Under the pieces are notes generated by a model. That model ran no database searches and was not told the origin of the DNA. It saw nothing but the letters and a program-made list of their open reading frames with translations. A stretch of DNA of 64,000 nucleotides from Sphingomonas sp. CCH10-B3 (GTDB lineage: Bacteria > Pseudomonadota > Alphaproteobacteria > Sphingomonadales > Sphingomonadaceae): assembly GCF_001556185.1 (NCBI RefSeq), contig NZ_LSIJ01000105.1:1-64000 (forward strand). The letters run 5' to 3'. Both the position numbers and the translations under genes were made by a program. This document shows, piece after piece, positions 1 through 64,000 of the stretch (the stretch's first letter is position 1; each line of letters opens with the position of its first letter).

Positions 1-2
1 CC

Positions 3-944
3 GTGACATCCCGTGCCCGCGCCCCCATCTCGCGTGCCATGAATCCCTTGCGCTCCCCCTTGCGCTTTCTGGTCGAATCCCGGGTCGACGCGCTGTTCAC
101 GCCCGCGCCCGACGATGCGCCGTTCGACATCACCCAGGGGGCCGACAACGGCCTCTACGGCCCCGGATCGGTCGCCTGGGCCGTGCACGGCGACTTCGCG
201 ACGATGATGATCGGCGGGATTGCTGCCCTGCTGCTCCAGATGCTCCACCCCAAGGCGATGGCCGGGGTGTGGGACCATTCGAACTTCCGTGATGACATGC
301 TCGGCCGCCTGCGCCGCACCGCGCGCTTCGTCGGCGGCACCACTTTTGCGCCGAGCGATCAAGCCGAAGCGATGATCGCGCGCGTGCGCCGCATCCACGC
401 CCATGTCAGCGGCACGCTGCCCGACGGCACCCCGTACCGCGCCGATGACCCGGCGACGCTGGCGTGGGTGCATGTCGCGGGCGAATGGAGCTTCCTTGCC
501 GCCTATAAACGCTATGCCGATCCCGCGCTGCCGCGCCACCGCGAGGATGCCTTCTTCGCCGAGACGGCGGTGCTTGCCGACAGGCTGGGCAGCGGCCCCG
601 TACCGACCAGCCGCGCCGCCGCCGATGCCTGGCTGGAGGCGATGCGCCCCCATCTGCGCGCCGACGACCGCACCCGCGCGGTGATGGCGGCGCTCCGCAA
701 CGCCGCCCCCGCAGGATCGGCGAGCGCGCCCGTGCAAGCGCTGCTGATGGCGGCGGCGATCGACCTGCTGCCGCCCTGGGCCGCCGCGCTCCACGGCGAG
801 CGCCCCGGCCCGCTCAGCCGCGCGCTGACACGGGCGAGCGCGGGAACGCTGACCGCCGCCATCCGCGCAGGCCTCGCGCCAAGGGTCGCACGGCGGAATG
901 CGGCGCTGGCGGCGCGGGCGGCGCGGCTGGCGGCGGAGAGATAG
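3..944 (+). CDS. Oxygenase MpaB family protein (DUF2236)
   Basis: About 313 residues of the MpaB/latex-clearing-like family, whose members bind haem; the enzymatic substrate of this member is unknown. The family signature is seen in the N-terminal half: a GSVAWAVHGDFATMM segment followed by ALLLQMLHPKAMAGV and a histidine-containing WDHSNFRDD stretch, then a second conserved block around LAWVHVAGEWSFLAAYKRY. The C-terminal third is alanine/arginine-rich and less conserved. The reading frame is open to the window edge and the first start seen is a GTG at base 3, so the true start could lie outside; an ATG at 39 is an alternative. It stands alone, with 60 bp before the next gene. Confidence 0.75.
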   Translation: MTSRARAPISRAMNPLRSPLRFLVESRVDALFTPAPDDAPFDITQGADNGLYGPGSVAWAVHGDFATMMIGGIAALLLQMLHPKAMAGVWDHSNFRDDMLGRLRRTARFVGGTTFAPSDQAEAMIARVRRIHAHVSGTLPDGTPYRADDPATLAWVHVAGEWSFLAAYKRYADPALPRHREDAFFAETAVLADRLGSGPVPTSRAAADAWLEAMRPHLRADDRTRAVMAALRNAAPAGSASAPVQALLMAAAIDLLPPWAAALHGERPGPLSRALTRASAGTLTAAIRAGLAPRVARRNAALAARAARLAAER

Positions 945-1004
945 CACCCAAGCGCTTCTTGCCAGATGCTTGCGCGGCGTAAGGAAATCCCTTACCCTCC
1001 GCCC

Positions 1005-1229
1005 ATGATCGTCTCGCGCATCACCAGCAAGGCCCAGACCACGATCCCGCGTGCCGTGCGCGCAGCGCTCGGGCTTCAGCAGGGCGACGAAGTGCGCTAC
1101 GAAATCGATGGCAATCGGGTCGTGCTGACGCGCGCCGAAGCCCCCGATCCGTTCATGGCCAATTTTTCGACCTTCACCGAATGGGCCGATGAGGCCGACA
1201 GCGTGTACGACGTGCTCTGGGATGACTAG
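1005..1229 (+). CDS. AbrB/MazE-type antitoxin
   Basis: About 74 residues. The N-terminus IVSRITSKAQTTIPRAVRAALGL and the following GDEVRYEIDGNRVVL form the swapped-hairpin AbrB/SpoVT DNA-binding fold, and the acidic tail (EWADEADSVYDVLWDD) is the usual toxin-binding region. The ATG at 1005 is preferred over the upstream ATG at 966 because the conserved domain begins right after it. The stop overlaps the start of the downstream PemK-like gene by 8 bp, which is typical for a coupled antitoxin–toxin pair. It probably represses its own operon, although no operator was identified. Confidence 0.85.
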   Translation: MIVSRITSKAQTTIPRAVRAALGLQQGDEVRYEIDGNRVVLTRAEAPDPFMANFSTFTEWADEADSVYDVLWDD

Positions 1230-1566
1230 CCTGACGCCGGGCGATGTCGTCTGGGTGCCGTTTCCGCATGTCGAGGAAAACCGTATTCGTCCGCGCCCGG
1301 CACTTGTCGTCGCGACCGGGCTCGGCCCGGATGCCAGCCTTTGCTGGGCGATGATGATCACCAACGCCGAACGGGCGAGCTGGCCGGGCGATCTGGTGAT
1401 TGCGGATCACGCCGCGCTGCGCCTGCCGATTCCGTCGAAAATCCGCATTGAGAAAATCGCCACGCTCGATGCATCGCGCGCGACGCTGCTCGGGCGCTTG
1501 CCCGATGCGGAGATGGCGGTCGTGGCCGAGCGCATGGCGCGCTACACCGGCGGACAGGTAGTTTAG
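1222..1566 (+). CDS. PemK/MazF-family toxin (endoribonuclease)
   Basis: 114 residues with the PemK/MazF layout: LTPGDVVWVPFPHVEENRIRPRPALVV at the N-terminus, a central SKIRIEKIATLD segment and a final LGRLPDAEMAVVAERMARY. Family members cleave mRNA, often at short sequence motifs, when the antitoxin is lost. The start ATG at 1222 lies inside the end of the antitoxin gene. The stop codon (1564–1566) abuts the ATG of the DNA methyltransferase with no gap, so toxin, antitoxin and methyltransferase are very likely one transcript. Toxicity is inferred from the family and the pairing, not shown here. Confidence 0.85.
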   Translation: MTSLTPGDVVWVPFPHVEENRIRPRPALVVATGLGPDASLCWAMMITNAERASWPGDLVIADHAALRLPIPSKIRIEKIATLDASRATLLGRLPDAEMAVVAERMARYTGGQVV

Positions 1567-3210
1567 ATGACCAACCGGCTTTACTATGGCGACAATCTCG
1601 ACGTGCTGCGCCAGCATATTGCGGATGAAAGCGTCGACCTGATCTATCTCGATCCGCCGTTCAATTCGAACGCCAGCTATAACATCCTGTTCAAATCCCC
1701 GGCGGGCGCGGGGGCGGATGCGAGTATCGAGGCGTTCGACGATACCTGGGCCTGGGGGCCGAGCGCGTCCGAAGCGCTGATGGACATCACCGCGAGCGGC
1801 AACCACAAGCTCCATGTGCTTTGCCAAGCGATGAAGACCGCGATCGGCGAAAATGCGATGATGGCCTATCTCGCGATGATGGCGGTGCGCTTGCAGGAAC
1901 TGCACCGCGTGCTCAAGCCGACGGGCAGCCTCTACCTCCACTGCGACCCGACCGCGAGCCACTATCTGAAGCTGGTACTCGACGCGGTGTTTGGGCCTGA
2001 AAGATATGTGAATGAAATTATCTGGAAGCGAACGACGGCGCACAGCAATGTGTATCGCGCTTACGGTGACATAACTGACACCATTTTTTTCTACGCCAAG
2101 TCCGACAAGCACACTTGGAACCAAGTCTATCGGGCCGCGACTCCTGAAACCATCGCGGCTGCTTTCCCCAGCGTCGACCCAGACGGCAGGCGTTGGCGCT
2201 CCGAAAATCTTCGAAATCCTGGGGTCAGGCCGAACCTTCACTACCCATATACCGCTTCGAACGGCGTCACCTATCAGCCGCATCCAAACGGCTGGACAGT
2301 TAGTTTGGCGAAGATGCAAGCTTACGACGCGGAGGGTAAGTTGCATTTTCCAACCAACCCCGAAGGCCGGTTGAGGCGGAAATTCTACGCGGACGAGACG
2401 CCCGGAATAAAACTGCAAAATCTTTGGGATGATATTTCCGCAATCGGTGCTCAAGCCCAAGAACGCCTCGGCTACCCCACCCAGAAACCCCGTGCCCTCC
2501 TCGAACGCATCATCGCGGCGTCGTCCAATCCCGGCGATGTCGTGCTCGATCCCTTTTGCGGCTGCGGCACCGCGGTCGATGCCGCGCAGAAGCTCGGGCG
2601 GCGCTGGATCGGCATCGACATCACCCACCTTGCGATCGGCCTGATCGAAAAGCGGATGAACGAAGGCTATAATGCCGATGGCAAGCGCGAGGCTTTGTGG
2701 GAGACGATCGGCTCTCCGCGCGATCTCGCCTCGGCCCAGCGGCTCGCGCTGGACGATCCGCACCAGTTCCAGCACTGGATCACGCTCAAACTCGGCGGCT
2801 ATCCGTGGATGGGCGGCAAGAAGGGCGGCGACAAGGGCGTCGATGGATACTTCTACTATGTCGGCGACGGCGGCCAGACCGAAACCGGCGTCATCAGCGT
2901 GAAGGCGGGCGGCAATGTGAACCCCGGCATGGTCCGCGATCTCGGCCGGGTGATGGCGCGCGACGGGCACAAGCTCGGCCTGTTCGTCTGCGCCGCGCTG
3001 CCCACCAAGGGAATGACCGATGAAGCCGCGAGCCACGGCCTGATCGAAACCGACTGGGGCCGCTTCCCCGCGCTCCAGACGTTCACGCTGGCGGAACTGT
3101 TTCAGGACCGCATGCCCAAACTACCGCCGCTGGTGAGCCCCAACCGCAAGGCGCCGAGGGTGGAGACACGGGCGAGTCATCAGACAGGCGCGCAAGACAA
3201 ATTGTTGTGA
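1567..3210 (+). CDS. Beta-class DNA methyltransferase fused to a restriction-endonuclease-like domain
   Basis: 547 residues. The catalytic motif DPPFN is at residues 29–33 and the AdoMet-binding DPFCGCGTA comes later, near residue 328. This IV-then-I order defines beta-class amino-methyltransferases of the type III Mod kind, probably N6-adenine. The segment between them is the target-recognition domain, and bases about 2000–2450 are visibly more AT-rich than the flanks, suggesting exchange of specificity. After residue 410 there is a second domain with KKGGDKGVDGYFYY, then GVISVKAGG, and an FVCAALPT strand, which resembles the Mrr-like PD-(D/E)xK core (D…xxK). No separate restriction gene follows. 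It is co-transcribed with the upstream toxin–antitoxin pair. Confidence 0.85.
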   Translation: MTNRLYYGDNLDVLRQHIADESVDLIYLDPPFNSNASYNILFKSPAGAGADASIEAFDDTWAWGPSASEALMDITASGNHKLHVLCQAMKTAIGENAMMAYLAMMAVRLQELHRVLKPTGSLYLHCDPTASHYLKLVLDAVFGPERYVNEIIWKRTTAHSNVYRAYGDITDTIFFYAKSDKHTWNQVYRAATPETIAAAFPSVDPDGRRWRSENLRNPGVRPNLHYPYTASNGVTYQPHPNGWTVSLAKMQAYDAEGKLHFPTNPEGRLRRKFYADETPGIKLQNLWDDISAIGAQAQERLGYPTQKPRALLERIIAASSNPGDVVLDPFCGCGTAVDAAQKLGRRWIGIDITHLAIGLIEKRMNEGYNADGKREALWETIGSPRDLASAQRLALDDPHQFQHWITLKLGGYPWMGGKKGGDKGVDGYFYYVGDGGQTETGVISVKAGGNVNPGMVRDLGRVMARDGHKLGLFVCAALPTKGMTDEAASHGLIETDWGRFPALQTFTLAELFQDRMPKLPPLVSPNRKAPRVETRASHQTGAQDKLL

Positions 3211-3222
3211 GAAAGCAGCACT

Positions 3223-3619
3223 TTGACCAAAGATCGCTACCAAATCGACGATCGTTCGTGGCTCCGGATCGCATATGCCGCCAAGCTTTCGGGACTTAGC
3301 GTTGTCGCCATCAAAAAAAATGATGGGCGATGGGTCGCTTGACTGGTGCCAGCTTCGCGCGGGGTCGAAGACATTTCTGGTCGATGAAGCGACCATCATC
3401 CGACTCAGGCTGGAGGGTCGCCAAGCGTCGAAAGACGCGCTGAAGCGAGCCGTATCGACGCTCAAGACGGTGAACGAGCGCGGACGGTCGCAACTGTCTC
3501 AGCCGCCGCCTCTCAAGACCGGTGCGGTTTTTGTCCGAACTTGGGACCCAGCGCCCGAGGCAGCGCCAATTTCGGGACGCGCCATTCGGACTGGCGAAGA
3601 CGATGGGGAGAATGTTTGA
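3223..3619 (+). pseudogene. Small unidentified gene split by a frameshift at an A8 tract
   Basis: A TTG at 3223, 12 bp after the methyltransferase stop, opens a plausible frame (TKDRYQIDDRSWLRIAYAAKLS) that stops at about 3344. A second frame, shifted by +1, then gives convincing sequence (FLVDEATIIRLRLEGRQASK… AVSTLKTVNERGR) to 3619. The two meet at a run of eight A residues near 3311–3318; removing one A (or adding two) joins them into one protein of about 130 residues. No family was recognised. It could be a decayed gene, a phase-variable or slippage-expressed gene, or a sequencing error in the homopolymer. Confidence 0.45.
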
Positions 3620-3830
3620 CGTTTCCAACACCTATCGTTCATGCTATGTTCTGCATCAGTCGCTCTTTGCCATCGTCCGCGCCCCTTTTCCCTCCGCTTT
3701 CCGGCGTGTCCGGCGGGCGCGGTCGGCGCAGCGCCGACGCTTGTTCAAATCGGTCGTCACTGTCGCGATCGCGCGTGCCCCTCCCCTTGCGACGGCCATA
3801 GCTTTTGTGACTTTCCAGCCCCCTCTCAAC

Positions 3831-3926
3831 CGTCATCCCCGCGCAGGCGGGGATCCATAGCGGCGGACGTCGCGACGCCACGCCGACCGGCAGCGCTTAT
3901 GGATTCCCGCCTTCGCGGGAATGACG
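3831..3926. repeat. REP-like inverted repeat element
   Basis: The left end CGTCATCCCCGCGCAGGCGG is answered about 60 bp later by the diverged complement CCGCCTTCGCGGGAATGACG, and ATCCAT is answered by ATGGAT. This is the layout of the short mobile palindromic elements scattered through sphingomonad genomes. The rest of the 3620–4072 gap shows no convincing gene; its last part must hold the infA promoter. Confidence 0.7.
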
Positions 3927-4072
3927 AGTCCGGTGGTGGAACAGCCCCCCCCTGCGGAGGTCGCAACCTTTGACACCTTCCGGCGCCCGCGCTTCCCTTT
4001 TGCGCGGTCATCGGCTATGCGCCGCGCTTCACGAAATTCCCCTAGACTCCTTCATCATCACCAGAGGTTTGT

Positions 4073-4291
4073 TTGGCCAAAGAAGAACTGCTCGAAATGC
4101 GCGGGCAAGTGGTGGAATTGCTCCCCAATGCCATGTTCCGCGTCAAGCTTGAGAACGACCACGAAATTCTCGGCCACACCGCCGGCAAGATGCGCAAGAA
4201 CCGCATCCGCGTGCTGGTGGGCGACGATGTGCTCGTCGAACTCACGCCCTATGATCTGACCAAGGGCCGGATCACCTATCGCTTCAAGTGA
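4073..4291 (+). CDS. infA: Translation initiation factor IF-1
   Basis: 72 residues, the normal IF-1 length, with the single S1/OB-fold domain: [23 protein letters not shown], then [23 protein letters not shown] and [12 protein letters not shown]-1 sits in the 30S A site during initiation. The start is taken as TTG at 4073, because the conserved AKEE follows directly and no in-frame ATG lies before the domain. In sphingomonads infA precedes maf, as here, although about 250 bp of repeat-containing DNA separates them in this window. Confidence 0.95.
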
Positions 4292-4339
4292 TCGGGTGGT
4301 GCGGTCGGCGCCCGTCTGGCACCCGCACCCTTATCGTCA

Positions 4340-4358
4340 CCCCGGACTTGTTCCGGGG
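4340..4358. repeat. Short REP-type palindrome in the infA–maf gap
   Basis: CCCCGGA and TCCGGGG flank a 5-bp spacer, and the surrounding GTCACCCCGGACTTGTTCC is a common sphingomonad intergenic repeat. The remainder of 4292–4545 also contains a fragment of another repeat family (GCTTCGACTAGCTCAG at 4501–4516) and no gene that I can support. Confidence 0.6.
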
Positions 4359-4545
4359 CCGACCCTCCCACACTCCCTTTTGCCTTGGTGAGCAGATCGT
4401 CAAGCCCCCCGGGCTTGACTGAAACGTCCGGGGGACGTTTCACCTGCTCATTGTCCAAGGGCTGTCCTTCTTTTGCGAGCCCTCAAAGAAGAAGGACGGG
4501 GCTTCGACTAGCTCAGCCCGAACAGCCTGCGGGATTTGACCTGAG

Positions 4546-5121
4546 ATGAAACCCAGCCTCGTCCTCGCCTCCACCAGCCCGCGCCGCCGCGATCTGCTCG
4601 CGCGGCTGGGCGCCGTGCCCGACCGCGTTGCCGCCCCCGACATCGACGAAAGCCCGCTGCCCGGCGAACTGCCGCGCGCCTATGCCTTGCGCCTTGCCGA
4701 GCAAAAGGCGCGCGCGGTCGAGCGGGCCGAGGGCGAGATCGTCGTGGCGGGCGACACCACCGTCGCGGTCGGGCGGCGCATCCTGCCCCCGGCCGAGACC
4801 GAAGAGATCCAGCGCCGCTTGCTCGCGCTCATTTCCGGGCGGCGGCATCATTGCCTGGCGGCGGTGTGCGTGATCGGCCTCGACGGCGTGGCGCGCGTGC
4901 GGCTCGCCGACACGGTCGTCACCTTCAAGCGGCTGAGCGACACCGAGATCGACGCCTATGTCGCCTGCGGCGAAGGCCTCGGCAAGGCAGGCGGCTATGC
5001 GATCCAGGGCCGCGCGGAGGCGCTGGTGCGGATGCTGGCAGGCAGCCATTCGGGCGTGATCGGCCTGCCGCTGTACGAGACGCGCACGCTGCTGTTGAAT
5101 GCGGGCTATCCGCTTGGCTGA
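4546..5121 (+). CDS. maf: Maf-like nucleoside-triphosphate pyrophosphatase
   Basis: 191 residues, full family length. The N-terminal LVLASTSPRRRDLLARLG is the signature phosphate-binding segment of Maf proteins, followed by PDIDESPLPGELPRAYALRLAEQKARAV and the VVAGDTTVAVGRRIL strand that holds the catalytic acidic residue; the C-terminal half has YAIQGRAEALVRMLAGSHSGVIGLPLYET. Maf proteins hydrolyse non-canonical or modified NTPs (dTTP/UTP or methylated bases) to the monophosphate. Its last codons overlap the start of the downstream RNase gene, so the two are probably translated together. In this group the usual order maf–rng–yacG is kept. Confidence 0.95.
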   Translation: MKPSLVLASTSPRRRDLLARLGAVPDRVAAPDIDESPLPGELPRAYALRLAEQKARAVERAEGEIVVAGDTTVAVGRRILPPAETEEIQRRLLALISGRRHHCLAAVCVIGLDGVARVRLADTVVTFKRLSDTEIDAYVACGEGLGKAGGYAIQGRAEALVRMLAGSHSGVIGLPLYETRTLLLNAGYPLG

Positions 5122-6034
5122 GTGGCTGTACGAGGCCGGGATCGGCGAAGCGCGCGCCGCGCTGGTGGTGGACGGCGCGATTGCGGCGGCGCGGATCGAG
5201 CTGCCGGGCTTGCGGCTGGGCAGCGTGGTCGCGGGGCGGCTGGTGGCGCGCGACCGGGTGAGGCTGGCGGACGGCAGCGAGCTGCTGCTCGACGGCAAGG
5301 CGGGGGTGAGCGAAGGCGCCGCAATCCGCGTCGAGGTGACGCGCGAGCTGATCCCCGAAGCGGGCCGCGCCAAGCTGCCGCGAGCCCGCGTGAGCGATGC
5401 ACCGCCCGGCGACGGGCCGGACTTGCGCACGCGGCTGGCGGCGAGCGGGCACCGGTTGCGCGAGCTGCGGCCCCACGAACCCGATGCGCTCGAAGCGGCG
5501 GGGTGGTCGGAAGTGCTGGAAGCTGCGATGACCGGCGAAATCGCCTTCCCCGGCGGCGCGCTGCGGATGAGCCCCACCCCCGCGATGACCTTGTTCGACG
5601 TCGATGGCAGCGGCGATCTCGGCGCGCTGGCGGTGGCGGCGGCGACGGCGGTGGGGCAGGCGATCGAGCGGTTCGACATCGGCGGGTCGATCGGCGTCGA
5701 TTTCCCGAGCGTGCAGGGCCGCGAACTGCGTCAGGCGGTCGCCGCCGCGATCGACGCTGCGCTGCCGCCACCGTTCGAACGCACCGCGCTCAACGGCTTC
5801 GGCTTCTTGCAGATCGTGCGCCCGCGCCCGCGCGCGTCGCTGGTCGAGCTGCTGCGGGGCGACCCCGTCGGCGCCGCCGCTCGCGCTGCCTTGCGCAGCC
5901 TCGAACGCACGCCCCCCGGCACCCCGCTTGCCATGCGGTTGCCGGCGGCGGTCAAGGCGCGGATTGAATCGGCGCCCGGCTGGTTGGCCGAGCTCGCCCG
6001 CCGCACCGGCCGCCCGGCCCAACTGGAGTCCTGA
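5114..6034 (+). CDS. RNase E/G-family ribonuclease (short alphaproteobacterial form)
   Basis: 306 residues from a TTG at 5114; the family sequence LAEWLYEAGIGEARAALV begins exactly there, and an ATG at 5099 inside maf is the alternative. It matches the short RNase G-like proteins found between maf and yacG: an S1-like region (residues 20–75), then the catalytic segment with TLFDVDGSGD, whose acidic residues correspond to the metal-binding aspartates, and VGVDFPSVQG-type sequence (here IGVDFPSVQGRELRQAV). Such proteins act in rRNA/mRNA processing in the cytoplasm. It is shorter than E. coli RNase G (489), so the zinc-link and extra C-terminal parts are absent. Confidence 0.8.
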   Translation: MAEWLYEAGIGEARAALVVDGAIAAARIELPGLRLGSVVAGRLVARDRVRLADGSELLLDGKAGVSEGAAIRVEVTRELIPEAGRAKLPRARVSDAPPGDGPDLRTRLAASGHRLRELRPHEPDALEAAGWSEVLEAAMTGEIAFPGGALRMSPTPAMTLFDVDGSGDLGALAVAAATAVGQAIERFDIGGSIGVDFPSVQGRELRQAVAAAIDAALPPPFERTALNGFGFLQIVRPRPRASLVELLRGDPVGAAARAALRSLERTPPGTPLAMRLPAAVKARIESAPGWLAELARRTGRPAQLES

Positions 6035-6037
6035 GCC

Positions 6038-6238
6038 ATGCCATCCTCCTGCCCGATCTGCGGCAAGCCCGTCAGCGCGGCTCACAAGCCCTTTTGCAGC
6101 CGCGGCTGCACTGATCGCGACCTGCTGCAATGGCTCGGCGAAGGCTATCGCTTGCCCGCCGGCCCCGCGACGGGTGACGAGGACGCATCGCAAGACACCG
6201 TCAAACCCGGGCTGGACAGCGACGCAGACGACGACTAA
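6038..6238 (+). CDS. yacG: DNA gyrase inhibitor YacG
   Basis: 66 residues. A zinc-binding core is visible at the N-terminus: CPICGKPV, then FCSRGCTDRDLLQWLGEGYRLP, giving the four cysteines of the YacG zinc finger. The tail is acidic and low in complexity (SDADDD). YacG binds the GyrB C-terminal region and inhibits gyrase; this is family knowledge. It lies 3 bp after the RNase gene and just before tRNA-Phe. Confidence 0.92.
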   Translation: MPSSCPICGKPVSAAHKPFCSRGCTDRDLLQWLGEGYRLPAGPATGDEDASQDTVKPGLDSDADDD

Positions 6239-6269
6239 GAGGCCGCCTTCGCGTTTCCCGCGCGGCCAA

Positions 6270-6345
6270 GCCCAGGTAGCTCAGTTGGTAGAGCATGCGA
6301 CTGAAAATCGCAGTGTCGGCGGTTCGATCCCGTCCCTGGGCACCA
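6270..6345 (+). tRNA. tRNA-Phe (GAA)
   Basis: A complete cloverleaf. The acceptor stem GCCCAGG pairs with CCTGGGC, the D arm is GCTC…GAGC, the anticodon loop is CTGAAAA with anticodon GAA, and the T arm contains GGTTCGATCC. The discriminator A is at 6342 and the CCA end is encoded (6343–6345). Confidence 0.97.
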
Positions 6346-6401
6346 TTTCCCACGAGCGACAAAGCGGCAGCGCGCGGCGGACTAAATCTGTCTGATCGGG
6401 G

Positions 6402-6408
6402 TGGTGCC
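6402..6408. other. Candidate left attachment site (attL) of the ICE
   Basis: TGGTGCC here is a direct repeat of the last seven bases of the tRNA-Thr gene as read on the plus strand at 60242–60248. If it is the crossover, the unoccupied chromosome would have had tRNA-Phe and tRNA-Thr facing each other about 56 bp apart. The repeat is short and could be chance. The rest of 6409–6693 holds no gene that I can support and should contain the promoter of the chromate operon. Confidence 0.4.
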
Positions 6409-6693
6409 CCAAGGCGGACGAAAGCGATGAATATGAATCGCCGCTTCTACTACCCTAGAGCCGCCATTTAACGCAAATGATCGCCTTCCTTCGTCCCCGG
6501 ATTGCCCCCAGCGCTATGACCTAAAGGAACCGTTTTACTCATCCGTCGAGGAACGATCACCCTGCGGCAAACCATCACATCGAAAGGATTGACCGTCCAT
6601 GCGGCATTTGCCATGATTTGAATATGGGGATCGCGGTCTCCCCACGAGGCGACAGGCTCAAGAATCGCGTCCTACTTTCAACAAGGACGCATC

Positions 6694-7548
6694 ATGTCTG
6701 TTCTCAACACGATCTCACCGGATAAACTCGTTCGCTTGGTCGGTATTCCGACCGGGCCTGTTTTGATCGACGTTCGACCCGAGGAGGAATTCTCGGCCGA
6801 ACCGCTGCTGATCCCTGGATCGTTGCGAAGGTCCGCCAGCGATGTCAGCGCCTGGGCACGAGCATTCCACGGCCAGTCGGTCGTTGTTGCTTGTCGGGAC
6901 GGTGGATCGCTGAGCCAAGGCGTCGCCGCCCGGCTGCGCCACGACGGCGTGTCAGCGGAGGCGCTGGAGGGCGGTGTGGCCGGATGGGCGAACTCTGGTC
7001 TTCCAATGGTGCCGAACACCGTGCTGCCGCCCCGCGATGCCGAGGGACGGACCGTCTGGGTGACGCGCGGTCGCCCCAAGGTGGACCGGATCGCCTGCCC
7101 GTGGCTGATCCGCCGCTTCATCGATCCGAGCGCGATCTTCCTGTTCGTGGCGCCCTCCGAGGTTCAGGGCGTCGCCGAGCGCTTTGGCGCCGCTCCCTTC
7201 GACATCGAAGGCGAAGGCGTCACTTGGAGCCATCGGGGTGAGCTATGCACCTTCGACGTCATGGTCGAGGCATTCGGCCTCAGCGGTCATGAGTCACTCA
7301 AACGCCTCGCGCCGATCGTGCGCGGTGCCGATACCGGCCGCCCCGACCTCGTGCCCGAAGCGGACGGGTTGCTTGCCGCCTCGCTCGGCCTGTCGCGCAT
7401 GTATGCCGACGATCAGGAACAGCTCGAGGCCGGGATGCTCCTCTACGACGCCTTCTATCGCTGGTGCCGCGACGCGACCGACGAAACCCATAATTGGGTC
7501 TCGCACCAGCCCGCGAAAGCCCGCGCCAAAGCGCAGGTGCGGCCATGA
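6694..7548 (+). CDS. Rhodanese–ChrB chromate resistance protein
   Basis: 284 residues with two parts. Residues 1–110 are a rhodanese domain (LIDVRPEEEFSAEPLLIPGS; probable active-site Cys67 in VVVACRDGG). From about residue 120 follows the ChrB C-terminal domain (TVWVTRGRPKVDRIACPWLIRRFIDPSA… WSHRGELCTFDVMVEAFGL… LYDAFYRWC). ChrB-type proteins regulate or assist chromate resistance with ChrA; the rhodanese fusion is a known variant whose exact role is unclear. A Shine–Dalgarno AAGGA lies just upstream of the ATG. Its last codon overlaps the chrA start (ATGA), so the two are coupled. It is the first gene of the ICE cargo. Confidence 0.85.
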   Translation: MSVLNTISPDKLVRLVGIPTGPVLIDVRPEEEFSAEPLLIPGSLRRSASDVSAWARAFHGQSVVVACRDGGSLSQGVAARLRHDGVSAEALEGGVAGWANSGLPMVPNTVLPPRDAEGRTVWVTRGRPKVDRIACPWLIRRFIDPSAIFLFVAPSEVQGVAERFGAAPFDIEGEGVTWSHRGELCTFDVMVEAFGLSGHESLKRLAPIVRGADTGRPDLVPEADGLLAASLGLSRMYADDQEQLEAGMLLYDAFYRWCRDATDETHNWVSHQPAKARAKAQVRP

Positions 7549-8957
7549 GCGGCGCGGTGACGGAACTGCCCGTAGGCAGCGAAGCAGGCACGCCGGATCA
7601 CGGCATCACATTTGGTGAAGCCGTGCGCGTCTGGGCGCGGATCGCATCGCTGAGCTTCGGCGGCCCCGCTGGCCAGATCGCGGTAATGCACCGCATCCTC
7701 GTCGAGGAGAAGCACTGGATCGGTGAGGAGCGCTTTCTGCACGCGCTCAACTATTGCATGTTGCTGCCCGGCCCCGAAGCGCAGCAGCTTGCCGCCTATA
7801 TCGGCTGGCTGCTTCACAAGACCAAGGGCGGTCTGGTCGCAGGCGGACTGTTCGTGCTGCCCGGCTTCCTCGCAATCCTGGGCCTCAGTTATCTCTATGT
7901 GCTGCTCGGCCATGTGCCGCTGATCACCGGGTTGTTCTTCGGCTTGAAGGCGGCGGTCCTCGCGGTGGTGATCCAGGCGGTGGTGCGGGTCGGATCGCGT
8001 GCTCTCAAGAACAACGTCATGCGCGGGATCGCGGCGGCCGCCTTTGTCGCGATCTTTTTCCTCAATGCGCCTTTTCCGCTGATCGTCCTAGCGGCGGGCA
8101 TCGGCGGCTATGTCGGCGGACGGCTGGGCTTGTCGGCCTTCAAGGGCGGCGGCGGACATGGGAGCGCGGGCGGGAATGTCGTCCATGACCGCGATACCGC
8201 GCTCGGCGAAAGCCTGCCGGATCATGCCAAGCCCAACCTTGGCTGGTCGCTCAAGATTTCCGGGACATTCCTGTTCCTTTGGCTCGCGCCGGTCATCGCG
8301 CTGCTGGTGCTTCTCGGCCCCGATGACGTGTTCACGCGCATCGCAACCTTCTTCAGCCAGATGGCGATGGTTACATTCGGCGGCGCTTATGCCGTGCTGG
8401 CTTATGTCGCGCAGGAAGCGGTAGGCACCTATCATTGGCTCAGGCCCGGCGAGATGCTCGACGGCCTTGGCCTGGCCGAGACGACGCCGGGGCCGCTGAT
8501 CATGGTCACGCAGTTCGTCGGCTTCCTCGCGGCGTTTCGCGATGCGGGCGCATTGCCGCAATTGGTCGCGGCCACGCTGGGCGCGATCCTGACGACATGG
8601 GTGACGTTCATGCCCTGCTTCCTGTGGATCTTCGCGGGTGCGCCGTTCGTCGAGCAGTTGCGCGGCAACCGGACGCTCTCGGCCGCACTCAGCGCGATCA
8701 CGGCGGCCGTCGTGGGCGTGATCCTCAACCTTGCCGTCTGGTTTGCGATCCACACCTTGTTCCAGGACGTGCGGGTGGTCCGGGTCGCGCGGTTCGCCTT
8801 CGACTTCCCGGTTCTGACCTCGCTTTACCTCCCGGCGGCGCTGCTGGCCGCCGGCGCCGCGATAGCCGTGTTCCGGTTCAAGGTCGGGATGATCCCGGTC
8901 CTCGCGGCAAGTTCCGCGATCGGTGCGGCCCTCTATCTGTCAGGCGTGGTCCAATGA
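7545..8957 (+). CDS. chrA: Chromate efflux transporter ChrA
   Basis: 470 residues, the long two-domain CHR family form. The first half has FGEAVRVWARIASLSFGGPAGQIAVMHRILVEEKHWI and the second repeats the pattern as FFSQMAMVTFGGAYAVLAYVAQEAV… GLGLAETTPGPLIMVTQFVGFLA, which are the paired CHR signatures. About ten hydrophobic segments are present. The protein exports chromate across the inner membrane. The ATG at 7545 overlaps the upstream stop; a longer frame from 7494 lies inside the ChrB-like gene and is rejected. The stop overlaps an ATG at 8954, but the next gene more likely starts at 8981. Confidence 0.93.
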   Translation: MSGAVTELPVGSEAGTPDHGITFGEAVRVWARIASLSFGGPAGQIAVMHRILVEEKHWIGEERFLHALNYCMLLPGPEAQQLAAYIGWLLHKTKGGLVAGGLFVLPGFLAILGLSYLYVLLGHVPLITGLFFGLKAAVLAVVIQAVVRVGSRALKNNVMRGIAAAAFVAIFFLNAPFPLIVLAAGIGGYVGGRLGLSAFKGGGGHGSAGGNVVHDRDTALGESLPDHAKPNLGWSLKISGTFLFLWLAPVIALLVLLGPDDVFTRIATFFSQMAMVTFGGAYAVLAYVAQEAVGTYHWLRPGEMLDGLGLAETTPGPLIMVTQFVGFLAAFRDAGALPQLVAATLGAILTTWVTFMPCFLWIFAGAPFVEQLRGNRTLSAALSAITAAVVGVILNLAVWFAIHTLFQDVRVVRVARFAFDFPVLTSLYLPAALLAAGAAIAVFRFKVGMIPVLAASSAIGAALYLSGVVQ

Positions 8958-8980
8958 TCCCGCTGCTGCTCAAGGAGATC

Positions 8981-9877
8981 ATGATGAAGCGTATCACCAC
9001 GTTCGGCCTGTTGGGGCTTCTCGCTCTGAGTTCGCCCGCATTGGCGGCTGAACCCTGGGAACAGGCGGTCGCCACCGCCATCGGCAAACCGGGCGCCGAG
9101 ATGCCGGGCGGTGTCTATCGCATCGGCCTGCCGCGCAGCGACCTGCATGTGGTGCTCGACGGCGTGACCTTGAAACCGGCGCTGGCGCTCGGCTCCTGGC
9201 TGGCGTTCGTACCGCATGGCGGGGGTCAGGCGATGGTCATGGGCGATCTGGTGCTCACCGATACCGAAGTGAATCCGGTGATGGCCAAGCTTGTCGCCGG
9301 CGGAATCGAGATCACCGCGCTCCACAACCATCTGCTGCGGAACACACCCCACACCATGTATATGCACATCGCCGGGCATGGCGATCCGGCGCAACTCGCC
9401 AAGGTGCTGCACGATGCGCTGGCGCTGAGCGGCACGCCCTTGTCCGCGCCTCCGGCGGCAAGCCCCGCCGCGCCGGAGACGATCGACCTCGACACCGCCG
9501 CGCTCGACCGCATCATGGGCCACAAGGGCAAGATCGGCGGCGGCGTCTATGCATTCGGCATTCCCCGTGCCGAGGCACCGCGCGATGGTGGGATGGCGTT
9601 ACCGCCCGCGATGGGCGCGGCCATCGCCATCAACTTCCAGCCAACCGGCGGCGGCAAGGCGGCGATCACCGGCGACTTCGTGCTGACAGCGTCGGAGGTC
9701 AATCCGGTGCTGCGCGAGTTGCGGCAGAACGGGATCGAGGTGACGGCGCTCCACAACCACATGCTCGACGACGAGCCGCGCCTGTTCTTCATGCACTTCT
9801 GGGCCAATGACGACGCGCAGAAGCTCGCGCGCGGGTTGACCGCCGCGCTCAGCCATGTCGCGGTCGCGGCGAACTAG
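8981..9877 (+). CDS. Secreted DUF1259 (LppY/LpqO-like) protein
   Basis: 298 residues. A signal peptide is clear (MMKRITTFGLLGLLALSSPALAA), and AAGGAG sits a few bases before the ATG pair at 8981/8984, which decides the start. The mature protein contains two copies of the same unit, each with a VNPV…GIE(I/V)TALHNH(L/M)L segment followed by a methionine/histidine strand (MYMHIAGHG and FFMHFWAND). DUF1259 proteins are periplasmic or lipoprotein-like and of unknown biochemical role. They often accompany chrA, and here the gene directly follows it in the same operon. Confidence 0.85.
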   Translation: MMKRITTFGLLGLLALSSPALAAEPWEQAVATAIGKPGAEMPGGVYRIGLPRSDLHVVLDGVTLKPALALGSWLAFVPHGGGQAMVMGDLVLTDTEVNPVMAKLVAGGIEITALHNHLLRNTPHTMYMHIAGHGDPAQLAKVLHDALALSGTPLSAPPAASPAAPETIDLDTAALDRIMGHKGKIGGGVYAFGIPRAEAPRDGGMALPPAMGAAIAINFQPTGGGKAAITGDFVLTASEVNPVLRELRQNGIEVTALHNHMLDDEPRLFFMHFWANDDAQKLARGLTAALSHVAVAAN

Positions 9878-9886
9878 GGCGCAGCG

Positions 9887-10867
9887 ATGAAACCCTGGAG
9901 GGGATGTGCAGCGGCACTGCTGCTGGCGCTGCCGGGGTGCAGCCAGGCACAACCGACCGATCCGCACTCCCCTCTCGTGCTGGAGCGAACGATCTCGCTC
10001 CCCGACACCAGGGGGCGCATCGACCATCTGGCGGTCGATCTGGCGGACCATCGGCTGTTCGTTGCCGAGATCGCCAACGGCACGGTCGATGAGGTCGATC
10101 TTGAGGCCGGCAAGGTCATCGGCCGCATCGCCGGCCTTGGCGAACCGCAGGGCGTCGCCTGGCTTCCGGCGACCCACGAATTGGTGGTCGCCTGCGGTGA
10201 CGGCTCGGTCCGCTTCTATGACACAGAGCTTCACGAGCGGGCGCGGATCGCGCTTGAGGACGATGCCGACAATGTGCGGGTCGATCCGCGCAACGGCCAT
10301 GTCATCGTCGGCTATGGCAAGGGCGGCCTCGCCACGATCGATCCCGTCCGTCACACGGTTCTCGCCCGATTGGCGCTGCCCGGCCATCCGGAGGGGTTTC
10401 GGCTGTCCGGATCGCGCGCCTATATCAATATCCCCGATGACGGCTCGGTGATCGCGGCCGACATCGACCAGGGAAAACAACTGGCACGCTGGCCGACCGG
10501 ACTGCACCGGCTTAACTTCCCGATGGCGGTCGAGCCGTCAGGCAACCGGATCGTGATCGCCTATCGGCTCCCGGCGGCGCTGGCGACGATCGATACAGCG
10601 AGCGGCCAAACGCTCTCCCTCGGATCAGCTTGCGGTGATGCCGACGATCTATTCCTGGTGCGCGATCATATCCTGCTGGTCTGCGGCGCCGGCCATGTCG
10701 ATGTGATCGGCGCCGATGGACAGAGCGCGTGGGCGCAAACTGCTGGCGGCGCACGCACCGGGCTCTATGTGCCGGAGCTGGACCGATTGTTCGTGGCGGT
10801 TCCGGCCCATGGTCATCCCGCCGCGATCTGGGCGCTCAAACTGAATCTCGCGCAGCCCCAGCGCTGA
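9887..10867 (+). CDS. Periplasmic beta-propeller (YncE-like) protein, probable lipoprotein
   Basis: 326 residues. The N-terminus MKPWRGCAAALLLALPGCSQ has a hydrophobic stretch ending in a lipobox-like LPGC. The rest is built of repeated short strands (RIDHLAVDLADHRLFVAEIANGTVDEVDL, GKVIGRIAGLGEPQGVAWLP, NVRVDPRNGHVIVGYG, and so on), as in YncE/YVTN-type seven-bladed propellers. Function is unknown; its position as last gene of the chromate operon suggests a shared envelope role with the DUF1259 protein, which is inference. Confidence 0.7.
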   Translation: MKPWRGCAAALLLALPGCSQAQPTDPHSPLVLERTISLPDTRGRIDHLAVDLADHRLFVAEIANGTVDEVDLEAGKVIGRIAGLGEPQGVAWLPATHELVVACGDGSVRFYDTELHERARIALEDDADNVRVDPRNGHVIVGYGKGGLATIDPVRHTVLARLALPGHPEGFRLSGSRAYINIPDDGSVIAADIDQGKQLARWPTGLHRLNFPMAVEPSGNRIVIAYRLPAALATIDTASGQTLSLGSACGDADDLFLVRDHILLVCGAGHVDVIGADGQSAWAQTAGGARTGLYVPELDRLFVAVPAHGHPAAIWALKLNLAQPQR

Positions 10868-10879
10868 AGCACGGCGGCG

Positions 10880-11146
10880 TCAGAGATATTTGGCCAGTTC
10901 ACCCAGCTTAGCCAGTTCGTCGCGCGTCGCCTTGGGCAACGGCCCGACCAGTTCCTCCAGATGATGTTCGATATGATCGCTGACCAGCAGTGTCTTGGTC
11001 TTGTCGAGCGCAGCGACCACCGCCTGCATCTGCTGCGCGATCTGGAGGCCGTCCCGGCCTTCGGCAACCATTTCGACGATCTTGGCGAGATGGCCCTGCG
11101 CGCGCTTCAGGCGGTTGAGAAGATCGGGATTGGCGGCATGGCTCAT
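10880..11146 (-). CDS. Metal-sensing repressor, CsoR/RcnR family
   Basis: 88 residues starting at the ATG at 11146. The family four-helix pattern is clear: DLLNRLKRAQGHLAKIVEMVAEGR, then QQMQAVVAALDKTKTLLVSDHIEHHLEELVG. The position that is Cys35 in RcnR and CsoR is not cysteine here (GRDGLQIAQQ). The N-terminal His (MSH) and the DHIEHH cluster remain, as in nickel/cobalt sensors with His-based ligand sets. It lies 13 bp downstream of the rcnA-like gene on the same strand and probably represses it through the site near 12071. It is distinct from the second repressor at 27636. Confidence 0.88.
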   Translation of the reverse strand: MSHAANPDLLNRLKRAQGHLAKIVEMVAEGRDGLQIAQQMQAVVAALDKTKTLLVSDHIEHHLEELVGPLPKATRDELAKLGELAKYL

Positions 11147-11159
11147 GCAAATGTCCTGC

Positions 11160-12035
11160 TCAATGCGGTAGCGCGATCCATCCGTGAACGGCGACATAGA
11201 GGCCGACGATCAGGATGACCCCACCCGAAACATAGGGCGCCTTGCGGACGATCTCGCCAAAACCGCTCCAGCGCTTCGTCACCTGCTTGACGCTGATCGC
11301 GGCGATGACGCCCGACGCGACCATGGTGATGGCAAGCCCGATGCTAAAGCACAACACCAGCACGGCGCCCAGCGCGAGCCGCTGGAGCTGGAGGCAGAGC
11401 AGCAGCACGGTGATCGCGCCCGGGCATGGGATCAGACCGCCGGTCAGGCCGAACAGGATGATCTGGCCGGTGGTGACATTGCTGTTCGCGAAGCGGCGCC
11501 GGATGTCCTCTGCATGGGCCATTTCGTGCGCATCGACAAAGCCGCCGGTCGCAACCTCCAGGCCGCGTTCCTCGGCTTCCTCGAATTCTTCATGTTCATG
11601 GTGGTCGTGATCGCCGTGATGATTATGCCCGTGGCCGTGGGAGTGGCCGTGATGGTGCCCATGATCGTGGTGATAGTGTTCGGCTGCAATCTGCTCGCGG
11701 CGGGTGCGCCATAGCATCCAGGCGGCGATCACGACGATCAGCACGCCGGATGCGAGCTGGAAATAGGGTTCGGTCGCTTCCGCGTTGAGGCCGCCGAACA
11801 GCCACATGCCGCCGAGCGCCACGACCCAGACCACGACCGTATGGGAGAGCGTCGCCGCCAAACCCAGCAGCACGGCCTGGCGCACTGTTCCCCTGACCGC
11901 GATGATGAAGGCCGCCATCATCGTCTTCGAATGGCCCGGTTCGAGCCCGTGCAGCGCGCCGAGCAAGATGGCGGTAGGCACAAACAGCCACGCATGGGCG
12001 GCGCTTTGTTGAAGCAGGTCTGCAAGAGAGGTCAT
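11160..12035 (-). CDS. rcnA: Nickel/cobalt efflux transporter RcnA (NicO family)
   Basis: 291 residues with about six membrane segments. LLGALHGLEPGHSKTMMAAFI near the N-terminus and LTGGLIPCPGAITVLLLCL in the second half are the NicO family signatures. Between membrane halves lies a strongly histidine-rich loop (HYHHDHGHHHGHSHGHGHN and onward), typical of RcnA and expected to bind the metal. The protein pumps Ni(II)/Co(II) out of the cytoplasm. The start codon is at 12033–12035, and a CsoR/RcnR-type operator candidate is about 35 bp upstream. Confidence 0.92.
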   Translation of the reverse strand: MTSLADLLQQSAAHAWLFVPTAILLGALHGLEPGHSKTMMAAFIIAVRGTVRQAVLLGLAATLSHTVVVWVVALGGMWLFGGLNAEATEPYFQLASGVLIVVIAAWMLWRTRREQIAAEHYHHDHGHHHGHSHGHGHNHHGDHDHHEHEEFEEAEERGLEVATGGFVDAHEMAHAEDIRRRFANSNVTTGQIILFGLTGGLIPCPGAITVLLLCLQLQRLALGAVLVLCFSIGLAITMVASGVIAAISVKQVTKRWSGFGEIVRKAPYVSGGVILIVGLYVAVHGWIALPH

Positions 12036-12070
12036 GGCGTGGCGTTTAGCATGAGCTTTCGCATCATCCC

Positions 12071-12082
12071 ATCCCCCTGGAT
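12071..12082 (-). promoter_or_regulatory. Candidate CsoR/RcnR-type operator for rcnA
   Basis: Read toward rcnA the site is ATCCAGGGGGAT, a G-tract flanked by imperfect inverted AT ends, about 36 bp upstream of the start. The core CCAGGGGGAT occurs again in the palindrome in front of the MFS exporter (27464–27481), where the second family member is encoded. G/C-tract palindromes are the known targets of RcnR/CsoR repressors. Confidence 0.5.
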
Positions 12083-12189
12083 AGGATATTTATCGATAAA
12101 CGAACCTTATTGTGTTCTGGAGATTACTCCTCATCGCCTGATGAGCATCGGCGCCCGCTGGCTCAATCTACAAGTAGCGCGAGATTGCC

Positions 12190-12320
12190 TTGAAACCCTC
12201 GATCGCCCTGTTCGAGGGCGATCGGCGGTTCGCGGTGGTGGTCCGCTTGCCGGATGCCCAGCGCGACGATCTTGAAACGCTTGGCGTCATCCCGGTCATG
12301 CTGCCGGCGGCCGAAGGCCA
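12190..12320 (+). pseudogene. Fragment of a czcA-type RND pump gene
   Basis: Translation gives LFEGDRRFAVVVRLPDAQRD-DLETLGVIPVMLPA, nearly the same as an internal segment of the complete czcA in this window (LFEGDRRFSVVVRLPDAQRD…, bases about 20745–20855 on the other strand). Only about 40 codons remain, and the nucleotide differences show it is a diverged relative rather than a recent copy. It marks an older efflux operon lost from this place. From 12321 to 12720 I see no gene. Confidence 0.75.
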
Positions 12321-12720
12321 GGCTGGTGCTGCCGGCGATTACGGCTTGGACAGCCCGCCTGAAGATCGGTCCCATGCCAAAGGCCAAGTTGGCGACCTCG
12401 TAGGCAAACGCAATGCCGGTGCCCGGATGGGCATCGGCATTGTGATCCAGCAAATATCAAGCCGGTCAGACTGCACCGTCCCTTCGGAATGCTGGTCGCG
12501 GATACGTAGCCAGAATCTCCGCAATCGATTTGAACTCCATGACCGTCATCGATCGCCGTTGTCACTACGCTGGCGTAGCAAAGGCGGTTTATAGGTCATT
12601 TTCGGCGGAAACCAACGGTATGTGGTGACCCGCGATGATGAACACTACATTTACGCTGTAACACCGCCCTAATGCTTGCACATTCGAATCAATTCGGATG
12701 GGCCGCCGCCGCAGTCGAGT

Positions 12721-13647
12721 CTATGACGGAAGAACTTCGACAGTCATGGAATAAGACGATCGTGGCCGCGGTGGCGCAATCGGGCGCGGTGCTCCTTCGC
12801 CTCCGGGCAGATTACCAGCAGCCAGTGGCTGTTCAGCCTTGGCACTGGCTTGGGGCGCAGAACCACCGGGGCCGGCCGCGCTCCGTCCACCGCCGCTGGC
12901 GACGTTTACCCACCACATACCGGCGTCCGGCCAAGTGATCGTGACCTTGCCCTCGGCATCGGTCGTGAGATCAAGCTGCTGAATGCCATCGCGATAGCGA
13001 ACGCCACCGTTTACCGCGCTCACGGAAAGGTCGGCCGCCGGCTTGCCATCAAGCAGGAACTGGAAAGTGGCAGCCTCGCCGCTCGCCAGTTCGGTAGGGT
13101 GCGTAACCGGAACCATCTCAAGTCCCTTGCCGGTCGGCTTGAAAACCGCGGTGGTCGGCTCTCCAGCGGTCGCAAAGGTCTCGATGCGGCTCGTATTGAC
13201 CGCGCTCCATACATCGGTCGCCCCGGCGGGCACAGCTTGAGCGAGCGTTGCAGGCGTGGTCCCGCGCGGAAGCATCTTCCGTTCTCCGTTCAGCAGGTAG
13301 CTGCCGCTCACCGATTCAGAAACGATTGCGATCTTGTAGGTGCCGGGCTGCACGACATGGACATCGAAAGTCTGACGCAGGCGGCCCTTCGCGCTGTTCT
13401 CGACCGCTACCTTGCTGCCATCCGGCGCGAGCGCGAACGGTTCCCAATTCTGCACGGCGTGATCGAAATAATAGAGGTCCGTCGATAGGGCCGCATCGAC
13501 CGTCAGCCATTCGTCGCCGCTACCGACGAACATGGTCTCGGAAGGAAGCATCCACGACCGGGGCGCTGCCTCGACAGCGATCGGCGCAAGCGCGGCTCCC
13601 ATGGCGAGGGCCGACAGGATCGACGTGCGGATCATCTTCACAGGCAT
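12721..13647 (-). CDS. Secreted DUF4198-family protein
   Basis: 308 residues with a signal peptide (SILSALAMGAALAPIAVEAA). The first mature residues, APRSWMLPSETMFVGSGDEWLTVDAALSTDLYYFDH, match the DUF4198 pattern, and the second domain has VSAVNGGVRYRDGIQQLDLTTDAEGKVTITWPDAGMWWVNV. The tail is rich in Ala/Pro/Gly. The family is found next to nickel or iron transport genes and is thought to act in the periplasm, but its activity is not known. It is 9 bp downstream of the DUF2271 gene and probably co-transcribed with it. Confidence 0.8.
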   Translation of the reverse strand: MPVKMIRTSILSALAMGAALAPIAVEAAPRSWMLPSETMFVGSGDEWLTVDAALSTDLYYFDHAVQNWEPFALAPDGSKVAVENSAKGRLRQTFDVHVVQPGTYKIAIVSESVSGSYLLNGERKMLPRGTTPATLAQAVPAGATDVWSAVNTSRIETFATAGEPTTAVFKPTGKGLEMVPVTHPTELASGEAATFQFLLDGKPAADLSVSAVNGGVRYRDGIQQLDLTTDAEGKVTITWPDAGMWWVNVASGGGRSAAGPGGSAPQASAKAEQPLAAGNLPGGEGAPRPIAPPRPRSSYSMTVEVLPS

Positions 13648-13656
13648 AGCTCCCCC

Positions 13657-14181
13657 TTAACGCCGGGCGTTCAGTGAGACGCGGCCAAGCTCGAACTTGC
13701 CGCTCGTCGATGCAGTTGCCTGGGTTCCCGACCAGGTGAAGGGCAGACGCACCGCTTCGCGTCCACCGGCCTCGCGTGCTGCTTCGACGACGAGGACATA
13801 GTTCCCCGGTGTCAGCGCGGGCATACCTCCCCGACCGGCGGTGAAGCTGAGCGTATGCGATCCGGCCGGACGGGTTGCGCCGCTCACGCCGTCGGCAGGA
13901 ACACTGAGCATTCGTCCGGCAGCACGCCACCAAAGACGCACGTCGCGCAGCCATTTGGCGCCCGCATTGTTGCGCTTGTCGACATCATAGAGAATGCTGA
14001 GGGTCCGGGGAGCGCTGCCCGCCTTCTCCAGCCAGACCGCCACATAGGGGCGATGATATTCGGCAACCGACAATCGCGGCAGCGTGAACGAAAGGTCAAT
14101 CGTCTGCGCGCCAGCTGGCGTTACCCCAAAGCCGCTTGAGCCGAGAGCCGCCGCAGTCAATCCCGTCAAGCGAAAACGCAT
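13657..14181 (-). CDS. Secreted DUF2271-family protein
   Basis: 174 residues from the ATG at 14181, with a signal peptide (FRLTGLTAAALGSSGFGVTPAGAQ). Mature sequence: FTLPRLSVAEYHRPYVAVWLEKAG, LSILYDVDKRNNAGAKWLRDVRLWWRAAG and the closing FTWSG…SGKFELGRVSL, which is the DUF2271 layout. A longer frame to 14271 adds unconvincing residues. DUF2271 and DUF4198 genes usually travel together with PepSY iron-related membrane proteins; the PepSY partner is absent here. Function unknown, periplasmic. Confidence 0.8.
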   Translation of the reverse strand: MRFRLTGLTAAALGSSGFGVTPAGAQTIDLSFTLPRLSVAEYHRPYVAVWLEKAGSAPRTLSILYDVDKRNNAGAKWLRDVRLWWRAAGRMLSVPADGVSGATRPAGSHTLSFTAGRGGMPALTPGNYVLVVEAAREAGGREAVRLPFTWSGTQATASTSGKFELGRVSLNARR

Positions 14182-14331
14182 GCATATATCCCTGATTTCG
14201 ATTGCTTCTAAGAAGCCCAAGGTCCAATTCAACATCACCCACGTAGCGCAAACAATTCGCATTCGCAACAAAAGGGACTTGCGTTCATCAATATTGCATC
14301 GTCAAATGGGAAGAGCGCATGTTCGTGCACC

Positions 14332-15648
14332 TTAACTCCGATTGTAAGAACGGCTATTCCATTCAAGACGGCGACCCACAGATGCAGCATGGGCGGGCAG
14401 TCCTTCAGCCTCGGCAAGGGTCACGGCTGCACGACCGAGTTCTCGTAAAGCCCGTTCGTCCAGCTCGATAACGCTGGTGCGCTTCATGAAATCAAGCACC
14501 GATAGTCCTGAGGCGAACCGCGCCCGGCGCCCTGTTGGCAGGACGTGATTGGGGCCAGCGATATAGTCGCCGATAGCTTCCGGCGTATGCTGGCCGAGAA
14601 AGACCGAGCCAGCATGTGCGACACGGTCAAAAAGATGGCGAGGTCGAGGGGTGGCGATCTGGAGATGTTCGGGCGCAAGCGCATCGATGAGTGGTATGGC
14701 ATCGTCGAGAGCAGGGACGACAATGATCGCGCCATGCGCTTCCCACGAGGAACGCGCCACCGCCGAAGTGGCGAGGGTGCCGAGTTGCACTTCGACCGCC
14801 GCAGCGACGTGGTCGGCGAAGGCCCGATCGTTGGTGATGAGGATCGACTGGCTCGTCGGATCATGTTCGGCCTGACTGAGAAGGTCGGCGGCGATGCAAT
14901 CCGCATCGTTCGCTCCATCCGCCAGGACGACAATCTCGGATGGACCCGCGACCATGTCGATTCCCACGACACCGTAAACCTGCCGCTTGGCTTCGGCGAC
15001 CCAGGCATTGCCCGGACCGGTGATGACATCGACGCGTGGGATCGACCCAGTGCCGTAAGCCAGCGCGGCGACCGCTTGTGCACCGCCAATCGGACGCACC
15101 TCGTCAATGCCGGCGAGGTAGGCCGCCGCCAGCACCAGCGGGTTGGCGATGCCATCGGGCATCGGGGTCGCCATCACCACGCGACTTACGCCCGCAACGG
15201 CGGCAGGAATCGCGTTCATCAGCACCGATGAGGGATAAGTGGCTCGGCCCCCCGGCACATAGATACCGGCGCTTTCCACTGCCCGCCATCGCGCGCCGAG
15301 CCGGACGCCAGCACCGTCCACATAGTCGCTGTCCGTGGGCAACTGCCTTTCATGGTAGGTGGCAATCCGCCGCGCGGCAAGTTCCAGGGCCATACGCAAG
15401 TCAGGGTCGAGGTCGCGGAACACCCTCTCGCAAACGTCGCGGCCGATCGTCCATCCGGTCTGGTCGAGGTCGTGCCGATCCCACTTCCAAGTATAGGCGC
15501 GCAACGCATCGTCGCCGTCCCGGCGAACAGCCGCGATCACCTCGCGCACGACCACCGAGACATCCTCGTCGGCTTCGCGCCGCGCTTCCACCAGTGCGTC
15601 AAAATCCAATTTGAAATCAGGGGCGTCCGCAAAAAATCTTCGAACCAT
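14332..15648 (-). CDS. hisD: Histidinol dehydrogenase (extra copy in a metal island)
   Basis: 438 residues, full length. Conserved parts are intact: GARWRAVESAGIYVPGGRATYPSSVLMNAIPAAVAGV; GGAQAVAALAYGTGSIPRVDVITGPGN; the zinc site residues in LLSQAEHDP (Gln, His) and in DYIAGPNHVLPT (Asp, His); and EHLQI. The enzyme oxidises L-histidinol to histidine using a zinc centre. No other his gene lies nearby, so this is not a histidine operon; it sits between nickel-associated genes. Histidine is a strong nickel chelator, so a resistance role, or a metal-tolerant substitute enzyme, is possible. That is inference. Confidence 0.92.
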   Translation of the reverse strand: MVRRFFADAPDFKLDFDALVEARREADEDVSVVVREVIAAVRRDGDDALRAYTWKWDRHDLDQTGWTIGRDVCERVFRDLDPDLRMALELAARRIATYHERQLPTDSDYVDGAGVRLGARWRAVESAGIYVPGGRATYPSSVLMNAIPAAVAGVSRVVMATPMPDGIANPLVLAAAYLAGIDEVRPIGGAQAVAALAYGTGSIPRVDVITGPGNAWVAEAKRQVYGVVGIDMVAGPSEIVVLADGANDADCIAADLLSQAEHDPTSQSILITNDRAFADHVAAAVEVQLGTLATSAVARSSWEAHGAIIVVPALDDAIPLIDALAPEHLQIATPRPRHLFDRVAHAGSVFLGQHTPEAIGDYIAGPNHVLPTGRRARFASGLSVLDFMKRTSVIELDERALRELGRAAVTLAEAEGLPAHAASVGRRLEWNSRSYNRS

Positions 15649-15711
15649 GCTTCACACTTCCACTTGTTGGGCGCTGAATTTGGTGAGGCGACACGCAGCA
15701 GCTTTCGCAGA

Positions 15712-16152
15712 TTACCGCACAGCCTCGACCGCGATCAGCAGCACGGCATAGCGCCCGCCTTTGGCCAGCAACACCAGCGGCAGGAAGACCCGTAAAGGCG
15801 TGCGTAGCAATCCGGCCGCAAAGGTTAGCGGATCTCCTACAATCGGCGCCCAGGAAAGCAGGAGAGACCATTTGCCCCACCGGGCATACCAGCAAACGGC
15901 CTTCTCGACCGTGGCGGCCTTGAACGGAAACCAGCGCCGGTCGCGCAGCCGTTCGAAACCGCGTCCGAGCAGCCAATTGAAAAGCGAACCGAGCGTGTTT
16001 CCTGCCGTCGCACTTAACAGCAGCAGGAGCAGATCGTATCGCCCACTGATCGCCATCGCCGAGAGCAGGATTTCGGACTGTGCAGGCAGCAGGGTCGCGG
16101 CGACGAACGCTGTCACGAACAACCCGGCATAGGGCGCCGCTATAGCGATCAT
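15712..16152 (-). CDS. YqaA/DedA-like membrane protein
   Basis: 146 residues, four or five hydrophobic segments. YAGLFVTAFVAATLLPAQSEILLSAM followed by LSATAGNTLGSLFNWLLGRGFERLRDRRWFPF and WARWGKWSLLLSWAPIVGDPLTFAAGLLRTPLRVFLPL-type sequence fits the YqaA branch of the SNARE-associated/DedA family, with the conserved GN and DP positions. DedA relatives act in lipid or ion handling of the inner membrane; the role here is unknown. It lies 34 bp downstream of the VIT1-like gene on the same strand. Confidence 0.75.
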   Translation of the reverse strand: MIAIAAPYAGLFVTAFVAATLLPAQSEILLSAMAISGRYDLLLLLLSATAGNTLGSLFNWLLGRGFERLRDRRWFPFKAATVEKAVCWYARWGKWSLLLSWAPIVGDPLTFAAGLLRTPLRVFLPLVLLAKGGRYAVLLIAVEAVR

Positions 16153-16186
16153 CGCGATCGACAGAAGGCATAGCGGTTCGCATCCT

Positions 16187-16882
16187 TCACTGCACAGTCG
16201 TGCCGAACAGGTGGCCGATGCCCGCCGTGGCTGCCAGCGCGATCGCGCCCCAGAAGGTCACCCGCACCGCGCCACGCCACATCGACGCGCCGCCTGCCCT
16301 TGCGCCGATCGCGCCGAGAATGGCGAGGAGGACGAGCGTCGCGATCGTGATTGCGATGACCAGCGAGGCGCGCGGGACCACGCCGACCATTAACACCGGT
16401 ATGATCGCACCTGCGCAGAAGGTTGCCGCCGACGCCAGTGCCGCCTGGATCGGCCGTGCCGCCAATTCGGACGTGATGCCAAGCTCGTCACGCATGTGCG
16501 CGCCGACCGGATCGCTGCGCATCAACTGCTCGGCGACCTGGACGGCGAGGTCGGGTGCAAGCCCGCGCGCTTCATAGACAGCGGCCAGTTCGCGGCGTTC
16601 CTCCTCGGGGTCTGATGCATGTTCGCGCGTTTCGCGCAGCCGGTCGGAGCCTTCGACATCGGCCTGACTGCTCACCGAGACATACTCACCCGCCGCCATC
16701 GAGATTGCGCCGGCGATAAGCGCTGCGACGCCGGTCAGCATTACCGTCGACGAACTCGTCTGGGCCGAAGCGATGCCGACCACCAGGCTGGAGGTTGAAA
16801 TGATGCCGTCATTAGCGCCGAGCACTGCCGCTCGCAGCCAGCCGACCCGCTGCACCAGATGCCGTTCGCTCGGATGTCGCAT
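16187..16882 (-). CDS. VIT1/CCC1-family iron/manganese transporter
   Basis: 231 residues. The N-terminal RVGWLRAAVLGANDGIISTSSLVVGIASA is the VIT signature, followed by LIAGAISMAAGEYVSVSSQADVEGSD, where the membrane helix carries the family's Met/Glu residues. A soluble acidic segment (EEERRELAAVYEARGLAPDLAVQVAEQLM) corresponds to the metal-binding domain, and three hydrophobic helices close the protein. Family members move Fe(II)/Mn(II), usually for detoxification. It is oriented with the P-type ATPase and DedA-like genes. Confidence 0.88.
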   Translation of the reverse strand: MRHPSERHLVQRVGWLRAAVLGANDGIISTSSLVVGIASAQTSSSTVMLTGVAALIAGAISMAAGEYVSVSSQADVEGSDRLRETREHASDPEEERRELAAVYEARGLAPDLAVQVAEQLMRSDPVGAHMRDELGITSELAARPIQAALASAATFCAGAIIPVLMVGVVPRASLVIAITIATLVLLAILGAIGARAGGASMWRGAVRVTFWGAIALAATAGIGHLFGTTVQ

Positions 16883-17001
16883 GCCTCAGTCTCCCTGCCT
16901 CGTTCGCGATGGGCATCCAGTGAGACGCCCATGGCGCGGACTGTTTCCGCACTTATGCCCGAAGGACTCAGCACTCGGTGGCCAACGCCGAGACCCCTCC
17001 A

Positions 17002-18879
17002 TCATGCTTCCGCAATCCTGACGCGCAGAAGCTTGACCGAATTAAGGAACACGAGAACGTCTGGTCCCAGATGGATGAACGCCGCCTGGATTGGTCCAAT
17101 CCAGCCCATGAGCGCGGCGGTGATGCCAAGCACATGGACCACTCCGACACCGACCCAGAGATTTTCCTGGACGGTCCGATAGGCGCGACGCGCGATAGTG
17201 CGCGCGCCAACAATCTTGCCGAGGTCGTCGGTCATCAGTGCGATGTCAGCGGCTTCCAACGCCGCCTGCGTGCCGCCGCCGCCCATGGCGATGCCAATGT
17301 CGGCACGCGCGAGTGCCGGCGCGTCGTTGACGCCGTCACCCACCATCGCAACCTTATAGCCGCGCTTCTGCAAGTCGGCGATCATGGCGACTTTGTCTTC
17401 GGGCATCAGGTCGGCCTTGACCTCATCGACACCCAAGTCTCTCGCAATCGCGTTAGCAGTCGTCTGATTGTCGCCGGTCAGCATGACGATATGTCTGACG
17501 CCATTTTCCTTCAAAGCGGCGATGGCTTCTCGCGCCCCTGGGCGCAGCGTATCGGCGATGAAGATGATCCCGCAAAACCGGCCGTCAACCGCGACGTGGA
17601 CGGGCGTGCGATCCCGATCTTCGACAGCATAGGCGATGGACACGCCGTTCTCGCGAAGTAAAGCCGGATTACCTACGAGAACGGTTCTGCCTTCCACGGT
17701 CGCCCTAACGCCTCGACCCTGAACCTGCTCGTAGTTTTCCGGTTCCGGCACTGTGATTCCGTCCTCGGCGGCCGCCTCGACCACCGCCTTGGCCAAAGGG
17801 TGGGCTGAGCGGCGATCGGCGGCGGCCGCGATCCGCAGCAGTGTCGTTTCCGAAAAATCTGGATTGGTCACCTTGACGTCGACCACTAACGGCTTGTTGG
17901 CGGTCAGCGTGCCGGTCTTGTCAAAGGCGATCGCGTCTGCCTTGGCGAGTTGCTCAAGATAGAGCCCGCCCTTGATGAGAATGCCGCTGCGAGCAGCCCT
18001 GGCAATCGCGGCGATCATGACGATCGGCGTCGCCAGGCCAAGCTCTGCCGGCGAGGTGAAGATCAACAAGGTCACGATCTTGGAGACGTCGCGCGTCACC
18101 AGAAAAACGACGATCAGGAAGACGAACACGACCGGGATCAGCCATCCCGCGACCTTGTCGGCCAGCTTCTGCACGGGGGCAGCCTCGGCTTCGGCATTTT
18201 CGACCAGCGCGATGATGCGGGAGAAGATCGTATCGCCGCCGACCTTTTCGGTTCGGATGTCGAGCGCGCCGGCTTCAACGATGGTGCCGGCGAACACCTC
18301 TGCACCCTCCGTCTTGTCCTGGGGGACGCTTTCACCGGTGATCGGTGCCTGGTTGACCGAGGCTCGCCCGCCGACGACCACGCCATCGACCGGGATTTTC
18401 TCGCCGGTTCGCGCGAGGACGATGTTGCCCGCCTTGAGCGCCGCGATCGGCACCGTGCGCTCCGACCCGTTATCCCGCACGATCGCGGTTTGGGGCACGG
18501 ACCCGATCAGCGCCTTGATCGAGGCGCGAGCGCGATCGGTATTGAGGTCGGCAATGAACTCCGCAATGAGAATGATGACCATTAGGACGGCGCCGGCCAC
18601 AGTTTCGCCGCCGAATATCGCGACAATGGTCGCGATCGTCACGAAGATCTCGGTGCCGATCTTACGTTCAGTTATGAGGTCGGCGAGCCCTGTCCTGACC
18701 AGCGGATAGAGGCCGATGACGACCGCAGCCCAAAGCACCTGGATCGGCACAAGCTGTTGCCAATACAGCAGCGCCACCGTGCCGGTAAGCAGTATCCGGC
18801 CAATTTCGATCCAGCGTTCCCGTGTCATCAGGTCGCGCCAGGTCGCACCGTCTTCCCGGGGTTCAACTGCCTCACTCAT
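17002..18879 (-). CDS. P1B-type heavy-metal ATPase with an SPA transmembrane motif
   Basis: 625 residues from the ATG at 18879, preceded by GGAGG. It has the actuator TGES (about residue 181), the phosphorylation motif DKTGTLT (about 320), the P1B marker SAHPLAKAV, and GDGVNDAPAL. There is no N-terminal CxxC metal-binding domain. In the sixth membrane helix, where most P1B pumps have CPC, CPH, SPC or TPC, the sequence is TSPAELGLATP: proline is kept but no cysteine is present. Substrate is therefore uncertain; neighbours suggest nickel, cobalt or another divalent ion. The open frame continues upstream to 19296, but that part is not protein-like. Confidence 0.9.
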   Translation of the reverse strand: MSEAVEPREDGATWRDLMTRERWIEIGRILLTGTVALLYWQQLVPIQVLWAAVVIGLYPLVRTGLADLITERKIGTEIFVTIATIVAIFGGETVAGAVLMVIILIAEFIADLNTDRARASIKALIGSVPQTAIVRDNGSERTVPIAALKAGNIVLARTGEKIPVDGVVVGGRASVNQAPITGESVPQDKTEGAEVFAGTIVEAGALDIRTEKVGGDTIFSRIIALVENAEAEAAPVQKLADKVAGWLIPVVFVFLIVVFLVTRDVSKIVTLLIFTSPAELGLATPIVMIAAIARAARSGILIKGGLYLEQLAKADAIAFDKTGTLTANKPLVVDVKVTNPDFSETTLLRIAAAADRRSAHPLAKAVVEAAAEDGITVPEPENYEQVQGRGVRATVEGRTVLVGNPALLRENGVSIAYAVEDRDRTPVHVAVDGRFCGIIFIADTLRPGAREAIAALKENGVRHIVMLTGDNQTTANAIARDLGVDEVKADLMPEDKVAMIADLQKRGYKVAMVGDGVNDAPALARADIGIAMGGGGTQAALEAADIALMTDDLGKIVGARTIARRAYRTVQENLWVGVGVVHVLGITAALMGWIGPIQAAFIHLGPDVLVFLNSVKLLRVRIAEA

Positions 18880-19031
18880 CGTAACGCTGCCTCCTGTCGC
18901 TTCATTTTTCCGTTCGCCCGATAGAGGCTCCCGTTTCCCGCACCCTGAGGGGACATTTCGCCGCGAGCGCGGGGGCGAGCGCCCGCGGCGTGGTTCAGAC
19001 CTCAAGGGGCAGGCCCGAACCAATCTCGATT

Positions 19032-19514
19032 TTAAGCACCGGAGCGAAAGCCCTTCCTGGCGCGACGCCTGGGTGCAGTTGACGGCCTGCGGAGCGCAAG
19101 ATGCCGCGCGAGCAAGCGGTCCTCGGCCCTGAGCAACGAACCGAAAAGTCGCTTCGCACCTTTGAGCGGCAGCAAGGATAAAAGCCCCGTGCAGCGGAAA
19201 CTGTGGACCACGCGCGCGCCTGGGGGGATTGCAGAGAGCAGGTAGCTTTCCTCCAGTGCGAAAAGCTTTCCCAGACCGAAGCGCAGGGCAAAGCACCGCT
19301 GCTCATCTACCGTTACAATGCGGGCATCGACGGTTCGGAAAGGCGCATTGCCTGTCTTCATGCGGAACGAATAATCGACCTTTGTATCCGACGTCAGCGA
19401 ACCGGTTATTCTGACGAAAGGATGCCAGCGAGGGTAATCGTCAAACCTCGTGATGGCGGTCCAAACCCGCGGAAGCGACGTGTGGATGACGGTTTCATTC
19501 TCGACGGTGAACAT
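19032..19514 (-). CDS. SRPBCC-fold protein
   Basis: 160 residues. Residues 1–120 show the START/SRPBCC helix-grip pattern: NETVIHTSLPRVWTAITRFDDYPRWHPFVRITGSL and RCFALRFGLGKLFALEESYLL… GARVVHSFRCTGLLSLL. The last 25 residues are Arg/Ala-rich and poorly ordered. Such proteins bind hydrophobic ligands; no ligand can be named. It lies 30 bp downstream of the DUF190 gene and may belong to the same transcript. The 150 bp before the ATPase gene hold a GC-rich imperfect hairpin (about 18958–18987) but no gene. Confidence 0.65.
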   Translation of the reverse strand: MFTVENETVIHTSLPRVWTAITRFDDYPRWHPFVRITGSLTSDTKVDYSFRMKTGNAPFRTVDARIVTVDEQRCFALRFGLGKLFALEESYLLSAIPPGARVVHSFRCTGLLSLLPLKGAKRLFGSLLRAEDRLLARHLALRRPSTAPRRRARKGFRSGA

Positions 19515-19544
19515 GGCTCAGCTCCCGACGTCTCGACGGCCTTT

Positions 19545-19877
19545 TCAGGCTTGATCGTCGCGCGCGCCGAGCAATGTCTCGACCGGCGCGATCGTGATGA
19601 GCCCGATGCTACGTATGGTGTTGATCTCCGTCACGAACGTCCGAAGGCGCTCGTCTTCGTCGACGATTTCAACGACCAGGGGATCATTGCGATCGAGGAA
19701 GCCAGAGGCATGAATCAGTTTGGAATGCCCGAAGCCGACACGCCCGTTCAGGACCGTCACTCCAAGCAGTTTATGCGCTTTCGCCTTCTCCAGAATCACC
19801 TCGAACACGGGACGGTCGCCGCTCATCGCCAGTTCATCGGTGAAGATACGGAGCAAGGAATAGGATTTGGCTGTCAT
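19545..19877 (-). CDS. DUF190 (PII/CutA1-like) protein
   Basis: 110 residues. SYSLLRIFTDELAMSGDRPVFEVILEKAKAHKLLGVTVLNGRVGFG, followed by VVEIVDEDERLRTFVTEINTIRSIGLITI, is the typical DUF190 pattern, a ferredoxin-like fold related to PII signalling proteins. Genes of this family commonly accompany CzcA-type pumps and are thought to regulate or sense metals, but the mechanism is not established. It sits 69 bp after the czcA stop on the same strand. Confidence 0.85.
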   Translation of the reverse strand: MTAKSYSLLRIFTDELAMSGDRPVFEVILEKAKAHKLLGVTVLNGRVGFGHSKLIHASGFLDRNDPLVVEIVDEDERLRTFVTEINTIRSIGLITIAPVETLLGARDDQA

Positions 19878-19946
19878 AACGCTGTCCTCTCTTCGTTTCG
19901 TGTCGAGGGGCCGACGACGTTTGCGGTTCGCCGCCGGCCCCTCTTG

Positions 19947-22900
19947 CTAGTTGGCCGGCAAGGGCTCATGCGGCTCTGCGCGCTCATCCCTTTGCCCGCG
20001 CCCGGCCATGTAGCGGGACATGAGCGCAGTGATCGCCGGCAGGACCAGCAGGGTGAGCGCCGTGCAGGTGATGAGGCCCCCGATCACGACTGTCGCGAGC
20101 GGACGCTGCACCTCGGCGCCGGTGCCCGTGGCGAGCGCCATCGGCACGAAGCCGAGGCTGGCGACCAATGCGGTCATCAGCACTGGCCGGACACGTTCCA
20201 TCGCGCCGCCGATGATCGCTTCATCCTCATCGACGCCATCGTCACGCCGCTTTCGGATCGCGCTCATCATGACGAGGCCGTTGAGCACGGCGACGCCCGA
20301 CAGGGCGATGAACCCAACCGCCGCCGTGATCGAGAAGGGTATGCCACGCAACAGCAGCGCAAACACCCCACCCGCCAGCGCCATCGGCACTGCCGAGAAC
20401 ACGATCGCCGCCGGCACGAAGCCGCCGAGCGCCATGTAAAGCAGTGCGTAAATGGCGAGGAAGCAGATCGGAACCACAATCAGCAGGCGCAAACGTGCCG
20501 ACTGGAGGCTTTCAAACGTGCCGCCCCAATCGGTATACATGCCAGCGGGCAGATTGAGCTGGCCGATCTTCTCCTGGGCTTCGGTGACGAAGCCCCCGAG
20601 ATCGCGACCGCGCACATTGACCTGCACGACGACCATGCGCTTGCCGTTCTCACGGCTGATCTGGTTCAACCCTTGTGTGTAGCTGAACCGTGCCACCTCG
20701 CGCAGCGCGATCGAGCGCGCGACCTCGCCCGGTCCTGCGGGCAGCATGACCGGAATCGCGCCAAGCGTTTCCAGATCGTCGCGCTGCGCGTCCGGCAGTC
20801 GCACCACCACTGAGAAGCGCCGATCGCCCTCGAACAGCAGCCCGGCCTCGCGCCCGCCGAGCGCGGCGGCGACGGTGTTCGCCACCTCCTCGACCGACAG
20901 GCCGTAACGCGCCGCAGCCTGCCGATCGATCTTAACGTCGAAGGTCGGCGCACCCGATGTTTGCTCTGCGCTGACGTCACCGGCGCCCGGTATCGAGCGA
21001 AGGATACCGGCGATCCGGTTGGCCTGGGCACTCATCGCGCCGAGGTCGTCGCCATAGAGCTTGACCGCGACATCCGCGCGCACGCCGGCGATGAGTTCGT
21101 TGAAGCGCATCTGAATGGGCTGCTGAATCTCGGTGCGATTGCCGATCAGCGGCTTCATCCGTTCCTCGATTCGCTTAAGGATGTCCTCCTTCGACTTGAC
21201 CTCGGCCGGCCACTCATCCTCGGGCTTGGGGATGACATAGGTGTCCGAGGCGTTGGGCGGCATCGGGTCGGTGCCAAGGTCGGCGTTGCCGTTCTTGGAA
21301 AAGACCAATGCCACCTCCGGTAGCGATTTCAGCGCATTTTCTATCTGAAGCTGCATCTGCGTCGACTGGTCGATTGAGGCCGAGGGCACGCGGAAGTTGG
21401 TAACGGTGATGTCCTTCTCGTCGAGCTGCGGCATGAACTCCTCGCCGAGCAGGCCGAAGGCGAATATCGCCGCCACGAACACGCCCGCGCCACTGGCGAC
21501 AAACGGCAGTGGATGCGCCACCGCTTTGGTCAGGAGTGGCGCGTATTTCTCCTTGAACCAGCGGATCGGCTTCACCTCCGTCTCGCTGACCTTGCCGGTG
21601 ATCACGAGCGCGATCATGGCGGGCACGAAGGTCAGCGACAGCACGAAGGCGGACGCGAGCGCCACCATCAGGGTGATCGCCATCGGCGCGAAGGTCTTAC
21701 CCTCGACGCCCTGGAAGGTGAGCAGCGGCACGAAGACCAGGAAGATGATGAGCTGGCCATAGACGGTCGGCCGGATCATCTCCTGTGCGGCGAGTGTGGT
21801 TTCCTCCATGCGTTCGGATCGGGTAAGAAGCCGTCCTTCATGCTCCTGCCGCTCCGCAAGGCGTCTGAGCGCGTTCTCCACGATGATGACCGCGCCGTCG
21901 ACGATCAAGCCGAAGTCGAGCGCGCCGAGACTCATGAGGTTTCCCGACACGCCGAGCCTGTTCATGCCGGTAGCGGTCATGAGCATGGTGATCGGGATCA
22001 CTGCCGCGGTGATGAGCGCTGCACGGATATTGCCCAGCAGCAGGAACAGGACGACGATGACGAGCAAAGCGCCTTCGACGAGATTCTTCTCGACAGTGGC
22101 GATGGTGGCGTTGACGAGCTTGGAACGATTGTAAACGGGCTCCGCGAAGACGTCGGGTGGAAGTGCCCGGTTGATTTCCGTGAGCTTGTCTGCCGCGCTG
22201 GTGGCAACGATCCGGCTGTTGCTGCCGGTCAGCATCAGCACGGTCGAAATGACCGCCTCCGATCCCATGCGGCTGCCCGAGCCGGTGCGGACCGCGCCAC
22301 CGATCTCGACGTGACCGACATCCTTCACACGCACCGGCACGCCGGCGCGCGTGGCTACGACCGCCTCCTCAATGTCCTGGATCGACTTGAGGCGTGCGTC
22401 GGCGCGGACAAGGAAACTTTCACCGGCCCGCCGAATGTAATTGGAACCGGCAGAGAGGTTGGCCCGCTCCAGCGAGTCTGCCAGCTCCGTGATCGAGAGA
22501 CCATAGGAAGCCAGCGCATTGAGGTTGGGTTGGACGAGATACTGCTTCACATAGCCGCCGTTGGAATCGACGCCGGCCACGCCCTGCACCGTCCGCATCT
22601 GCGGGCGAATGATCCAGTCCTGCACCGTCCGCAGATAAGCCGCCTTGGCGAGTTCGGTCGTCAGCTTCTCGCCTTCGGGCGTGAGATAGCTGCCGTCCGA
22701 CTGCCAGCCGGGCTTTCCGTTCTCGATCTTCACGCCCTTCCCGTCGGGATGGCGGAAGGCGACCGAGTAGAAGAAAATCTCCCCGAGGCCGGTGCTGAGC
22801 GGCGCCAGATTGGGCTGGACGCCGGCAGGCAGGCTATCCCTTGCCTGGGCGAGCCGTTCGGTCACTTGCTGCCGCGCGAAATAGATGTTGGTGTCGTCGG

Positions 22901-23192
22901 TGAATACCGCCGTCACCTGGCTGAATCCGTTGCGCGTCAGTGATCGGGTCAGGGTGAGGCCGGGAATACCGGCCAACGCGGTTTCGACCGGAAACGTGAC
23001 CTGCTTTTCCATGTCGACGGGACCAAGCGTCGGATTGAAGGTGTTGATCTGCACCTGACGGTTGGTGACGTCGGGCACGGCGTCGATCGGCAGTTTGGTG
23101 ATTTGCCATGCGCCGATGCCGACGATGATGAGGACGAGGAAGGCGACGAACCATCGCCCCCTCACCGAGAGGCTGAGGATACGCGCGATCAT
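19947..23192 (-). CDS. czcA: CzcA/CusA-type RND metal efflux pump
   Basis: 1081 residues, full length for the heavy-metal RND class. The N-terminus has LPIDAVPDVTNRQVQINTF, shared by CzcA and CusA. In the fourth membrane helix, residues about 426–440 read DFGLIVDGAVIIVEN; the two acidic positions within this motif are the marker for divalent-cation (Co/Zn/Cd/Ni) pumps rather than Cu/Ag pumps. Two large periplasmic loops and twelve membrane segments are as expected. The ATG overlaps the czcB stop by four bases (ATGA), so the trio is translated in series. It exports periplasmic metal through CzcC. Confidence 0.93.
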   Translation of the reverse strand: MIARILSLSVRGRWFVAFLVLIIVGIGAWQITKLPIDAVPDVTNRQVQINTFNPTLGPVDMEKQVTFPVETALAGIPGLTLTRSLTRNGFSQVTAVFTDDTNIYFARQQVTERLAQARDSLPAGVQPNLAPLSTGLGEIFFYSVAFRHPDGKGVKIENGKPGWQSDGSYLTPEGEKLTTELAKAAYLRTVQDWIIRPQMRTVQGVAGVDSNGGYVKQYLVQPNLNALASYGLSITELADSLERANLSAGSNYIRRAGESFLVRADARLKSIQDIEEAVVATRAGVPVRVKDVGHVEIGGAVRTGSGSRMGSEAVISTVLMLTGSNSRIVATSAADKLTEINRALPPDVFAEPVYNRSKLVNATIATVEKNLVEGALLVIVVLFLLLGNIRAALITAAVIPITMLMTATGMNRLGVSGNLMSLGALDFGLIVDGAVIIVENALRRLAERQEHEGRLLTRSERMEETTLAAQEMIRPTVYGQLIIFLVFVPLLTFQGVEGKTFAPMAITLMVALASAFVLSLTFVPAMIALVITGKVSETEVKPIRWFKEKYAPLLTKAVAHPLPFVASGAGVFVAAIFAFGLLGEEFMPQLDEKDITVTNFRVPSASIDQSTQMQLQIENALKSLPEVALVFSKNGNADLGTDPMPPNASDTYVIPKPEDEWPAEVKSKEDILKRIEERMKPLIGNRTEIQQPIQMRFNELIAGVRADVAVKLYGDDLGAMSAQANRIAGILRSIPGAGDVSAEQTSGAPTFDVKIDRQAAARYGLSVEEVANTVAAALGGREAGLLFEGDRRFSVVVRLPDAQRDDLETLGAIPVMLPAGPGEVARSIALREVARFSYTQGLNQISRENGKRMVVVQVNVRGRDLGGFVTEAQEKIGQLNLPAGMYTDWGGTFESLQSARLRLLIVVPICFLAIYALLYMALGGFVPAAIVFSAVPMALAGGVFALLLRGIPFSITAAVGFIALSGVAVLNGLVMMSAIRKRRDDGVDEDEAIIGGAMERVRPVLMTALVASLGFVPMALATGTGAEVQRPLATVVIGGLITCTALTLLVLPAITALMSRYMAGRGQRDERAEPHEPLPAN

Positions 23193-24346
23193 TCCGCCGA
23201 CTCCTTTTCGAGTTCGGCTTTCAGCAGGAAAGCGTTGGTGGTGGCGATCGGCGTCCCGGCCTTGAGGCCGGAGACGATGGCAACGAGCCCGCCGCTGCGG
23301 CTGCCGGCCTGGACCGTCTGCGCCTTGAAGCCGTCACGGGTCCGAACGAAGACGACGGTGCGATCCCCGATCGTCTGCACGGCATCCTGCGGCACCATAA
23401 CGCCATCTTTGACGGCACCGCCGCTCGCAAAAATGCGCGCCTGGACGAGCTGCCCCGGAGCGAGCAAGCCCGCGTCACCCTTCGGCTCGATGACGACGGT
23501 CGCTGCCCGGCTCTGCGGATCGATCACGCCGGTCGCGGACCGGACGCGGCCCTCGATGGTGCGGCCGTCGCTGACGGTGAGTTCGACGCGATCGCCTGTG
23601 CGCACGCGCCCGGCGTCTGCCGGAGGAATGCTGGCCGTGATTTGCAGACGGCGCGGATCGGCAACGCGGAACAGTTCGGTTTCCGCAGCGACGAACTGGC
23701 CGAGATTGGCGGGAGCCGACGTGATGCGGCCACTGACCGGGCTCACCACCGCGACCGAGCGGCCGTCTCTCGACACCCTTGCTGCGCCCGCAGCCGCGCT
23801 CGCCCGGCGGGCATCGGCCTGTGCGACGGCGAGATTCGCTTCGGCGGCTTCATAGTCAGCTCTCGGACTCACACCTTGCGCCAGCAAGCCCCGCTCACGC
23901 GCGAGCTGGCGGTTGGCGAGCGTGACGCGCGCCGCCGCCGCCGCCTGATCGGCGGCGATCGTCGAAGCATCCCGGCTCTCAACGAGAGCGAGGGTTTCAC
24001 CTTGCCCGACGGGATCGCCGATCCGCTTGAAGATTCGGGTCACGGTGCCGGGCGCTCTTGCGGTCAACACCGCCTCGGCATCCGGCGTAGCTTCAACCGT
24101 GGCGGCGGCCGGGATCGCCGCGTCCAGTTCACCGGACGCGGCGGGAGCAATGCCGATCTGTGACGCGGCGATGCCCTGCTGCGATATGGCTATCGTATCG
24201 GTTGGTGCAGCCGAAGCTTGCGACTCCGTTTCTGCTGCCGGAGCAGAGGCGGAAGGCTGCGTGAGGCGCGCGGCACCGAAGCCGAGCGCGGCGGCGGCGA
24301 CCAGCCCAAGGGCGGCACCGGCATAGAGGCGGTTCTTGTCGTTCAT
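23189..24346 (-). CDS. czcB: CzcB-type membrane fusion protein
   Basis: 385 residues. A single N-terminal membrane anchor (YAGAALGLVAAAALGFGAA) is followed by the lipoyl-like half GTVTRIFKRIGDPVGQGETLALVESRDAS, a coiled-coil hairpin rich in Ala (about residues 125–190), the second lipoyl half VVSPVSGRITSAPANLGQFV, and the beta-barrel and membrane-proximal domains. It links CzcA to CzcC in the periplasm. It has no long histidine-rich N-terminal region. ATGA overlaps join it to both czcC and czcA. Confidence 0.92.
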   Translation of the reverse strand: MNDKNRLYAGAALGLVAAAALGFGAARLTQPSASAPAAETESQASAAPTDTIAISQQGIAASQIGIAPAASGELDAAIPAAATVEATPDAEAVLTARAPGTVTRIFKRIGDPVGQGETLALVESRDASTIAADQAAAAARVTLANRQLARERGLLAQGVSPRADYEAAEANLAVAQADARRASAAAGAARVSRDGRSVAVVSPVSGRITSAPANLGQFVAAETELFRVADPRRLQITASIPPADAGRVRTGDRVELTVSDGRTIEGRVRSATGVIDPQSRAATVVIEPKGDAGLLAPGQLVQARIFASGGAVKDGVMVPQDAVQTIGDRTVVFVRTRDGFKAQTVQAGSRSGGLVAIVSGLKAGTPIATTNAFLLKAELEKESAE

Positions 24347-25611
24347 TGGACCGGTTCTCCGGTGATGGTGAGGCCCTGGAGACGGGCGAGATTGGCGCGG
24401 GCATCGAGGCGGGCAGCGGCAGCGTCGAGAACGACCCCGCGCGCAAGTCCCAGCCCGTGCCTTGCCGCGATGAGTTCGATCAGGGGCGACTTGCCGGACT
24501 CGTAGGCGATGCGAGCAAGCCGGTAGGTCTCGTCTGCCGTTCGCAGCGTCTGTTCGGCCGCTGCGACACGCGCGTCCGCCGCTTCGTTGAGGGCGACAGC
24601 GGCGCTGATTTCTGCTTCCAATTCTAGCAAGGTAGCATTTGCCCGCGCTTCCGCGCCGCGTAGCTCCGCCTGGGCGGCGGCAATGTTCCCGCGATTGCGA
24701 TCGAACAGCGGAAAGGGGACAGTTATCCCCGCGATGATCGCATTGGCCTTGTCGACTTCCAAACGACGGACGCCGACTGACGCCGTCACGTCCGGCACTG
24801 CTTGACGCCGTGCCACGATCACACGATGCGCTGCCGCCTCTCGCTCAGCCTTGGCGGCGAGGTAAGGTGCGGTCTGCATCGGGTCCACGGGACCATAGCC
24901 GGACCGCGCCTCGAACCTTCCCAGGAGAGGTTCGGACAAGGTAGTGAACGGTGTCGTCTGACCAGCAAGCGCGGAAAGGCGCGCATAGGCGCCGACCCGC
25001 TCGGCCTTCGCCGTGTCCACGGATGCCCGTAAAGAATTGACCTCGGTCTCGGCCTGAAGGCTGCGCAGCCGCGCTTCCTTTCCAGCCCCAACGAGCGCGC
25101 GTGCAGCACGCAGGTCAGTCTCGGCCTCCTCGACTTCATCTTCCGCCAGAGTGATTCGTCGATCAGCGATCTCCGCCGCGCCGTAAGCGCGGGCAAGATC
25201 ATAGGCATAGGCCAGGCGACCATCCCTGCTCCTGGCGCGAGCGGCTACGACTCCCGCTTCGCCAGCCGCAATGCGCGCGGAGCGTTTGCCGCCCAGCTCG
25301 ATGACCTGGTTGAGTTGCAGTGTGCTCTCGGCCCGGTCGAAACCTCTATAGGGCTGTTGACCGGCGATGTTCTCGGTCATCACCCCAATGCTGGGATTGG
25401 GCCGTGCCCGTGCTTGCCGGGCCAGGCCCTCGGCGCGTTCGACATCTGCTTCCAGGATCACCTGACGCGGCGCTTCCTGTGTCTCGCGAAAGAGTTCTGC
25501 GAAAGGCGGGGCGGTTTGCGCGTTTACACTTGTGCACATCAGGCCGCCGGCCGCCGTGAACAGGCCAAACAGCGCCACGCGAACGCGCCGTTGGCCGATA
25601 TAATCGGTCAT
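24343..25611 (-). CDS. czcC: CzcC-type outer-membrane efflux channel
   Basis: 422 residues, TolC superfamily. Signal peptide: VALFGLFTAAGGLMCTSVNAQ. The mature protein has the two tandem channel repeats: RARPNPSIGVMTENI…TLQLNQVIELGGKR in the first, and ARRQAVPDVTASVGVRRLEVDK… PFPLFDRNRGNIAAAQAELRGAEA in the second, both with the long helical segments of the periplasmic barrel. It forms the exit duct of the CzcCBA pump. It is the first gene of the trio, about 50 bp after a small unidentified gene. Confidence 0.92.
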   Translation of the reverse strand: MTDYIGQRRVRVALFGLFTAAGGLMCTSVNAQTAPPFAELFRETQEAPRQVILEADVERAEGLARQARARPNPSIGVMTENIAGQQPYRGFDRAESTLQLNQVIELGGKRSARIAAGEAGVVAARARSRDGRLAYAYDLARAYGAAEIADRRITLAEDEVEEAETDLRAARALVGAGKEARLRSLQAETEVNSLRASVDTAKAERVGAYARLSALAGQTTPFTTLSEPLLGRFEARSGYGPVDPMQTAPYLAAKAEREAAAHRVIVARRQAVPDVTASVGVRRLEVDKANAIIAGITVPFPLFDRNRGNIAAAQAELRGAEARANATLLELEAEISAAVALNEAADARVAAAEQTLRTADETYRLARIAYESGKSPLIELIAARHGLGLARGVVLDAAAARLDARANLARLQGLTITGEPVQ

Positions 25612-25662
25612 TTGGATTTTCCTTGAGGTTATGCTTGCGGAACGCCGGTCGGCGCGCGGGCA

Positions 25663-26103
25663 TCAGCCTCGTGGGGGACGCAGAAGGGCTTCCGGTAAAA
25701 GACCGCTGATGACGAAGTCTTTGGAAACGAACCAGTCGCCTGAAACGGCGAAGAAAGTAGCAGTCATGCCAGTGCTAGGCACGATGTCCGCCAACCCATG
25801 AATGACCGTGTGGGTCGCCTTATGAAGATCGACTTCCGGCATGGACGGACTATCGTCATCATGCTGGACAAGAGCGCTTTCGATCCTCGTCTCATCATGG
25901 CCGGCCATCGAACTGTGCCAAGCATTCAAGCCGAGCACGTTGAGCATCGCTAGCATGGCCAACAGCGCGCCAACGATGAGGTATCGATTGGCGGCTTTTG
26001 CATGAAGGACATGGCGTTGGCCGAGGCGCATCTTCTTTTTACTATCGGCAAATGCGCAAATCGGCAATCCCGACCTTCCCGCAAGACAGCGAACGGCCCT
26101 CAT
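25663..26103 (-). CDS. Small membrane-anchored protein upstream of czcC, unidentified
   Basis: 146 residues if translated from the ATG at 26103, which overlaps the stop of the MFS exporter gene (ATGA). An internal ATG at 26031 (MRLGQRHVLH) is an alternative. One hydrophobic segment (YLIVGALLAMLAMLNVLGLNAW) is followed by a periplasm-like region with scattered His and Asp (VQHDDDSPSMPEVDLHKATHTVIHGLADI). No family was recognised. The position between a nickel-type exporter and czcCBA suggests a metal-linked accessory role, which is inference. Confidence 0.55.
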   Translation of the reverse strand: MRAVRCLAGRSGLPICAFADSKKKMRLGQRHVLHAKAANRYLIVGALLAMLAMLNVLGLNAWHSSMAGHDETRIESALVQHDDDSPSMPEVDLHKATHTVIHGLADIVPSTGMTATFFAVSGDWFVSKDFVISGLLPEALLRPPRG

Positions 26104-27443
26104 GCCCGCCTCGCCCAATGCGGGTGGAGATCGTCGATCATATAGGCGTGTGCGGCACCGTCGCCCGTATGATATAGACGAATATGCTCATGATCCTTCG
26201 GTAGATCGTCATGCTCGTGCGGCACGACATCGGGGTCGTCAGACGGCCAAAATAGCAAGGCAAAAATCGTGCCCGCACTTGCAAAAATCGCCATCGCACC
26301 GAACGCAGCGGTCATGGAGATATTGGCGCCGAGTTGACCAACCAGCGGATAGCATATCAGCCAGCATATGTGGCTGAGAGCAAACTGTGCGGCAAACAGC
26401 GCCGGCCTGTCTTCTGCATTGGCCGATCGTTTGAGCAACCGCCCCGAAGGCGTGACGCTCATCGAATATGCGATCCCCAGCACGACCCAACCAGCGAGCA
26501 ACATGTGCCAGTACGAAGGACCGACCGGAACGGCGATACTGATCCAGGTCATTGCGCCGAGGCCCACAGACAGGGCGACAGCTGCACCGACCATAACCCT
26601 TCGATCATCGATCCTGTCGAGCAATCGGGGCAGAAGCAGGGCTGCGGCGATCGAACCCAGACCATAAGCTGCCAGAGTCAGCGCCACGTCGCGTTGGGCC
26701 ATCCCGAGTAAGCTCTGGACGATGACCACGGTGTTGACGATTACCATAGAGCTGGCGGCGGCGGCGGACAAGGTAATCGCCAGCAGACCGAGCAAGCGCG
26801 GCGTCTGGAGGTAGATACGCATCCCGCGCGTGGTCTTGGCATAGAGGCTTTCCTGCCGATCTGCTGACCGCTCGGCGCGCGGCAGAATGACCGAAACGAC
26901 TAGCAGCGCCGAACCGATGAAACCGATCGCCGTGCCGGAAAACAGCCAATGGAAATTGATCACGGTCAACAAGGCGGCCGCCAGCATCGGGCTGGTGATA
27001 TTCTCCATGTCATAGGCGAGGCGCGACAGCGAGAGCGCGCGGGTATAGTCGCGCTCATCGGGCAGGACGTCGGGAATGGTCGCCTGGAAGGTCGGCGTAA
27101 ATGCCGCCGAGGCAGCCTGGAGCACGAAGATCAGGACATAGATTTGCCAAATCTCGCTCACGAAGGGCAGGCAGATCGCAACGGCCGCGCGCACGAGGTC
27201 CAGAGAAACGAGCAGCGCCCTGCGCGGGACGCGATCAGCAAAGGCCCCGGCGATGGGCGCAATCCCGATATAGGCGACCATCTTGATAGCGAGAGCTGTT
27301 CCCAAGACAGCGCCCGCATTGCCGCCAGCGAGATCGTAGGCCAGCAAGCCGAGCGCCACGGTCGCAAGGCCGGTCCCGACCAGGGCGATGACCTGGGCGA
27401 GCAGCAGATGCCGGTAGGTTCGGTTCGCAAGAACGGCGAGCAT
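26100..27443 (-). CDS. MFS exporter, NreB-like, with His-rich C-terminus
   Basis: 447 residues from the ATG at 27443; an in-frame ATG at 27464 lies within the operator, so the downstream start, which begins the usual MLAVLANRTYRHLLLAQVIALVGTGLA helix, is preferred. Twelve membrane segments and the loop-2 motif GAFADRVPRRALL identify an MFS antiporter. The last 45 residues contain PHEHDDLPKDHEHIRLYHTG and later HAYMIDDLHPHW, a His/Asp-rich tail like that of NreB/NrsD nickel exporters. The divergent neighbour is a CsoR/RcnR-type repressor, and the operator palindrome lies immediately before the start. Confidence 0.82.
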   Translation of the reverse strand: MLAVLANRTYRHLLLAQVIALVGTGLATVALGLLAYDLAGGNAGAVLGTALAIKMVAYIGIAPIAGAFADRVPRRALLVSLDLVRAAVAICLPFVSEIWQIYVLIFVLQAASAAFTPTFQATIPDVLPDERDYTRALSLSRLAYDMENITSPMLAAALLTVINFHWLFSGTAIGFIGSALLVVSVILPRAERSADRQESLYAKTTRGMRIYLQTPRLLGLLAITLSAAAASSMVIVNTVVIVQSLLGMAQRDVALTLAAYGLGSIAAALLLPRLLDRIDDRRVMVGAAVALSVGLGAMTWISIAVPVGPSYWHMLLAGWVVLGIAYSMSVTPSGRLLKRSANAEDRPALFAAQFALSHICWLICYPLVGQLGANISMTAAFGAMAIFASAGTIFALLFWPSDDPDVVPHEHDDLPKDHEHIRLYHTGDGAAHAYMIDDLHPHWARRA

Positions 27444-27463
27444 GGTTTCCAACGAGTCGGGCA

Positions 27464-27481
27464 TATCCCCCCAGGGGGATA
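27464..27481. promoter_or_regulatory. CsoR/RcnR-type operator palindrome
   Basis: TATCCCCCCAGGGGGATA is a nearly perfect palindrome with C- and G-tracts, the form expected for a CsoR/RcnR-family target. It sits 21 bp before the preferred start of the MFS exporter and about 155 bp before the divergent repressor gene, so one site could control both. It shares CCAGGGGGAT with the site upstream of rcnA. Confidence 0.7.
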
Positions 27482-27635
27482 CTTGCCTTTATCCTCGTTG
27501 CGGTTAAAAGGTCAATAAAGGACTGGTGTCGATCGCTCTTTCGGTCGGTGGCATCATGATCAAATTCCTACCTGGCGGTCGGTGAACCGAAAACTACGTC
27601 TCGACAGCATGACCTTAGGTAACGATGATAAGAAG

Positions 27636-27902
27636 ATGTCCCATCCCCATCCTCACTCGACCCATCCCGCAATCGTCAAACGCCTCAACCGGGCTACCGG
27701 TCATTTACGCAGCATCGTGGACATGATCGAGAACGGACGATCCTGCTCCGATATCGCCATGCAATTGCAGGCGGTCGAAAAGGCGATCGCGACCGCCAAG
27801 CGAACCTTGATCCAGGATCACCTCAGCCACTGCATCGGTGGCGATCCGGCGCACGGCGAAAAGGCGATGGCTGAGTTTCAAGCTATCTCTAAATATCTCT
27901 AA
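27636..27902 (+). CDS. Metal-sensing repressor, CsoR/RcnR family (Cys-containing)
   Basis: 88 residues from the ATG at 27636 (AGAAG upstream); the in-frame ATG at 27582 would add 18 residues without family resemblance. The N-terminus is MSHPHPHSTHPAIVKRLNRATGHLRSIVDMI, then ENGRSCSDIAMQLQAVEKAIATAKRTLIQDHLSHCI. The cysteine in GRSCSD matches the conserved ligand of CsoR/RcnR, and the DHLSHC cluster gives the helix-2 ligands. The family four-helix fold releases DNA when metal binds. It is divergent from the MFS exporter and likely controls it, and possibly the genes that follow on its own strand. Confidence 0.88.
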   Translation: MSHPHPHSTHPAIVKRLNRATGHLRSIVDMIENGRSCSDIAMQLQAVEKAIATAKRTLIQDHLSHCIGGDPAHGEKAMAEFQAISKYL

Positions 27903-27935
27903 CCGACGCAGCCGGGAAAGAACAGCGACGGAGCC

Positions 27936-28325
27936 ATGTCCACACTGTTTTCAAGTCAAACATTCCGCCGCTTTCTGTTGGGCCTGCTCGCCTTTGCTGT
28001 GCAACTTTCCGCTTGTCAGGCTATTGCACGCCACGCCCCTAGTGCAACGCTCGCTGCGGAGGCAGAACGCCATGCCGAATTAAAGCAGCAATCCGCTGCC
28101 CACGGCCACATCCATGACGACGGCGATGATGGCGAGCGCGTGCGTGGCCATGTGCATGGGCATAACCCGGCCGACCATAGCCATGATACGCCTATCGGTG
28201 TTGCCCAGTCAGGCGTCGATCTCCCTCTTGTGCAACAGGGATGGCCACCTCAGGCCGGACCGATATTGAGCGGCCGCAACAGCGACCCTATGGACCGCCC
28301 CCCGGAGTACCTGTCCTCGATGTGA
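27936..28325 (+). CDS. Secreted His/Asp-rich protein, unidentified
   Basis: 129 residues. A hydrophobic N-terminus (FLLGLLAFAVQLSACQA) may be a signal peptide, with a cysteine that could be a lipobox. The mature part is histidine- and aspartate-rich: HGHIHDDGDDGERVRGHVHG, then HNPADHSHDTP. This is the composition of periplasmic metal-buffering proteins. No family was recognised. It lies 33 bp after the repressor gene and 50 bp before the HupE-like gene, so it is probably part of the same nickel-responsive transcript. Confidence 0.6.
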   Translation: MSTLFSSQTFRRFLLGLLAFAVQLSACQAIARHAPSATLAAEAERHAELKQQSAAHGHIHDDGDDGERVRGHVHGHNPADHSHDTPIGVAQSGVDLPLVQQGWPPQAGPILSGRNSDPMDRPPEYLSSM

Positions 28326-28375
28326 CCGCGACGCCGCGCCAGCGCGGCAATTCACATAGATAGACAGGTATTCTC

Positions 28376-29107
28376 ATGATACAGGCTTTTACTGAGCCGG
28401 CGCACGGACGACGTGCGTCCTCCCGGCTCCTATTGTTATTGTTCTTGACCGGGCTGAGCCTCGTTCTTTGGACCGGCACCGCCTTCGCCCATGCCGTCGC
28501 CGAAGGCGATAAGGGCTATATCCAGGAGATCAGCGGGGTTCACCTGCTGGAGTTTATGTATCTCGGCGCCAAACATATGGTGACGGGATACGATCATATT
28601 TTATTTCTGTTCGGGATCATCTTCTTCCTCTATCGGATGAAGCATATCGCGATCTATGTCAGCCTGTTCGCGATCGGCCATTCGACGACCATGCTGCTGG
28701 GCGTTTTCTTCGACTTCGGCATCAACAGCTATATTATTGACGCGATCATCGGCTTTTCGATCGTCTATAAGGCGCTCGACAACCTTGGGGCGTTCCAACG
28801 CTGGTTCGGCTTCCAGCCGAACACCAAGGCTGCAACGCTGATATTCGGTTTCTGCCACGGCTTCGGCTTGGCGAACAAGATCATCGACTATGAGATTTCT
28901 CCCGACGGCCTGCTGCCTAACCTGCTGGCCTTCAATGTCGGCGTCGAACTCGGTCAGTTGCTCGCGCTCGCCGCCATTCTGATCATCATGGGCTTCTGGC
29001 GCCGAACGCCGAGCTTCTGGCGTCATGCCTACACCGCCAACGTCGTGATGATGACCGCCGGGTTCGTGCTGATCGGATATCAGCTCACCGGCTGGGTCGT
29101 CGCCTGA
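28376..29107 (+). CDS. HupE/UreJ-family membrane permease
   Basis: 243 residues. After a signal-like N-terminus ending in AFAHAVAEGD, the sequence runs HLLEFMYLGAKHMVTGYDHILFLFGIIFFLYRMKH with the family's HxxxGxDH-type motif, then FAIGHSTTMLLGVFF, FGFCHGFGLANKIID and FNVGVELGQLLALAAILI. HupE/UreJ proteins are nickel (or cobalt) permeases; whether this longer variant imports, exports or only senses metal is open. It is located between two unusual accessory proteins that often accompany it in czc/nickel islands. Confidence 0.85.
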   Translation: MIQAFTEPAHGRRASSRLLLLLFLTGLSLVLWTGTAFAHAVAEGDKGYIQEISGVHLLEFMYLGAKHMVTGYDHILFLFGIIFFLYRMKHIAIYVSLFAIGHSTTMLLGVFFDFGINSYIIDAIIGFSIVYKALDNLGAFQRWFGFQPNTKAATLIFGFCHGFGLANKIIDYEISPDGLLPNLLAFNVGVELGQLLALAAILIIMGFWRRTPSFWRHAYTANVVMMTAGFVLIGYQLTGWVVA

Positions 29108-29123
29108 TCAAAGGATTTGAACC

Positions 29124-29777
29124 ATGTATAACTCGCCCATACCCTCACAAGCCGAACTGCCGTCATCCGGCCAGCTTATCCGTTCGACCGTGATCGCTGC
29201 CGTGACAGCCGTCGCGCTCCTCGTCACGATCGTGCTCCCGGCCGAATATGGTGTCGATCCTACCGGAATCGGCCGCGCGCTCGGTTTCACTGATATGGGG
29301 GATATAAAGCGCCAACTCGCCGAAGAGGCCGAAGCGGACAGGAAAGTTGATACCGCCGCGAATGATGCCAGAAGCAGGGCCATCATCGAGGCCGCTGCAT
29401 CAGGAAGAACCATCGCCCCTGGGCAGAGCGCCGACGCCCCGCCCGCAGTCGACGCTGCGCCGGGCCGGACTGATCGGATGAGCGTCACTCTGAAACCCGG
29501 CGAGGGTGCAGAGGTGAAGCTCGTGATGAAACGAGGGGAAAAGGCGAGCTTCGTCTGGACCGTTCAAGGCGGAGCCGTGAATGTCGACCTCCACGGTGAC
29601 GGCGGCGGACAATCGATCAGCTACGAAAAGAAGCGCGGCCTTTCCAGGGGCGAAGGCGTAATTACGGCTGCGTTTAACGGCAATCATGGTTGGTATTGGC
29701 GCAATCGGGGTGATGCCGAAGTGACCGTGCTTCTGGAAACTCAAGGCCAGTATGCCGACATAAAGCGGCTAATCTAG
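29124..29777 (+). CDS. Transmembrane anchor protein associated with HupE
   Basis: 217 residues. One membrane helix near the N-terminus (STVIAAVTAVALLVTIVLP) is followed by EYGVDPTGIGRALGFTDMGDIKRQLAEEAEADRK, a low-complexity linker, and a beta-rich domain (MSVTLKPGEGAEVKLVMKRGEKASFVWTV… NVDLHGDGG… FNGNHGWYWRNRGDAEVTVLL). The family is usually just called a transmembrane anchor protein; its role is unknown. It follows the HupE-like gene by 16 bp and ends the metal cargo. Confidence 0.7.
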   Translation: MYNSPIPSQAELPSSGQLIRSTVIAAVTAVALLVTIVLPAEYGVDPTGIGRALGFTDMGDIKRQLAEEAEADRKVDTAANDARSRAIIEAAASGRTIAPGQSADAPPAVDAAPGRTDRMSVTLKPGEGAEVKLVMKRGEKASFVWTVQGGAVNVDLHGDGGGQSISYEKKRGLSRGEGVITAAFNGNHGWYWRNRGDAEVTVLLETQGQYADIKRLI

Positions 29778-29813
29778 CGCATAAAAACAGAGTGCCTTCC
29801 TTGGGATTCTACA

Positions 29814-29842
29814 GCCGATACCGAGTTATACTCGGTATCGGC
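29814..29842. promoter_or_regulatory. Perfect 12-bp inverted repeat before the LysR gene
   Basis: GCCGATACCGAG and CTCGGTATCGGC flank TTATA. It lies 41 bp before the LysR start and 36 bp after the preceding stop. No T-run follows on either strand, so a simple terminator is unlikely. The inner part, ATACCGAG–N–CTCGGTAT, has the symmetry of a LysR-type binding site, so an autoregulatory operator is the better guess. Confidence 0.55.
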
Positions 29843-29883
29843 CATTCAGATTGTACTGACCATGTCGGATTGAAGAAATAGAT

Positions 29884-30795
29884 ATGCCTTTCGACATTCG
29901 CCAACTTCGCTACGCCATCGCCGCGGCGGATCATGGCAGCTTCTATCGCGCGTCCAGGGTGCTGGACGTGGAGCAGTCGACGTTGAGCCGGGCCATCCTG
30001 AAGCTGGAGCGGGTGATCGGCGGACGGATTTTCAACCGCTCGCAGGGCGGCGTCAGCATGACGCTCGCCGGCGCGCAGTTCATCCGCGCGGCGCGGTCGA
30101 TGGTGGCGAACGCGGACAAGATGGTGGCAACGATGCGGGCGGCGGGCCAGGGCCGCGCGGGGGGACTTATGATCGGACACAACAGCGCGATCTCGGCCGG
30201 CCATCTGCGCGCCACCATACTGGGCTGGCGAGCGGCAAATCCCGATGTCGAGATCGACGGCGTGGAAGCCGACCGGGGCGCGCTGCTCGCGGGGCTCGAT
30301 ACGGGCGAGATCGATATCGCGGTCCTGGTCGGCGAAGCGGGCCATGCCGGATTCCGGCGTGAGGGGTTGTGGAACGAGCGTGTCATGGCCGCGTTGCCGG
30401 CAGATCATGCCCTTGCCGCAAGCGAGGCCGTTCATTGGACCGATTTGCGGCGCGAGCGCTTTCTGCTGCCTGCCGCCGATCCCGGCCCGGAAATCCGCGA
30501 CCTGCTGCTCGGCCGCCTGATGATGGCGGGCGAGCCTCCCGATATCAGGATGCATCAGGCCAGCCGCGAGGCGATCCTGAGCGTGCTGGGCGGCGGTCTG
30601 GGCGTGTCGATCGTCTGCGAGGGCGCGACGGGCGCTCGCTATCCCGACGTCATCTATCGCCCCGTCCAGGGCGAGCAGGGACCGGCCTTCATCAACTATT
30701 CGGGCTACTGGCGAAAGGACAACGCCAATCCCGCGCTGAGGCGTTTCCTCGCCTTCGTGCGCGACCGCTATGCGCTGTCCTTCGACATCCCGTGA
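29884..30795 (+). CDS. LysR-family transcriptional regulator of the ICE
   Basis: 303 residues. The N-terminal helix-turn-helix reads FDIRQLRYAIAAADHGSFYRASRVLDVEQSTLSRAILKLERVIGGRIFNR, followed by the co-inducer domain (MIGHNSAISAGHLRATILGWRAANPDVEIDGVEADRGALLAGL… DIAVLVGEAG…). A LysR gene at this place, next to the trb operon, is a common part of this alphaproteobacterial ICE backbone. The inducer is unknown. A strong palindrome precedes it. It faces the trb operon rather than being part of it. Confidence 0.88.
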   Translation: MPFDIRQLRYAIAAADHGSFYRASRVLDVEQSTLSRAILKLERVIGGRIFNRSQGGVSMTLAGAQFIRAARSMVANADKMVATMRAAGQGRAGGLMIGHNSAISAGHLRATILGWRAANPDVEIDGVEADRGALLAGLDTGEIDIAVLVGEAGHAGFRREGLWNERVMAALPADHALAASEAVHWTDLRRERFLLPAADPGPEIRDLLLGRLMMAGEPPDIRMHQASREAILSVLGGGLGVSIVCEGATGARYPDVIYRPVQGEQGPAFINYSGYWRKDNANPALRRFLAFVRDRYALSFDIP

Positions 30796-30880
30796 CCGCG
30801 CGAGACAGTGACATGCGACGTTAACAGGCGGGATCGCAACCAACGGCCGGCCTGATTTGCAACCGGAGAAAGGAGCCGTC

Positions 30881-31186
30881 ATGACGCAGGGAAAGACACT
30901 CATCATCGTGCTGGTCACGCTGATCGTCGGGTTCGGAGCGGGTTTCGTTCTGCGCCCGGTGATCGCGCCGGCCGAACCGGCAGCAGCGGTCGCGAGTCCT
31001 GTGCCCGTCGCCGCGCCCGCGGAGCCGCGCGGCAAGCAATATTTCGCGGCGCATCTCGACGAGGCCCGGCAGGTTCTGACACAGTGCGCGGAAGGCTCGA
31101 CGCGCGGCGACGAATGCTTCAATGCCGAGATGGCCGTGACCGAGGCGGAGGGCCGAGCGCGGCACAAGAAGTTCTTTGGCAATTGA
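30881..31186 (+). CDS. TrbK/EexN-like small membrane protein (second copy type)
   Basis: 101 residues from the ATG at 30881, with AAAGGAG eight bases upstream. It has one membrane helix (LIIVLVTLIVGFGAGFVL), a Pro/Ala linker, and a short C-terminal domain: EARQVLTQCAEGSTRGDECFNAEMAVTEAEG, ending KKFFGN. The C-x9-C spacing and the final basic-FFG sequence are the same as in the TrbK-like protein inside the trb operon (36077–35694), so this may also be an entry-exclusion or mating-pore accessory protein. It converges on the trb operon with a 16-bp gap. Confidence 0.6.
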   Translation: MTQGKTLIIVLVTLIVGFGAGFVLRPVIAPAEPAAAVASPVPVAAPAEPRGKQYFAAHLDEARQVLTQCAEGSTRGDECFNAEMAVTEAEGRARHKKFFGN

Positions 31187-31202
31187 CCACGCGAACGGGC
31201 TT

Positions 31203-31415
31203 TCAGTCCCCCTGCGCGCGATGCCGGCGAAAGGCGCGGTCGGTGGCCATGAACCGCTCCAGCATCGGCGCGATCAGGCGCGCGGGCGGGATCGGGCTGC
31301 CCTCGCCGAGAATCTCGCCGTAGCGCCGTAAATCCTCGAACAGCGGCGCGGGCAGTTCCACGGCGAGCTTGACGGGCTTGTCCTCGGGGATCTGCCCCAG
31401 CTTGAGTTTGGTCAT
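31203..31415 (-). CDS. DUF2274 protein, last gene of the trb operon
   Basis: 70 residues: MTKLKLGQIPEDKPVKLAVELPAPLFEDLRRYGEILGEG, then PPARLIAPMLERFMATDRAFRRHR. It is a ribbon-helix-helix-like small protein of the DUF2274 family, which regularly ends the trb operon of this ICE type. Its ATG overlaps the trbI stop by four bases. A role in regulating transfer is plausible but unproven. Confidence 0.85.
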   Translation of the reverse strand: MTKLKLGQIPEDKPVKLAVELPAPLFEDLRRYGEILGEGSPIPPARLIAPMLERFMATDRAFRRHRAQGD

Positions 31416-32634
31416 CGCGTTGCTCCGATGGGTTCGAGGATCAAATCTCTCGTCAGGACGACCCTGAGCGGATGCCCCGGCCGGATGGTGAGCGTCGGCT
31501 GCACATTGAGCTGCCGCCGCACGACCTGCTGTCCGGTCTGGTTGATGGTGTCCTGCGATCCCCGCCGAAGCGCGCGGGTGAGGTCGTCCTCGCTGTCGGC
31601 CCCCAGCTCGGCGCCGACGCCGAGCAAGGTCGAGACGGCGGCGGCTTTCAGCAGATTGCCCCAATGCTGATTGACGCGACCCTGTAGCCCCGCAAATCCC
31701 GCGGCGTCCGTTCCGGGCTGGCGCTCGAGAACGATCGAGCGCCCGTCCGGCATGATGAGGCGGTCCCAGGAGAGCAGCACACGCGTCTGCCCCGCGGCGA
31801 CCTCGCTGTCATATTCGCCGATCAGCCGTGCGCCCTGCGGAATGAGCAGGATGCGCCCGGTGATGCTGTCATAGACGTTCTGCGTCACCTGGGCGGTGAT
31901 CTGGCCGGGAAGGTCGGAACGGATGCCGGTGATCAGCGCGGCGGGGATGATGCTGCCGGCCTGGACAATGTTGGGCGAGGCCGGCGCGGTCAGCCGCTCG
32001 GCGCTGACAGTGCGCTGATTGGTCGCTTGCGCCATGAACGCCCGCTTGGCGGCTTGGTCGCCCTGCGCAGCCTCTGACGGTTGCGGAGCTGCGGCCTCCG
32101 GCGCTGCGATGGCGAGGCTCGGCAAGGACGGCATCGCACCGGTCCCGGCGCTGCTTCCGCCGAGGAACACCATGCTGGTGCGGGCTGCATCGCGTTCCTG
32201 GGCGATGCGCTGGCGAGCGGCTTCGGCGGCCTGGATGCGCGGATCGGGCTGCGCGCCGACCGGTGGCACGGGCACATTCTCCCCGCGCTGCTGCGCCGAG
32301 ACGATCGGGCCGCCGAGATCGCCGGGAAGCCTGGGGCCGAGCTTCGGGACCTGGCCGTAATCCTTCGGCCCCGAGGTGATGGTCTCGGATGCGGCGCGGC
32401 TGTCGGTATTGTAGAGTTCCTTCGCCGCCTGTTCTCCTTTGGGCGCGAGCGCATACCAGAGCGAGCCGCCGATACCGAGCCCCGCGACCACGCCGAGCGT
32501 CGCCAGCGCCTTCCTCGAAAGGCGCATGACGCGCGGCGCAGGCCCGCGAAGCTGAAAGGCGGCGGGGTTCGCGGATGCGGGTTGGGGGGATGCCTGCGGC
32601 GCTGGCTGGACGGGCGTATTGGTGGGATCGGCCA

Positions 32635-32635
<1 letters not shown>
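31412..32635 (-). CDS. trbI: Conjugal transfer protein TrbI (VirB10-like)
   Basis: 407 residues from the ATG at 32635. One membrane helix (LATLGVVAGLGIGGSLWYAL, about residues 45–65), a proline/alanine-rich periplasmic stalk, and the VirB10 C-terminal barrel: IVQAGSIIPAALITGIRSDLPGQITAQVTQNVYDSITGRILLIPQGARLIGEYDS, later NQTGQQVVRRQLNVQPTLTIRPGHPLRVVL. It spans from the inner to the outer membrane in the mating channel. ATGA overlaps with trbG upstream and DUF2274 downstream. A longer in-frame opening to 33031 lies inside trbG and is not used. Confidence 0.93.
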
Positions 32636-33653
<1,018 letters not shown>

Positions 33654-33657
<4 letters not shown>

Positions 33658-34337
33658 TGCGACAGCTCCTTGCTCCAGTTGAGGGCGTTGACGAACACGC
33701 CGAGCGGGTTCTTGCGCAGCGCGTCGGGGGTGCGCGGGGTCTGGACAACGACAGTGAGGATCGCCGACCAGCGGGTCGTCTCGGCGAGACTGCCGTCCTG
33801 ATAGCGCCGCTCGATCCAGGCGACGCGGAAGCTGTCGCCGGAGGCACGGATCACGCTGGAGACGTCCACCGCGACCTGCACCTTGCCGACCTGTGCGATC
33901 GGATCGTTGGCGCGCGCGTAGTCGTTGAGCGCCAGTGCGCCCTTGTCGGTCGTGAAATCGTAAGCCCTGAGCCAGTTCTGCCGGACGATGACCGGATCGG
34001 CCGGGATCGCCCTGACCTGCTCGATGAACCGGGCGAGATGGAACGCGATCTGCGGATCGGTCGGGCGGTAGCCGGTTTCGGCGGGAGCGACGGCCTGCGC
34101 TTCGCCGAGCCGATCGACCTGCACCACCCAGGGCACGATATGGCCGCGGGCGGATTGCCAGACGAGTCCGGCCGAGAGCCCACCGGACAGGGCGAGCGCG
34201 CCGAAGAAGGCAAGGCGCCAGTTCTTCGCCTGCACGCGGGCGGAACCGATGCGGTCGTCCCAGACCTGCGCGGCGCGCTGGTAGGGCGTCGCGGGTTCGG
34301 GGGTCTGGCCGTAGCGGATGGTGGGTCGTCGGAACAT
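33654..34337 (-). CDS. trbF: Conjugal transfer protein TrbF (VirB8-like)
   Basis: 227 residues. Cytoplasmic N-terminus with TPYQRAAQVWDDRIGSARVQAKNWRL, a single membrane helix (LAFFGALALSGGLSAGLVW), then the NTF2-like periplasmic domain (IVPWVVQVDRLGEAQAVAPAETGYRPTDPQIAFHLARFIEQVRAIP… WIERRYQDGSLAETTRWSAILTVVVQTPRTPDALRKNPLGVFV). It is an assembly factor of the inner-membrane platform. The closing NALNWSKEL is typical. Confidence 0.93.
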
Positions 34338-34344
34338 TTTCGGA

Positions 34345-35697
34345 TCACTCCCTTTCCTTGACGTCGGGACCGCCGCCGCCGCCGTGGCTGTCGCCGGCCT
34401 TCATCGTGTGAGCGAGGACGGTCGCGCCGTGGGTCGCGGACTGGCGCTGCTTCATGGCCGAGGCCCATGCGGGCGGCGCGGAAGCCGGGGCTGCCGGCGA
34501 TGCCGCGGGCGCGGGACTTCCCGATGCGGGAGCGACGCCCAGCCCGGCGCGGGCGCCTGTGCGGAAGTTGTCCTTCATGGATGCGCTCGCCTTGCCGGCC
34601 ATCCGGCGCAGCGGCGAGAGCGCGGCATTGACGGCGCCGGTCGCCGCCGTCTGTCCGACAGCGGCCATGCCGCCCGCCACAGCGCCCGCGCCGCTCCTGC
34701 CGAGCGAGCCGACGCTGTAGGCGCCCGCCGCGCCGCCCGCCATGCGCGCGCCGCCTTGCGCGGCTGCCGCACCCATCCGCCCGGTCGCGCCTATGGTCGA
34801 GGCGGCAGCGCCGACGCCGAGCTTCGCGGCGGCGGCGCCACCGACCAGCGCGCCGCCCGCCGCCAGCACGGTGCCGGCCGCCGCGCCCGCGCCGAGCTGC
34901 GGCCCGCCCGAGACGATCCCGTTGGCGATGCCGGGGCCGAAGATCGACAGGCCGAGCAGCGACAGCGCGCCGAGCGCGATCGCCAGAACCTGCCGCGCGT
35001 CGGGTTCGGGACCGACCGTCGCCGTGAACGTGCTGAACAGGGTCGTGCCGATCCCGGTGATGACCGCGAGCACCAGCACCTTGATCCCGCTGGAGACGAT
35101 ATGGCCGAGCACTTTTTCGGCCATGAACGCGGTGCGGTTCCAGAAGGCGAAGGGCAGCAGGACGAATCCGGCCAGCGTCACCAGCTTGAACTCGATCAGG
35201 GTGATGAATATCTGGATGGCGATAATGAAGAAGGCGAGGACGACGATCAGATAGGCGAGCAGCAGCACGGCGATGATCGCGAGATTGGCGAACACCGACC
35301 AGAGGCTGTTATAGGCCTCCATCGCGTCGATCAGTGGCTGCGCCGCATCGAGACCCTTTGCAGCGATCGTGCCGGGCTTCATGAACTCCGCGAGGCTGAG
35401 GGCATCGCCACTCGCCTTGAGCCCCAGCCCCGCGAAGCTGTCGAACAGGATCGTCGCCAGTGTCTGGAAATTGCCGATGATGAAGGCGAAGGCGCCGATA
35501 TAGAGGGTTTTCTTGACCAGCCGCTGGATCACGTCCTCATCGGCGCCCCAGGCCCAGAACAGCCCGGCGATGGTCACGTCGATCGCGATAAGGGTCGAGG
35601 ACAGGAAGCCGACCTCGCCGCCGAGCAGGCCAAAGCCGCTGTCGATGTAGCTGGTGAAGGTGTCGAGGAAGGTATCGACGATCCCGGTGTCACTCAC
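34345..35697 (-). CDS. trbL: Conjugal transfer protein TrbL (VirB6-like)
   Basis: 450 residues starting with GTG at 35697, which overlaps the trbK stop as GTGA on the preceding gene's side. The first 280 residues hold six or more hydrophobic helices (LNLF-type NFQTLATILFDSFAGLGLKASGDAL, FIIAIQIFITLIEFKLVTLAGFVLLPFAFWNRTAFMAEKVLGHIV). The C-terminal 170 residues are low-complexity Ala/Gly, ending in a cytoplasmic His/Gly tail. It is the polytopic inner-membrane channel part of the apparatus. Confidence 0.92.
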   Translation of the reverse strand: MSDTGIVDTFLDTFTSYIDSGFGLLGGEVGFLSSTLIAIDVTIAGLFWAWGADEDVIQRLVKKTLYIGAFAFIIGNFQTLATILFDSFAGLGLKASGDALSLAEFMKPGTIAAKGLDAAQPLIDAMEAYNSLWSVFANLAIIAVLLLAYLIVVLAFFIIAIQIFITLIEFKLVTLAGFVLLPFAFWNRTAFMAEKVLGHIVSSGIKVLVLAVITGIGTTLFSTFTATVGPEPDARQVLAIALGALSLLGLSIFGPGIANGIVSGGPQLGAGAAAGTVLAAGGALVGGAAAAKLGVGAAASTIGATGRMGAAAAQGGARMAGGAAGAYSVGSLGRSGAGAVAGGMAAVGQTAATGAVNAALSPLRRMAGKASASMKDNFRTGARAGLGVAPASGSPAPAASPAAPASAPPAWASAMKQRQSATHGATVLAHTMKAGDSHGGGGGPDVKERE

Positions 35698-36077
35698 GGC
35701 GCGGTGCTCCCGGCCTGATCGGCGGGGACAAAGGGGCCGGGAAGCTCCGGCCGGATCGCCTCGTCAGCCCGGCTGCCGTCGCTGTCATATGCGGCGGGAA
35801 GCGCAGGATGCTCGCCCGGCGCGGGCGCGTCGGCATCCTTGCCGAAGAAGCGGCGGCGCTTTTCCGCCCATGCCGCCTCGCAGCCGGAATCCGGCATGGT
35901 GAGCGTGGCGCAGCGTTCCAGTTCGCGCGCCAGCCGCTTCTCCTGCTCTCCTTCTTCAAGGACGGGCAGGACGGCTTCAAGCTGCGGTTCATGCGGTTCG
36001 CGCGAGCCCGCGAGCGCCACGGCCAGCATGATGCCGCCGAGCGCGGCGACACCGGCGATCTTTGCATTGCGCGACAT
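35694..36077 (-). CDS. trbK: TrbK-like entry-exclusion protein
   Basis: 127 residues. An N-terminal hydrophobic helix (IAGVAALGGIMLAVALAG), an acidic region, then ELERCATLTMPDSGCEAAWAEKRRRFFGK: two cysteines spaced C-x9-C and a basic-FFG end, followed by a Pro/Ala/Asp tail of about 45 residues. The position between trbJ and trbL matches the alternative TrbK of this ICE family, thought to block redundant mating (entry exclusion). The same C-x9-C…FFG unit is seen in the protein at 30881–31186. Confidence 0.82.
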   Translation of the reverse strand: MSRNAKIAGVAALGGIMLAVALAGSREPHEPQLEAVLPVLEEGEQEKRLARELERCATLTMPDSGCEAAWAEKRRRFFGKDADAPAPGEHPALPAAYDSDGSRADEAIRPELPGPFVPADQAGSTAP

Positions 36078-36090
36078 GCGGCTTCTCCTG

Positions 36091-36810
36091 TCAGTCGCGG
36101 CCGAAGAAGCGGCGGAAGCGTTCGCGCCCCTCCGCCTCGATCGCGGCCTGCCGCGCGGCGTCGAGCGACTGCGCCCGTCCCTGCGCCGCGACGGCGGCGG
36201 TGAGGTCGGCGAGCTGCTGCGATTGCAGGGCGAGAAGCTGGTTGCCCGCCTGCGCGGCCTGGAGCGCGCCGGTCGCCGACTGACTGGCCGAGACCAGGCT
36301 GTTCATCGTGGTGCGCGCGCCCTCGATATTACCGACGACGCCGGCCTGCACCTGCAAGGAGTCCTGGAACGCGCCGACGCTGTCCTCCCAGCGCGCGTTC
36401 GCATTGGCGATCATCTGGGCGTTGGTGCCGGTGAGCGCGGTGCCCTTGTAACGGTCGGTGAAGGCGCTCTGGATGTCCCGGACATCGTAGGCGATGCGCT
36501 GGGCCTGCCTAAGCAGCTGCTGCGTCTGCCGGACCTGCTGCTGGAGAACGTCGACCGTCGAGAGCGGCAGCGAAGCGAGATTGCGCGCCTCGTTGATGAG
36601 GCTCGTCGCCTGCTGCTGAATTTGCTGAATCTGGTTGTTGATCTGCTGGAGCGACCGGGCGGCGGTCAGCACGTTTTGGGCGTAATTGGTCGGGTCATAG
36701 ACGATCCCGCCGAACTGGGCGTGCGCGGGCGTCGCGGCGGTGGTGCCGATCATGCCGGACGTGGCGATCGCGCCGGCCAGCATGGCGCGGCGCAGGATGG
36801 TGGCTTTCAT
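36091..36810 (-). CDS. trbJ: Conjugal transfer protein TrbJ (VirB5-like)
   Basis: 239 residues from the ATG at 36810. Signal peptide (LRRAMLAGAIATSGMIGTTAATPAHAQ), then a long helical protein rich in Gln: VYDPTNYAQNVLTAARSLQQINNQIQQIQQQATSLINEARNLASLP, typical of TrbJ/VirB5 pilus-tip components. The end (REGRERFRRFFGRD-type: GRERFRRFFGRD) again carries an FFG sequence like the TrbK proteins. ATGA overlap with trbE. An upstream in-frame extension to 36933 lies inside trbE. Confidence 0.92.
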   Translation of the reverse strand: MKATILRRAMLAGAIATSGMIGTTAATPAHAQFGGIVYDPTNYAQNVLTAARSLQQINNQIQQIQQQATSLINEARNLASLPLSTVDVLQQQVRQTQQLLRQAQRIAYDVRDIQSAFTDRYKGTALTGTNAQMIANANARWEDSVGAFQDSLQVQAGVVGNIEGARTTMNSLVSASQSATGALQAAQAGNQLLALQSQQLADLTAAVAAQGRAQSLDAARQAAIEAEGRERFRRFFGRD

Positions 36811-39296
36811 GGGATCATGTCCTTCAAGGCAAGGGGGAGCTGGCCGGTATCTTCCCGGTTTCCGGCCAGCGGATCGGGTTGAGGTTCGGGAAGAAGCTCG
36901 ACCGCCCAGGCGCAGCCGCGGTGACGCAGCCATTCGGCCGCGAAGGCAGGCGCGCCATGCGCCTCCACCAGCTCCGCGATCCGGCGCTGATCGGTCTTGG
37001 AAGAGGCGGCGGCGAAGGCCAGCGCGACCTCGCCAAGCCCCAGCTCGAACAGGCGGTTGCCGCGCCTTGACTGGCAGTAATAATCGCGCTTCGGCGTCGC
37101 CCGGCTCAGGATTTCGATCTGGCGGGCGTTGAGCCCGAACCGCTCGTAGATCACCGCGATCTGCGGTTCGACCGCGCGTTCGTTCGGCAGGAATATCCGG
37201 GTCGGACAGCTCTCGACGATGGCGGGCGCGATCGTGCTGCCCTCGATCTGCGCGAGCGACTGGGTGGCGAAGATGACGCTGGCGTTCTTCTTACGCAGCG
37301 TCACCAGCCATTCCGAAAGCTGTTTGGCGAACGCGGGCGATCCCAGCGCCAGCCAGCCCTCGTCGATGACGATGAGCGTCGGGCTGCCGTCGAGCCGCCC
37401 CGCGATGCGGTGAAACAGGTAGGACAGGACGGCCGGGGCCGCGCCGCTTTCCATCAAGCCTTCGGTCTCGAACACCTGAACGGTGGCCTCGCCAAGCCGC
37501 TCGGTCTCGGCATCGAGCAGCCGGCCCCATGCTCCGCCCACGCACCAGGGCGCGAGCGCCTGCTTGAGCTGCTGGCTCTGGAGCAGGACGGCAAGGCCCG
37601 TCAGGGTCCGTTCCGCGATCGGCGCGGTGGCGAGCGAGGTCAGCGCCGACCAGATATGCTCCTTGGCCTGCGGGTCGACGGTCACATTCTCGGATGCGAG
37701 GATCGCCGCCAGCCATTCGGCGGCCCAGGCGCGTTCGGCTGGGTCGTCAATATGGGCGAGCGGTTGGAGCTGCACGCCGTCCCCGGCCTCGTCGGCGAGC
37801 ATCCCGCCGAGATCCTGCCAGTCGCCGCCCATACCGATCGCAGCCGCGCGGATGCTGCCGCCGAAATCGAAGGCGAAGACCTGCGCGTTCTCGTAGCGGC
37901 GAAATTGCATCGCCATCAGTGCAAGCAGCACCGACTTGCCGGAGCCGGTCGGCCCGACGATGAGGGTGTGCCCGACATCGCCGACATGAAGGGAAAACCG
38001 GAACGGGGTCGAGCCTTCGGTCTTGCCATAAAGCAAGGGGGGCGCACCGAAATGCTCGTCCCGTTCCGGCCCCGCCCATACTGCTGACAGGGGGATCAGG
38101 TGGGCGAGATTGATGGTGGAAATCGGAGGCTGGCGGACGTTGGCATAGGTGTGGCCGGGGAGGCTCCCAAGCCACGCCTCGATCGCGTTCATGCCCTCGG
38201 GGATCACGGTGAAGTCGCGACCCTGGATGACCTTTTCGACCAGCCGCAGCTTTTCAGCCGCAATGGCGGGATCGCGGTCCCACACCGTCACGCTGGCGGT
38301 GACATAGGCCATGCCGGCGTAGTCGGCGCCCAGCTCCTGCAAGGCAGTGTCGGCGTCGGCCGCCTTGTTCGAGGCATCGCTGTCGAGCAGCGTCGATGCC
38401 TCGTTGGTCATCACTTCCTTGAGGATCGCAGCAACGCTTTTGCGCTTGGCGAACCATTGGCGGCGGATGCGGGTCAGCAGCTTCGTCGCGTCGGTCTTGT
38501 CGAGCATGATCGCGCGGGTCGACCAGCGATACTCGAAGGCGAGCCGGTTCAGTTCGTCGAGCAGGCCGGGGAAGGTGACGCTCGGGAATCCCGTGATCGT
38601 CAGCGTGCGCAGATGATGGTCGCCGAGTTTCGGCTCCAGCCCGCCGGTCAGCGGCTCGTCGGCGAGCAGCGCGTCGAGATGCATCGGCGTTTCCGGCACG
38701 CGCACGCGCTGGCGCCGGGTCGAGATCGTGCTGTGCAGGTAAGTCAGCGTCTCGCCGTCATCGAGCCAGCAAACCTCGGGCACGAAGCCCTCGACCAGAT
38801 TGAGCACCCGGTCGCTGCGATCGGTAAAGCTCTGGAGCAATTCCCACGGATCGACGCCCGTGCCGGAACGGCCTTCATAGAGCCAGGTTTCGGCGCGGGC
38901 GGCGTCCTCGGCCGGTGGCATCCAGAGGAGCGTCAGATAATAGTCGCTCTCGAAATGCGCGCCTTCTTCGCGAAACTGTTCGCGCCGCTCCATATCGACC
39001 AGCGCCGAGACCGGATCGGGAAAGTCCGATTCCGGATAGTCGAGCGCGGGCGTGCGCTGCGCTTCGACGAAGATTGCCCAGCCCGAGCCGAGACGGCGCA
39101 GCGCATTGTTGAGCCGCGCCGTGGTGGCGACCAGCTCGGCTGGCGTGGCGGAATCAAGGTCCGGTCCCCGAAAACGGGCGGTGCGCTGAAAGCTGCCGTC
39201 CTTGTTGAGAACGACGCTTGTCCCGACCAGCGCGGCCCAGGGCAGGAAGTCGGCGAGATGCGCGGCGCCGTTCCTGTATTCGCGCAAGCTCATCAT
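36807..39296 (-). CDS. trbE: Conjugal transfer ATPase TrbE (VirB4-like)
   Basis: 829 residues from the ATG at 39296, which forms an ATGA overlap with trbD. N-terminus MMSLREYRNGAAHLADFLPWAALVGTSVVLNKDGSF; Walker A GPTGSGKS near residue 450; Walker B TLIVIDEGWLAL near residue 640, followed by ATQSLAQIEGS. VirB4 ATPases power assembly of the pilus and channel at the inner membrane. The frame stays open upstream to 39593 through the trbD region, but that part is not protein-like. Confidence 0.95.
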   Translation of the reverse strand: MMSLREYRNGAAHLADFLPWAALVGTSVVLNKDGSFQRTARFRGPDLDSATPAELVATTARLNNALRRLGSGWAIFVEAQRTPALDYPESDFPDPVSALVDMERREQFREEGAHFESDYYLTLLWMPPAEDAARAETWLYEGRSGTGVDPWELLQSFTDRSDRVLNLVEGFVPEVCWLDDGETLTYLHSTISTRRQRVRVPETPMHLDALLADEPLTGGLEPKLGDHHLRTLTITGFPSVTFPGLLDELNRLAFEYRWSTRAIMLDKTDATKLLTRIRRQWFAKRKSVAAILKEVMTNEASTLLDSDASNKAADADTALQELGADYAGMAYVTASVTVWDRDPAIAAEKLRLVEKVIQGRDFTVIPEGMNAIEAWLGSLPGHTYANVRQPPISTINLAHLIPLSAVWAGPERDEHFGAPPLLYGKTEGSTPFRFSLHVGDVGHTLIVGPTGSGKSVLLALMAMQFRRYENAQVFAFDFGGSIRAAAIGMGGDWQDLGGMLADEAGDGVQLQPLAHIDDPAERAWAAEWLAAILASENVTVDPQAKEHIWSALTSLATAPIAERTLTGLAVLLQSQQLKQALAPWCVGGAWGRLLDAETERLGEATVQVFETEGLMESGAAPAVLSYLFHRIAGRLDGSPTLIVIDEGWLALGSPAFAKQLSEWLVTLRKKNASVIFATQSLAQIEGSTIAPAIVESCPTRIFLPNERAVEPQIAVIYERFGLNARQIEILSRATPKRDYYCQSRRGNRLFELGLGEVALAFAAASSKTDQRRIAELVEAHGAPAFAAEWLRHRGCAWAVELLPEPQPDPLAGNREDTGQLPLALKDMIP

Positions 39297-39574
39297 GGCT
39301 GCATCCATGTCGGGTAGCGGAGGTGGCGGCGGGCCACGTCGACGAACTGGGGATCGCGCCGCGCGGCCCATACCGAGAGCGCATGGCCGATCGCCCATAT
39401 CGCGAGGCCGGCGATCCAGAGGCGCAGGCCCAGCCCGATCGCGCCTGCCAGCGTCCCGTTGACGATGGCGAGCGAGCGCGGGGCGCCTCCGAGCAATATC
39501 GGCTCGGTCAGCGCCCGGTGGACCGGCGCGAAGTAGCCCGCGATGGGCTCGCCATGATCGGCCGCGCCGGTCAT
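39293..39574 (-). CDS. trbD: Conjugal transfer protein TrbD (VirB3-like)
   Basis: 93 residues. AGYFAPVHRALTEPILLGGAPRSLAIVNGTLAGAIGLGLRLWIAGLAIWAIGHALSVWAARRDPQF is the VirB3/TrbD pattern, with paired hydrophobic helices and the RDPQF segment. It is a small inner-membrane protein that partners the VirB4 ATPase. Both ends overlap neighbours by ATGA. Confidence 0.93.
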   Translation of the reverse strand: MTGAADHGEPIAGYFAPVHRALTEPILLGGAPRSLAIVNGTLAGAIGLGLRLWIAGLAIWAIGHALSVWAARRDPQFVDVARRHLRYPTWMQP

Positions 39575-39939
39575 GCGACCATCGCTCCGCCACCGAAGGA
39601 AAAGAACGAGAGGAAGAAGCTCGACGCGGCGAACGCGATCGACAGACCGAACACGATCTGGATCATCCGCCGTGCCCCGCCCGACGTATCGCCGAAGGCC
39701 AGGGTCAGCCCGGTCACGATGATAATCATCACCGCGATGATCTTGGCGACCGGCCCCTCGATGCTTTCGAGGATAGACTGGAGCGGCGCCTCCCACGGCA
39801 TCGACGATCCGCCCGCATGGGCGGGCATCGCGTAGAGCAGCCCGGCCGCGGTGATGCCGATATGGCCGAGGCGGTCGAGCACGGTGCCGCCGAGCAGGCG
39901 GCCCTTCATGGTCCTGAGAGGCGTGGCGTCGTTGGTCAT
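39571..39939 (-). CDS. trbC: Pilin TrbC (VirB2-like)
   Basis: 122 residues. A long signal region (GHIGITAAGLLYAMPAHAGGSS) is followed by the mature pilin, with two hydrophobic helices: VAKIIAVMIIIVTGLTLAFGDTSGGARRMIQIVFGLSIAFAASSFFLSFFSFGGG. The conserved MPWE just after the cleavage site is typical. It forms the conjugative pilus. ATGA overlaps with trbB and trbD. Confidence 0.92.
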   Translation of the reverse strand: MTNDATPLRTMKGRLLGGTVLDRLGHIGITAAGLLYAMPAHAGGSSMPWEAPLQSILESIEGPVAKIIAVMIIIVTGLTLAFGDTSGGARRMIQIVFGLSIAFAASSFFLSFFSFGGGAMVA

Positions 39940-40922
39940 GGCAGGTCTCCGGTCTGGGGGGTGGTGAGCGGCGTGAGGCGGTAGTCGCCGGTCGCGGCGT
40001 CGAGCCCTTCGACGCGGGCCAGCTCGGCGAGGCGGCGGCCGTGCCCGTCGCGGACGAGCACGGCGATCAGGTCGATGGTCTCGGCCAGCAGCGCGCGCGG
40101 GACCGTGACGACGGCCTCCTGAATGAGCTGCTCCATACGGCGCAGCGCGCCGAGCGCGGTTCCGGCGTGGATCGTGCCGATGCCGCCCGGATGGCCGGTG
40201 CCCCAGGCTTTGAGGAGATCGAGCGCCTCGGCGCCGCGCACCTCGCCGATCGGGATGCGATCAGGGCGCAGGCGCAGCGAGGACCGGACGAGATCGGACA
40301 GCGAGACGACGCCATCCTTCGTGCGCATGGCGACGAGGTTCGGCGCGGCGCATTGCAGCTCCCGCGTGTCCTCAATCAGGACGATACGGTCGGTGGTCTT
40401 GGCGACTTCCACCAGCAGCGCATTGACCAGCGTGGTCTTGCCACTGCCGGTGCCGCCCGCCACGAGGATGTTGGCGCGAGCGGCGACGCCATCGCGGCAT
40501 GCCGCCGCCTCGGCCGCCGACATGATCCCGGCGGCCGCATAGTCGTCGAGCGTGAACACCGCGACGGCGGGCTTGCGGATGGCGAAGGCCGGGGCCGCGA
40601 CGACGGGCGGCAGCAGCCCCTCGAACCGCTCGCCCCCTTCGGGCAGCTCGGCGGAGACGCGCGGGGACCGGGCATGAACCTCGACGCCGACATGATGCGC
40701 GACCAGGCGGACGATGCGCTCGCCGTCAGCGGCGGCCAGCGTCATGCCGGTGTCGCTGATGCCCTCGCCGAGCCGGTCGACCCACAGCCGTCCGTCCGGG
40801 TTCAGCATCACCTCGATCACGGCGGCATCGTCGAGCCAGGCCGCGATCGACGGCCCCAGCGCCGTGCGCAGCATCCGCGCGCCGCGCGTGTTCGCTTCGG
40901 ATCGGATCGGCTGGACGGACAA
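39936..40922 (-). CDS. trbB: Conjugal transfer ATPase TrbB (VirB11-like)
   Basis: 328 residues. Walker [15 protein letters not shown], the Asp box IEDTRELQC, Walker B-region [29 protein letters not shown] with the His box, all intact for a VirB11 hexameric ATPase. The start codon appears to be TTG at 40922 and the conserved sequence [17 protein letters not shown] follows soon after. An SD-like AGGGG about eight bases before it is one arm of a strong hairpin (40929–40972). It is the first gene of the trb operon. Confidence 0.93.
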
Positions 40923-40928
40923 GAAACG

Positions 40929-40972
40929 GCCCCTGAATTAGGCCGGGCGAACCGCCGCCCGGCGTCAGGGGC
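40929..40972 (-). promoter_or_regulatory. Nested hairpin covering the trbB ribosome-binding site
   Basis: Outer arms GCCCCTGA/TCAGGGGC and inner arms GCCGGGCG/CGCCCGGC form two stacked stems within 44 bp, ending 6 bp before the trbB TTG. On the coding strand the 3' outer arm contains AGGGG, the only Shine–Dalgarno-like sequence for trbB, so the stem would hide it. This could hold trb expression down until bound or unfolded. The rest of the 40973–41150 gap shows no gene. Confidence 0.6.
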
Positions 40973-41150
40973 ACATCAAGAGAGACAGGAAATCGCGCGA
41001 GGCAACAACTATGTCAGGGCGTAGTAGTGACGGCGGCAGATAAGTGCGCGTTGCGGTCTGACGCTTTCAGCACCGCTCTCCGCCCGCGCTATTTCGTGAA
41101 GATACCTGGCCGATTCGCGCATGGCCGGCCCCGGCTGGTTCGCTGCACTG

Positions 41151-41579
41151 TCATGTGTCGGTGGAGCCGCCGTCACGACCTGCAATATCCTCCGGTATTT
41201 CGTCGAGCAGGCTCTTGCCGCTGGCGTAGCGGCGGCCCAGCGTCTCGACAAAACCCTCATAGCGCTTGCGGCCCTTGACCTGGGCGGCCGCCTGATCCTC
41301 GTCGGGCAGCGGCGGCGTCACCGCCAGCCAGAAGCGGACGAAAAGCGCCAGTGCCTCGGTGGTGAGGCCGGTGTTGCGTTCGAGCCGCTGGACCTGCCGC
41401 GAAAGCCGGTCGAGCCTTCGGGCGAAGGCCGCCTCCATCCGGTCGGCGCCGTCCGGCGACATCCAGGAGGTGACGGCGGCTTCCACGATCGCCGAGCGCG
41501 AGATGCGGCGGCGGATCGCCAGCTCGCTGACCTGACGGGCCAGCTTGGGCGGAAAATAGACGTTGAGACGCACGCGCAT
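41151..41579 (-). CDS. CopG-like (ribbon-helix-helix) conjugation regulator
   Basis: 142 residues. The N-terminus MRVRLNVYFPPKLARQVSELAIRRRISRSAIVEAAVTSWMSP is a ribbon-helix-helix DNA-binding domain. The central part (RLDRLSRQVQRLERNTGLTTEALALFVRFWLAVTPPLP) matches the CopG-annotated proteins that sit between traG and trbB in this ICE family. It probably regulates, or helps DNA processing by, its neighbours. It is 9 bp downstream of traG. Confidence 0.85.
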   Translation of the reverse strand: MRVRLNVYFPPKLARQVSELAIRRRISRSAIVEAAVTSWMSPDGADRMEAAFARRLDRLSRQVQRLERNTGLTTEALALFVRFWLAVTPPLPDEDQAAAQVKGRKRYEGFVETLGRRYASGKSLLDEIPEDIAGRDGGSTDT

Positions 41580-41588
41580 GGGAATCTC

Positions 41589-43574
41589 CTACATTTCGAT
41601 GCCGTCGTCGGGATCGAGCGACGCCTGCCGCGCGACGCCCTGCATCCGCCGCCGTGCCGCCGCCTGGCGCGCAGCATCCTCGGGTTCGTCCTCGACGATG
41701 GAAAACTCCTGCGCGGGCGGTGCGGGCGTCGTCTCCTTCACGATGGCGACATGATCGGGAAGCTCGGGCTCGCGGCGCAGCCCGCTGTTGGCGGCATCCT
41801 CCTGGCGCCGGATGATTGCCGCGATCTCGGCGGGATCGGCCGAAGCGGCGAGCCCCGTCCAGTCGTCGGGACGGATTTCCCGAGGTGGCGATGCGGCCGG
41901 ATCGGGCGGCGGCATGATCCGCGCGGCGAGACGGGGATCGGCGTAGTAAGCAGCCTTCTTCGCGCGGATGGGCTGGACGCCCGACACCATGACGATTTCC
42001 TCGTCGGGCGGCAGCTGCATGACCTCGCCCTGGGTCAGAAGCTGGCGGGCGGTTTCGGAGCGCGAGACCATCAGATGCCCGAGCCAGGGCGAGAGCCTGT
42101 GCCCGGCGTAGTTCTTCATCGCGCGCATCTCAGTCTTGGTGCCGAGCGCCTTCGACACGCGCTCGCCCGTCTTCTCGTTGTTGGTCGCGAAGCTCACCCG
42201 AACATGGCAGTTATCGAGGATCGCATTGTCCTGCCCGTAGGCTTTCTCGATCTGATTGAGCGACTGCGCGATGAGGAAGGATTTCAGGCCATAGCCGGCC
42301 ATGAACGCCAGCGCGCTCTCGAAAAAGTCCAGGCGCCCGAGCGCGGGAAACTCGTCGAGCATCAGCAGCAGGCGATGACGCCTGGCGCCGCTCGGCAGTT
42401 CCTCCGTCAGCCGCCGCCCGATCTGGTTGAGCATCAGGCGGATGAGCGGCTTGGTCCGCGAGATGTCGCTGGGGGGAATGACGAGGTAGAGCGTCGCCGG
42501 CTGCTCGCCCGATACGAGATCCATGACGCGCCAGTGGCAGGCGCGCGTGACCCGGGCGACGACGGGATCGCGGTAAAGCCCGAGAAACGACATGGCGGTC
42601 GAGAGCACGCCCGAGCGTTCGTTGTCGCTCTTGTTGAGCAGTTCGCGCGCGGCCGAGGCCACCACCGGATGCACGCCGGCTTCGCCGAGATGGGGCGTCG
42701 CCATCATCGCGGCCAGCGTCTGCTCGATCGTCCGCGCCGGGTCGGACAGGAAGGCGGCGACACCCGCCAGGGTCTTGTCGGGCTCGGCGTAGAGAACATG
42801 CAGGATCGCGCCGACCAGCAACGCGTGGCTGGTTTTCTCCCAGTGGTTGCGCTTCTCCAGGCTGCCTTCGGGATCGACCAGCACGTCGGCCACGTTCTGC
42901 ACGTCGCGGACTTCCCACTGGCCGCGCCGCACCTCCAGCAGCGGGTTGTAGGCGTCCGACGCCGCGTTGGTCGGGTCGAACAGCAGCACGCGGCCATGCT
43001 GCGCGCGGAAGCCCGCGGTCAGCGTCCAGTTCTCGCCCTTGATGTCATGAACGATCGCCGATGCCGGCCAGGTCAGAAGCGAGGGGATCACGAGGCCGAC
43101 GCCCTTGCCGCTGCGGGTCGGCGCATAGCACAGCACATGCTCGGGGCCGTCGTGGCGCAGATAGGCGCGGCCCAGCTTGCCGAGCACCACACCGTCGTCG
43201 CCGAGCAGCCCGGCCGCACGCACCTCGTCCTCGGTCGCCCAGCGCGCCGAGCCATAGGTTTCCGCGTTCTTCGCCTCGCGTGCGCGCCAGACCGACATGG
43301 CGATGGCGACAGCGACCGCCACGAAGCCGCCCGACGCGGCGATCCAGGCGCCGGTCTGGAAGATGGCGGGCGCATAGGCGTCGTAGCTGAACCACCACCA
43401 GAAGAAGGCGTAGGGCGGATAGACCGGCCAGCCGAGCGCCGTGAACCAGGGTTCGCCAAGCTCGGGCTGATACGCCAGCGCCGCCGCGGTCCATTGTGTG
43501 GCGCTCCAGATCGCGGCGACCACGATCAGGAAGACGGCGATGATCTGGCCCCAGAGGATTTTGGTAGCGGGCAT
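41589..43574 (-). CDS. traG: Type IV coupling protein TraG (VirD4-like)
   Basis: 661 residues. Two N-terminal membrane helix regions (ILWGQIIAVFLIVVAAIWSATQW and TGAWIAASGGFVAVAVAIAM), then YGSARWATEDEVRAAGLL, Walker A APTRSGKGVGLVIPSLL near residue 145, and Walker B LLLMLDEFPALGRLDFFE near residue 400. The acidic tail after residue 560 is variable and likely recruits the relaxosome. TraG links the relaxase–DNA complex to the mating channel. It follows the relaxase gene by 15 bp. Confidence 0.94.
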   Translation of the reverse strand: MPATKILWGQIIAVFLIVVAAIWSATQWTAAALAYQPELGEPWFTALGWPVYPPYAFFWWWFSYDAYAPAIFQTGAWIAASGGFVAVAVAIAMSVWRAREAKNAETYGSARWATEDEVRAAGLLGDDGVVLGKLGRAYLRHDGPEHVLCYAPTRSGKGVGLVIPSLLTWPASAIVHDIKGENWTLTAGFRAQHGRVLLFDPTNAASDAYNPLLEVRRGQWEVRDVQNVADVLVDPEGSLEKRNHWEKTSHALLVGAILHVLYAEPDKTLAGVAAFLSDPARTIEQTLAAMMATPHLGEAGVHPVVASAARELLNKSDNERSGVLSTAMSFLGLYRDPVVARVTRACHWRVMDLVSGEQPATLYLVIPPSDISRTKPLIRLMLNQIGRRLTEELPSGARRHRLLLMLDEFPALGRLDFFESALAFMAGYGLKSFLIAQSLNQIEKAYGQDNAILDNCHVRVSFATNNEKTGERVSKALGTKTEMRAMKNYAGHRLSPWLGHLMVSRSETARQLLTQGEVMQLPPDEEIVMVSGVQPIRAKKAAYYADPRLAARIMPPPDPAASPPREIRPDDWTGLAASADPAEIAAIIRRQEDAANSGLRREPELPDHVAIVKETTPAPPAQEFSIVEDEPEDAARQAAARRRMQGVARQASLDPDDGIEM

Positions 43575-43589
43575 GAGAGTCTCCTTCTT

Positions 43590-45356
43590 TCAGGGGGCGA
43601 GGCCGCGCTTGCGGCCCAATGACCATCCGATGCCGCCGCCGTTGCGGGCGATGCCCGCGATCTGGCGCCCGAGCTGGCGTTCAAGGTCGTTCGACCAGGG
43701 GACGAGCCGGAAGCCCAACCCGTCGTCGATCATCGCGAAGCGACCGGAGGCGAGCGCGAGGCGCTGGCGGCATGTGCCGGCGACCTTGTCGCCGGGATTG
43801 GTAGGCCGGTAGGCGAGCCCCGTCCGGCCCGCGATCTCGGCACCTGTCGCGTCCAGTTCGCGGCGGCGAAGCGTCTCGATCAGGTTGCCTTGCAGGACCA
43901 CGCGGTTGCCGAAGCGGCGGGCCAGTCCTTCGCGCACGAGATGGTCGGTGCGCTGGTCGAGCGCCCGCTGCACCTCCGATCCGAAGCCGGCGGCCGTCAC
44001 TCCACGGCCGCGCTCGATCAGACGATGATCGAGCCAGGTCGCGCCTCTCGCCTTCACCTGAGCCGCGAGGTCGAGATCGGATCGCGTCGCCAGGAACAGG
44101 GACGGCTTCGGATCGCCCGGCCGGCCGACGGCGCGCAGCTCAACGATGCCGCCGATATCCGGGCTGCGATCCAGCGCCTCGATGCCCGGAAGCCGGACAT
44201 GGTGGGTGCGCCCGTCGATGCCGTCGATCACGGCATAGGCCGAGCCATGCAGCTCGTCGTGCAACCCCTTGTCGATCAACCGGCCGACGATGGGCTTTTG
44301 CGGCGCTGCGCTGACGATCTCGTAAGTGTCGAGCGGGCGCTGCAGGCCGCGACCGTTCAGCGCCTTGCCGATCGTGCGGATGATGTCGCCGCGCGTGCCC
44401 AGCTCGCGCAACCTGGCTTGCGCATCCGACGCCAGTGCCCACTGACCGGGCGCGGCCTCGGCTGCGAGCCCCATAGTTTCCAGATGCTGCAAGCGGCCGA
44501 TCATCAGGCGGCGGACCTGGGGATCGTCGAGTCCGGGCTGCTGGGGGCGCAAGTCGATGACGCCGAGTGCGTCCGCCGTGCGATCGATCTCGGCGTCGAG
44601 CCTGGTCCAGCGTTCGGCCGTTACCTCGCGTTCGAGCGCGCGCTGGATTTCATGCTCCGGTTTCGGACCCAGCTCGGCCCAGGCCAGTTCTTCGGCGCGC
44701 GAGCGCAGATTGTGGCTGATATAGTCCCGGTTGATGACAAGGTCGGCGCCATGGTCATCGACGCCGCGCACCAGCAGATGGACATGCGGGTTGTCGGTGT
44801 TCCAGTGATCGACCGCGACCCATTCGAGCCTGGTGCCGAGATCGGCTTCCATCTGGCGAACGAGATCGCGGGTATATTCGCGAAGGTCCGACAGGTCCGC
44901 CGCATCCTCGGGCGAGACGATGATCCTGAAATGATGCCGGTCGTCCTTGCACCGATCGGCGAAGGCGCGATCGTCGGCGCCATCGCCATTGGCGTCGAAC
45001 ATCCGCGCGGGCGATCCGTCGCGGGTGACGCCCTCGCGCTTGAGATAGGCGATGTGCGCGGACAGCGGCGCCCTCGGCCGTCCATTCCGGTGGAAACGGG
45101 TGACAGGGACAATCTTGACCAGCACGCGCCGGCCCGATCCGAACAGGCGGCTGCGTGCGAAGGACGTGCGGCCACGGCCGAAGTTCGATTGCCCGCGCTG
45201 GCGCGATCCGCCCCAGCCGGCCGTTCGCCGGCCTCCGCCGCTGCGCGCGGCGACGCGGAGCACCTGGACGACAAGTCCTTGCGCCTTGCGGCCCTGGCCG
45301 GCTCCCCTGTTCCTGACCTTGCCCGGCCGGACGCGGAAATCCTCGTCCTCGCTCAC
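43590..45356 (-). CDS. Relaxase/mobilisation nuclease (VirD2-like, DUF3363)
   Basis: 588 residues from a GTG at 45356. After a basic N-terminal 80 residues comes a HUH-type core: HFRIIVSPEDAADLSDLREYTRDLVRQME, then WVAVDHWNTDNPHVHLLVRGVDDHGADLVINRDYISHNLR, where DNPHVHLLV holds the metal-binding histidines. The C-terminal half (WLDHRLIERG… RTDHLVREGLARRFGN… GTCRQRLALASGRFAMIDDGLGFRLVPW) is the DUF3363 region. The protein nicks oriT and pilots the strand. It is first of the relaxase–traG–copG group, and the oriT candidate is about 100 bp upstream. Confidence 0.9.
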   Translation of the reverse strand: MSEDEDFRVRPGKVRNRGAGQGRKAQGLVVQVLRVAARSGGGRRTAGWGGSRQRGQSNFGRGRTSFARSRLFGSGRRVLVKIVPVTRFHRNGRPRAPLSAHIAYLKREGVTRDGSPARMFDANGDGADDRAFADRCKDDRHHFRIIVSPEDAADLSDLREYTRDLVRQMEADLGTRLEWVAVDHWNTDNPHVHLLVRGVDDHGADLVINRDYISHNLRSRAEELAWAELGPKPEHEIQRALEREVTAERWTRLDAEIDRTADALGVIDLRPQQPGLDDPQVRRLMIGRLQHLETMGLAAEAAPGQWALASDAQARLRELGTRGDIIRTIGKALNGRGLQRPLDTYEIVSAAPQKPIVGRLIDKGLHDELHGSAYAVIDGIDGRTHHVRLPGIEALDRSPDIGGIVELRAVGRPGDPKPSLFLATRSDLDLAAQVKARGATWLDHRLIERGRGVTAAGFGSEVQRALDQRTDHLVREGLARRFGNRVVLQGNLIETLRRRELDATGAEIAGRTGLAYRPTNPGDKVAGTCRQRLALASGRFAMIDDGLGFRLVPWSNDLERQLGRQIAGIARNGGGIGWSLGRKRGLAP

Positions 45357-45457
45357 GGCCGGGCCGCTTTCCGCCGAAAATGGCCCATAGTGCCATTCGG
45401 CGCTTTGATTTTGCTGGCTTTTTTCTTCCGAGCGGCACGCTCGCCGACCGACGTACC

Positions 45458-45505
45458 CGCGCCAAATCGTTGAAAGACATAGGCTTTCAGCGAATTTGGG
45501 GCGCG
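45458..45505. other. oriT candidate: inverted repeat upstream of the relaxase
   Basis: GCCAAATCGTTGAAAG and CTTTCAGCGAATTTGG form an imperfect inverted repeat (one mismatch, one gap), with ACATAGG between the arms, extended by GCGCC/GGCGC outside. The 45357–45594 gap is otherwise free of genes and more AT-rich than its surroundings. An inverted repeat in the gap just before the relaxase gene is the usual place of oriT; the nick site cannot be told from sequence alone. Confidence 0.5.
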
Positions 45506-45594
45506 CTTTCTATCTTGCCGTCCCTTCCTTCGGCTTTTTCCTGCCCTTCCAGGCACTTCCACCTTCCAACCGGGCAATCTGAAAACGGGGGCGG

Positions 45595-46176
45595 TCATGG
45601 CGCGCCGCTCGCCTCTCGACGTGCAGCCACCGTGCAATTCGGCCGCGGCGGCGCTGCAACGGGATCGCCCGGCAGCGCGAACTTGAGGCGCCAGGTTCGC
45701 CACGCTTCGGCGACGGCGCCGGTGCCGGGGAACAGGTCGTCGAGCGTGTCGTCGGGACGCGCGGCGACCGTCTCGAACGCCCAATGAGCGACCACTTCGG
45801 GTTTCGCGCCGGTAAGCCCACGGCGCAGCGTGATCGGGCATTCGATCCAGTCACGCAGGACCAGCCGCTTGCTTACGACCGGCTTGCGCGCGGGCTTCAC
45901 GATGACGGGTTCCCACGCATAAGCGACCGGCACGTTGCGCTTGAACGCGGCAAAGCCTTTCACCCAGGCCATCCACCGCGCGCCGGTCTCGCGCACGAGC
46001 GGCGCGAGCACGGCGACCGATTCCGGCGTCGCGGCGGCATGCAAAATCCAGCCGTCATAGTCTCGCTGGAGCCGCTCGATCAGCGCGGGATGATCGACCT
46101 CGCCCGCATAGTCGGGATGATCGCGATAGAGATGCGCGCAGCCGATATAGGGCGGATCGGCATAGGCGATCTTCAC
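45595..46176 (-). CDS. Small DNA methylase-like protein (DPPY)
   Basis: 193 residues. The motif YADPPYIG is almost at the N-terminus (residues 6–12), then IERLQRDYDGWILHAAATPESVAVLAPLVRETGARWMAWVKGFAAFKRN, and LDDLFPGTGAVAEAWRTWR near residue 150, which resembles the AdoMet-binding FxGxG motif, though with a proline. The DPPY-first order suggests a compact beta-type or MT-A70-like amino-methyltransferase without a long target-recognition domain. It could modify the ICE DNA against host restriction. ATGA overlap with the lytic transglycosylase gene. Confidence 0.75.
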   Translation of the reverse strand: MKIAYADPPYIGCAHLYRDHPDYAGEVDHPALIERLQRDYDGWILHAAATPESVAVLAPLVRETGARWMAWVKGFAAFKRNVPVAYAWEPVIVKPARKPVVSKRLVLRDWIECPITLRRGLTGAKPEVVAHWAFETVAARPDDTLDDLFPGTGAVAEAWRTWRLKFALPGDPVAAPPRPNCTVAARREASGAP

Positions 46177-47060
46177 GGCTGCCTCCGCCCCGACAGCGCG
46201 ACGAACAGGCTGTTCGCGGGCGGTTCGACCGCAGCGCGCATGTCAGCCGCGCGTTCGCCGGACGACGTTTCCGGTGCGGCCGGATCGCCGTTCGGCCGCG
46301 CCGCGAACAATGCAGCCCTGCGCCATGCAAAAGGATCGGACGGCGGTGCGGCAGCAAGCCGGCTGTCGTCCGCGCCGCCTATGATCGACGCGAGCTTTGC
46401 GAGATAGGCGCGCGTCTCGGCGGGCAGCGGACGGCCGCGCGATAGATATTCGTCGTAGCGGCCCGGCCCCGCATTATAGGCCGCCAGCATTGCCATCGCG
46501 TTGCCGTAGCGGTCGTGCATCGCGCGCAGGTAAGCCGCGCCCGCCATGATGTTGTCGCGCACATCATAGGGATCGCGTCCCAGCCCGTGGCGCGCGCGCA
46601 AGCTCGCCCAGGTGCCGGGCATGATCTGCATGAGGCCCATCGCCCCGGCCGTCGAGACCGCGCGGACATCGCCGTTGCTCTCGACGCGCATCACCGCCCA
46701 TATCCAGCTTTCCGGGATGCCGAAGCGCCGCGCGGCGTCGGCGACGTGAACGGCATAGGGATGGCTGGCTGCCGTGCGTTCGGCCGGCGTGTCCTGTGCC
46801 CGCACAGCGTTCGGCCCGATGCCGGACGACAGCAGCAGGGCCGCGAGCAGGACGGCCAATCCGCCCCCGCTCTTACGCCAGCCTGCCAGCGTGCTCGCTG
46901 CGGTAAAGGGTGCGCGCGATGCGCCGGCCGTGGGCCGCCCCCGGATCAAGTCCGGGGCAGACTCTTGACCTTCGCTGCGCGCGCCGGTCAGCCTGCGACC
47001 GAGCGGGACGGAGGGATGCGGCTTTTCCGCGAACAAAGGGATGATGATCGAAACAGCCAC
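46173..47060 (-). CDS. Conjugative lytic transglycosylase
   Basis: 295 residues if started at GTG 47060, 3 bp after the DUF736 stop. The catalytic SLT domain is clear: YAVHVADAARRFGIPESWIWAVMRVESNGDVRAVSTAGAMGLMQIMPGTWASLRARHGLG, with the catalytic glutamate in RVES; later NIMAGAAYLRAMHDRYGNAMAMLAAYNAGPGRYDEYL. A signal helix (LAVLLAALLLSSGIGPNAVRAQ) is internal, beginning near residue 69; the residues before it come largely from a REP-like repeat, so the true start may be nearer, for example a TTG just before LAVLL. The enzyme opens peptidoglycan for the mating channel. Confidence 0.88.
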   Translation of the reverse strand: MAVSIIIPLFAEKPHPSVPLGRRLTGARSEGQESAPDLIRGRPTAGASRAPFTAASTLAGWRKSGGGLAVLLAALLLSSGIGPNAVRAQDTPAERTAASHPYAVHVADAARRFGIPESWIWAVMRVESNGDVRAVSTAGAMGLMQIMPGTWASLRARHGLGRDPYDVRDNIMAGAAYLRAMHDRYGNAMAMLAAYNAGPGRYDEYLSRGRPLPAETRAYLAKLASIIGGADDSRLAAAPPSDPFAWRRAALFAARPNGDPAAPETSSGERAADMRAAVEPPANSLFVALSGRRQP

Positions 47061-47063
47061 CGA

Positions 47064-47396
47064 TCAGCTCCGGTCGTCGCGCGGCCGGGGGCGCTTCCAT
47101 GACAGCCGGAACGTCCGGCCATCGTCGTCGGCGCGGAACAGAACCGGCCGGAACGGCGCCCCGAAGAGCGGGCTGTCGATCTCCAGCGCGATGTAATTGC
47201 CCGCGCGTTCGCCGACCCGTTTCCATGCGCCGCCGACTTCCGGGCCGTCCTCGTCGTCGAGGTGGACGCGGTAATCGGGCGCGTTCTCGGCGTCGCCCGG
47301 ATCGATCGCGACCAGCACGATCTGCTCGTCGACACCGAAATACCGGGCGCGCCCGGCATAGCCATTGGCGGTGGGTTCAAAGATATTCGTCGGCAT
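47064..47396 (-). CDS. DUF736 protein (ICE copy 1)
   Basis: 110 residues from the ATG at 47396, which lies 20 bp inside the end of traF. Sequence: IFEPTANGYAGRARYFGVDEQIVLVAIDPGDAENAPDYRVHL, then GGAWKRVGERAGNYIALEIDSPLFGAPFRPVLF and FRLSWKRPRPR. DUF736 proteins are small beta-rich proteins encoded by many plasmids and ICEs; their role is unknown. A second member is at 56374–56673. Confidence 0.85.
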   Translation of the reverse strand: MPTNIFEPTANGYAGRARYFGVDEQIVLVAIDPGDAENAPDYRVHLDDEDGPEVGGAWKRVGERAGNYIALEIDSPLFGAPFRPVLFRADDDGRTFRLSWKRPRPRDDRS

Positions 47397-47955
47397 GGCC
47401 AATCTCCTTGGCTTCGGGGGTGGAAGGCGATTGCGACGGCGCGCGCAGATGCAGCGGCGTCGCGCGGCCGATGACGGCGGACGCCGGCAGCGGGCCGAAA
47501 TAGCGGCCGTCGAGGCTGTCGGGGACGGACGGGTTGAGCAGCAGCAGTTCGCCCGGTTGCAGTGTGCGGCAGCCCCGCCAGACCGGCAGCGGGCGGCCCC
47601 GGCCGTCACGCGCGCGGGCGCTGGCGACGGACTGGCTATCGACGCTCACCACGGCGCCGATGCGGCACACGCGCTGCCCGGCTTTCGCGGCGACATGCTT
47701 CAGCAGCGGCACGCCCTCGGGCAGATAGCCGCGCGCCGAAAGCCAGCGGGAAAGCCGCTTGGGCGGCGTGACGGCGACCAGCACACCGATAGCGGGATCG
47801 CGGTCGGGATGGATGCGGTAGAGCCCGATCGGCGCGCTGGCGCTGGCGTTCCAGATCACGCGCGGGAAAGGATCGGCGACGGCGATCGCGACGAACGCCG
47901 CGGCGAAGGCGGACGCGGCGGTGGCCGTCGCCATGACGTAGCGGCGGCGCGTCAC
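47377..47955 (-). CDS. traF: TraF-type S26 signal peptidase
   Basis: 192 residues. An N-terminal membrane helix (TATAASAFAAAFVAIAVADP) is followed by VIWNASASAPIGLYRIHP, where the Ser in the SAPIGLY block is the catalytic serine, and LPEGVPLLKHVAAKAGQRVCR with the catalytic lysine; the end has LLLNPSVPDSLDGRYFGPLPASAVIGRATPL. TraF matures the TrbC pilin in such systems (established for RP4). ATGA overlap with the DUF2840 gene. Confidence 0.9.
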   Translation of the reverse strand: MTRRRYVMATATAASAFAAAFVAIAVADPFPRVIWNASASAPIGLYRIHPDRDPAIGVLVAVTPPKRLSRWLSARGYLPEGVPLLKHVAAKAGQRVCRIGAVVSVDSQSVASARARDGRGRPLPVWRGCRTLQPGELLLLNPSVPDSLDGRYFGPLPASAVIGRATPLHLRAPSQSPSTPEAKEIGHADEYL

Positions 47956-48539
47956 CCTTCGATCTCCTTGCGGCGAAGCCAGGCGCGATGCCGCTCCAGC
48001 GTGTAAGGGCGCGGCTGGTGTCCCGCGGCGATGCGGTTGTGGACGTGGCGCCAGTGCTCGGGCGCCGCGTCGCAGGGATCGACGCCCGCCGTCTCCACCG
48101 CGTCGATCGCGGCGAGCACCTGCTGGACCTTGGGCCAGCTCTCGATGTGCAGGAGGATTTCGCCGCCCGGCCGCACGAACGGCAGCGTCGTATAAGGCTC
48201 GCCCGGCGTGACCGCGCGCACCACGTCGATGCGCGAGGCGATCGTGCCATAGTCGTTGGCGGTCCAGCGGACGAAGGCAAACACCGCGCCCGGCCGGAAG
48301 CTCATGACGCGCGTCCGGCGTGTGACGATGCGTTCCTGCGCGACGCGGCCGAAGCGTATCCAGTGCTCCAGCTTCTTTTCGATCCAGGTCAGTTCGACTT
48401 CGGTCAGCCGCGATCGCGATGCCAGCGCCGTTGGTTCTGTCGGCGTTCGGGCGGCCTGCGCCTGCTCCGCCGCGCGGCGGCGCAGCGCGGCTTCGAACCC
48501 GCTGAAGTCTATGCGCTGCGGATGCGCGGGATCGCTCAT
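47952..48539 (-). CDS. DUF2840 protein
   Basis: 195 residues. The DUF2840 core reads LTEVELTWIEKKLEHWIRFGRVAQERIVTRRTRVMSFRPGAVFAFVRWTANDYGTIASRIDVVRAVTPGE, followed by LLHIESWPKVQQVLAAIDAVETAGVDPCDAAPEHWRHVHNRI and HRAWLRRKEIEG. Found next to traF and repA/parA in this ICE class; function unknown. Both ends overlap neighbours by ATGA. Confidence 0.87.
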   Translation of the reverse strand: MSDPAHPQRIDFSGFEAALRRRAAEQAQAARTPTEPTALASRSRLTEVELTWIEKKLEHWIRFGRVAQERIVTRRTRVMSFRPGAVFAFVRWTANDYGTIASRIDVVRAVTPGEPYTTLPFVRPGGEILLHIESWPKVQQVLAAIDAVETAGVDPCDAAPEHWRHVHNRIAAGHQPRPYTLERHRAWLRRKEIEG

Positions 48540-49879
48540 CGTTCGTCTCCGGTGATGTCGGGGGAGGTTCGCCCGAGCACGACGTCGAGCGCGGCTTCGG
48601 TGCGCAGGATGGCGCGGCCGATGGCTTCGGGGATTTGCGGGAGAACGGCGTCGCCGAACGCCTCGACGATCAGGCTGGCCGCAGCCGTCCGCTTTCCAGC
48701 GCCGATCGCAACGCGCGTGCCAGCCACCCAGGCGGAAAGCCCATCATCCAGCCGTAGGTGATGGGCAAGGCCGCCGTTCCAGTCAGCCCACGGCTCCGCA
48801 GCATCGCCGCCAGCGCGCGGGCGCCCGCCCATTTGTCCGGCGCGCGATCCGTCATCGCGCCGTCCATCACCGCGTCCATCGTCGGCGATTTCCGCCGATC
48901 GTAGGCCGGACTCCAGCCGTCCATCCGGCTGTCGCGCTTCGTCGGGGTGGGGAGGATTTCCGCCGCGTGGCGCAACAGGTTCGGCGTGTCGATCTGCGCC
49001 TTCGCGCCGTTCGCCCGGCGTCCCGTTTCGATCTCCTGCCGGCTCAATCTCCGTCCGCCGTTCGGTTTGACAGGCGTCGGCATCATGCCCGCGTGCCGGC
49101 TCGCATGGCCCTGCAACTGGCTGAGCACATCGCCCCGGCCGCCCTTGTCCGCATCCGATTTGCGCGGCGTCGCGAGGATCATGCGAAGCGGATATGTCGA
49201 TCCTGCGCCGCCGCCCGCGCCGTCCCTCATCCCGTCCGTCGCCATCGGCGTCGGCAGCCTGTTCTCGCGAAACAGGTCGAACAGACCCGATTCCTTGAGG
49301 GCCGTCCGTGCGCCCGATCCACCCTCCAGCCGGATGCCGCCTTGCTGGGATTGCGATACCGGCGTCGGCAAGCTGGCCTGGGTCGTAGCCGATAAGCCAG
49401 GACCGCTTGCGGACATGGTTGGCGCCGACATTTTCAGCAGCCACCACGCACGGTTCGCAGGCGTAGCCGAGCGTTTCCAGGAGAAGGAGCAGCCGGTCAG
49501 CGCCGCGAGTTCGCAGATTAGCGCTGTTCTCAAAAGCGAACCAGCGAGGGCGGCACTCTCCGACCAGCCGGACGGCTTCGAGGTAGAGGCCCGACCGTTC
49601 GCCTTCGATCCCCCTGCCTTTGGTGTTGGCGCTGGAGATGTCCTGGCACGGCGGCGAACCGACGATGATGTCGGGCAGGAATCCAAGTTCAGAAACAAGT
49701 CGAGCTGCCGTGAGGGACCGGACATCCGCGTAGAGTCTGACATGGGGATTGTTCTCCGCGTAGAGGATGCGGCGCCATTCGACGATCTCGCAGGCGGCGA
49801 CGGTGACGAATCCGGCGCGGTGCAGGCCGAGCGACCAGCCGCCCGCCGCGGCGCTGAACAGGTCGAGCGCGCGCATCAT
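48536..49879 (-). CDS. Dcm-like cytosine-5 DNA methyltransferase with frame exchange in the recognition region
   Basis: 447 residues in one open frame. The first 160 residues carry motif I (RALDLFSAAAGGWSLGLHRAGF), motif IV with catalytic Cys (GSPPCQDIS), motif VI-like FENSANL and motif VIII-like RKRSWLIGY; the end has GDAVLPQIPEAIGRAIL (motif X). Between about 49400 and 48670 the frame gives Asp/Ala/Gly/Arg-rich sequence (ADADGDGRDEG…) with poor codon bias. The frame shifted by +1 has very high GC at third positions and reads as repeats of LPTP-type sequence ending in YGWMMGFPPGWL, as in other phage/ICE Dcm proteins. Either two compensating shifts or overlapping genes exist. The ATG overlaps the PAPS reductase-like stop. 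Confidence 0.75.
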   Translation of the reverse strand: MMRALDLFSAAAGGWSLGLHRAGFVTVAACEIVEWRRILYAENNPHVRLYADVRSLTAARLVSELGFLPDIIVGSPPCQDISSANTKGRGIEGERSGLYLEAVRLVGECRPRWFAFENSANLRTRGADRLLLLLETLGYACEPCVVAAENVGANHVRKRSWLIGYDPGQLADAGIAIPARRHPAGGWIGRTDGPQGIGSVRPVSREQAADADGDGRDEGRRGRRRRIDISASHDPRDAAQIGCGQGRPGRCAQPVAGPCEPARGHDADACQTERRTEIEPAGDRNGTPGERREGADRHAEPVAPRGGNPPHPDEARQPDGRLESGLRSAEIADDGRGDGRRDDGSRAGQMGGRPRAGGDAAEPWADWNGGLAHHLRLDDGLSAWVAGTRVAIGAGKRTAAASLIVEAFGDAVLPQIPEAIGRAILRTEAALDVVLGRTSPDITGDER

Positions 49880-51024
49880 TCGCAAAGCCCGTATTCGCTG
49901 TCGCAGAGCAGGCCGTGCTCATCGGCGTCGCGCTGCTCCTGCGCGAGGAACAGGTCGTAGTTGCGGCCGCCCCGGCTGGTGCGCGACCACGCGATCGCCC
50001 TGTCGATCGTCGCACGTCCATGATCGGCGGGATCGCCGGGCACGGTCGGCGCGGGCAGCAGGGATGCCGGCGCTCCCGATATCGCGGTGCGCCGCGAAAC
50101 GAGGCTGACCAGCCGTTCCCACTCCCGCACGCGATCGACTTCCGCGGGAAACCGCATGGCCCAGGCGCGCAGTTCGCGCTTCCTAACCATGATGCAGGTC
50201 GAGCAGCCGACCCGGCTCATCCCCATCGTGTAGAGCGGGTTATGCCGGAGTCCGTGGCGCTCGGAGATGGCGAAGGCGTCGGCCGCCGACCAGCGAAAGA
50301 TGGGCCGGTAGAGCACCTTGCGGGCGCCGGAGGGATGCCGCACCGACTGGATCGGCGGCTTCTTCGCCCGCGCCGGGCTTTCGTCGGCGCGCTCGCCGAT
50401 CCAGTCGATGACCGAGATCCCCGCATCGAGCAGCGGACGCTTGCGATGCATCATCGGGATCAGTTTGGTCTCGTCGGTGCAGAAGCGCGTTTTGGTGCCG
50501 GGAAACCGGCCGTGCAGCATCGCCATGTCGAGGAACGGGATGCCGGTGGGATGCAGCAGCTCGAGCGCGCGGTCGATCAGATGATCGGGAACCGGGGGCG
50601 AGACCAGGACGGGACATTCGCACGCGGCGAGCCATTGGCCTTTCGTGAGCCTGCCTGCCTGCCACGCGGCCCGGCGCTGGTTGCACGCGCCCTTATGGCG
50701 GGTCCGCCGCTTCTCCTTCGACCATTCCTCGCGCAGCATCGCGCGCTTGCGGGCGAAGGCCGCCGCGTCTGTGAGCCCCGGCACGTCGTTCGCCGAGACC
50801 GTCTCGATACACAGGCCGGTGCGTTGTCGCAGCCAGCCGTCGAGATACGCGATGTGGTCGAGCGTGATCGGGTTCTCGTGGCCGTTGTCTGCCGAGAGGA
50901 ACCGCGGCGCGCGGTTGCCGAACGCGGCAAGCCCCCTGCGCTCGATCCGCTCGACCATCCGGCAAAGGACGGCCTGGCTGTCCTTGCCGCCCGAGATGCT
51001 GCCGAAGTGCTGGGCGGCGATCAT
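49876..51024 (-). CDS. Phosphoadenosine phosphosulfate reductase-like (PP-loop) protein
   Basis: 382 residues from the ATG at 51024; a GTG at 51078 would add 18 residues. The PP-loop SISGGKDSQAVL is near the N-terminus. FLSADNGHENPITLDHI follows, and in the second half PPIQSVRHPSGARKVLYRPIFRWSAADAFAISERHGLRHNPLYTMGMSRVGCSTCIMVRKRELR has the CxxC expected for iron–sulphur binding; two more cysteines end the protein (LLCDSEYGLC). PAPS reductase-like proteins of phages and mobile elements are often linked to DNA or nucleotide modification (compare DndC). Its product is unknown here; it is coupled to the Dcm-like gene. Confidence 0.8.
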   Translation of the reverse strand: MIAAQHFGSISGGKDSQAVLCRMVERIERRGLAAFGNRAPRFLSADNGHENPITLDHIAYLDGWLRQRTGLCIETVSANDVPGLTDAAAFARKRAMLREEWSKEKRRTRHKGACNQRRAAWQAGRLTKGQWLAACECPVLVSPPVPDHLIDRALELLHPTGIPFLDMAMLHGRFPGTKTRFCTDETKLIPMMHRKRPLLDAGISVIDWIGERADESPARAKKPPIQSVRHPSGARKVLYRPIFRWSAADAFAISERHGLRHNPLYTMGMSRVGCSTCIMVRKRELRAWAMRFPAEVDRVREWERLVSLVSRRTAISGAPASLLPAPTVPGDPADHGRATIDRAIAWSRTSRGGRNYDLFLAQEQRDADEHGLLCDSEYGLCE

Positions 51025-51150
51025 GGCCGCGGTTCCGGCCCGCGCCGCGTAACACGGTGCCGGGATTGATCGCCGCACGCAAAAGGCGTAGTAGTATAGC
51101 GTAGGGGAGACGGCGGATTTACTGCCCGATACTTCGCGTCGTCTCGCGAA

Positions 51151-51347
51151 TTATCCACAGCACCAAAGCGCGTTAGAAAGAATACGAAGTATTCTTTACT
51201 GTTAGCATAGTTAGAAGAGAGCCGATTCCGCGAGCGATTCCAGAAGCTTGTGCGGAGGTCCGGTTTTTTATAGGCCGAGTCAGCGGTTTTTAATCGGCCG
51301 AGTCCGGCGGTTTTCAATAGGCCGAGTCTCATGGCCGGTTATCCACA
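51151..51347. other. Candidate replication origin (iterons and DnaA boxes)
   Basis: Two exact DnaA boxes, TTATCCACA, lie at 51151–51159 and 51339–51347. Between them are three 21-bp direct repeats at 51261, 51284 and 51308, each ending in GGCCGAGTC after GGTTTT and an AT-rich centre, with a period of 23–24 bp as for iterons. An AT-rich stretch with the perfect palindrome AAAGAATAC–GAA–GTATTCTTT (51177–51197) sits on the far side. The repA gene ends inside the last box. This is the layout of an iteron origin. Confidence 0.7.
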
Positions 51348-52210
51348 GCCAGCCCCATGACCCGCGCCGCCTTCTCGAACGGATCGGCGGGCACGGGCGC
51401 GAAGGTCAGCCGCTCGCGGCCGAACGCCCGCTCGATCGCCAGCGCGTAGCCCGGCAGCGACTGGCGCTGCACGATGGCGCGCAGCTCGAACGCGAACTGC
51501 TTCAAGGGCGAGAGCGCGCCGGATTTCAGGTGAAGGTGCGGGACGTCGAAGCTCCAGCCGCCTTCCTGCTGGCCGCCATGCTTGCGCACGATCCGGTAGA
51601 GCCAGCGTTCCAGCCCGCCCGTTAGGTCGAAATAGGCCCGGTCGATGGTGAGCACGAACGTGCGGTCGACGACGCCGGCATAGAACCAGTCCGGCAGGAT
51701 CAGCTCCAGTCCAAGCGGACGGCCGTCGCCGTCGAGCCGTTCCTGCCACTCGTTGATCCACGAGAAGCGATGGCGTCGCCGCTGGTGCTGCTGGCGGATC
51801 GAGGTGGCGACCGTGGTGGATTGCAGCCGGTCGAGCGCGGCCTTCAGCCGGTCATAATGATCCTTGCCGGTGCCTCGTCCGGTGAATGTGAGGATTTCGT
51901 GCGGCGTCGTCGCCATCAGGCGCGAGGTCGGCAGCCCCGCGTCGCGCGCGGCGACGATCTGGCTCGCCGCCCATATCAGCACGTCGGCGTCCCATATGGT
52001 CGCCATGCCATGTTCGGGCACGGCCTCGACCGATATCCAGGTCGCGCCCATGCGGAAATCGATCGGCGTCACCCGCCTGCGCTTGGCGAGGCTGAAGAAC
52101 GGCCAGGCCATGAGGTCCTGGGCATCGCGCGGCGCGATATCGCGCCCGAGCGAGGGGAACAGCGCGAGTTGGGCGCGCTCGCCGGAACGGGAGGCGGTGC
52201 GCGGCATCAT
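51329..52210 (-). CDS. repA: Replication initiator protein A
   Basis: 293 residues. Family sequence: MAWPFFSLAKRRRVTPIDFRMGATWISVEAVPEHGMATIWDADVLIWAASQIVAARDAG, then HEILTFTGRGTGKDHYDRLKAALDRLQSTTVATSIRQ and LELILPDWFYAGVVDRTFVLTIDRAYFDLTGGLERWLYRIVRKHGG. Initiators of this RepA type occur in many alphaproteobacterial ICEs and plasmids and presumably bind the iterons found just past the gene's 3' end. ATG overlaps the HTH gene stop. Its presence suggests the excised circle can replicate. Confidence 0.9.
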   Translation of the reverse strand: MMPRTASRSGERAQLALFPSLGRDIAPRDAQDLMAWPFFSLAKRRRVTPIDFRMGATWISVEAVPEHGMATIWDADVLIWAASQIVAARDAGLPTSRLMATTPHEILTFTGRGTGKDHYDRLKAALDRLQSTTVATSIRQQHQRRRHRFSWINEWQERLDGDGRPLGLELILPDWFYAGVVDRTFVLTIDRAYFDLTGGLERWLYRIVRKHGGQQEGGWSFDVPHLHLKSGALSPLKQFAFELRAIVQRQSLPGYALAIERAFGRERLTFAPVPADPFEKAARVMGLAVDNRP

Positions 52211-52473
52211 CGGCGGCTCTGCGTGATCGCCGCATCCCGCTGCGGCATGAGATCGTTCTGGCCGGGGTCGGACGTGGAATATTTGGTGCCGAGGTCGGCC
52301 CAGGCGCGCAGGTCGTCGACCGAATAGACCACCCGTCCGCCGATCCGGCGATAGGCCGGGCCGCTCCCGAAATAGCGGTGCTTCTCAAGCGTGCGGCCGG
52401 AAAGGCCAAGGAAGCGCGCCGCCTCGGGGGTCCGCAGGTAGCGGGGCGGAAGGGTCACGGGCGGTCGGGACAA
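52207..52473 (-). CDS. AlpA/MerR-like helix-turn-helix protein
   Basis: 88 residues. LRTPEAARFLGLSGRTLEKHRYFGSGPAYRRIGGRVVYSVDDLRAWADLGTKYSTSD is the winged helix-turn-helix of the excisionase/AlpA type. In ICEs of this class it precedes repA and is thought to act as a directionality factor or regulator. It is coupled to repA by an ATGA overlap. RBS: GAGACGCC-type sequence only weakly matched. Confidence 0.87.
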   Translation of the reverse strand: MSRPPVTLPPRYLRTPEAARFLGLSGRTLEKHRYFGSGPAYRRIGGRVVYSVDDLRAWADLGTKYSTSDPGQNDLMPQRDAAITQSRR

Positions 52474-52602
52474 GGGGCGTCTCCTGCGAGGCGGGGTGGC
52501 AGGAGGCGATCATGGCGAAGTGCTCACGGCAGGGTGGGGAACGAAGATTCGCAGCTGCGCCGATGTGACCACCCCCCGGCCGCTGTCATGCGGCGGGCGC
52601 TA

Positions 52603-53368
52603 TCAGCGGAAGCGCAGCAGCTTGCGGTAGTCGCCCTTCATCATGGCGGTGGCGTCGCGCACCAGGCGATAAGCGAAGGACCGGGCGTCCGAATTCTTGA
52701 AATCGGATGCCGAGAGATGCGCGGCCTCGTCCCTGCCGAGCGCGATCGCGATTTGGCGGTATGTCGCCCCGGCGAGGCGCAGATCGAGCGCGCGAAGCAT
52801 CAGCTCGAGCCGGGCCGCGCGGATCGGGGTGAGCGGCCATCCGCGCGGCAATGGGCCGGTTCGCTTGCCCGACATGAGTCGATGGAAACGCAGCAGGCTG
52901 AGGATGCGCTTGATGAAGTCCTTGTCGAGCGGGACGATCGCGGCGAGCGGCCGGCCGGGCGTCGGATCGCGCAGCCACAGCCGATGCTCGCCGGCCGCGT
53001 CAGCGACGACGACATGCCGGCCGTCGATTCCGGCCTGGTCGGCGAGCAGCGCGCCCAGCGCCAGCGGATCGACCGCCTTGGCGCCGGTATATCCTTCCGG
53101 CGCAGCGTCGAGGATCACGGTGACGGCGGTGAGTTCCGGCCGCCAGATCACCGTGCCCGACAGCTCATCAGGCAGATAGGCGAAAGGACAACCCCCAGCG
53201 GCGGGCGAGCGTCGTTCGCTCGCTGGCCGGGGCGTTCGGGTTCAGTCGCGCCCGCTCTGCGCGATACTGGCGGTTGCGTTGCAGGAACGCGGCGGCGAAT
53301 TCGGCCCGGCCCGGCGTGTCCGGCGCATTGCCGGCACGCCGCGCGCGCCCTTCGGGCGTCATTGGCAT
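52603..53368 (-). pseudogene. DUF6499–DUF2285 regulator broken by a frameshift
   Basis: The N-terminal part (53368 down to 53168) encodes RAEFAAAFLQRNRQYRAERARLNP… TTLARRWGLSF and then runs into a stop. One frame away the protein continues as AYLPDELSGTVIWRPELTAVTVILD to the end at 52603, with the DUF2285 helices (FIKRILSLLRFHRLMSG… RLELMLRALDLRLAGATYRQIAIALGRDEA… SFAYRLVRDATAMM). Joining WGLSF to AYLPDE restores the usual single protein of about 255 residues. The shift is at GCGAAAGG (about 53180–53187); one T too many on the coding strand. It could be an error, decay, or slippage. Confidence 0.75.
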
Positions 53369-53523
53369 GGGATCATCCTCTCCAGCCGCTCATTGTGCGG
53401 AGTCTGGACCGCCGAGGATCGGGAGAAGCACTGCATCCCGACAGCGCGAAGGCCGCGCCAGGCGATGCCGGCCGCGCATCGGAATCCACGACCGGAAAAA
53501 TCCATTTCGGTCTGAATGTTAAC

Positions 53524-53790
53524 TTATTCGATGGCGCGCGGGCCGAGCAGATATGCGTAGCCCACTTCGGTCATCCAGCGCGCGCGGGCGAGATGGCTCT
53601 CATGCATCGCGCGGGCGCGTTCGGGTTCCGCGGCCGGATCGATCCCGAAGATATGCGCCGCCGCGTCGCGCCAGTCGGCGCCCTCGTCGTCGGTATCGAG
53701 CAGGCGGATATAGTCGGCGAGGTGATCCTCGTCATAGGCGGTGAGCCGCGGCGCGTCGGGCGCGCGATCCTTGAAATGCTTGCCGGTCAT
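53524..53790 (-). CDS. Small DNA-binding-type protein next to the DUF2285 regulator
   Basis: 88 residues: LTAYDEDHLADYIRLLDTDDEGADWRDAAAHIFGIDPAAEPERARAMHESHLARARWMTEVGYAYLL. Short helical proteins with this sequence lie upstream of DUF2285 regulators in many alphaproteobacterial ICEs and carry a putative DNA-binding domain. No experimentally known function. It lies about 150 bp upstream of the broken regulator and may be the real first gene of that transcript. Confidence 0.75.
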   Translation of the reverse strand: MTGKHFKDRAPDAPRLTAYDEDHLADYIRLLDTDDEGADWRDAAAHIFGIDPAAEPERARAMHESHLARARWMTEVGYAYLLGPRAIE

Positions 53791-53822
53791 AACGCCCCCG
53801 TTCCTCCAGTCCCGTTAACCTT

Positions 53823-54288
53823 TTAGACCGAAACGGAGACGATTCTATACGCACGGCGGGCATGGCTTCGCGCGTCGTCCGCAATGGTCGGGTTCCAGGT
53901 CAGCAGCGGTTCGTCTGCGGTGCGCCCCCGCAAACTTCGCTCCTGACCCTGATCGGGGAGTTGGAAAACCGGAATATCTCGGTCCCTGTGACCTTTAGCC
54001 CGGAAGCCTGTTGTATACGTCACAGGCTCCCCGACCATGTGGTCAAGGATAGCGGCGCCGTCACGGCCGACGCCCAACCGGATATTCAGGGGTTTCCACG
54101 CCCCAGGCCGCCGCGTAGCGGCCCACGTCTTTCTTAGGACGGGGACGCCGTTCTGGCTACTGTCTCTTGCGAGCCGGGCGATGCCCGGCGAGCGCGCGCC
54201 ATGACGGCCGCGCGGACCTATGGGCCGCGCGGCCGCCGCTGCTCCGGGCAGGACCTGCAGCCGGTTGTCGGTTGTCGGTTGTCGGTTC
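53823..54288. other. Stretch without a supported gene
   Basis: An open frame on the minus strand (to 54344) gives unordered sequence with mediocre codon bias, and the opposite frame is no better. A short tandem repeat of GGTTGTC (three copies, about 54263–54283) lies at its right end. I call no gene here. Confidence 0.4.
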
Positions 54289-54597
54289 TCAATATCGGCC
54301 CGAGAAAGGCAAGAACGGCTGTTCTTTCCAGCTTCGGTCAACACGGCGGTAGGTCAGCCGCCGGCAGCGAAATGCGTTCCAGGTCCAAATCAGCGGCTCA
54401 AAGCCGTGCCACCAATCGGCGTCAATGTCGCCGCAACGCCCTTCAAAGCAAAGCTTATGGCGCGCGTCATAGAGTCGAAACTCCATCGGCAAACTGTCGC
54501 CCTCGTTCGTGCCGGCATAGGCGATGCTTCCTTCGGCATCTTCACCGACCCCGGCAAGGGAAGTGCCCATATGATCGGATGTGATAATCCAGCGCAT
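54289..54597 (-). CDS. Small hypothetical protein
   Basis: 102 residues with good codon bias: MRWIITSDHMGTSLAGVGEDAEGSIAYAGTN, then LPMEFRLYDARHKLCFEGRCGDIDADWWHGFEPLIWTWNAFRCRRLTYRR. It looks like a compact globular protein with many aromatic residues and three cysteines. Similar small proteins occur in plasmid and ICE accessory regions, but I do not recognise a family. It is followed on the same strand, with a 68-bp spacing, after the methyltransferase gene at 54666. Confidence 0.6.
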   Translation of the reverse strand: MRWIITSDHMGTSLAGVGEDAEGSIAYAGTNEGDSLPMEFRLYDARHKLCFEGRCGDIDADWWHGFEPLIWTWNAFRCRRLTYRRVDRSWKEQPFLPFSGRY

Positions 54598-54665
54598 GAT
54601 ATAATTCCTTGTGAGGGTGGCGCCCGCCGCAGGGACGGGCGCGAATGATGGGAAAGGGTGGCGAC

Positions 54666-55337
54666 CTATGCGGCCGCCCGGCGATGCTGCCGCGCGGCAA
54701 GCCGCTTGCTGGCGGTGTGATAGTGGCCGTTGTCCAGTTCTATGCCGGTCCAGTCGCGCCCGAGTTGCTGGGCTGCCGCAAGGGTCGAACCGCTACCGCT
54801 GAATGGGTCCAGGACAAGGTCGCCCGGCTGCGTGAAAGCCTCGATCAATGGCGCCAGTGCTTCAACCGGCTTCTGCGTGGGGTGCAGGCGGTTCCCGCTG
54901 TAAGGAAAATCGAGCACATCGGGGATAGGCCGTGTCGGACGGACGGGATTGCCCTTTGCCAACAAATAGGCTTGCTCATGTTCATAGCGAAGGAAGCGGG
55001 CCGATGACGCATAACGCTTGCGGAAAACAAGATGGCCGACGATGCGGAAGCCTGCCGCCTTCCATGCATCCATGAACAAATCGACTTTGTTCCAGCCATA
55101 GAAGGAAACCGCAAAGCCGCCATCCTTCAAGACGCGGTGCATTTCCCGAAACGCCGGACGCAGCCACCGGCCGTTATCGTCATTGGCGACCTTGCGCCCC
55201 TGGCGGTCCCGGTAGCGGGTCACATAGGGCGGATCGGTCAGGATGAAATCCACCGTGCCGCTATCGAAAGCCTGCATCACTTCAATGCAATCACCGTTGA
55301 AGATCACATCGCGGGGAGCCTGTGCCTTGCTGGTCAT
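54666..55337 (-). CDS. Beta-class DNA methyltransferase (ICE-borne, orphan)
   Basis: 223 residues. DVIFNGDCIEVMQAFDSGTVDFILTDPPYV (DPPY at about 35–38), a short target-recognition region (RFLRYEHEQAYLLAKGNPVRP), HPTQKPVEALAPLIEAFTQPGDLVLDPFSGSGSTLAAAQQLGRDWTGIELD with the AdoMet motif near 182. The order and length fit small N6-adenine or N4-cytosine enzymes found on plasmids. No restriction gene is adjacent, so it is probably protective or regulatory. It stands after a 360-bp gene-free leader. Confidence 0.9.
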   Translation of the reverse strand: MTSKAQAPRDVIFNGDCIEVMQAFDSGTVDFILTDPPYVTRYRDRQGRKVANDDNGRWLRPAFREMHRVLKDGGFAVSFYGWNKVDLFMDAWKAAGFRIVGHLVFRKRYASSARFLRYEHEQAYLLAKGNPVRPTRPIPDVLDFPYSGNRLHPTQKPVEALAPLIEAFTQPGDLVLDPFSGSGSTLAAAQQLGRDWTGIELDNGHYHTASKRLAARQHRRAAA

Positions 55338-55653
55338 ATCTCAAATCCTTTGGTTCTGAAGTTCAGCGAAGCGGAATGCCGCGCCTGAACTTCTGCCCGG
55401 CGGCGAGCCAAGGGTAGCAACGGGGCAAGGGCGGCCGGGGCGGAGGGGAATCACCCGCCTGCACAAGCGAAGCGCGGAAGGTGGGGATACCGCCCCGGAC
55501 GGTTCCACTTACCTTGACCGGCGCGAGGACTACGTCCTTAGCAACGATCGCGCCGCCTTGGCGGCGCGAAAAGCAAATGACAGCCGGGATTACCGGCGCG
55601 GCCTTCAGGCCGATCCCTGCTCGATCCCCCCAGACCGCTATCCTGCGAGGCAC
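55338..55653 (-). other. Gene-free leader with strong palindromes, possible structured RNA
   Basis: Between the terminator of the upstream small gene and the methyltransferase ATG, I see no gene with good support. The segment holds the perfect palindrome CGCGCCGCC–TT–GGCGGCGCG-like arms at 55549–55568 and another short one, GCCGGGATTACCGGC (about 55581–55595). A 120-codon open frame here overlaps the terminator and reads poorly. A long untranslated or structured leader for the methyltransferase is possible. Confidence 0.35.
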
Positions 55654-55685
55654 AAAAAAACCCGATGGCGTGGGGCGCCATCGGG
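55654..55685 (-). terminator. Intrinsic terminator of the 58-residue gene
   Basis: Perfect 10-bp arms CCCGATGGCG and CGCCATCGGG with a 5-base loop, followed on the minus strand by seven T residues. It lies 11 bp past the stop of the small gene at 55697–55873, so it is placed to end that transcript. Confidence 0.88.
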
Positions 55686-55696
55686 TGCTGTCCGCC

Positions 55697-55873
55697 TTAC
55701 AGGTCGCGGTAGGCTGCAACCTCATCGCTGAGGTAGGGGATGTATCCGTGGGCGCGTGCCAGTTCGCGCGCTTCCCACTTCCGTTCCCATTCCGGCTTGG
55801 CCTGCTCGGCGGCCATCTTCCGGTCGGCCCTGGCCTTGTTGATCCTGCGAATCTTTGCCCAATCCTTTTTCAT
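55697..55873 (-). CDS. Small basic protein of 58 residues
   Basis: Starts MKKDWAKIRRINKARADRKM, continues AAEQAKPEWERKWEARELARAHGYIPYL and ends SDEVAAYRDL. The start ATG at 55873 is preceded by GGAGGCAG. High charge, mostly helical, good codon bias and a dedicated terminator support a real gene despite its size. I do not recognise a family; such short proteins are common near methyltransferase genes on plasmids. Confidence 0.75.
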   Translation of the reverse strand: MKKDWAKIRRINKARADRKMAAEQAKPEWERKWEARELARAHGYIPYLSDEVAAYRDL

Positions 55874-56373
55874 GTCTGCCTCCTGTGTGCTGGCGTTGCT
55901 GATGCATCAGGCAGGCTTTGGCGGGCGACGCGGGCAAGCTGAAAAACGGAGGGTCCGCTTGCGGAAACCGTAGGCGCTGGCGCCGGTTTTCTGCTTGGTG
56001 GCTATGCCACTTCCCGCATGAGGCGCCCGGCAAAGCCAGATGCGCTAATCAGCAACCAGCCCGGGAGGGAGATGAACGGATTTTCGGGCAAAGCGGGATC
56101 GGCAAGGCTAGGGCCATAGTGGAAAACACGCCGGGCAAGGTAGGAATGGGGGCAGAAGTGGGACGCTTCCCCTGCACTTTGCGCGCATGGATGCCTCCGT
56201 CGACCAGGATGCGGAGTCCTGGGCTTACCGTTATCTGGCTGGGCGGGCGCCTGTAGCGAGTATGGCATCGTCCGGTGGCAGGCCGATGCAATGGCTGGTG
56301 CGGTTTCGCACGGCGCAGATCCTTTATGGAAAACTGGAAGCGCCCCGCCATTGCTGGCGGGACGCTTCCGCGG
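55874..56373. other. Stretch without a supported gene
   Basis: Open frames on both strands here give low-complexity or unordered sequence and none has a good start. It should hold the promoter of the 58-residue gene (minus strand) near its left end. The part next to 56373 contains CGCCCCGCCATTGCTGGCGGGACGC, whose arms could form a hairpin past the DUF736 stop (about 56341–56366), a plausible weak terminator. Confidence 0.4.
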
Positions 56374-56673
56374 TCAGTCGACCTTCAGCTCGAACTTGCC
56401 CGTTGTCTCGGTCGAGACAAGCCGGAGATGAACGTCCGGCGCCAGGACCGGATTGAGTTTGAGCGAAGCGTAGGGCTTCTGGTCCTTGGTGGCCTTGAGC
56501 CAGCCCACACCGAATTCCACGCGTTCATCGTCGGCGGCAACGATGCGATAGTCGGGCGACTTGTCGCTTGCCTTGTCGCCGATCCGAAGGATTTCCACCT
56601 TCTCGCTGAGACCGAAAAAGCGGATTTCGCCGTGAAAGCCGCGATCGGTCGCTTTGAAGTTTCCGCAGATCAT
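56374..56673 (-). CDS. DUF736 protein (ICE copy 2)
   Basis: 99 residues from the ATG at 56673, with AAAGGA nine bases upstream. MICGNFKATDRGFHGEIRFFGLSEKVEILRIGDKASDKSPDYRIVAADDERVEFGVGWLKATKDQKPYASLKLNPVLAP, then HLRLVSTETTGKFEL. It is a closer match to the classic DUF736 form than copy 1 at 47064. An in-frame extension to 56931 is not protein-like. Role unknown. Confidence 0.87.
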   Translation of the reverse strand: MICGNFKATDRGFHGEIRFFGLSEKVEILRIGDKASDKSPDYRIVAADDERVEFGVGWLKATKDQKPYASLKLNPVLAPDVHLRLVSTETTGKFELKVD

Positions 56674-56995
56674 GTCGTCAGTCCTTTCTTGACTCGGGAC
56701 CGCGCCCTTCGCGGCCTCGTGGCGTGTCGAAGATCGGGGACGTTCGGCTGCGCACCGCTTGCGGCCTATGGACGGCCAAAGGGCCGCTTTTTTGCTTCGC
56801 GCTGCAAAGCCGAAGGCGGCGGAAAAAAGCTGCCCGGCGCCGTTGCGCCGCCAGGTGGACACGATCAGATCAAGCCACGAGGGAGGCCGCGAGGGTCGGT
56901 CGGGCAGGCAGGACGGGAGACAATGCTGCACCCGGTATTTCAGCGGACCCAGCAGCGATGGCTGGGTTATGGCTTTCGCGTCGGCGTGGCAGGAT
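56674..56995. other. Stretch without a supported gene, with a terminator-like hairpin
   Basis: No frame here has convincing protein character. CGGCC–AAAG–GGCCG followed by C and six T residues at 56773–56793 looks like an intrinsic terminator for plus-strand transcription, although no plus-strand gene ends there. Confidence 0.35.
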
Positions 56996-57241
56996 TCACG
57001 GGCGAGCGAACAGCGCGGTGAATAGGCGCTCGGCTTCGGCCATGCCGTCGTCGGTCAGATGCACCGACTTTGCCTTGCGCGCAGGATCGGAGATCAGCCC
57101 GCGTTCGTGCAGTCGATCCATCGCGCTCCAGTCGAAGCCTTTCCAGGCCGTGCCGGTGGTGCTGAGGTTGAGCCATAGCAGGGCAAGCACCGCCTCGTCG
57201 ATTCTGTCGGTGTCGGTGTCGGTGTCCGTCCGCGAGTCCAT
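56996..57241 (-). CDS. DUF6429-family protein
   Basis: 81 residues from the ATG at 57241. After a short DTDTDTD repeat (a tandem GTGTCG-type hexamer in the DNA) it reads RIDEAVLALLWLNLSTTGTAWKGFDWSAMDRLHERGLISDPARKAKSVHLTDDGMAEAERLF, the full pattern of the DUF6429 family, a winged-helix-like small protein of unknown role. It is divergent from the gene at 57421. Confidence 0.85.
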   Translation of the reverse strand: MDSRTDTDTDTDRIDEAVLALLWLNLSTTGTAWKGFDWSAMDRLHERGLISDPARKAKSVHLTDDGMAEAERLFTALFARP

Positions 57242-57420
57242 GCGCGGGAGGATAGCAAACCGGGCTGCACACGGCATCCACGATCCCGCCGTGAGCACTT
57301 ATCTTTGCTACGCTACACTTCGCTATTTCCGCCTTGCGCCGCCGTGCGCCGAATCCCGCCGCCGTTGCTACGGGTCCGGCATGTATGCGCCCGAGGGCGA
57401 TTTTGCTGGATTCCCGAGAG

Positions 57421-57684
57421 ATGCGCGGCAGCTTGAGCAATATGGGACTCTCTCGCAAACGTCGCCGCCGCGCACCCCGCGGCTGGTCGGAAGGGCTGGA
57501 AGACCTGCACGATTACATGCAGCCGCAGCCGACGCGCGCGTCGGCGCGCAAGAATGCCGCCAGCGCGCCGATCGTCGTTACCGACGACTGGCCCGAGCAG
57601 GTTCCCATCGGCGATGCCGAGTTGCGCGTCATCGAAGGCGCTTTTCGTGAGGAGCTGGACGCCCTGTTCGGGCCGCTCCCCTAA
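57421..57684 (+). CDS. Small unidentified protein divergent from DUF6429
   Basis: 87 residues: RGSLSNMGLSRKRRRRAPRGWSEGLEDLHDYMQPQPTRASARKNAASAPIVVTDDWPEQVPIGDAELRVIEGAFREELDALFGPLP. A basic N-terminal patch is followed by an acidic helical end. Codon bias is good. The start could also be the ATG at 57442; upstream in-frame codons to 57334 are not protein-like. No family recognised. It precedes the toxin–antitoxin genes by about 80 bp. Confidence 0.6.
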   Translation: MRGSLSNMGLSRKRRRRAPRGWSEGLEDLHDYMQPQPTRASARKNAASAPIVVTDDWPEQVPIGDAELRVIEGAFREELDALFGPLP

Positions 57685-57765
57685 AACGGCCAATGGAAAG
57701 GGGTTGAAATGTTCGTCAAAGTGACGTACATTGTAGCGGAAATGGATAAGTCAGGAGTCGGTCCC

Positions 57766-58071
57766 ATGCCGCGCAAACAAGCCGTAGCGGAGTCCGCCAG
57801 AGCCAATCGCGTCGAGCGGCTCGGCTTCCGTATTGACGAAGAAACGAAGGATTTGATCGAGCGGGCAGCTCACCTCACGCGGCGCAAGGTCAGCGACTTT
57901 TGCGTGACAGCGCTAGCCGACACGGCGCGGCGAACGATCGCCGAGCATGAAACGCTCGTGCTGTCGGATCGCGACCGCGCGGCGTTCTTCGATGCGCTCA
58001 TCAATCCGCCCGAGCCCAGCGAGCGGCTGATCCGCGCTCTCCAGGAGCACCGGCGCCGGGTTGCGTCCTGA
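57766..58071 (+). CDS. TacA-type antitoxin (DUF1778)
   Basis: 101 residues from the ATG at 57766, with AGGAG eight bases upstream. RVERLGFRIDEETKDLIERAAHLTRRKVSDFCVTALADTARRTIAEHETLVLSDRDRAAFFDALINPPEPSERLIRAL is the DUF1778 ribbon-helix-helix domain plus the toxin-binding tail. It neutralises and co-represses with the GNAT toxin that starts 2 bp later. A short palindrome TACATTGTA (57728–57736) before it may be the operator. Confidence 0.9.
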   Translation: MPRKQAVAESARANRVERLGFRIDEETKDLIERAAHLTRRKVSDFCVTALADTARRTIAEHETLVLSDRDRAAFFDALINPPEPSERLIRALQEHRRRVAS

Positions 58072-58073
58072 TC

Positions 58074-58592
58074 ATGACGGCGCATGCGGATTTGCAGGTC
58101 GAGCCGCTGGGGCCGCATCACGACCGCGAGGGATTTTCCTGCGGCATCGACAGTCTCGATCGATATTTGCGGAGGCAGGCGGGCCAGGACATGCGCCGCC
58201 GCTCGGCTGGTGTGTTCGTTCTCGCCGAGCGTGCAAATCCCGGCGTGGTTCTCGGCTATTACACGCTTAGTCAGGCCAACATCGCGCAGGGCGACATTCC
58301 GGCAGCGGCGCGAAAGCATGTCCCGCGTTACCCGCTCGTCGCCGCGACGCTGATCGGCCAGCTCGCGGTGTCGCAAGCGAGGCAGGGCGAACGCCTTGGG
58401 GCGATCCTGATCGCCGATGCCGTCGAGCGCGTCTGGGCGACGGCCGCGACAGCTGGCTCGTCGATACTCGTCGTGGACGCCATCAATGATCGCGCGGCAG
58501 CCTTCTACGAAGGCAATGGCTTCGTGCGCCTGCCAGATTCCCAACGCCTCGTGCTGCCGATGCACACTATTCAAAGATTGGTCGAACGATGA
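58074..58592 (+). CDS. TacT-type GNAT toxin
   Basis: 172 residues. VEPLGPHHDREGFSCGIDSLDRYLRRQAGQDMRRR is the characteristic N-terminus, VVLGYYTLSQANIAQGDIPAAARKHVPRYPLVAATLIGQLAVSQARQGERLGAILIADAVERV contains the acetyl-CoA loop (QARQGERLG), and FYEGNGFVRLPD closes the fold. Such toxins acetylate charged aminoacyl-tRNA and block translation. Its last codon overlaps the recombinase ATG (ATGA), which is unusual and ties recombinase translation to toxin translation. Confidence 0.9.
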   Translation: MTAHADLQVEPLGPHHDREGFSCGIDSLDRYLRRQAGQDMRRRSAGVFVLAERANPGVVLGYYTLSQANIAQGDIPAAARKHVPRYPLVAATLIGQLAVSQARQGERLGAILIADAVERVWATAATAGSSILVVDAINDRAAAFYEGNGFVRLPDSQRLVLPMHTIQRLVER

Positions 58593-60271
58593 CGAACGCT
58601 GCTCTCGCCCCCTCGGAAACCGGAGCCGTGCAACCGGCGCTGCGGGCCGCGCTCTACCTGCGCGTCTCGTCGCCGCGTTCGGCCGAGAGCGATCTGTCGA
58701 TCCCGGACCAGCGCCGCCAGACGTCGAGCTATTGCCACTCGAACGGCTGGGAAGTCGCGGCCGAGTTTGTCGAGCCGGGGGTTTCGGGCACAGACGATCG
58801 CCGTCCCGCCTTCCAGGAAATGATCGACGCGGCGCTGGAAAGGCCGTCGCCCTTCGACGTGATCGTGGTCCATAGCTTCTCGCGCTTTTTCCGCGATCAA
58901 TTCCAGTTCGAGTTCTACCTCCGCAAGCTGGCGAAGAACGGCGTGCAGCTCGTCTCCATCACGCAGATTCTCGGCGATGATCCGATGAGCGAGATGATGC
59001 GGAAAATCATGACGCTGTTCGACGAATATCAGTCGAAGGAGAACGGCAAGCATACGCTGCGCGCGATGAACGAAAACGCCCGGCAGGGTTTCTGGAATGG
59101 CGCCCGTCCTCCGATCGGCTATCGCGCGGTCGCGGCCGAGCAGCGCGGCGCGAAGATCAAGAAAAAGCTGGAGATCGATCCGCTCCACGCCGAAACGGTG
59201 CGCCGCATTTTCCGGCTGGCGCTGGAAGGCGCGGATGGGCGCGGGCCGATCGGGGTCATGGCGATCGCGTGCTGGCTCAATGAGAATAATATCCGCACGC
59301 GCTATGGCGGTCGGTGGGGCAAGGGCATGGTCCATCAGGTGCTGACGCGGACCACCTATATCGGCGAGCACCGCTTCAACACCTATGACGTGAAGAAGGG
59401 GCGCGCGAAGCCGGAGACCGAGCACGCCATCATGGAGGTGCCGCCGATCATAACGGTGGCGGAGTTCGAGGCCGTGCAGCGATCCTTGAAAGCGCGCAGC
59501 CCGAAGATGATGCCGCCGCGGGCGGTGGGCGGATCGACGCTCTTGACGGGCATCTGCTTCTGCGCCTGTTGCGGTGGCGCGATGACGCTGCGCACCGGCA
59601 CCAGCCGGAGTGGGCAGGAGTATCGCTACTACACCTGCGCGACCAAGGCGACGAAAGGGAAGACGGGATGCCCCGGCGTCTCGCTTCCGATGGATCGGCT
59701 GAACGAGGCGGTGATCGAGCACCTGGAGAAGCGGCTGCTCGATCCCGCGCGCCTTGAAGTGCTGATGGACCAGCTTATTGCCCGACGCGACGAATGGGTG
59801 ACCGAGCGCCGCCAGCACGTCGCCGAGATGGAACGGCGCGCGACTGAGGTCGAGACCAAGCTTTCCCGGCTCTATGAAGCGATCGAGAATGGATTGGTCG
59901 ATATGGGCGATCCGTCGCTCAAGGCGCGGATTGCCGAGCTGACCACCATCCGCGACCAGGCCAGAGGCGATGCCGAGCGCGCGGTCGCACACATTGAGCG
60001 GATCAGCCCGGAGATCACGGTCGAGAGCCTTCACGCCTTCGCGCTGGTCGCCAAACGCAAGCTCCGCCACGACGATGGCTCCTATGCGCGAAACCATATT
60101 CGGGCGGTGGCCCAGCGGGTCGAGGTCCACAGCAAGACGGATGTGCGAATCTGCGGCACGCGCACCGAGTTGCTGCGCACCCTCACCGCCGTCTCTGGCG
60201 TAGAGGCGGCGGTGCTAGGGACTCGGGCTTTTGGACCGAAATGGTGCCGCTTACAGGACTCGAACCTGTGA
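58589..60271 (+). CDS. Large serine recombinase (ICE integrase)
   Basis: 560 residues. The resolvase domain begins AALYLRVSSPRSAESDLSIPDQRRQ, with probable nucleophile Ser27 in LRVSS, followed by VVHSFSRFFRDQFQFEFYLRKL. The recombinase domain has PPIGYRAVAAEQRG… and the zinc ribbon is FCACCGGAMTLRTG…YYTC…GKTGC (about residues 325–365). A coiled-coil segment follows (residues about 410–480). The last residues, from WCRLQDSNL, are read from the tRNA-Thr gene, so the C-terminus is set by the integration site. It catalyses integration and excision, probably with the AlpA-like protein. Confidence 0.93.
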   Translation: MTNAALAPSETGAVQPALRAALYLRVSSPRSAESDLSIPDQRRQTSSYCHSNGWEVAAEFVEPGVSGTDDRRPAFQEMIDAALERPSPFDVIVVHSFSRFFRDQFQFEFYLRKLAKNGVQLVSITQILGDDPMSEMMRKIMTLFDEYQSKENGKHTLRAMNENARQGFWNGARPPIGYRAVAAEQRGAKIKKKLEIDPLHAETVRRIFRLALEGADGRGPIGVMAIACWLNENNIRTRYGGRWGKGMVHQVLTRTTYIGEHRFNTYDVKKGRAKPETEHAIMEVPPIITVAEFEAVQRSLKARSPKMMPPRAVGGSTLLTGICFCACCGGAMTLRTGTSRSGQEYRYYTCATKATKGKTGCPGVSLPMDRLNEAVIEHLEKRLLDPARLEVLMDQLIARRDEWVTERRQHVAEMERRATEVETKLSRLYEAIENGLVDMGDPSLKARIAELTTIRDQARGDAERAVAHIERISPEITVESLHAFALVAKRKLRHDDGSYARNHIRAVAQRVEVHSKTDVRICGTRTELLRTLTAVSGVEAAVLGTRAFGPKWCRLQDSNL

Positions 60272-60317
60272 CCCCCGCATTACGAATGCGATGCTCTACC
60301 AGCTGAGCTAAAGCGGC
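60242..60317 (-). tRNA. tRNA-Thr (CGT), right attachment site of the ICE
   Basis: Complete cloverleaf on the minus strand: acceptor GCCGCTT/AAGCGGC, D arm GCTC…GAGC, anticodon loop TTCGTAA with anticodon CGT, T arm CAGGTTCGAGTCCTG, and an encoded CCA (60242–60244). The recombinase stop lies inside it. The terminal seven bases, TGGTGCC on the plus strand, recur at 6402–6408, the proposed attL. Confidence 0.95.
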
Positions 60318-60514
60318 CTGCGCGAGGGGCGAGTTCGCCCGGTTGCGGAGCGCGCGCTTAACACCTCGATCGGCGACTGACAAGCGCCCGCAGGGAAATG
60401 TGCCGTCGGCGGCAACTTGTGCGCTCGCCGCCCGCACAACTTTACCGGTCGTTTACCACAATCGGGCACAACGCATCCCGAAGAGCGGGCGAAGGCCCAT
60501 TGGGCCCATTGGGG

Positions 60515-61822
60515 ATGAGCATGGATACGCTGCGCGGGTTCGAGGACGATCGGATCGATAGCGATCAAGGGGACGAGGCCGACATGAGCGTCGACGACAA
60601 TGCCAATTTCGACATCGGCACCGACGAACGCCGGATGCATGTGCGTGCCTATAATCACTGGGTGTCGCTGCTCGGCGGGCGCGCCTATCCCTCGATCGAG
60701 GATCTCGATCCTGAAAACATCGCCGATTTCGGCGCGCATTCGGTGCTGCTCGATTTCACTGGCGGCATCGAGGATCCCGCGATCCGCTTCCTCGGTCGTG
60801 CGCTGCGCGATGAATGCCAGCTCGATTCGTCGATCACCCACATCACGCAAGTGCCAAGCCGATCGCTGCTGTCGCGGCTGACCGACCATTATCTGCAGAT
60901 CATCGCCAACCGCGCGCCGATCGGTTTCGAGGCCGAATTCGTCGGCACGCGCGGCCACAACACGCTGTATCGCGGCATATTGATGCCGTTTTCGTCCGAT
61001 GACGACACGATCGATTTCATTTACGGCGTGATTAATTGGAAGGAAATGGTCGACGCCGAGACACAGGCGGCGCTTTCCGCCGAAGTCGCCGAAGCCGTCC
61101 GCAGCGCGCCGCGGCCGGCGGTCGCCGCGCCGGCACCTGCCTGGGCCAGCGGGCCGAGCGCGGGCATCGACGACACCGATCATGCAACCGGCGAGGACGA
61201 TGCGGCCGACCATGACGATCTCGGCACGACGCTGGGCCTTGCCGACCAGCTGAGCCTTGCCCAGCAAAGCGCCGCTGCCGTCCGCGCTGCCGATACGCGC
61301 AGCCGCGCCGCGCTCTACCGCGCGCTTGGCCGCGCCTATGATTTCGCCGCCGCTGCCGATTCGGATCCCGATGGCTATGCCGCGCTGCTTGCCGACACCG
61401 GCATGAAGGCGCAGGCACGCGCGCCGATGACGCCGATCGTCAAGCTCGTGTTCGGCGCCGATTACGACAAGACGCGCCTGACCGAATTCGCCGCCGTGCT
61501 GACGCACGCCCGCCGCACGAATGTACCGCAAGGGGCGCTCGGCGATTTCCTCGAAATGGCCGAGGGCGGGATCAAGGGGATCGTCGCGGCGGAACGTGCG
61601 CTGAAGCGCCCGGCGCCCGCGGTCGACCGTGTAGCGGCGGCTCGGGCACGGCTTGCCGCGCTGCCGAGCCTGGCGTCGGTTGCGCTCGATGTCGATGCGG
61701 TGGTTGGCGACTATGTCGTGCTGGTGGCGCGCAAGAGCGTTCACGGCGACCTCGACATCATCGGCAGCGTCGCGTCCAACGACCCGGTCACCGATCGCGC
61801 GCTGGCCCGCATCGCCGACTGA
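60515..61822 (+). CDS. PAS-domain protein upstream of glutamate dehydrogenase
   Basis: 435 residues from the ATG at 60515 (60521 is an alternative). Residues about 35–180 are a PAS fold of the alphaproteobacterial PAS_5 type: RMHVRAYNHWVSLLGGRAYPSIEDLDPENIADFGAHSVLLDFTGG… FEAEFVGTRGHNTLYRGILMPFSSDDDTIDFIYGVINWKEM. The rest is Ala-rich and helical (SRAALYRALGRAYDFAAAADSDPDGYAALLADTGMKAQARAPMTPIVKLVFGADYDKTRLTEFAAVLTHAR). Likely a cytoplasmic sensor of unknown output. The neighbouring antisense open frame is a shadow. Confidence 0.8.
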   Translation: MSMDTLRGFEDDRIDSDQGDEADMSVDDNANFDIGTDERRMHVRAYNHWVSLLGGRAYPSIEDLDPENIADFGAHSVLLDFTGGIEDPAIRFLGRALRDECQLDSSITHITQVPSRSLLSRLTDHYLQIIANRAPIGFEAEFVGTRGHNTLYRGILMPFSSDDDTIDFIYGVINWKEMVDAETQAALSAEVAEAVRSAPRPAVAAPAPAWASGPSAGIDDTDHATGEDDAADHDDLGTTLGLADQLSLAQQSAAAVRAADTRSRAALYRALGRAYDFAAAADSDPDGYAALLADTGMKAQARAPMTPIVKLVFGADYDKTRLTEFAAVLTHARRTNVPQGALGDFLEMAEGGIKGIVAAERALKRPAPAVDRVAAARARLAALPSLASVALDVDAVVGDYVVLVARKSVHGDLDIIGSVASNDPVTDRALARIAD

Positions 61823-61895
61823 TCCGGCGGCGCCCGCACCGCTTCGGGCGACTTCGATCTTGAGCTAACCGGCCGCGCGGCGCATAGCGTCGCCC

Positions 61896-64000
61896 ATGGT
61901 CATCGCCACGCTGAAATCGCTGTCGGACGCGCTTGCGGTCCGGCTGGTCGAAGGGGCCCTGCCGGGCGAGCTTGCGGGGTTCGGCGCAGCCGAACAGGCT
62001 GAAGCTGCACGGTTCGTGGCCGCAACGGCGGGGCTCCGGCCGCCGAATACGGCACGCATGGAGCTTGAGACGATCAGCGGCGATGATTCGAACCGCCAGA
62101 TGCGGCTCGCGATCATCAACGACGACATGCCGTTTTTGGTCGATTCGATCGCGGCGACAATCGGTGCGCACGACATCGCGATCGACCGCATCATCCATCC
62201 CGTCCTGCCGATCGAGCGCGGCGAGGACGGCACATTCCGCAAGGTCGGATCGGGCGCGCCCGAATCGATGATTTACATCGAGATGGAGCGCGTCGATGCG
62301 CGGCGGCGCAAGGCGCTGCTCGGCGATATCGACCGAAATCTGGGCGATGTGCGCGCCGCCGTCACCGATTGGCCTGCCCTGCAGGAAGCGATGGCCGCCG
62401 ACGCAGCCATGCTCAACGCCAGCATCGATCCGATCGAACGCGAAGGCGGTGCGCTGTTCGACTGGTTCCTCGACCGGCATTTCACGTTGCTCGGCCATGA
62501 GCGCTGGCTGCGCGACGGCGGCGCCGTCGAGCAGATCGGCATTGCCCGCAATGCCCAGCCGGTGCCGATCCTTGCCACTACCTCACGCCAGCTTGCGCTC
62601 GACTGGTTCGCGGCGGGCAATCCAGCGCCGCTGCTGGTCAAGTCGAACCTGATTTCGGCCGTGCACCGCCATGTGCCGCTCGATCTAGCGATCGTGCCGG
62701 TGCGCGAGGGCGATGCCATCATCGGCCTGTCGATCCACGCGGGCCTTTGGACATCGAGCGCGCTCCACGCGCCGCCGCAGGACGTGCCGGTGCTGCGCGC
62801 GCGGCTGGCGGCGCTCGAAGCCAAGCTCGGTTTTGATCCCAAGGGGCATACCGGCAAGGCGCTCAGCCACGCGCTCGGCGCACTGCCGCACGATCTGGCG
62901 ACTGCCTTTGATCCCGACAGCCTTGAATCGCTTGCGCTGACCTCGATGTCGCTGGCCGATCGGCCGCGCGCCGAGATGGTGCTGGTCCGCTCGACGCTGG
63001 GGCGGCACATGTTCGCGTTCGTGTGGCTGCCGCGCGACGATCTGTCGACGGTTCGGCGGGTTGCGATCGGCGACATGCTGGCCGAGGCATCGAACGGTGC
63101 GCTGCTCAACTGGTCGATCGCGCTCGAAGACGGCGTGGTGGCGATGATCCGCTACACCTTCGATCTGCGCGGCGAGGGGCGGATGCCCGAAGTCGCGCCG
63201 CTCAATCAGCGGCTGGCGCGGATGCTGCGCGGTTGGGCCCCGGCGGTCGAGGCAGCGCTTGCCGAAATGGCCGACCCGGCTCGCGCCGCGCGGCTGGCGC
63301 TGCGCCATGCCAATTGCTTCCCGCAAGCCTATCGCGCGACGAGCACCCCGGAAGAAGCTGCCCGCGACATCGTGCGGCTGGCGACGCTGGAGACGCCCGA
63401 GGCGCGTTCGGTGCGGCTCTATCGCGACGCAAGCGGCGTGCGGCTCAAGATCTATCGCTATGGCGGCGCGCTGGCGCTGTCGGATGCCGTGCCGGTGCTC
63501 GAGAATTTCGGGTTCCGCGTGATCGAGGAAGTGCCGACCGCGCTTGCCGACGAAGCCGAGGGTTTCGTCCATGATTTCGCCATTCAGGCCGGCCCCGAAG
63601 CCGTGCCCGGCGCACTCGAAGGCAATACCGCAGTGCTCGAGGCGGCAATCGCCGATGTGCTGCAGGGGCAGGCCGAAAATGATGCCTTCAACCGGCTGAT
63701 CGTCGATGCCGGGCTCACGCCGCGCGCCGTGGTGCTGTTTCGCGCTTGGTTCCGCTATCTGCGTCAGGCCGGCATGGCTTACAGCCTTGTCACCGTGGTC
63801 GACGCGCTGCGCCGTGCGCCGCATGTCGCCGCCGCGCTGATCGCACAGTTCGACGCCGCACATGATCCGCAGTGCCGCGCCGACGCCGCCGCAGCCAAGG
63901 CCGCCGTGCTTGAGGGCCTCGACAGCGTCAACGCGATCGACGACGACCGCATTCTGCGCGGGATCGGCGGCGTGATCGACGCCACGTTGCGCACCAATGC
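61896..64000 (+). CDS. gdh: NAD-specific glutamate dehydrogenase, large form (5' part)
   Basis: 701 residues are in the window; the family is about 1,550–1,650 residues, so more than half lies beyond 64000. Start ATG 61896. Recognisable parts: PFLVDSIAATIGAHDIAIDRIIHPVLPIERGEDG (ACT-like N-terminal domain), MIYIEMERVD, and the long regulatory region VKSNLISAVHRHVPLDLAIVPVREG… LVRSTLGRHMFAFVWLPRDDLSTVRRVAIGDML… FPQAYRATSTPEEAARDIVRL… GLTPRAVVLFRAWFRYLRQAG. The enzyme deaminates glutamate to 2-oxoglutarate using NAD. The catalytic domain is not yet reached. Confidence 0.93.
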   Translation, partial: MVIATLKSLSDALAVRLVEGALPGELAGFGAAEQAEAARFVAATAGLRPPNTARMELETISGDDSNRQMRLAIINDDMPFLVDSIAATIGAHDIAIDRIIHPVLPIERGEDGTFRKVGSGAPESMIYIEMERVDARRRKALLGDIDRNLGDVRAAVTDWPALQEAMAADAAMLNASIDPIEREGGALFDWFLDRHFTLLGHERWLRDGGAVEQIGIARNAQPVPILATTSRQLALDWFAAGNPAPLLVKSNLISAVHRHVPLDLAIVPVREGDAIIGLSIHAGLWTSSALHAPPQDVPVLRARLAALEAKLGFDPKGHTGKALSHALGALPHDLATAFDPDSLESLALTSMSLADRPRAEMVLVRSTLGRHMFAFVWLPRDDLSTVRRVAIGDMLAEASNGALLNWSIALEDGVVAMIRYTFDLRGEGRMPEVAPLNQRLARMLRGWAPAVEAALAEMADPARAARLALRHANCFPQAYRATSTPEEAARDIVRLATLETPEARSVRLYRDASGVRLKIYRYGGALALSDAVPVLENFGFRVIEEVPTALADEAEGFVHDFAIQAGPEAVPGALEGNTAVLEAAIADVLQGQAENDAFNRLIVDAGLTPRAVVLFRAWFRYLRQAGMAYSLVTVVDALRRAPHVAAALIAQFDAAHDPQCRADAAAAKAAVLEGLDSVNAIDDDRILRGIGGVIDATLRTN

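Follow-up and report, generated by a model that had tools for sequence, protein, structure and literature searches.

The dcm-like locus in the 64,000-nucleotide stretch of Sphingomonas sp. CCH10-B3 DNA analysed here (the window) very probably consists of two nested genes, α and β, which read the same bases in different frames and jointly encode a single m5C DNA methyltransferase resembling M.EcoHK31I. This reading is carried by features established directly from the sequences, namely frame-specific selection, the avoidance of stop codons in two frames, an internal start codon, the complementary distribution of the methyltransferase motifs and the recurrence of the arrangement in other loci. 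On a wider scale, the two-frame layout of C5-methyltransferases appears, on balance, to be both old and common among phages and mobile elements. It would be spread over several bacterial phyla and one archaeal plasmid, with the DNA-recognition half located wholly in the second frame.

All the features of the locus occur on the minus strand. The α open reading frame (dcm frame A, 447 residues, 48536..49879) contains the C5-methyltransferase motifs I-VIII, an unselected spacer and motif X (AFGDAVLPQIPEAIGRAIL, residues 407-425, 48605..48661). The β open reading frame (frame B, corresponding to A+1, 357 residues, 48670..49743) is nested in α and consists of an N-terminal tail, a helix-hairpin, a series of LPTP modules and motif IX (YGWMMGFPPGWL, an IX-like string at 48721..48756). 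In profile searches, the PF00145 match is confined to residues 2-169 of the 447-residue frame A, and the frame-B product matches phrog_1008 with an E-value of 8.9e-13 in two stretches, the best of which covers residues 51-173; 263 homologues of the frame-B protein were retrieved at E<=1e-3 from 7994 candidates scored. The motif IX-like string occurs in frame B of all 69 representative loci described below, and no credible motif IX was found in frame A of the same 69 representatives, three pattern hits being judged spurious; in ordinary Dcms (L013-L030), motif IX occurs in frame A in 14 of 18 cases and in frame B in none of the 18. Frame A thus does not correspond to a single-chain, HhaI-like enzyme with motifs I-X in one chain, since it is devoid of a credible motif IX and its PF00145 match ends at residue 169.

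The base composition follows the same division. The GC content at the first, second and third codon positions of frame A amounts to 0.67/0.49/0.77 in codons 1-166, 0.84/0.65/0.59 in codons 167-395 (49381-48695) and 0.75/0.52/0.83 in codons 396-447, which indicates that the third-position bias leaves frame A for frame B over codons 167-395 and returns to A at motif X. An earlier reading of the sequence alone had assigned the catalytic motifs and the recognition region to two successive frames, with two changes of frame that cancel each other, and both points hold: the GC content by codon position and the pN/pS ratios agree with this partition, both switching frame at the recognition region, and both the bias and the selection are back in A at motif X. 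Its assertion that the LADA/ADADG and LPTP strings are made from the same bases is borne out by the coordinates, with LADAGIA (49372-49352) overlying SLPTPVSQ (49374-49351), ADADGDG (49255-49235) overlying RLPTPMATD (49260-49234), and LDDGLSAW (48751-48728) overlying YGWMMGFPPGWL (48756-48721), which includes MMGFPPGW. In the window (49374-48931) and in the β homologues, the LPTP modules appear repeated, duplicated and reordered from one homologue to another, as if recognition units had been shuffled.

Searches with the B protein yielded 54 loci from genome contigs and 26 from viral contigs, those with the A protein 53 from viral contigs, and further loci were drawn from the genomes of relatives, phages and plasmids. 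An N-terminal dcm match occurs in 167 of the 169 collected sequences. According to the script criteria, frame A runs without interruption up to motif X in 136 of these 167, the other 31 comprising the 18 ordinary Dcms, broken or frame-swapped copies, loci cut by the contig, and L012, which was left out because the motif X pattern missed it; the same pattern fired early in L098. The 136 open loci reduce to 96 distinct sequences and to 69 representatives (sequences being joined when 90% identical at the nucleotide level along 60% of their length). Since the 69 representatives were preselected for an open A, the less conditioned counts matter: A is open to motif X in 75 of the 80 loci found with B, and B reaches motif IX in 48 of the 53 loci found with A, two others being fragments; as the sequences are kin, all such counts across loci are inflated and not independent. 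The exceptions found with B (L052, L081, L083, L087 and L113) and with A (L157, L161 and L164) are broken copies or copies with swapped frames, A and B switching register in them.

The selection exerted on each frame was estimated as pN/pS from pairs among 92 distinct sequences of 75-97% identity (50-99% at motif X), with 1992, 1010 and 4092 pairs for the catalytic region, the recognition region and motif X, respectively. Over the catalytic region R1 (motifs I-VIII, dcm codons 1-166, 49382..49879), pN/pS is 0.28 for A and 1.58 for B, over the recognition region R2 (48695..49381) it is 2.02 for A and 0.23 for B, and at motif X 0.14 for A and 2.34 for B, the alignments of R1 by the A translation and of R2 by the B translation introducing a bias towards those frames. 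Purifying selection restricted to the 447-residue frame is therefore absent from R2, where B is the selected frame and A is merely open. Divided into blocks, R1 gives ratios for A and B of 0.21 and 2.27 in codons 1-46, 0.46 and 1.40 in codons 53-72, 0.22 and 2.44 in codons 73-92, 0.18 and 2.23 in codons 93-104, 0.22 and 2.40 in codons 105-118, 0.38 and 0.51 in codons 119-132, 0.56 and 0.70 in codons 133-150, and 0.21 and 2.31 in codons 151-166. Accordingly, A is selected over motifs I-VIII and X, B over R2, and both frames in codons 119-150 (49430..49525), a dual-coded segment which corresponds to the helix and β-hairpin of a low-confidence model of β. Elsewhere in R1, the pN/pS ratios for the most part reveal no amino-acid selection on β.

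The stop tests, which are alignment-free, point in the same direction. Shuffling of B-synonymous codons in 69 loci, after trimming off a B stop within the final 20 codons of R2, predicts 236.0 stops for frame A in R2, and none is observed; the third frame, used as a control, contains 614 stops for 576.8 expected. Conversely, synonymous shuffles that preserve A (66 loci) predict 161.5 stops for B in R2, where none is found, with a third-frame control of 591 stops for 599.3 expected. Upstream of codon 51, frame B contains 85 stops for about 47 expected, 53 of them within the first ten codons, many due to the ATGATG start, while from codon 51 to about codon 176 it contains 1 stop for about 75 expected, the third frame showing 296 for about 341; single bins of the catalytic region should not be over-read, because conserved codons cause large ups and downs. 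In a test of single changes (631 pairs), B-silent changes in R2 are nonsynonymous in A in 15709 cases for 14730 expected and create A stops in 0 cases for 888 expected. The controls of this test are also depleted of B stops, with 169 for 1511 expected in codons 1-48 and 1603 for 2293 expected at motif X, so that its stop expectations are too high and the shuffles remain the main evidence for stop avoidance. Frame A is thus freely altered in R2 and yet kept without stops, which can be read as a spacer that has to be open, the identity of its residues being apparently irrelevant. In this respect, the suspicion that ADADG-type Dcm entries are out-of-frame readings was half right: their residues are unselected in this region, but the open reading frame is real and kept stop-free, so that such entries are not artefacts.

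The boundary of the stop-free part of B, at codon 51, matches the position of a B-frame start codon. An ATG in frame B occurs within dcm codons 46-52 in 68 of the 69 representatives, and is replaced by GTG in L100; in the window it spans codons 46-47 (49741..49743), and a putative, weak Shine-Dalgarno GGAG can be read from the sequence 10 nt 5' of it (49754..49757). The extent of B had been thought to begin at about 49400; B is indeed open there, but actually opens within the catalytic region, with the ATG at 49743. The codons that create this ATG are favoured, with CAT for 25 of 26 His as compared to 65 of 155 elsewhere in R1 (Fisher p 6e-8) and TAT for 32 of 48 Tyr as compared to 64 of 267 (Fisher p 2e-8), both p values being overstated because the sequences are related. 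A Shine-Dalgarno-like tetramer precedes the β ATG in just 36 of 68 representatives.

Taken as two genes, the locus suggests the following organization. The α polypeptide would provide the catalytic domain with motifs I-VIII together with motif X, separated by a middle part of about 230 residues that would act as a spacer whose sole detected selected property is the lack of stops. The β polypeptide, starting at the internal ATG, would comprise the helix-hairpin dual-coded with α and, further downstream, the LPTP recognition modules followed by motif IX. Both are probably made separately from one mRNA and would join as the active enzyme, in which β would read the DNA. We infer from the sequences that β is translated, that it assembles with α and that it is responsible for target recognition.

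The most serious rival of this organization is recoding, in which the ribosomes would move by +1 near motif VIII (about 49385), perhaps moving back near motif X, to yield one chain with motifs I-VIII from A, the recognition region and motif IX from B, and motif X from A. The selected frame effectively switches there and back, single-chain relatives using one frame are known (L183, L187 and P0123), and four database proteins (P0006, P0039, P0048 and P0067) are single-chain fusions whose dcm frame continues into B, be they real or the result of assembly errors. However, recoding requires neither frame to be open on its unused side, and a programmed frameshift needs the second frame only downstream of the shift, whereas B is already open from codon 51, about 115 codons upstream, A runs without stops through R2, and B possesses its own start codon and is selected, in codons 119-150, upstream of any shift. 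Since both frames are kept open and B has its own ATG, the locus does not result from a sequencing error, and recoding is held to be improbable; two overlapping genes, an option also put forward by the sequence-only reading, account for the open frames, the internal ATG and the frame-specific pN/pS.

It seems still less probable that the two genes overlap without cooperating, with β performing a separate function, such as anti-restriction or regulation, instead of completing the methyltransferase. The β profile gives no match at E<=1 among the sequences of solved structures (PDB), and β carries a private N-terminal tail, both of which would suit a separate role. The AlphaFold model of β alone has a pLDDT of 53.3; this low-confidence model displays a helix (59-83) and two strands (86-93 and 99-106), and a fold search performed with it yielded no PDB match at E<=0.001. 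The LPTP modules are also mostly unconfident in the model of a single-chain relative, so that a folded recognition domain in β is at most putative. Against a separate function, A lacks motif IX exactly where β carries it, the C-terminus of β is homologous to the single-chain C5-methyltransferases of mycobacteriophages (Estave1, Moonbeam), and a convincing β without a dcm was found in none of the 32 genomic loci examined. In these genomes, 31 of the 32 loci of the β family are contained in a dcm gene, in each case at +1, with one stop inside the β match in four of the 31 (L198, L204, L224 and L225); the 32 loci were taken from 39 by leaving out L171 and L174-L179, which are gene pieces of G001 and G142, and L207 and L225 are one gene. 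The last locus, L222 (E 4.4e-4, 4 stops, no dcm), was considered as a stand-alone β and looks spurious.

The pairing of α and β extends well beyond the relatives of the window. Among 18 distant loci picked for host diversity, consisting of 12 phage records among the matches listed (60 of 107) and six of eight plasmid records, the dcm occurs one base before B in all 18. The idea that LPTP proteins are independent genes was not borne out, either at these loci or at the genomic ones. In 14 of these 18 loci, with a GC content of 0.42-0.61, which include Vibrio, Bacteroides, Salmonella, Pseudomonas and Stenotrophomonas phages, a gut phage, an unassigned virus, and plasmids from Leptospira, Acinetobacter, Bacteroides, Nostoc and a methanogen, B has a longest open run of 176-262 codons. 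Shuffles preserving A match this run in 0-12 of 500 trials in 13 of the 14 loci and in 46 of 500 for L195; for the actinophage loci, they match it in 24 (L183), 55 (L187) and 160 (L194) of 500. In a sample of 398 Pseudomonadota genomes, the phylum of the window, phrog_1008 occurs in 27 and PF00145 in 223, and phrog_1008 is absent from all 14 controls. A relative of the Salmonella phage gene occurs in four of 5426 Escherichia coli genomes.

This distribution bears on the two weakest alternatives. Compensating indels, which had been offered as another option and would imply sequencing errors or a decayed dcm, can practically be discounted: five of the 80 loci found with β are indeed broken or frame-swapped, but the occurrence of the identical switch in 69 representatives excludes an error of this assembly, purifying selection acts on each part, and the nesting recurs in other phyla. 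That the dcm frame alone is real, B being open through high GC and conserved A codons, is equally close to excluded: long open alternative frames are frequent in high-GC genes, the pattern of B in R1 is partly a shadow of A, and chance might suffice at single loci (L195, L183, L187 and L194), but the A-preserving shuffles, the 13 distant loci and the lack of amino-acid selection on A in R2 refute it for R2 and codons 119-150. A reading based on B alone is ruled out by the stop shuffles, the single-change test, the pN/pS ratios and the open runs of the distant loci.

Depending on the locus, the two-frame genes and their kin are organized according to three layouts: the nested one of the window, with motif X in α; a second one in the Streptomyces phage Samy (L194, 1766-3107), in which α stops after motif VIII and β contains the LPTP modules and motifs IX and X; and a third one, exemplified by Moonbeam and Rabbitrun, with everything in one frame. 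In a phage and plasmid clade (L181, L184, L185, L186, L189 and L190), B extends beyond motif IX with a shared tail, DKF/DSF..WL. Given that this tail covers the same bases as motif X, dual coding may extend to them in these loci.

Among 17 annotated records compared by frame arithmetic, A alone is annotated in 12, B alone in four (L180, L184, L185 and L195), and both in Samy. In the four B-only records, β is called a hypothetical protein and the catalytic dcm frame is left unannotated; in Samy, the two halves are annotated as two adjacent methyltransferase genes. Because annotation retains one of two overlapping open reading frames, the halves are filed as unrelated families, Dcm on the one hand, phrog_1008 and LPTP hypotheticals on the other. 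With the second frame holding the entire recognition half, what is taken as the "TRD" in the dcm product would be an unselected spacer. If the proposed organization is true, these genes would rank with the longest and most widely distributed pairs overlapping on the same strand, with selection split between the frames by domain, and would account for a phage protein family that is hypothetical or misleadingly named. The half indicated as reading the DNA would be the frame usually dropped by annotation, so that predicting the specificity from the translated dcm frame would rely on the wrong residues. The locus would also make it possible to test how overlapping genes can divide their domains, each frame carrying some and merely tolerating the others, with a dual-coded stretch in between.

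In the window, the dcm open reading frame overlaps the preceding and the following ones by a few bases. Its neighbours (46173-52473) comprise a PAPS-reductase-like protein, a replication initiator (RPA), HTH_17 and DUF2840 proteins, an S26 signal peptidase and an SLT transglycosylase, and no restriction enzyme was found among the six neighbours scanned. This neighbourhood resembles an integrative or plasmid-like mobile element, for which the methylation would be protective or regulatory.

With respect to known systems, the putative small subunit of the window locus is encoded in another frame inside the gene of the large one, a feature shared with M.EcoHK31I, the β subunit of which was reportedly found by Lee, Kam and Shaw in 1995 to be encoded within α in a different frame. 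The recognition sites are YGGCCR for M.EcoHK31I and CYCGRG for M.AquI. In searches of the open PMC literature, the two-frame layout came up just for the restriction enzyme partner M.EcoHK31I, and no report of it in phages was found there, PMC3404938, PMC3439449 and PMC6456624 being among the sources consulted. According to PMC3404938, the larger subunit of M.EcoHK31I contains motifs I-VIII and X with the predicted TRD, and the smaller one motif IX alone, whereas in M.AquI, a natural two-polypeptide C5-methyltransferase, the small subunit contains the distal variable region with motifs IX-X. The window locus would share with M.AquI the construction from two polypeptides but keeps motif X in α instead of grouping IX and X in the small subunit, and the layout of Samy is closer to M.AquI in this respect. 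The mycobacteriophage enzymes of Estave1 and Moonbeam share the LPTP modules, EWMMGWPAGW as motif IX, and motif X, but differ in that a single frame and a single chain contain every motif. The beta family itself is phrog_1008, whose name, "DNA methyltransferase", hides the one-base offset from the catalytic dcm gene. The window locus most resembles M.EcoHK31I, in that the larger polypeptide carries motifs I-VIII and X and the smaller one IX, and would work like it, the grouping being made by the division of motifs. Unlike the prediction of a TRD in the larger subunit of M.EcoHK31I (PMC3404938), the recognition region of the window is selected in the smaller polypeptide and the corresponding part of α is unselected, which suggests, from the pattern of selection, that the TRD is located in the smaller subunit.
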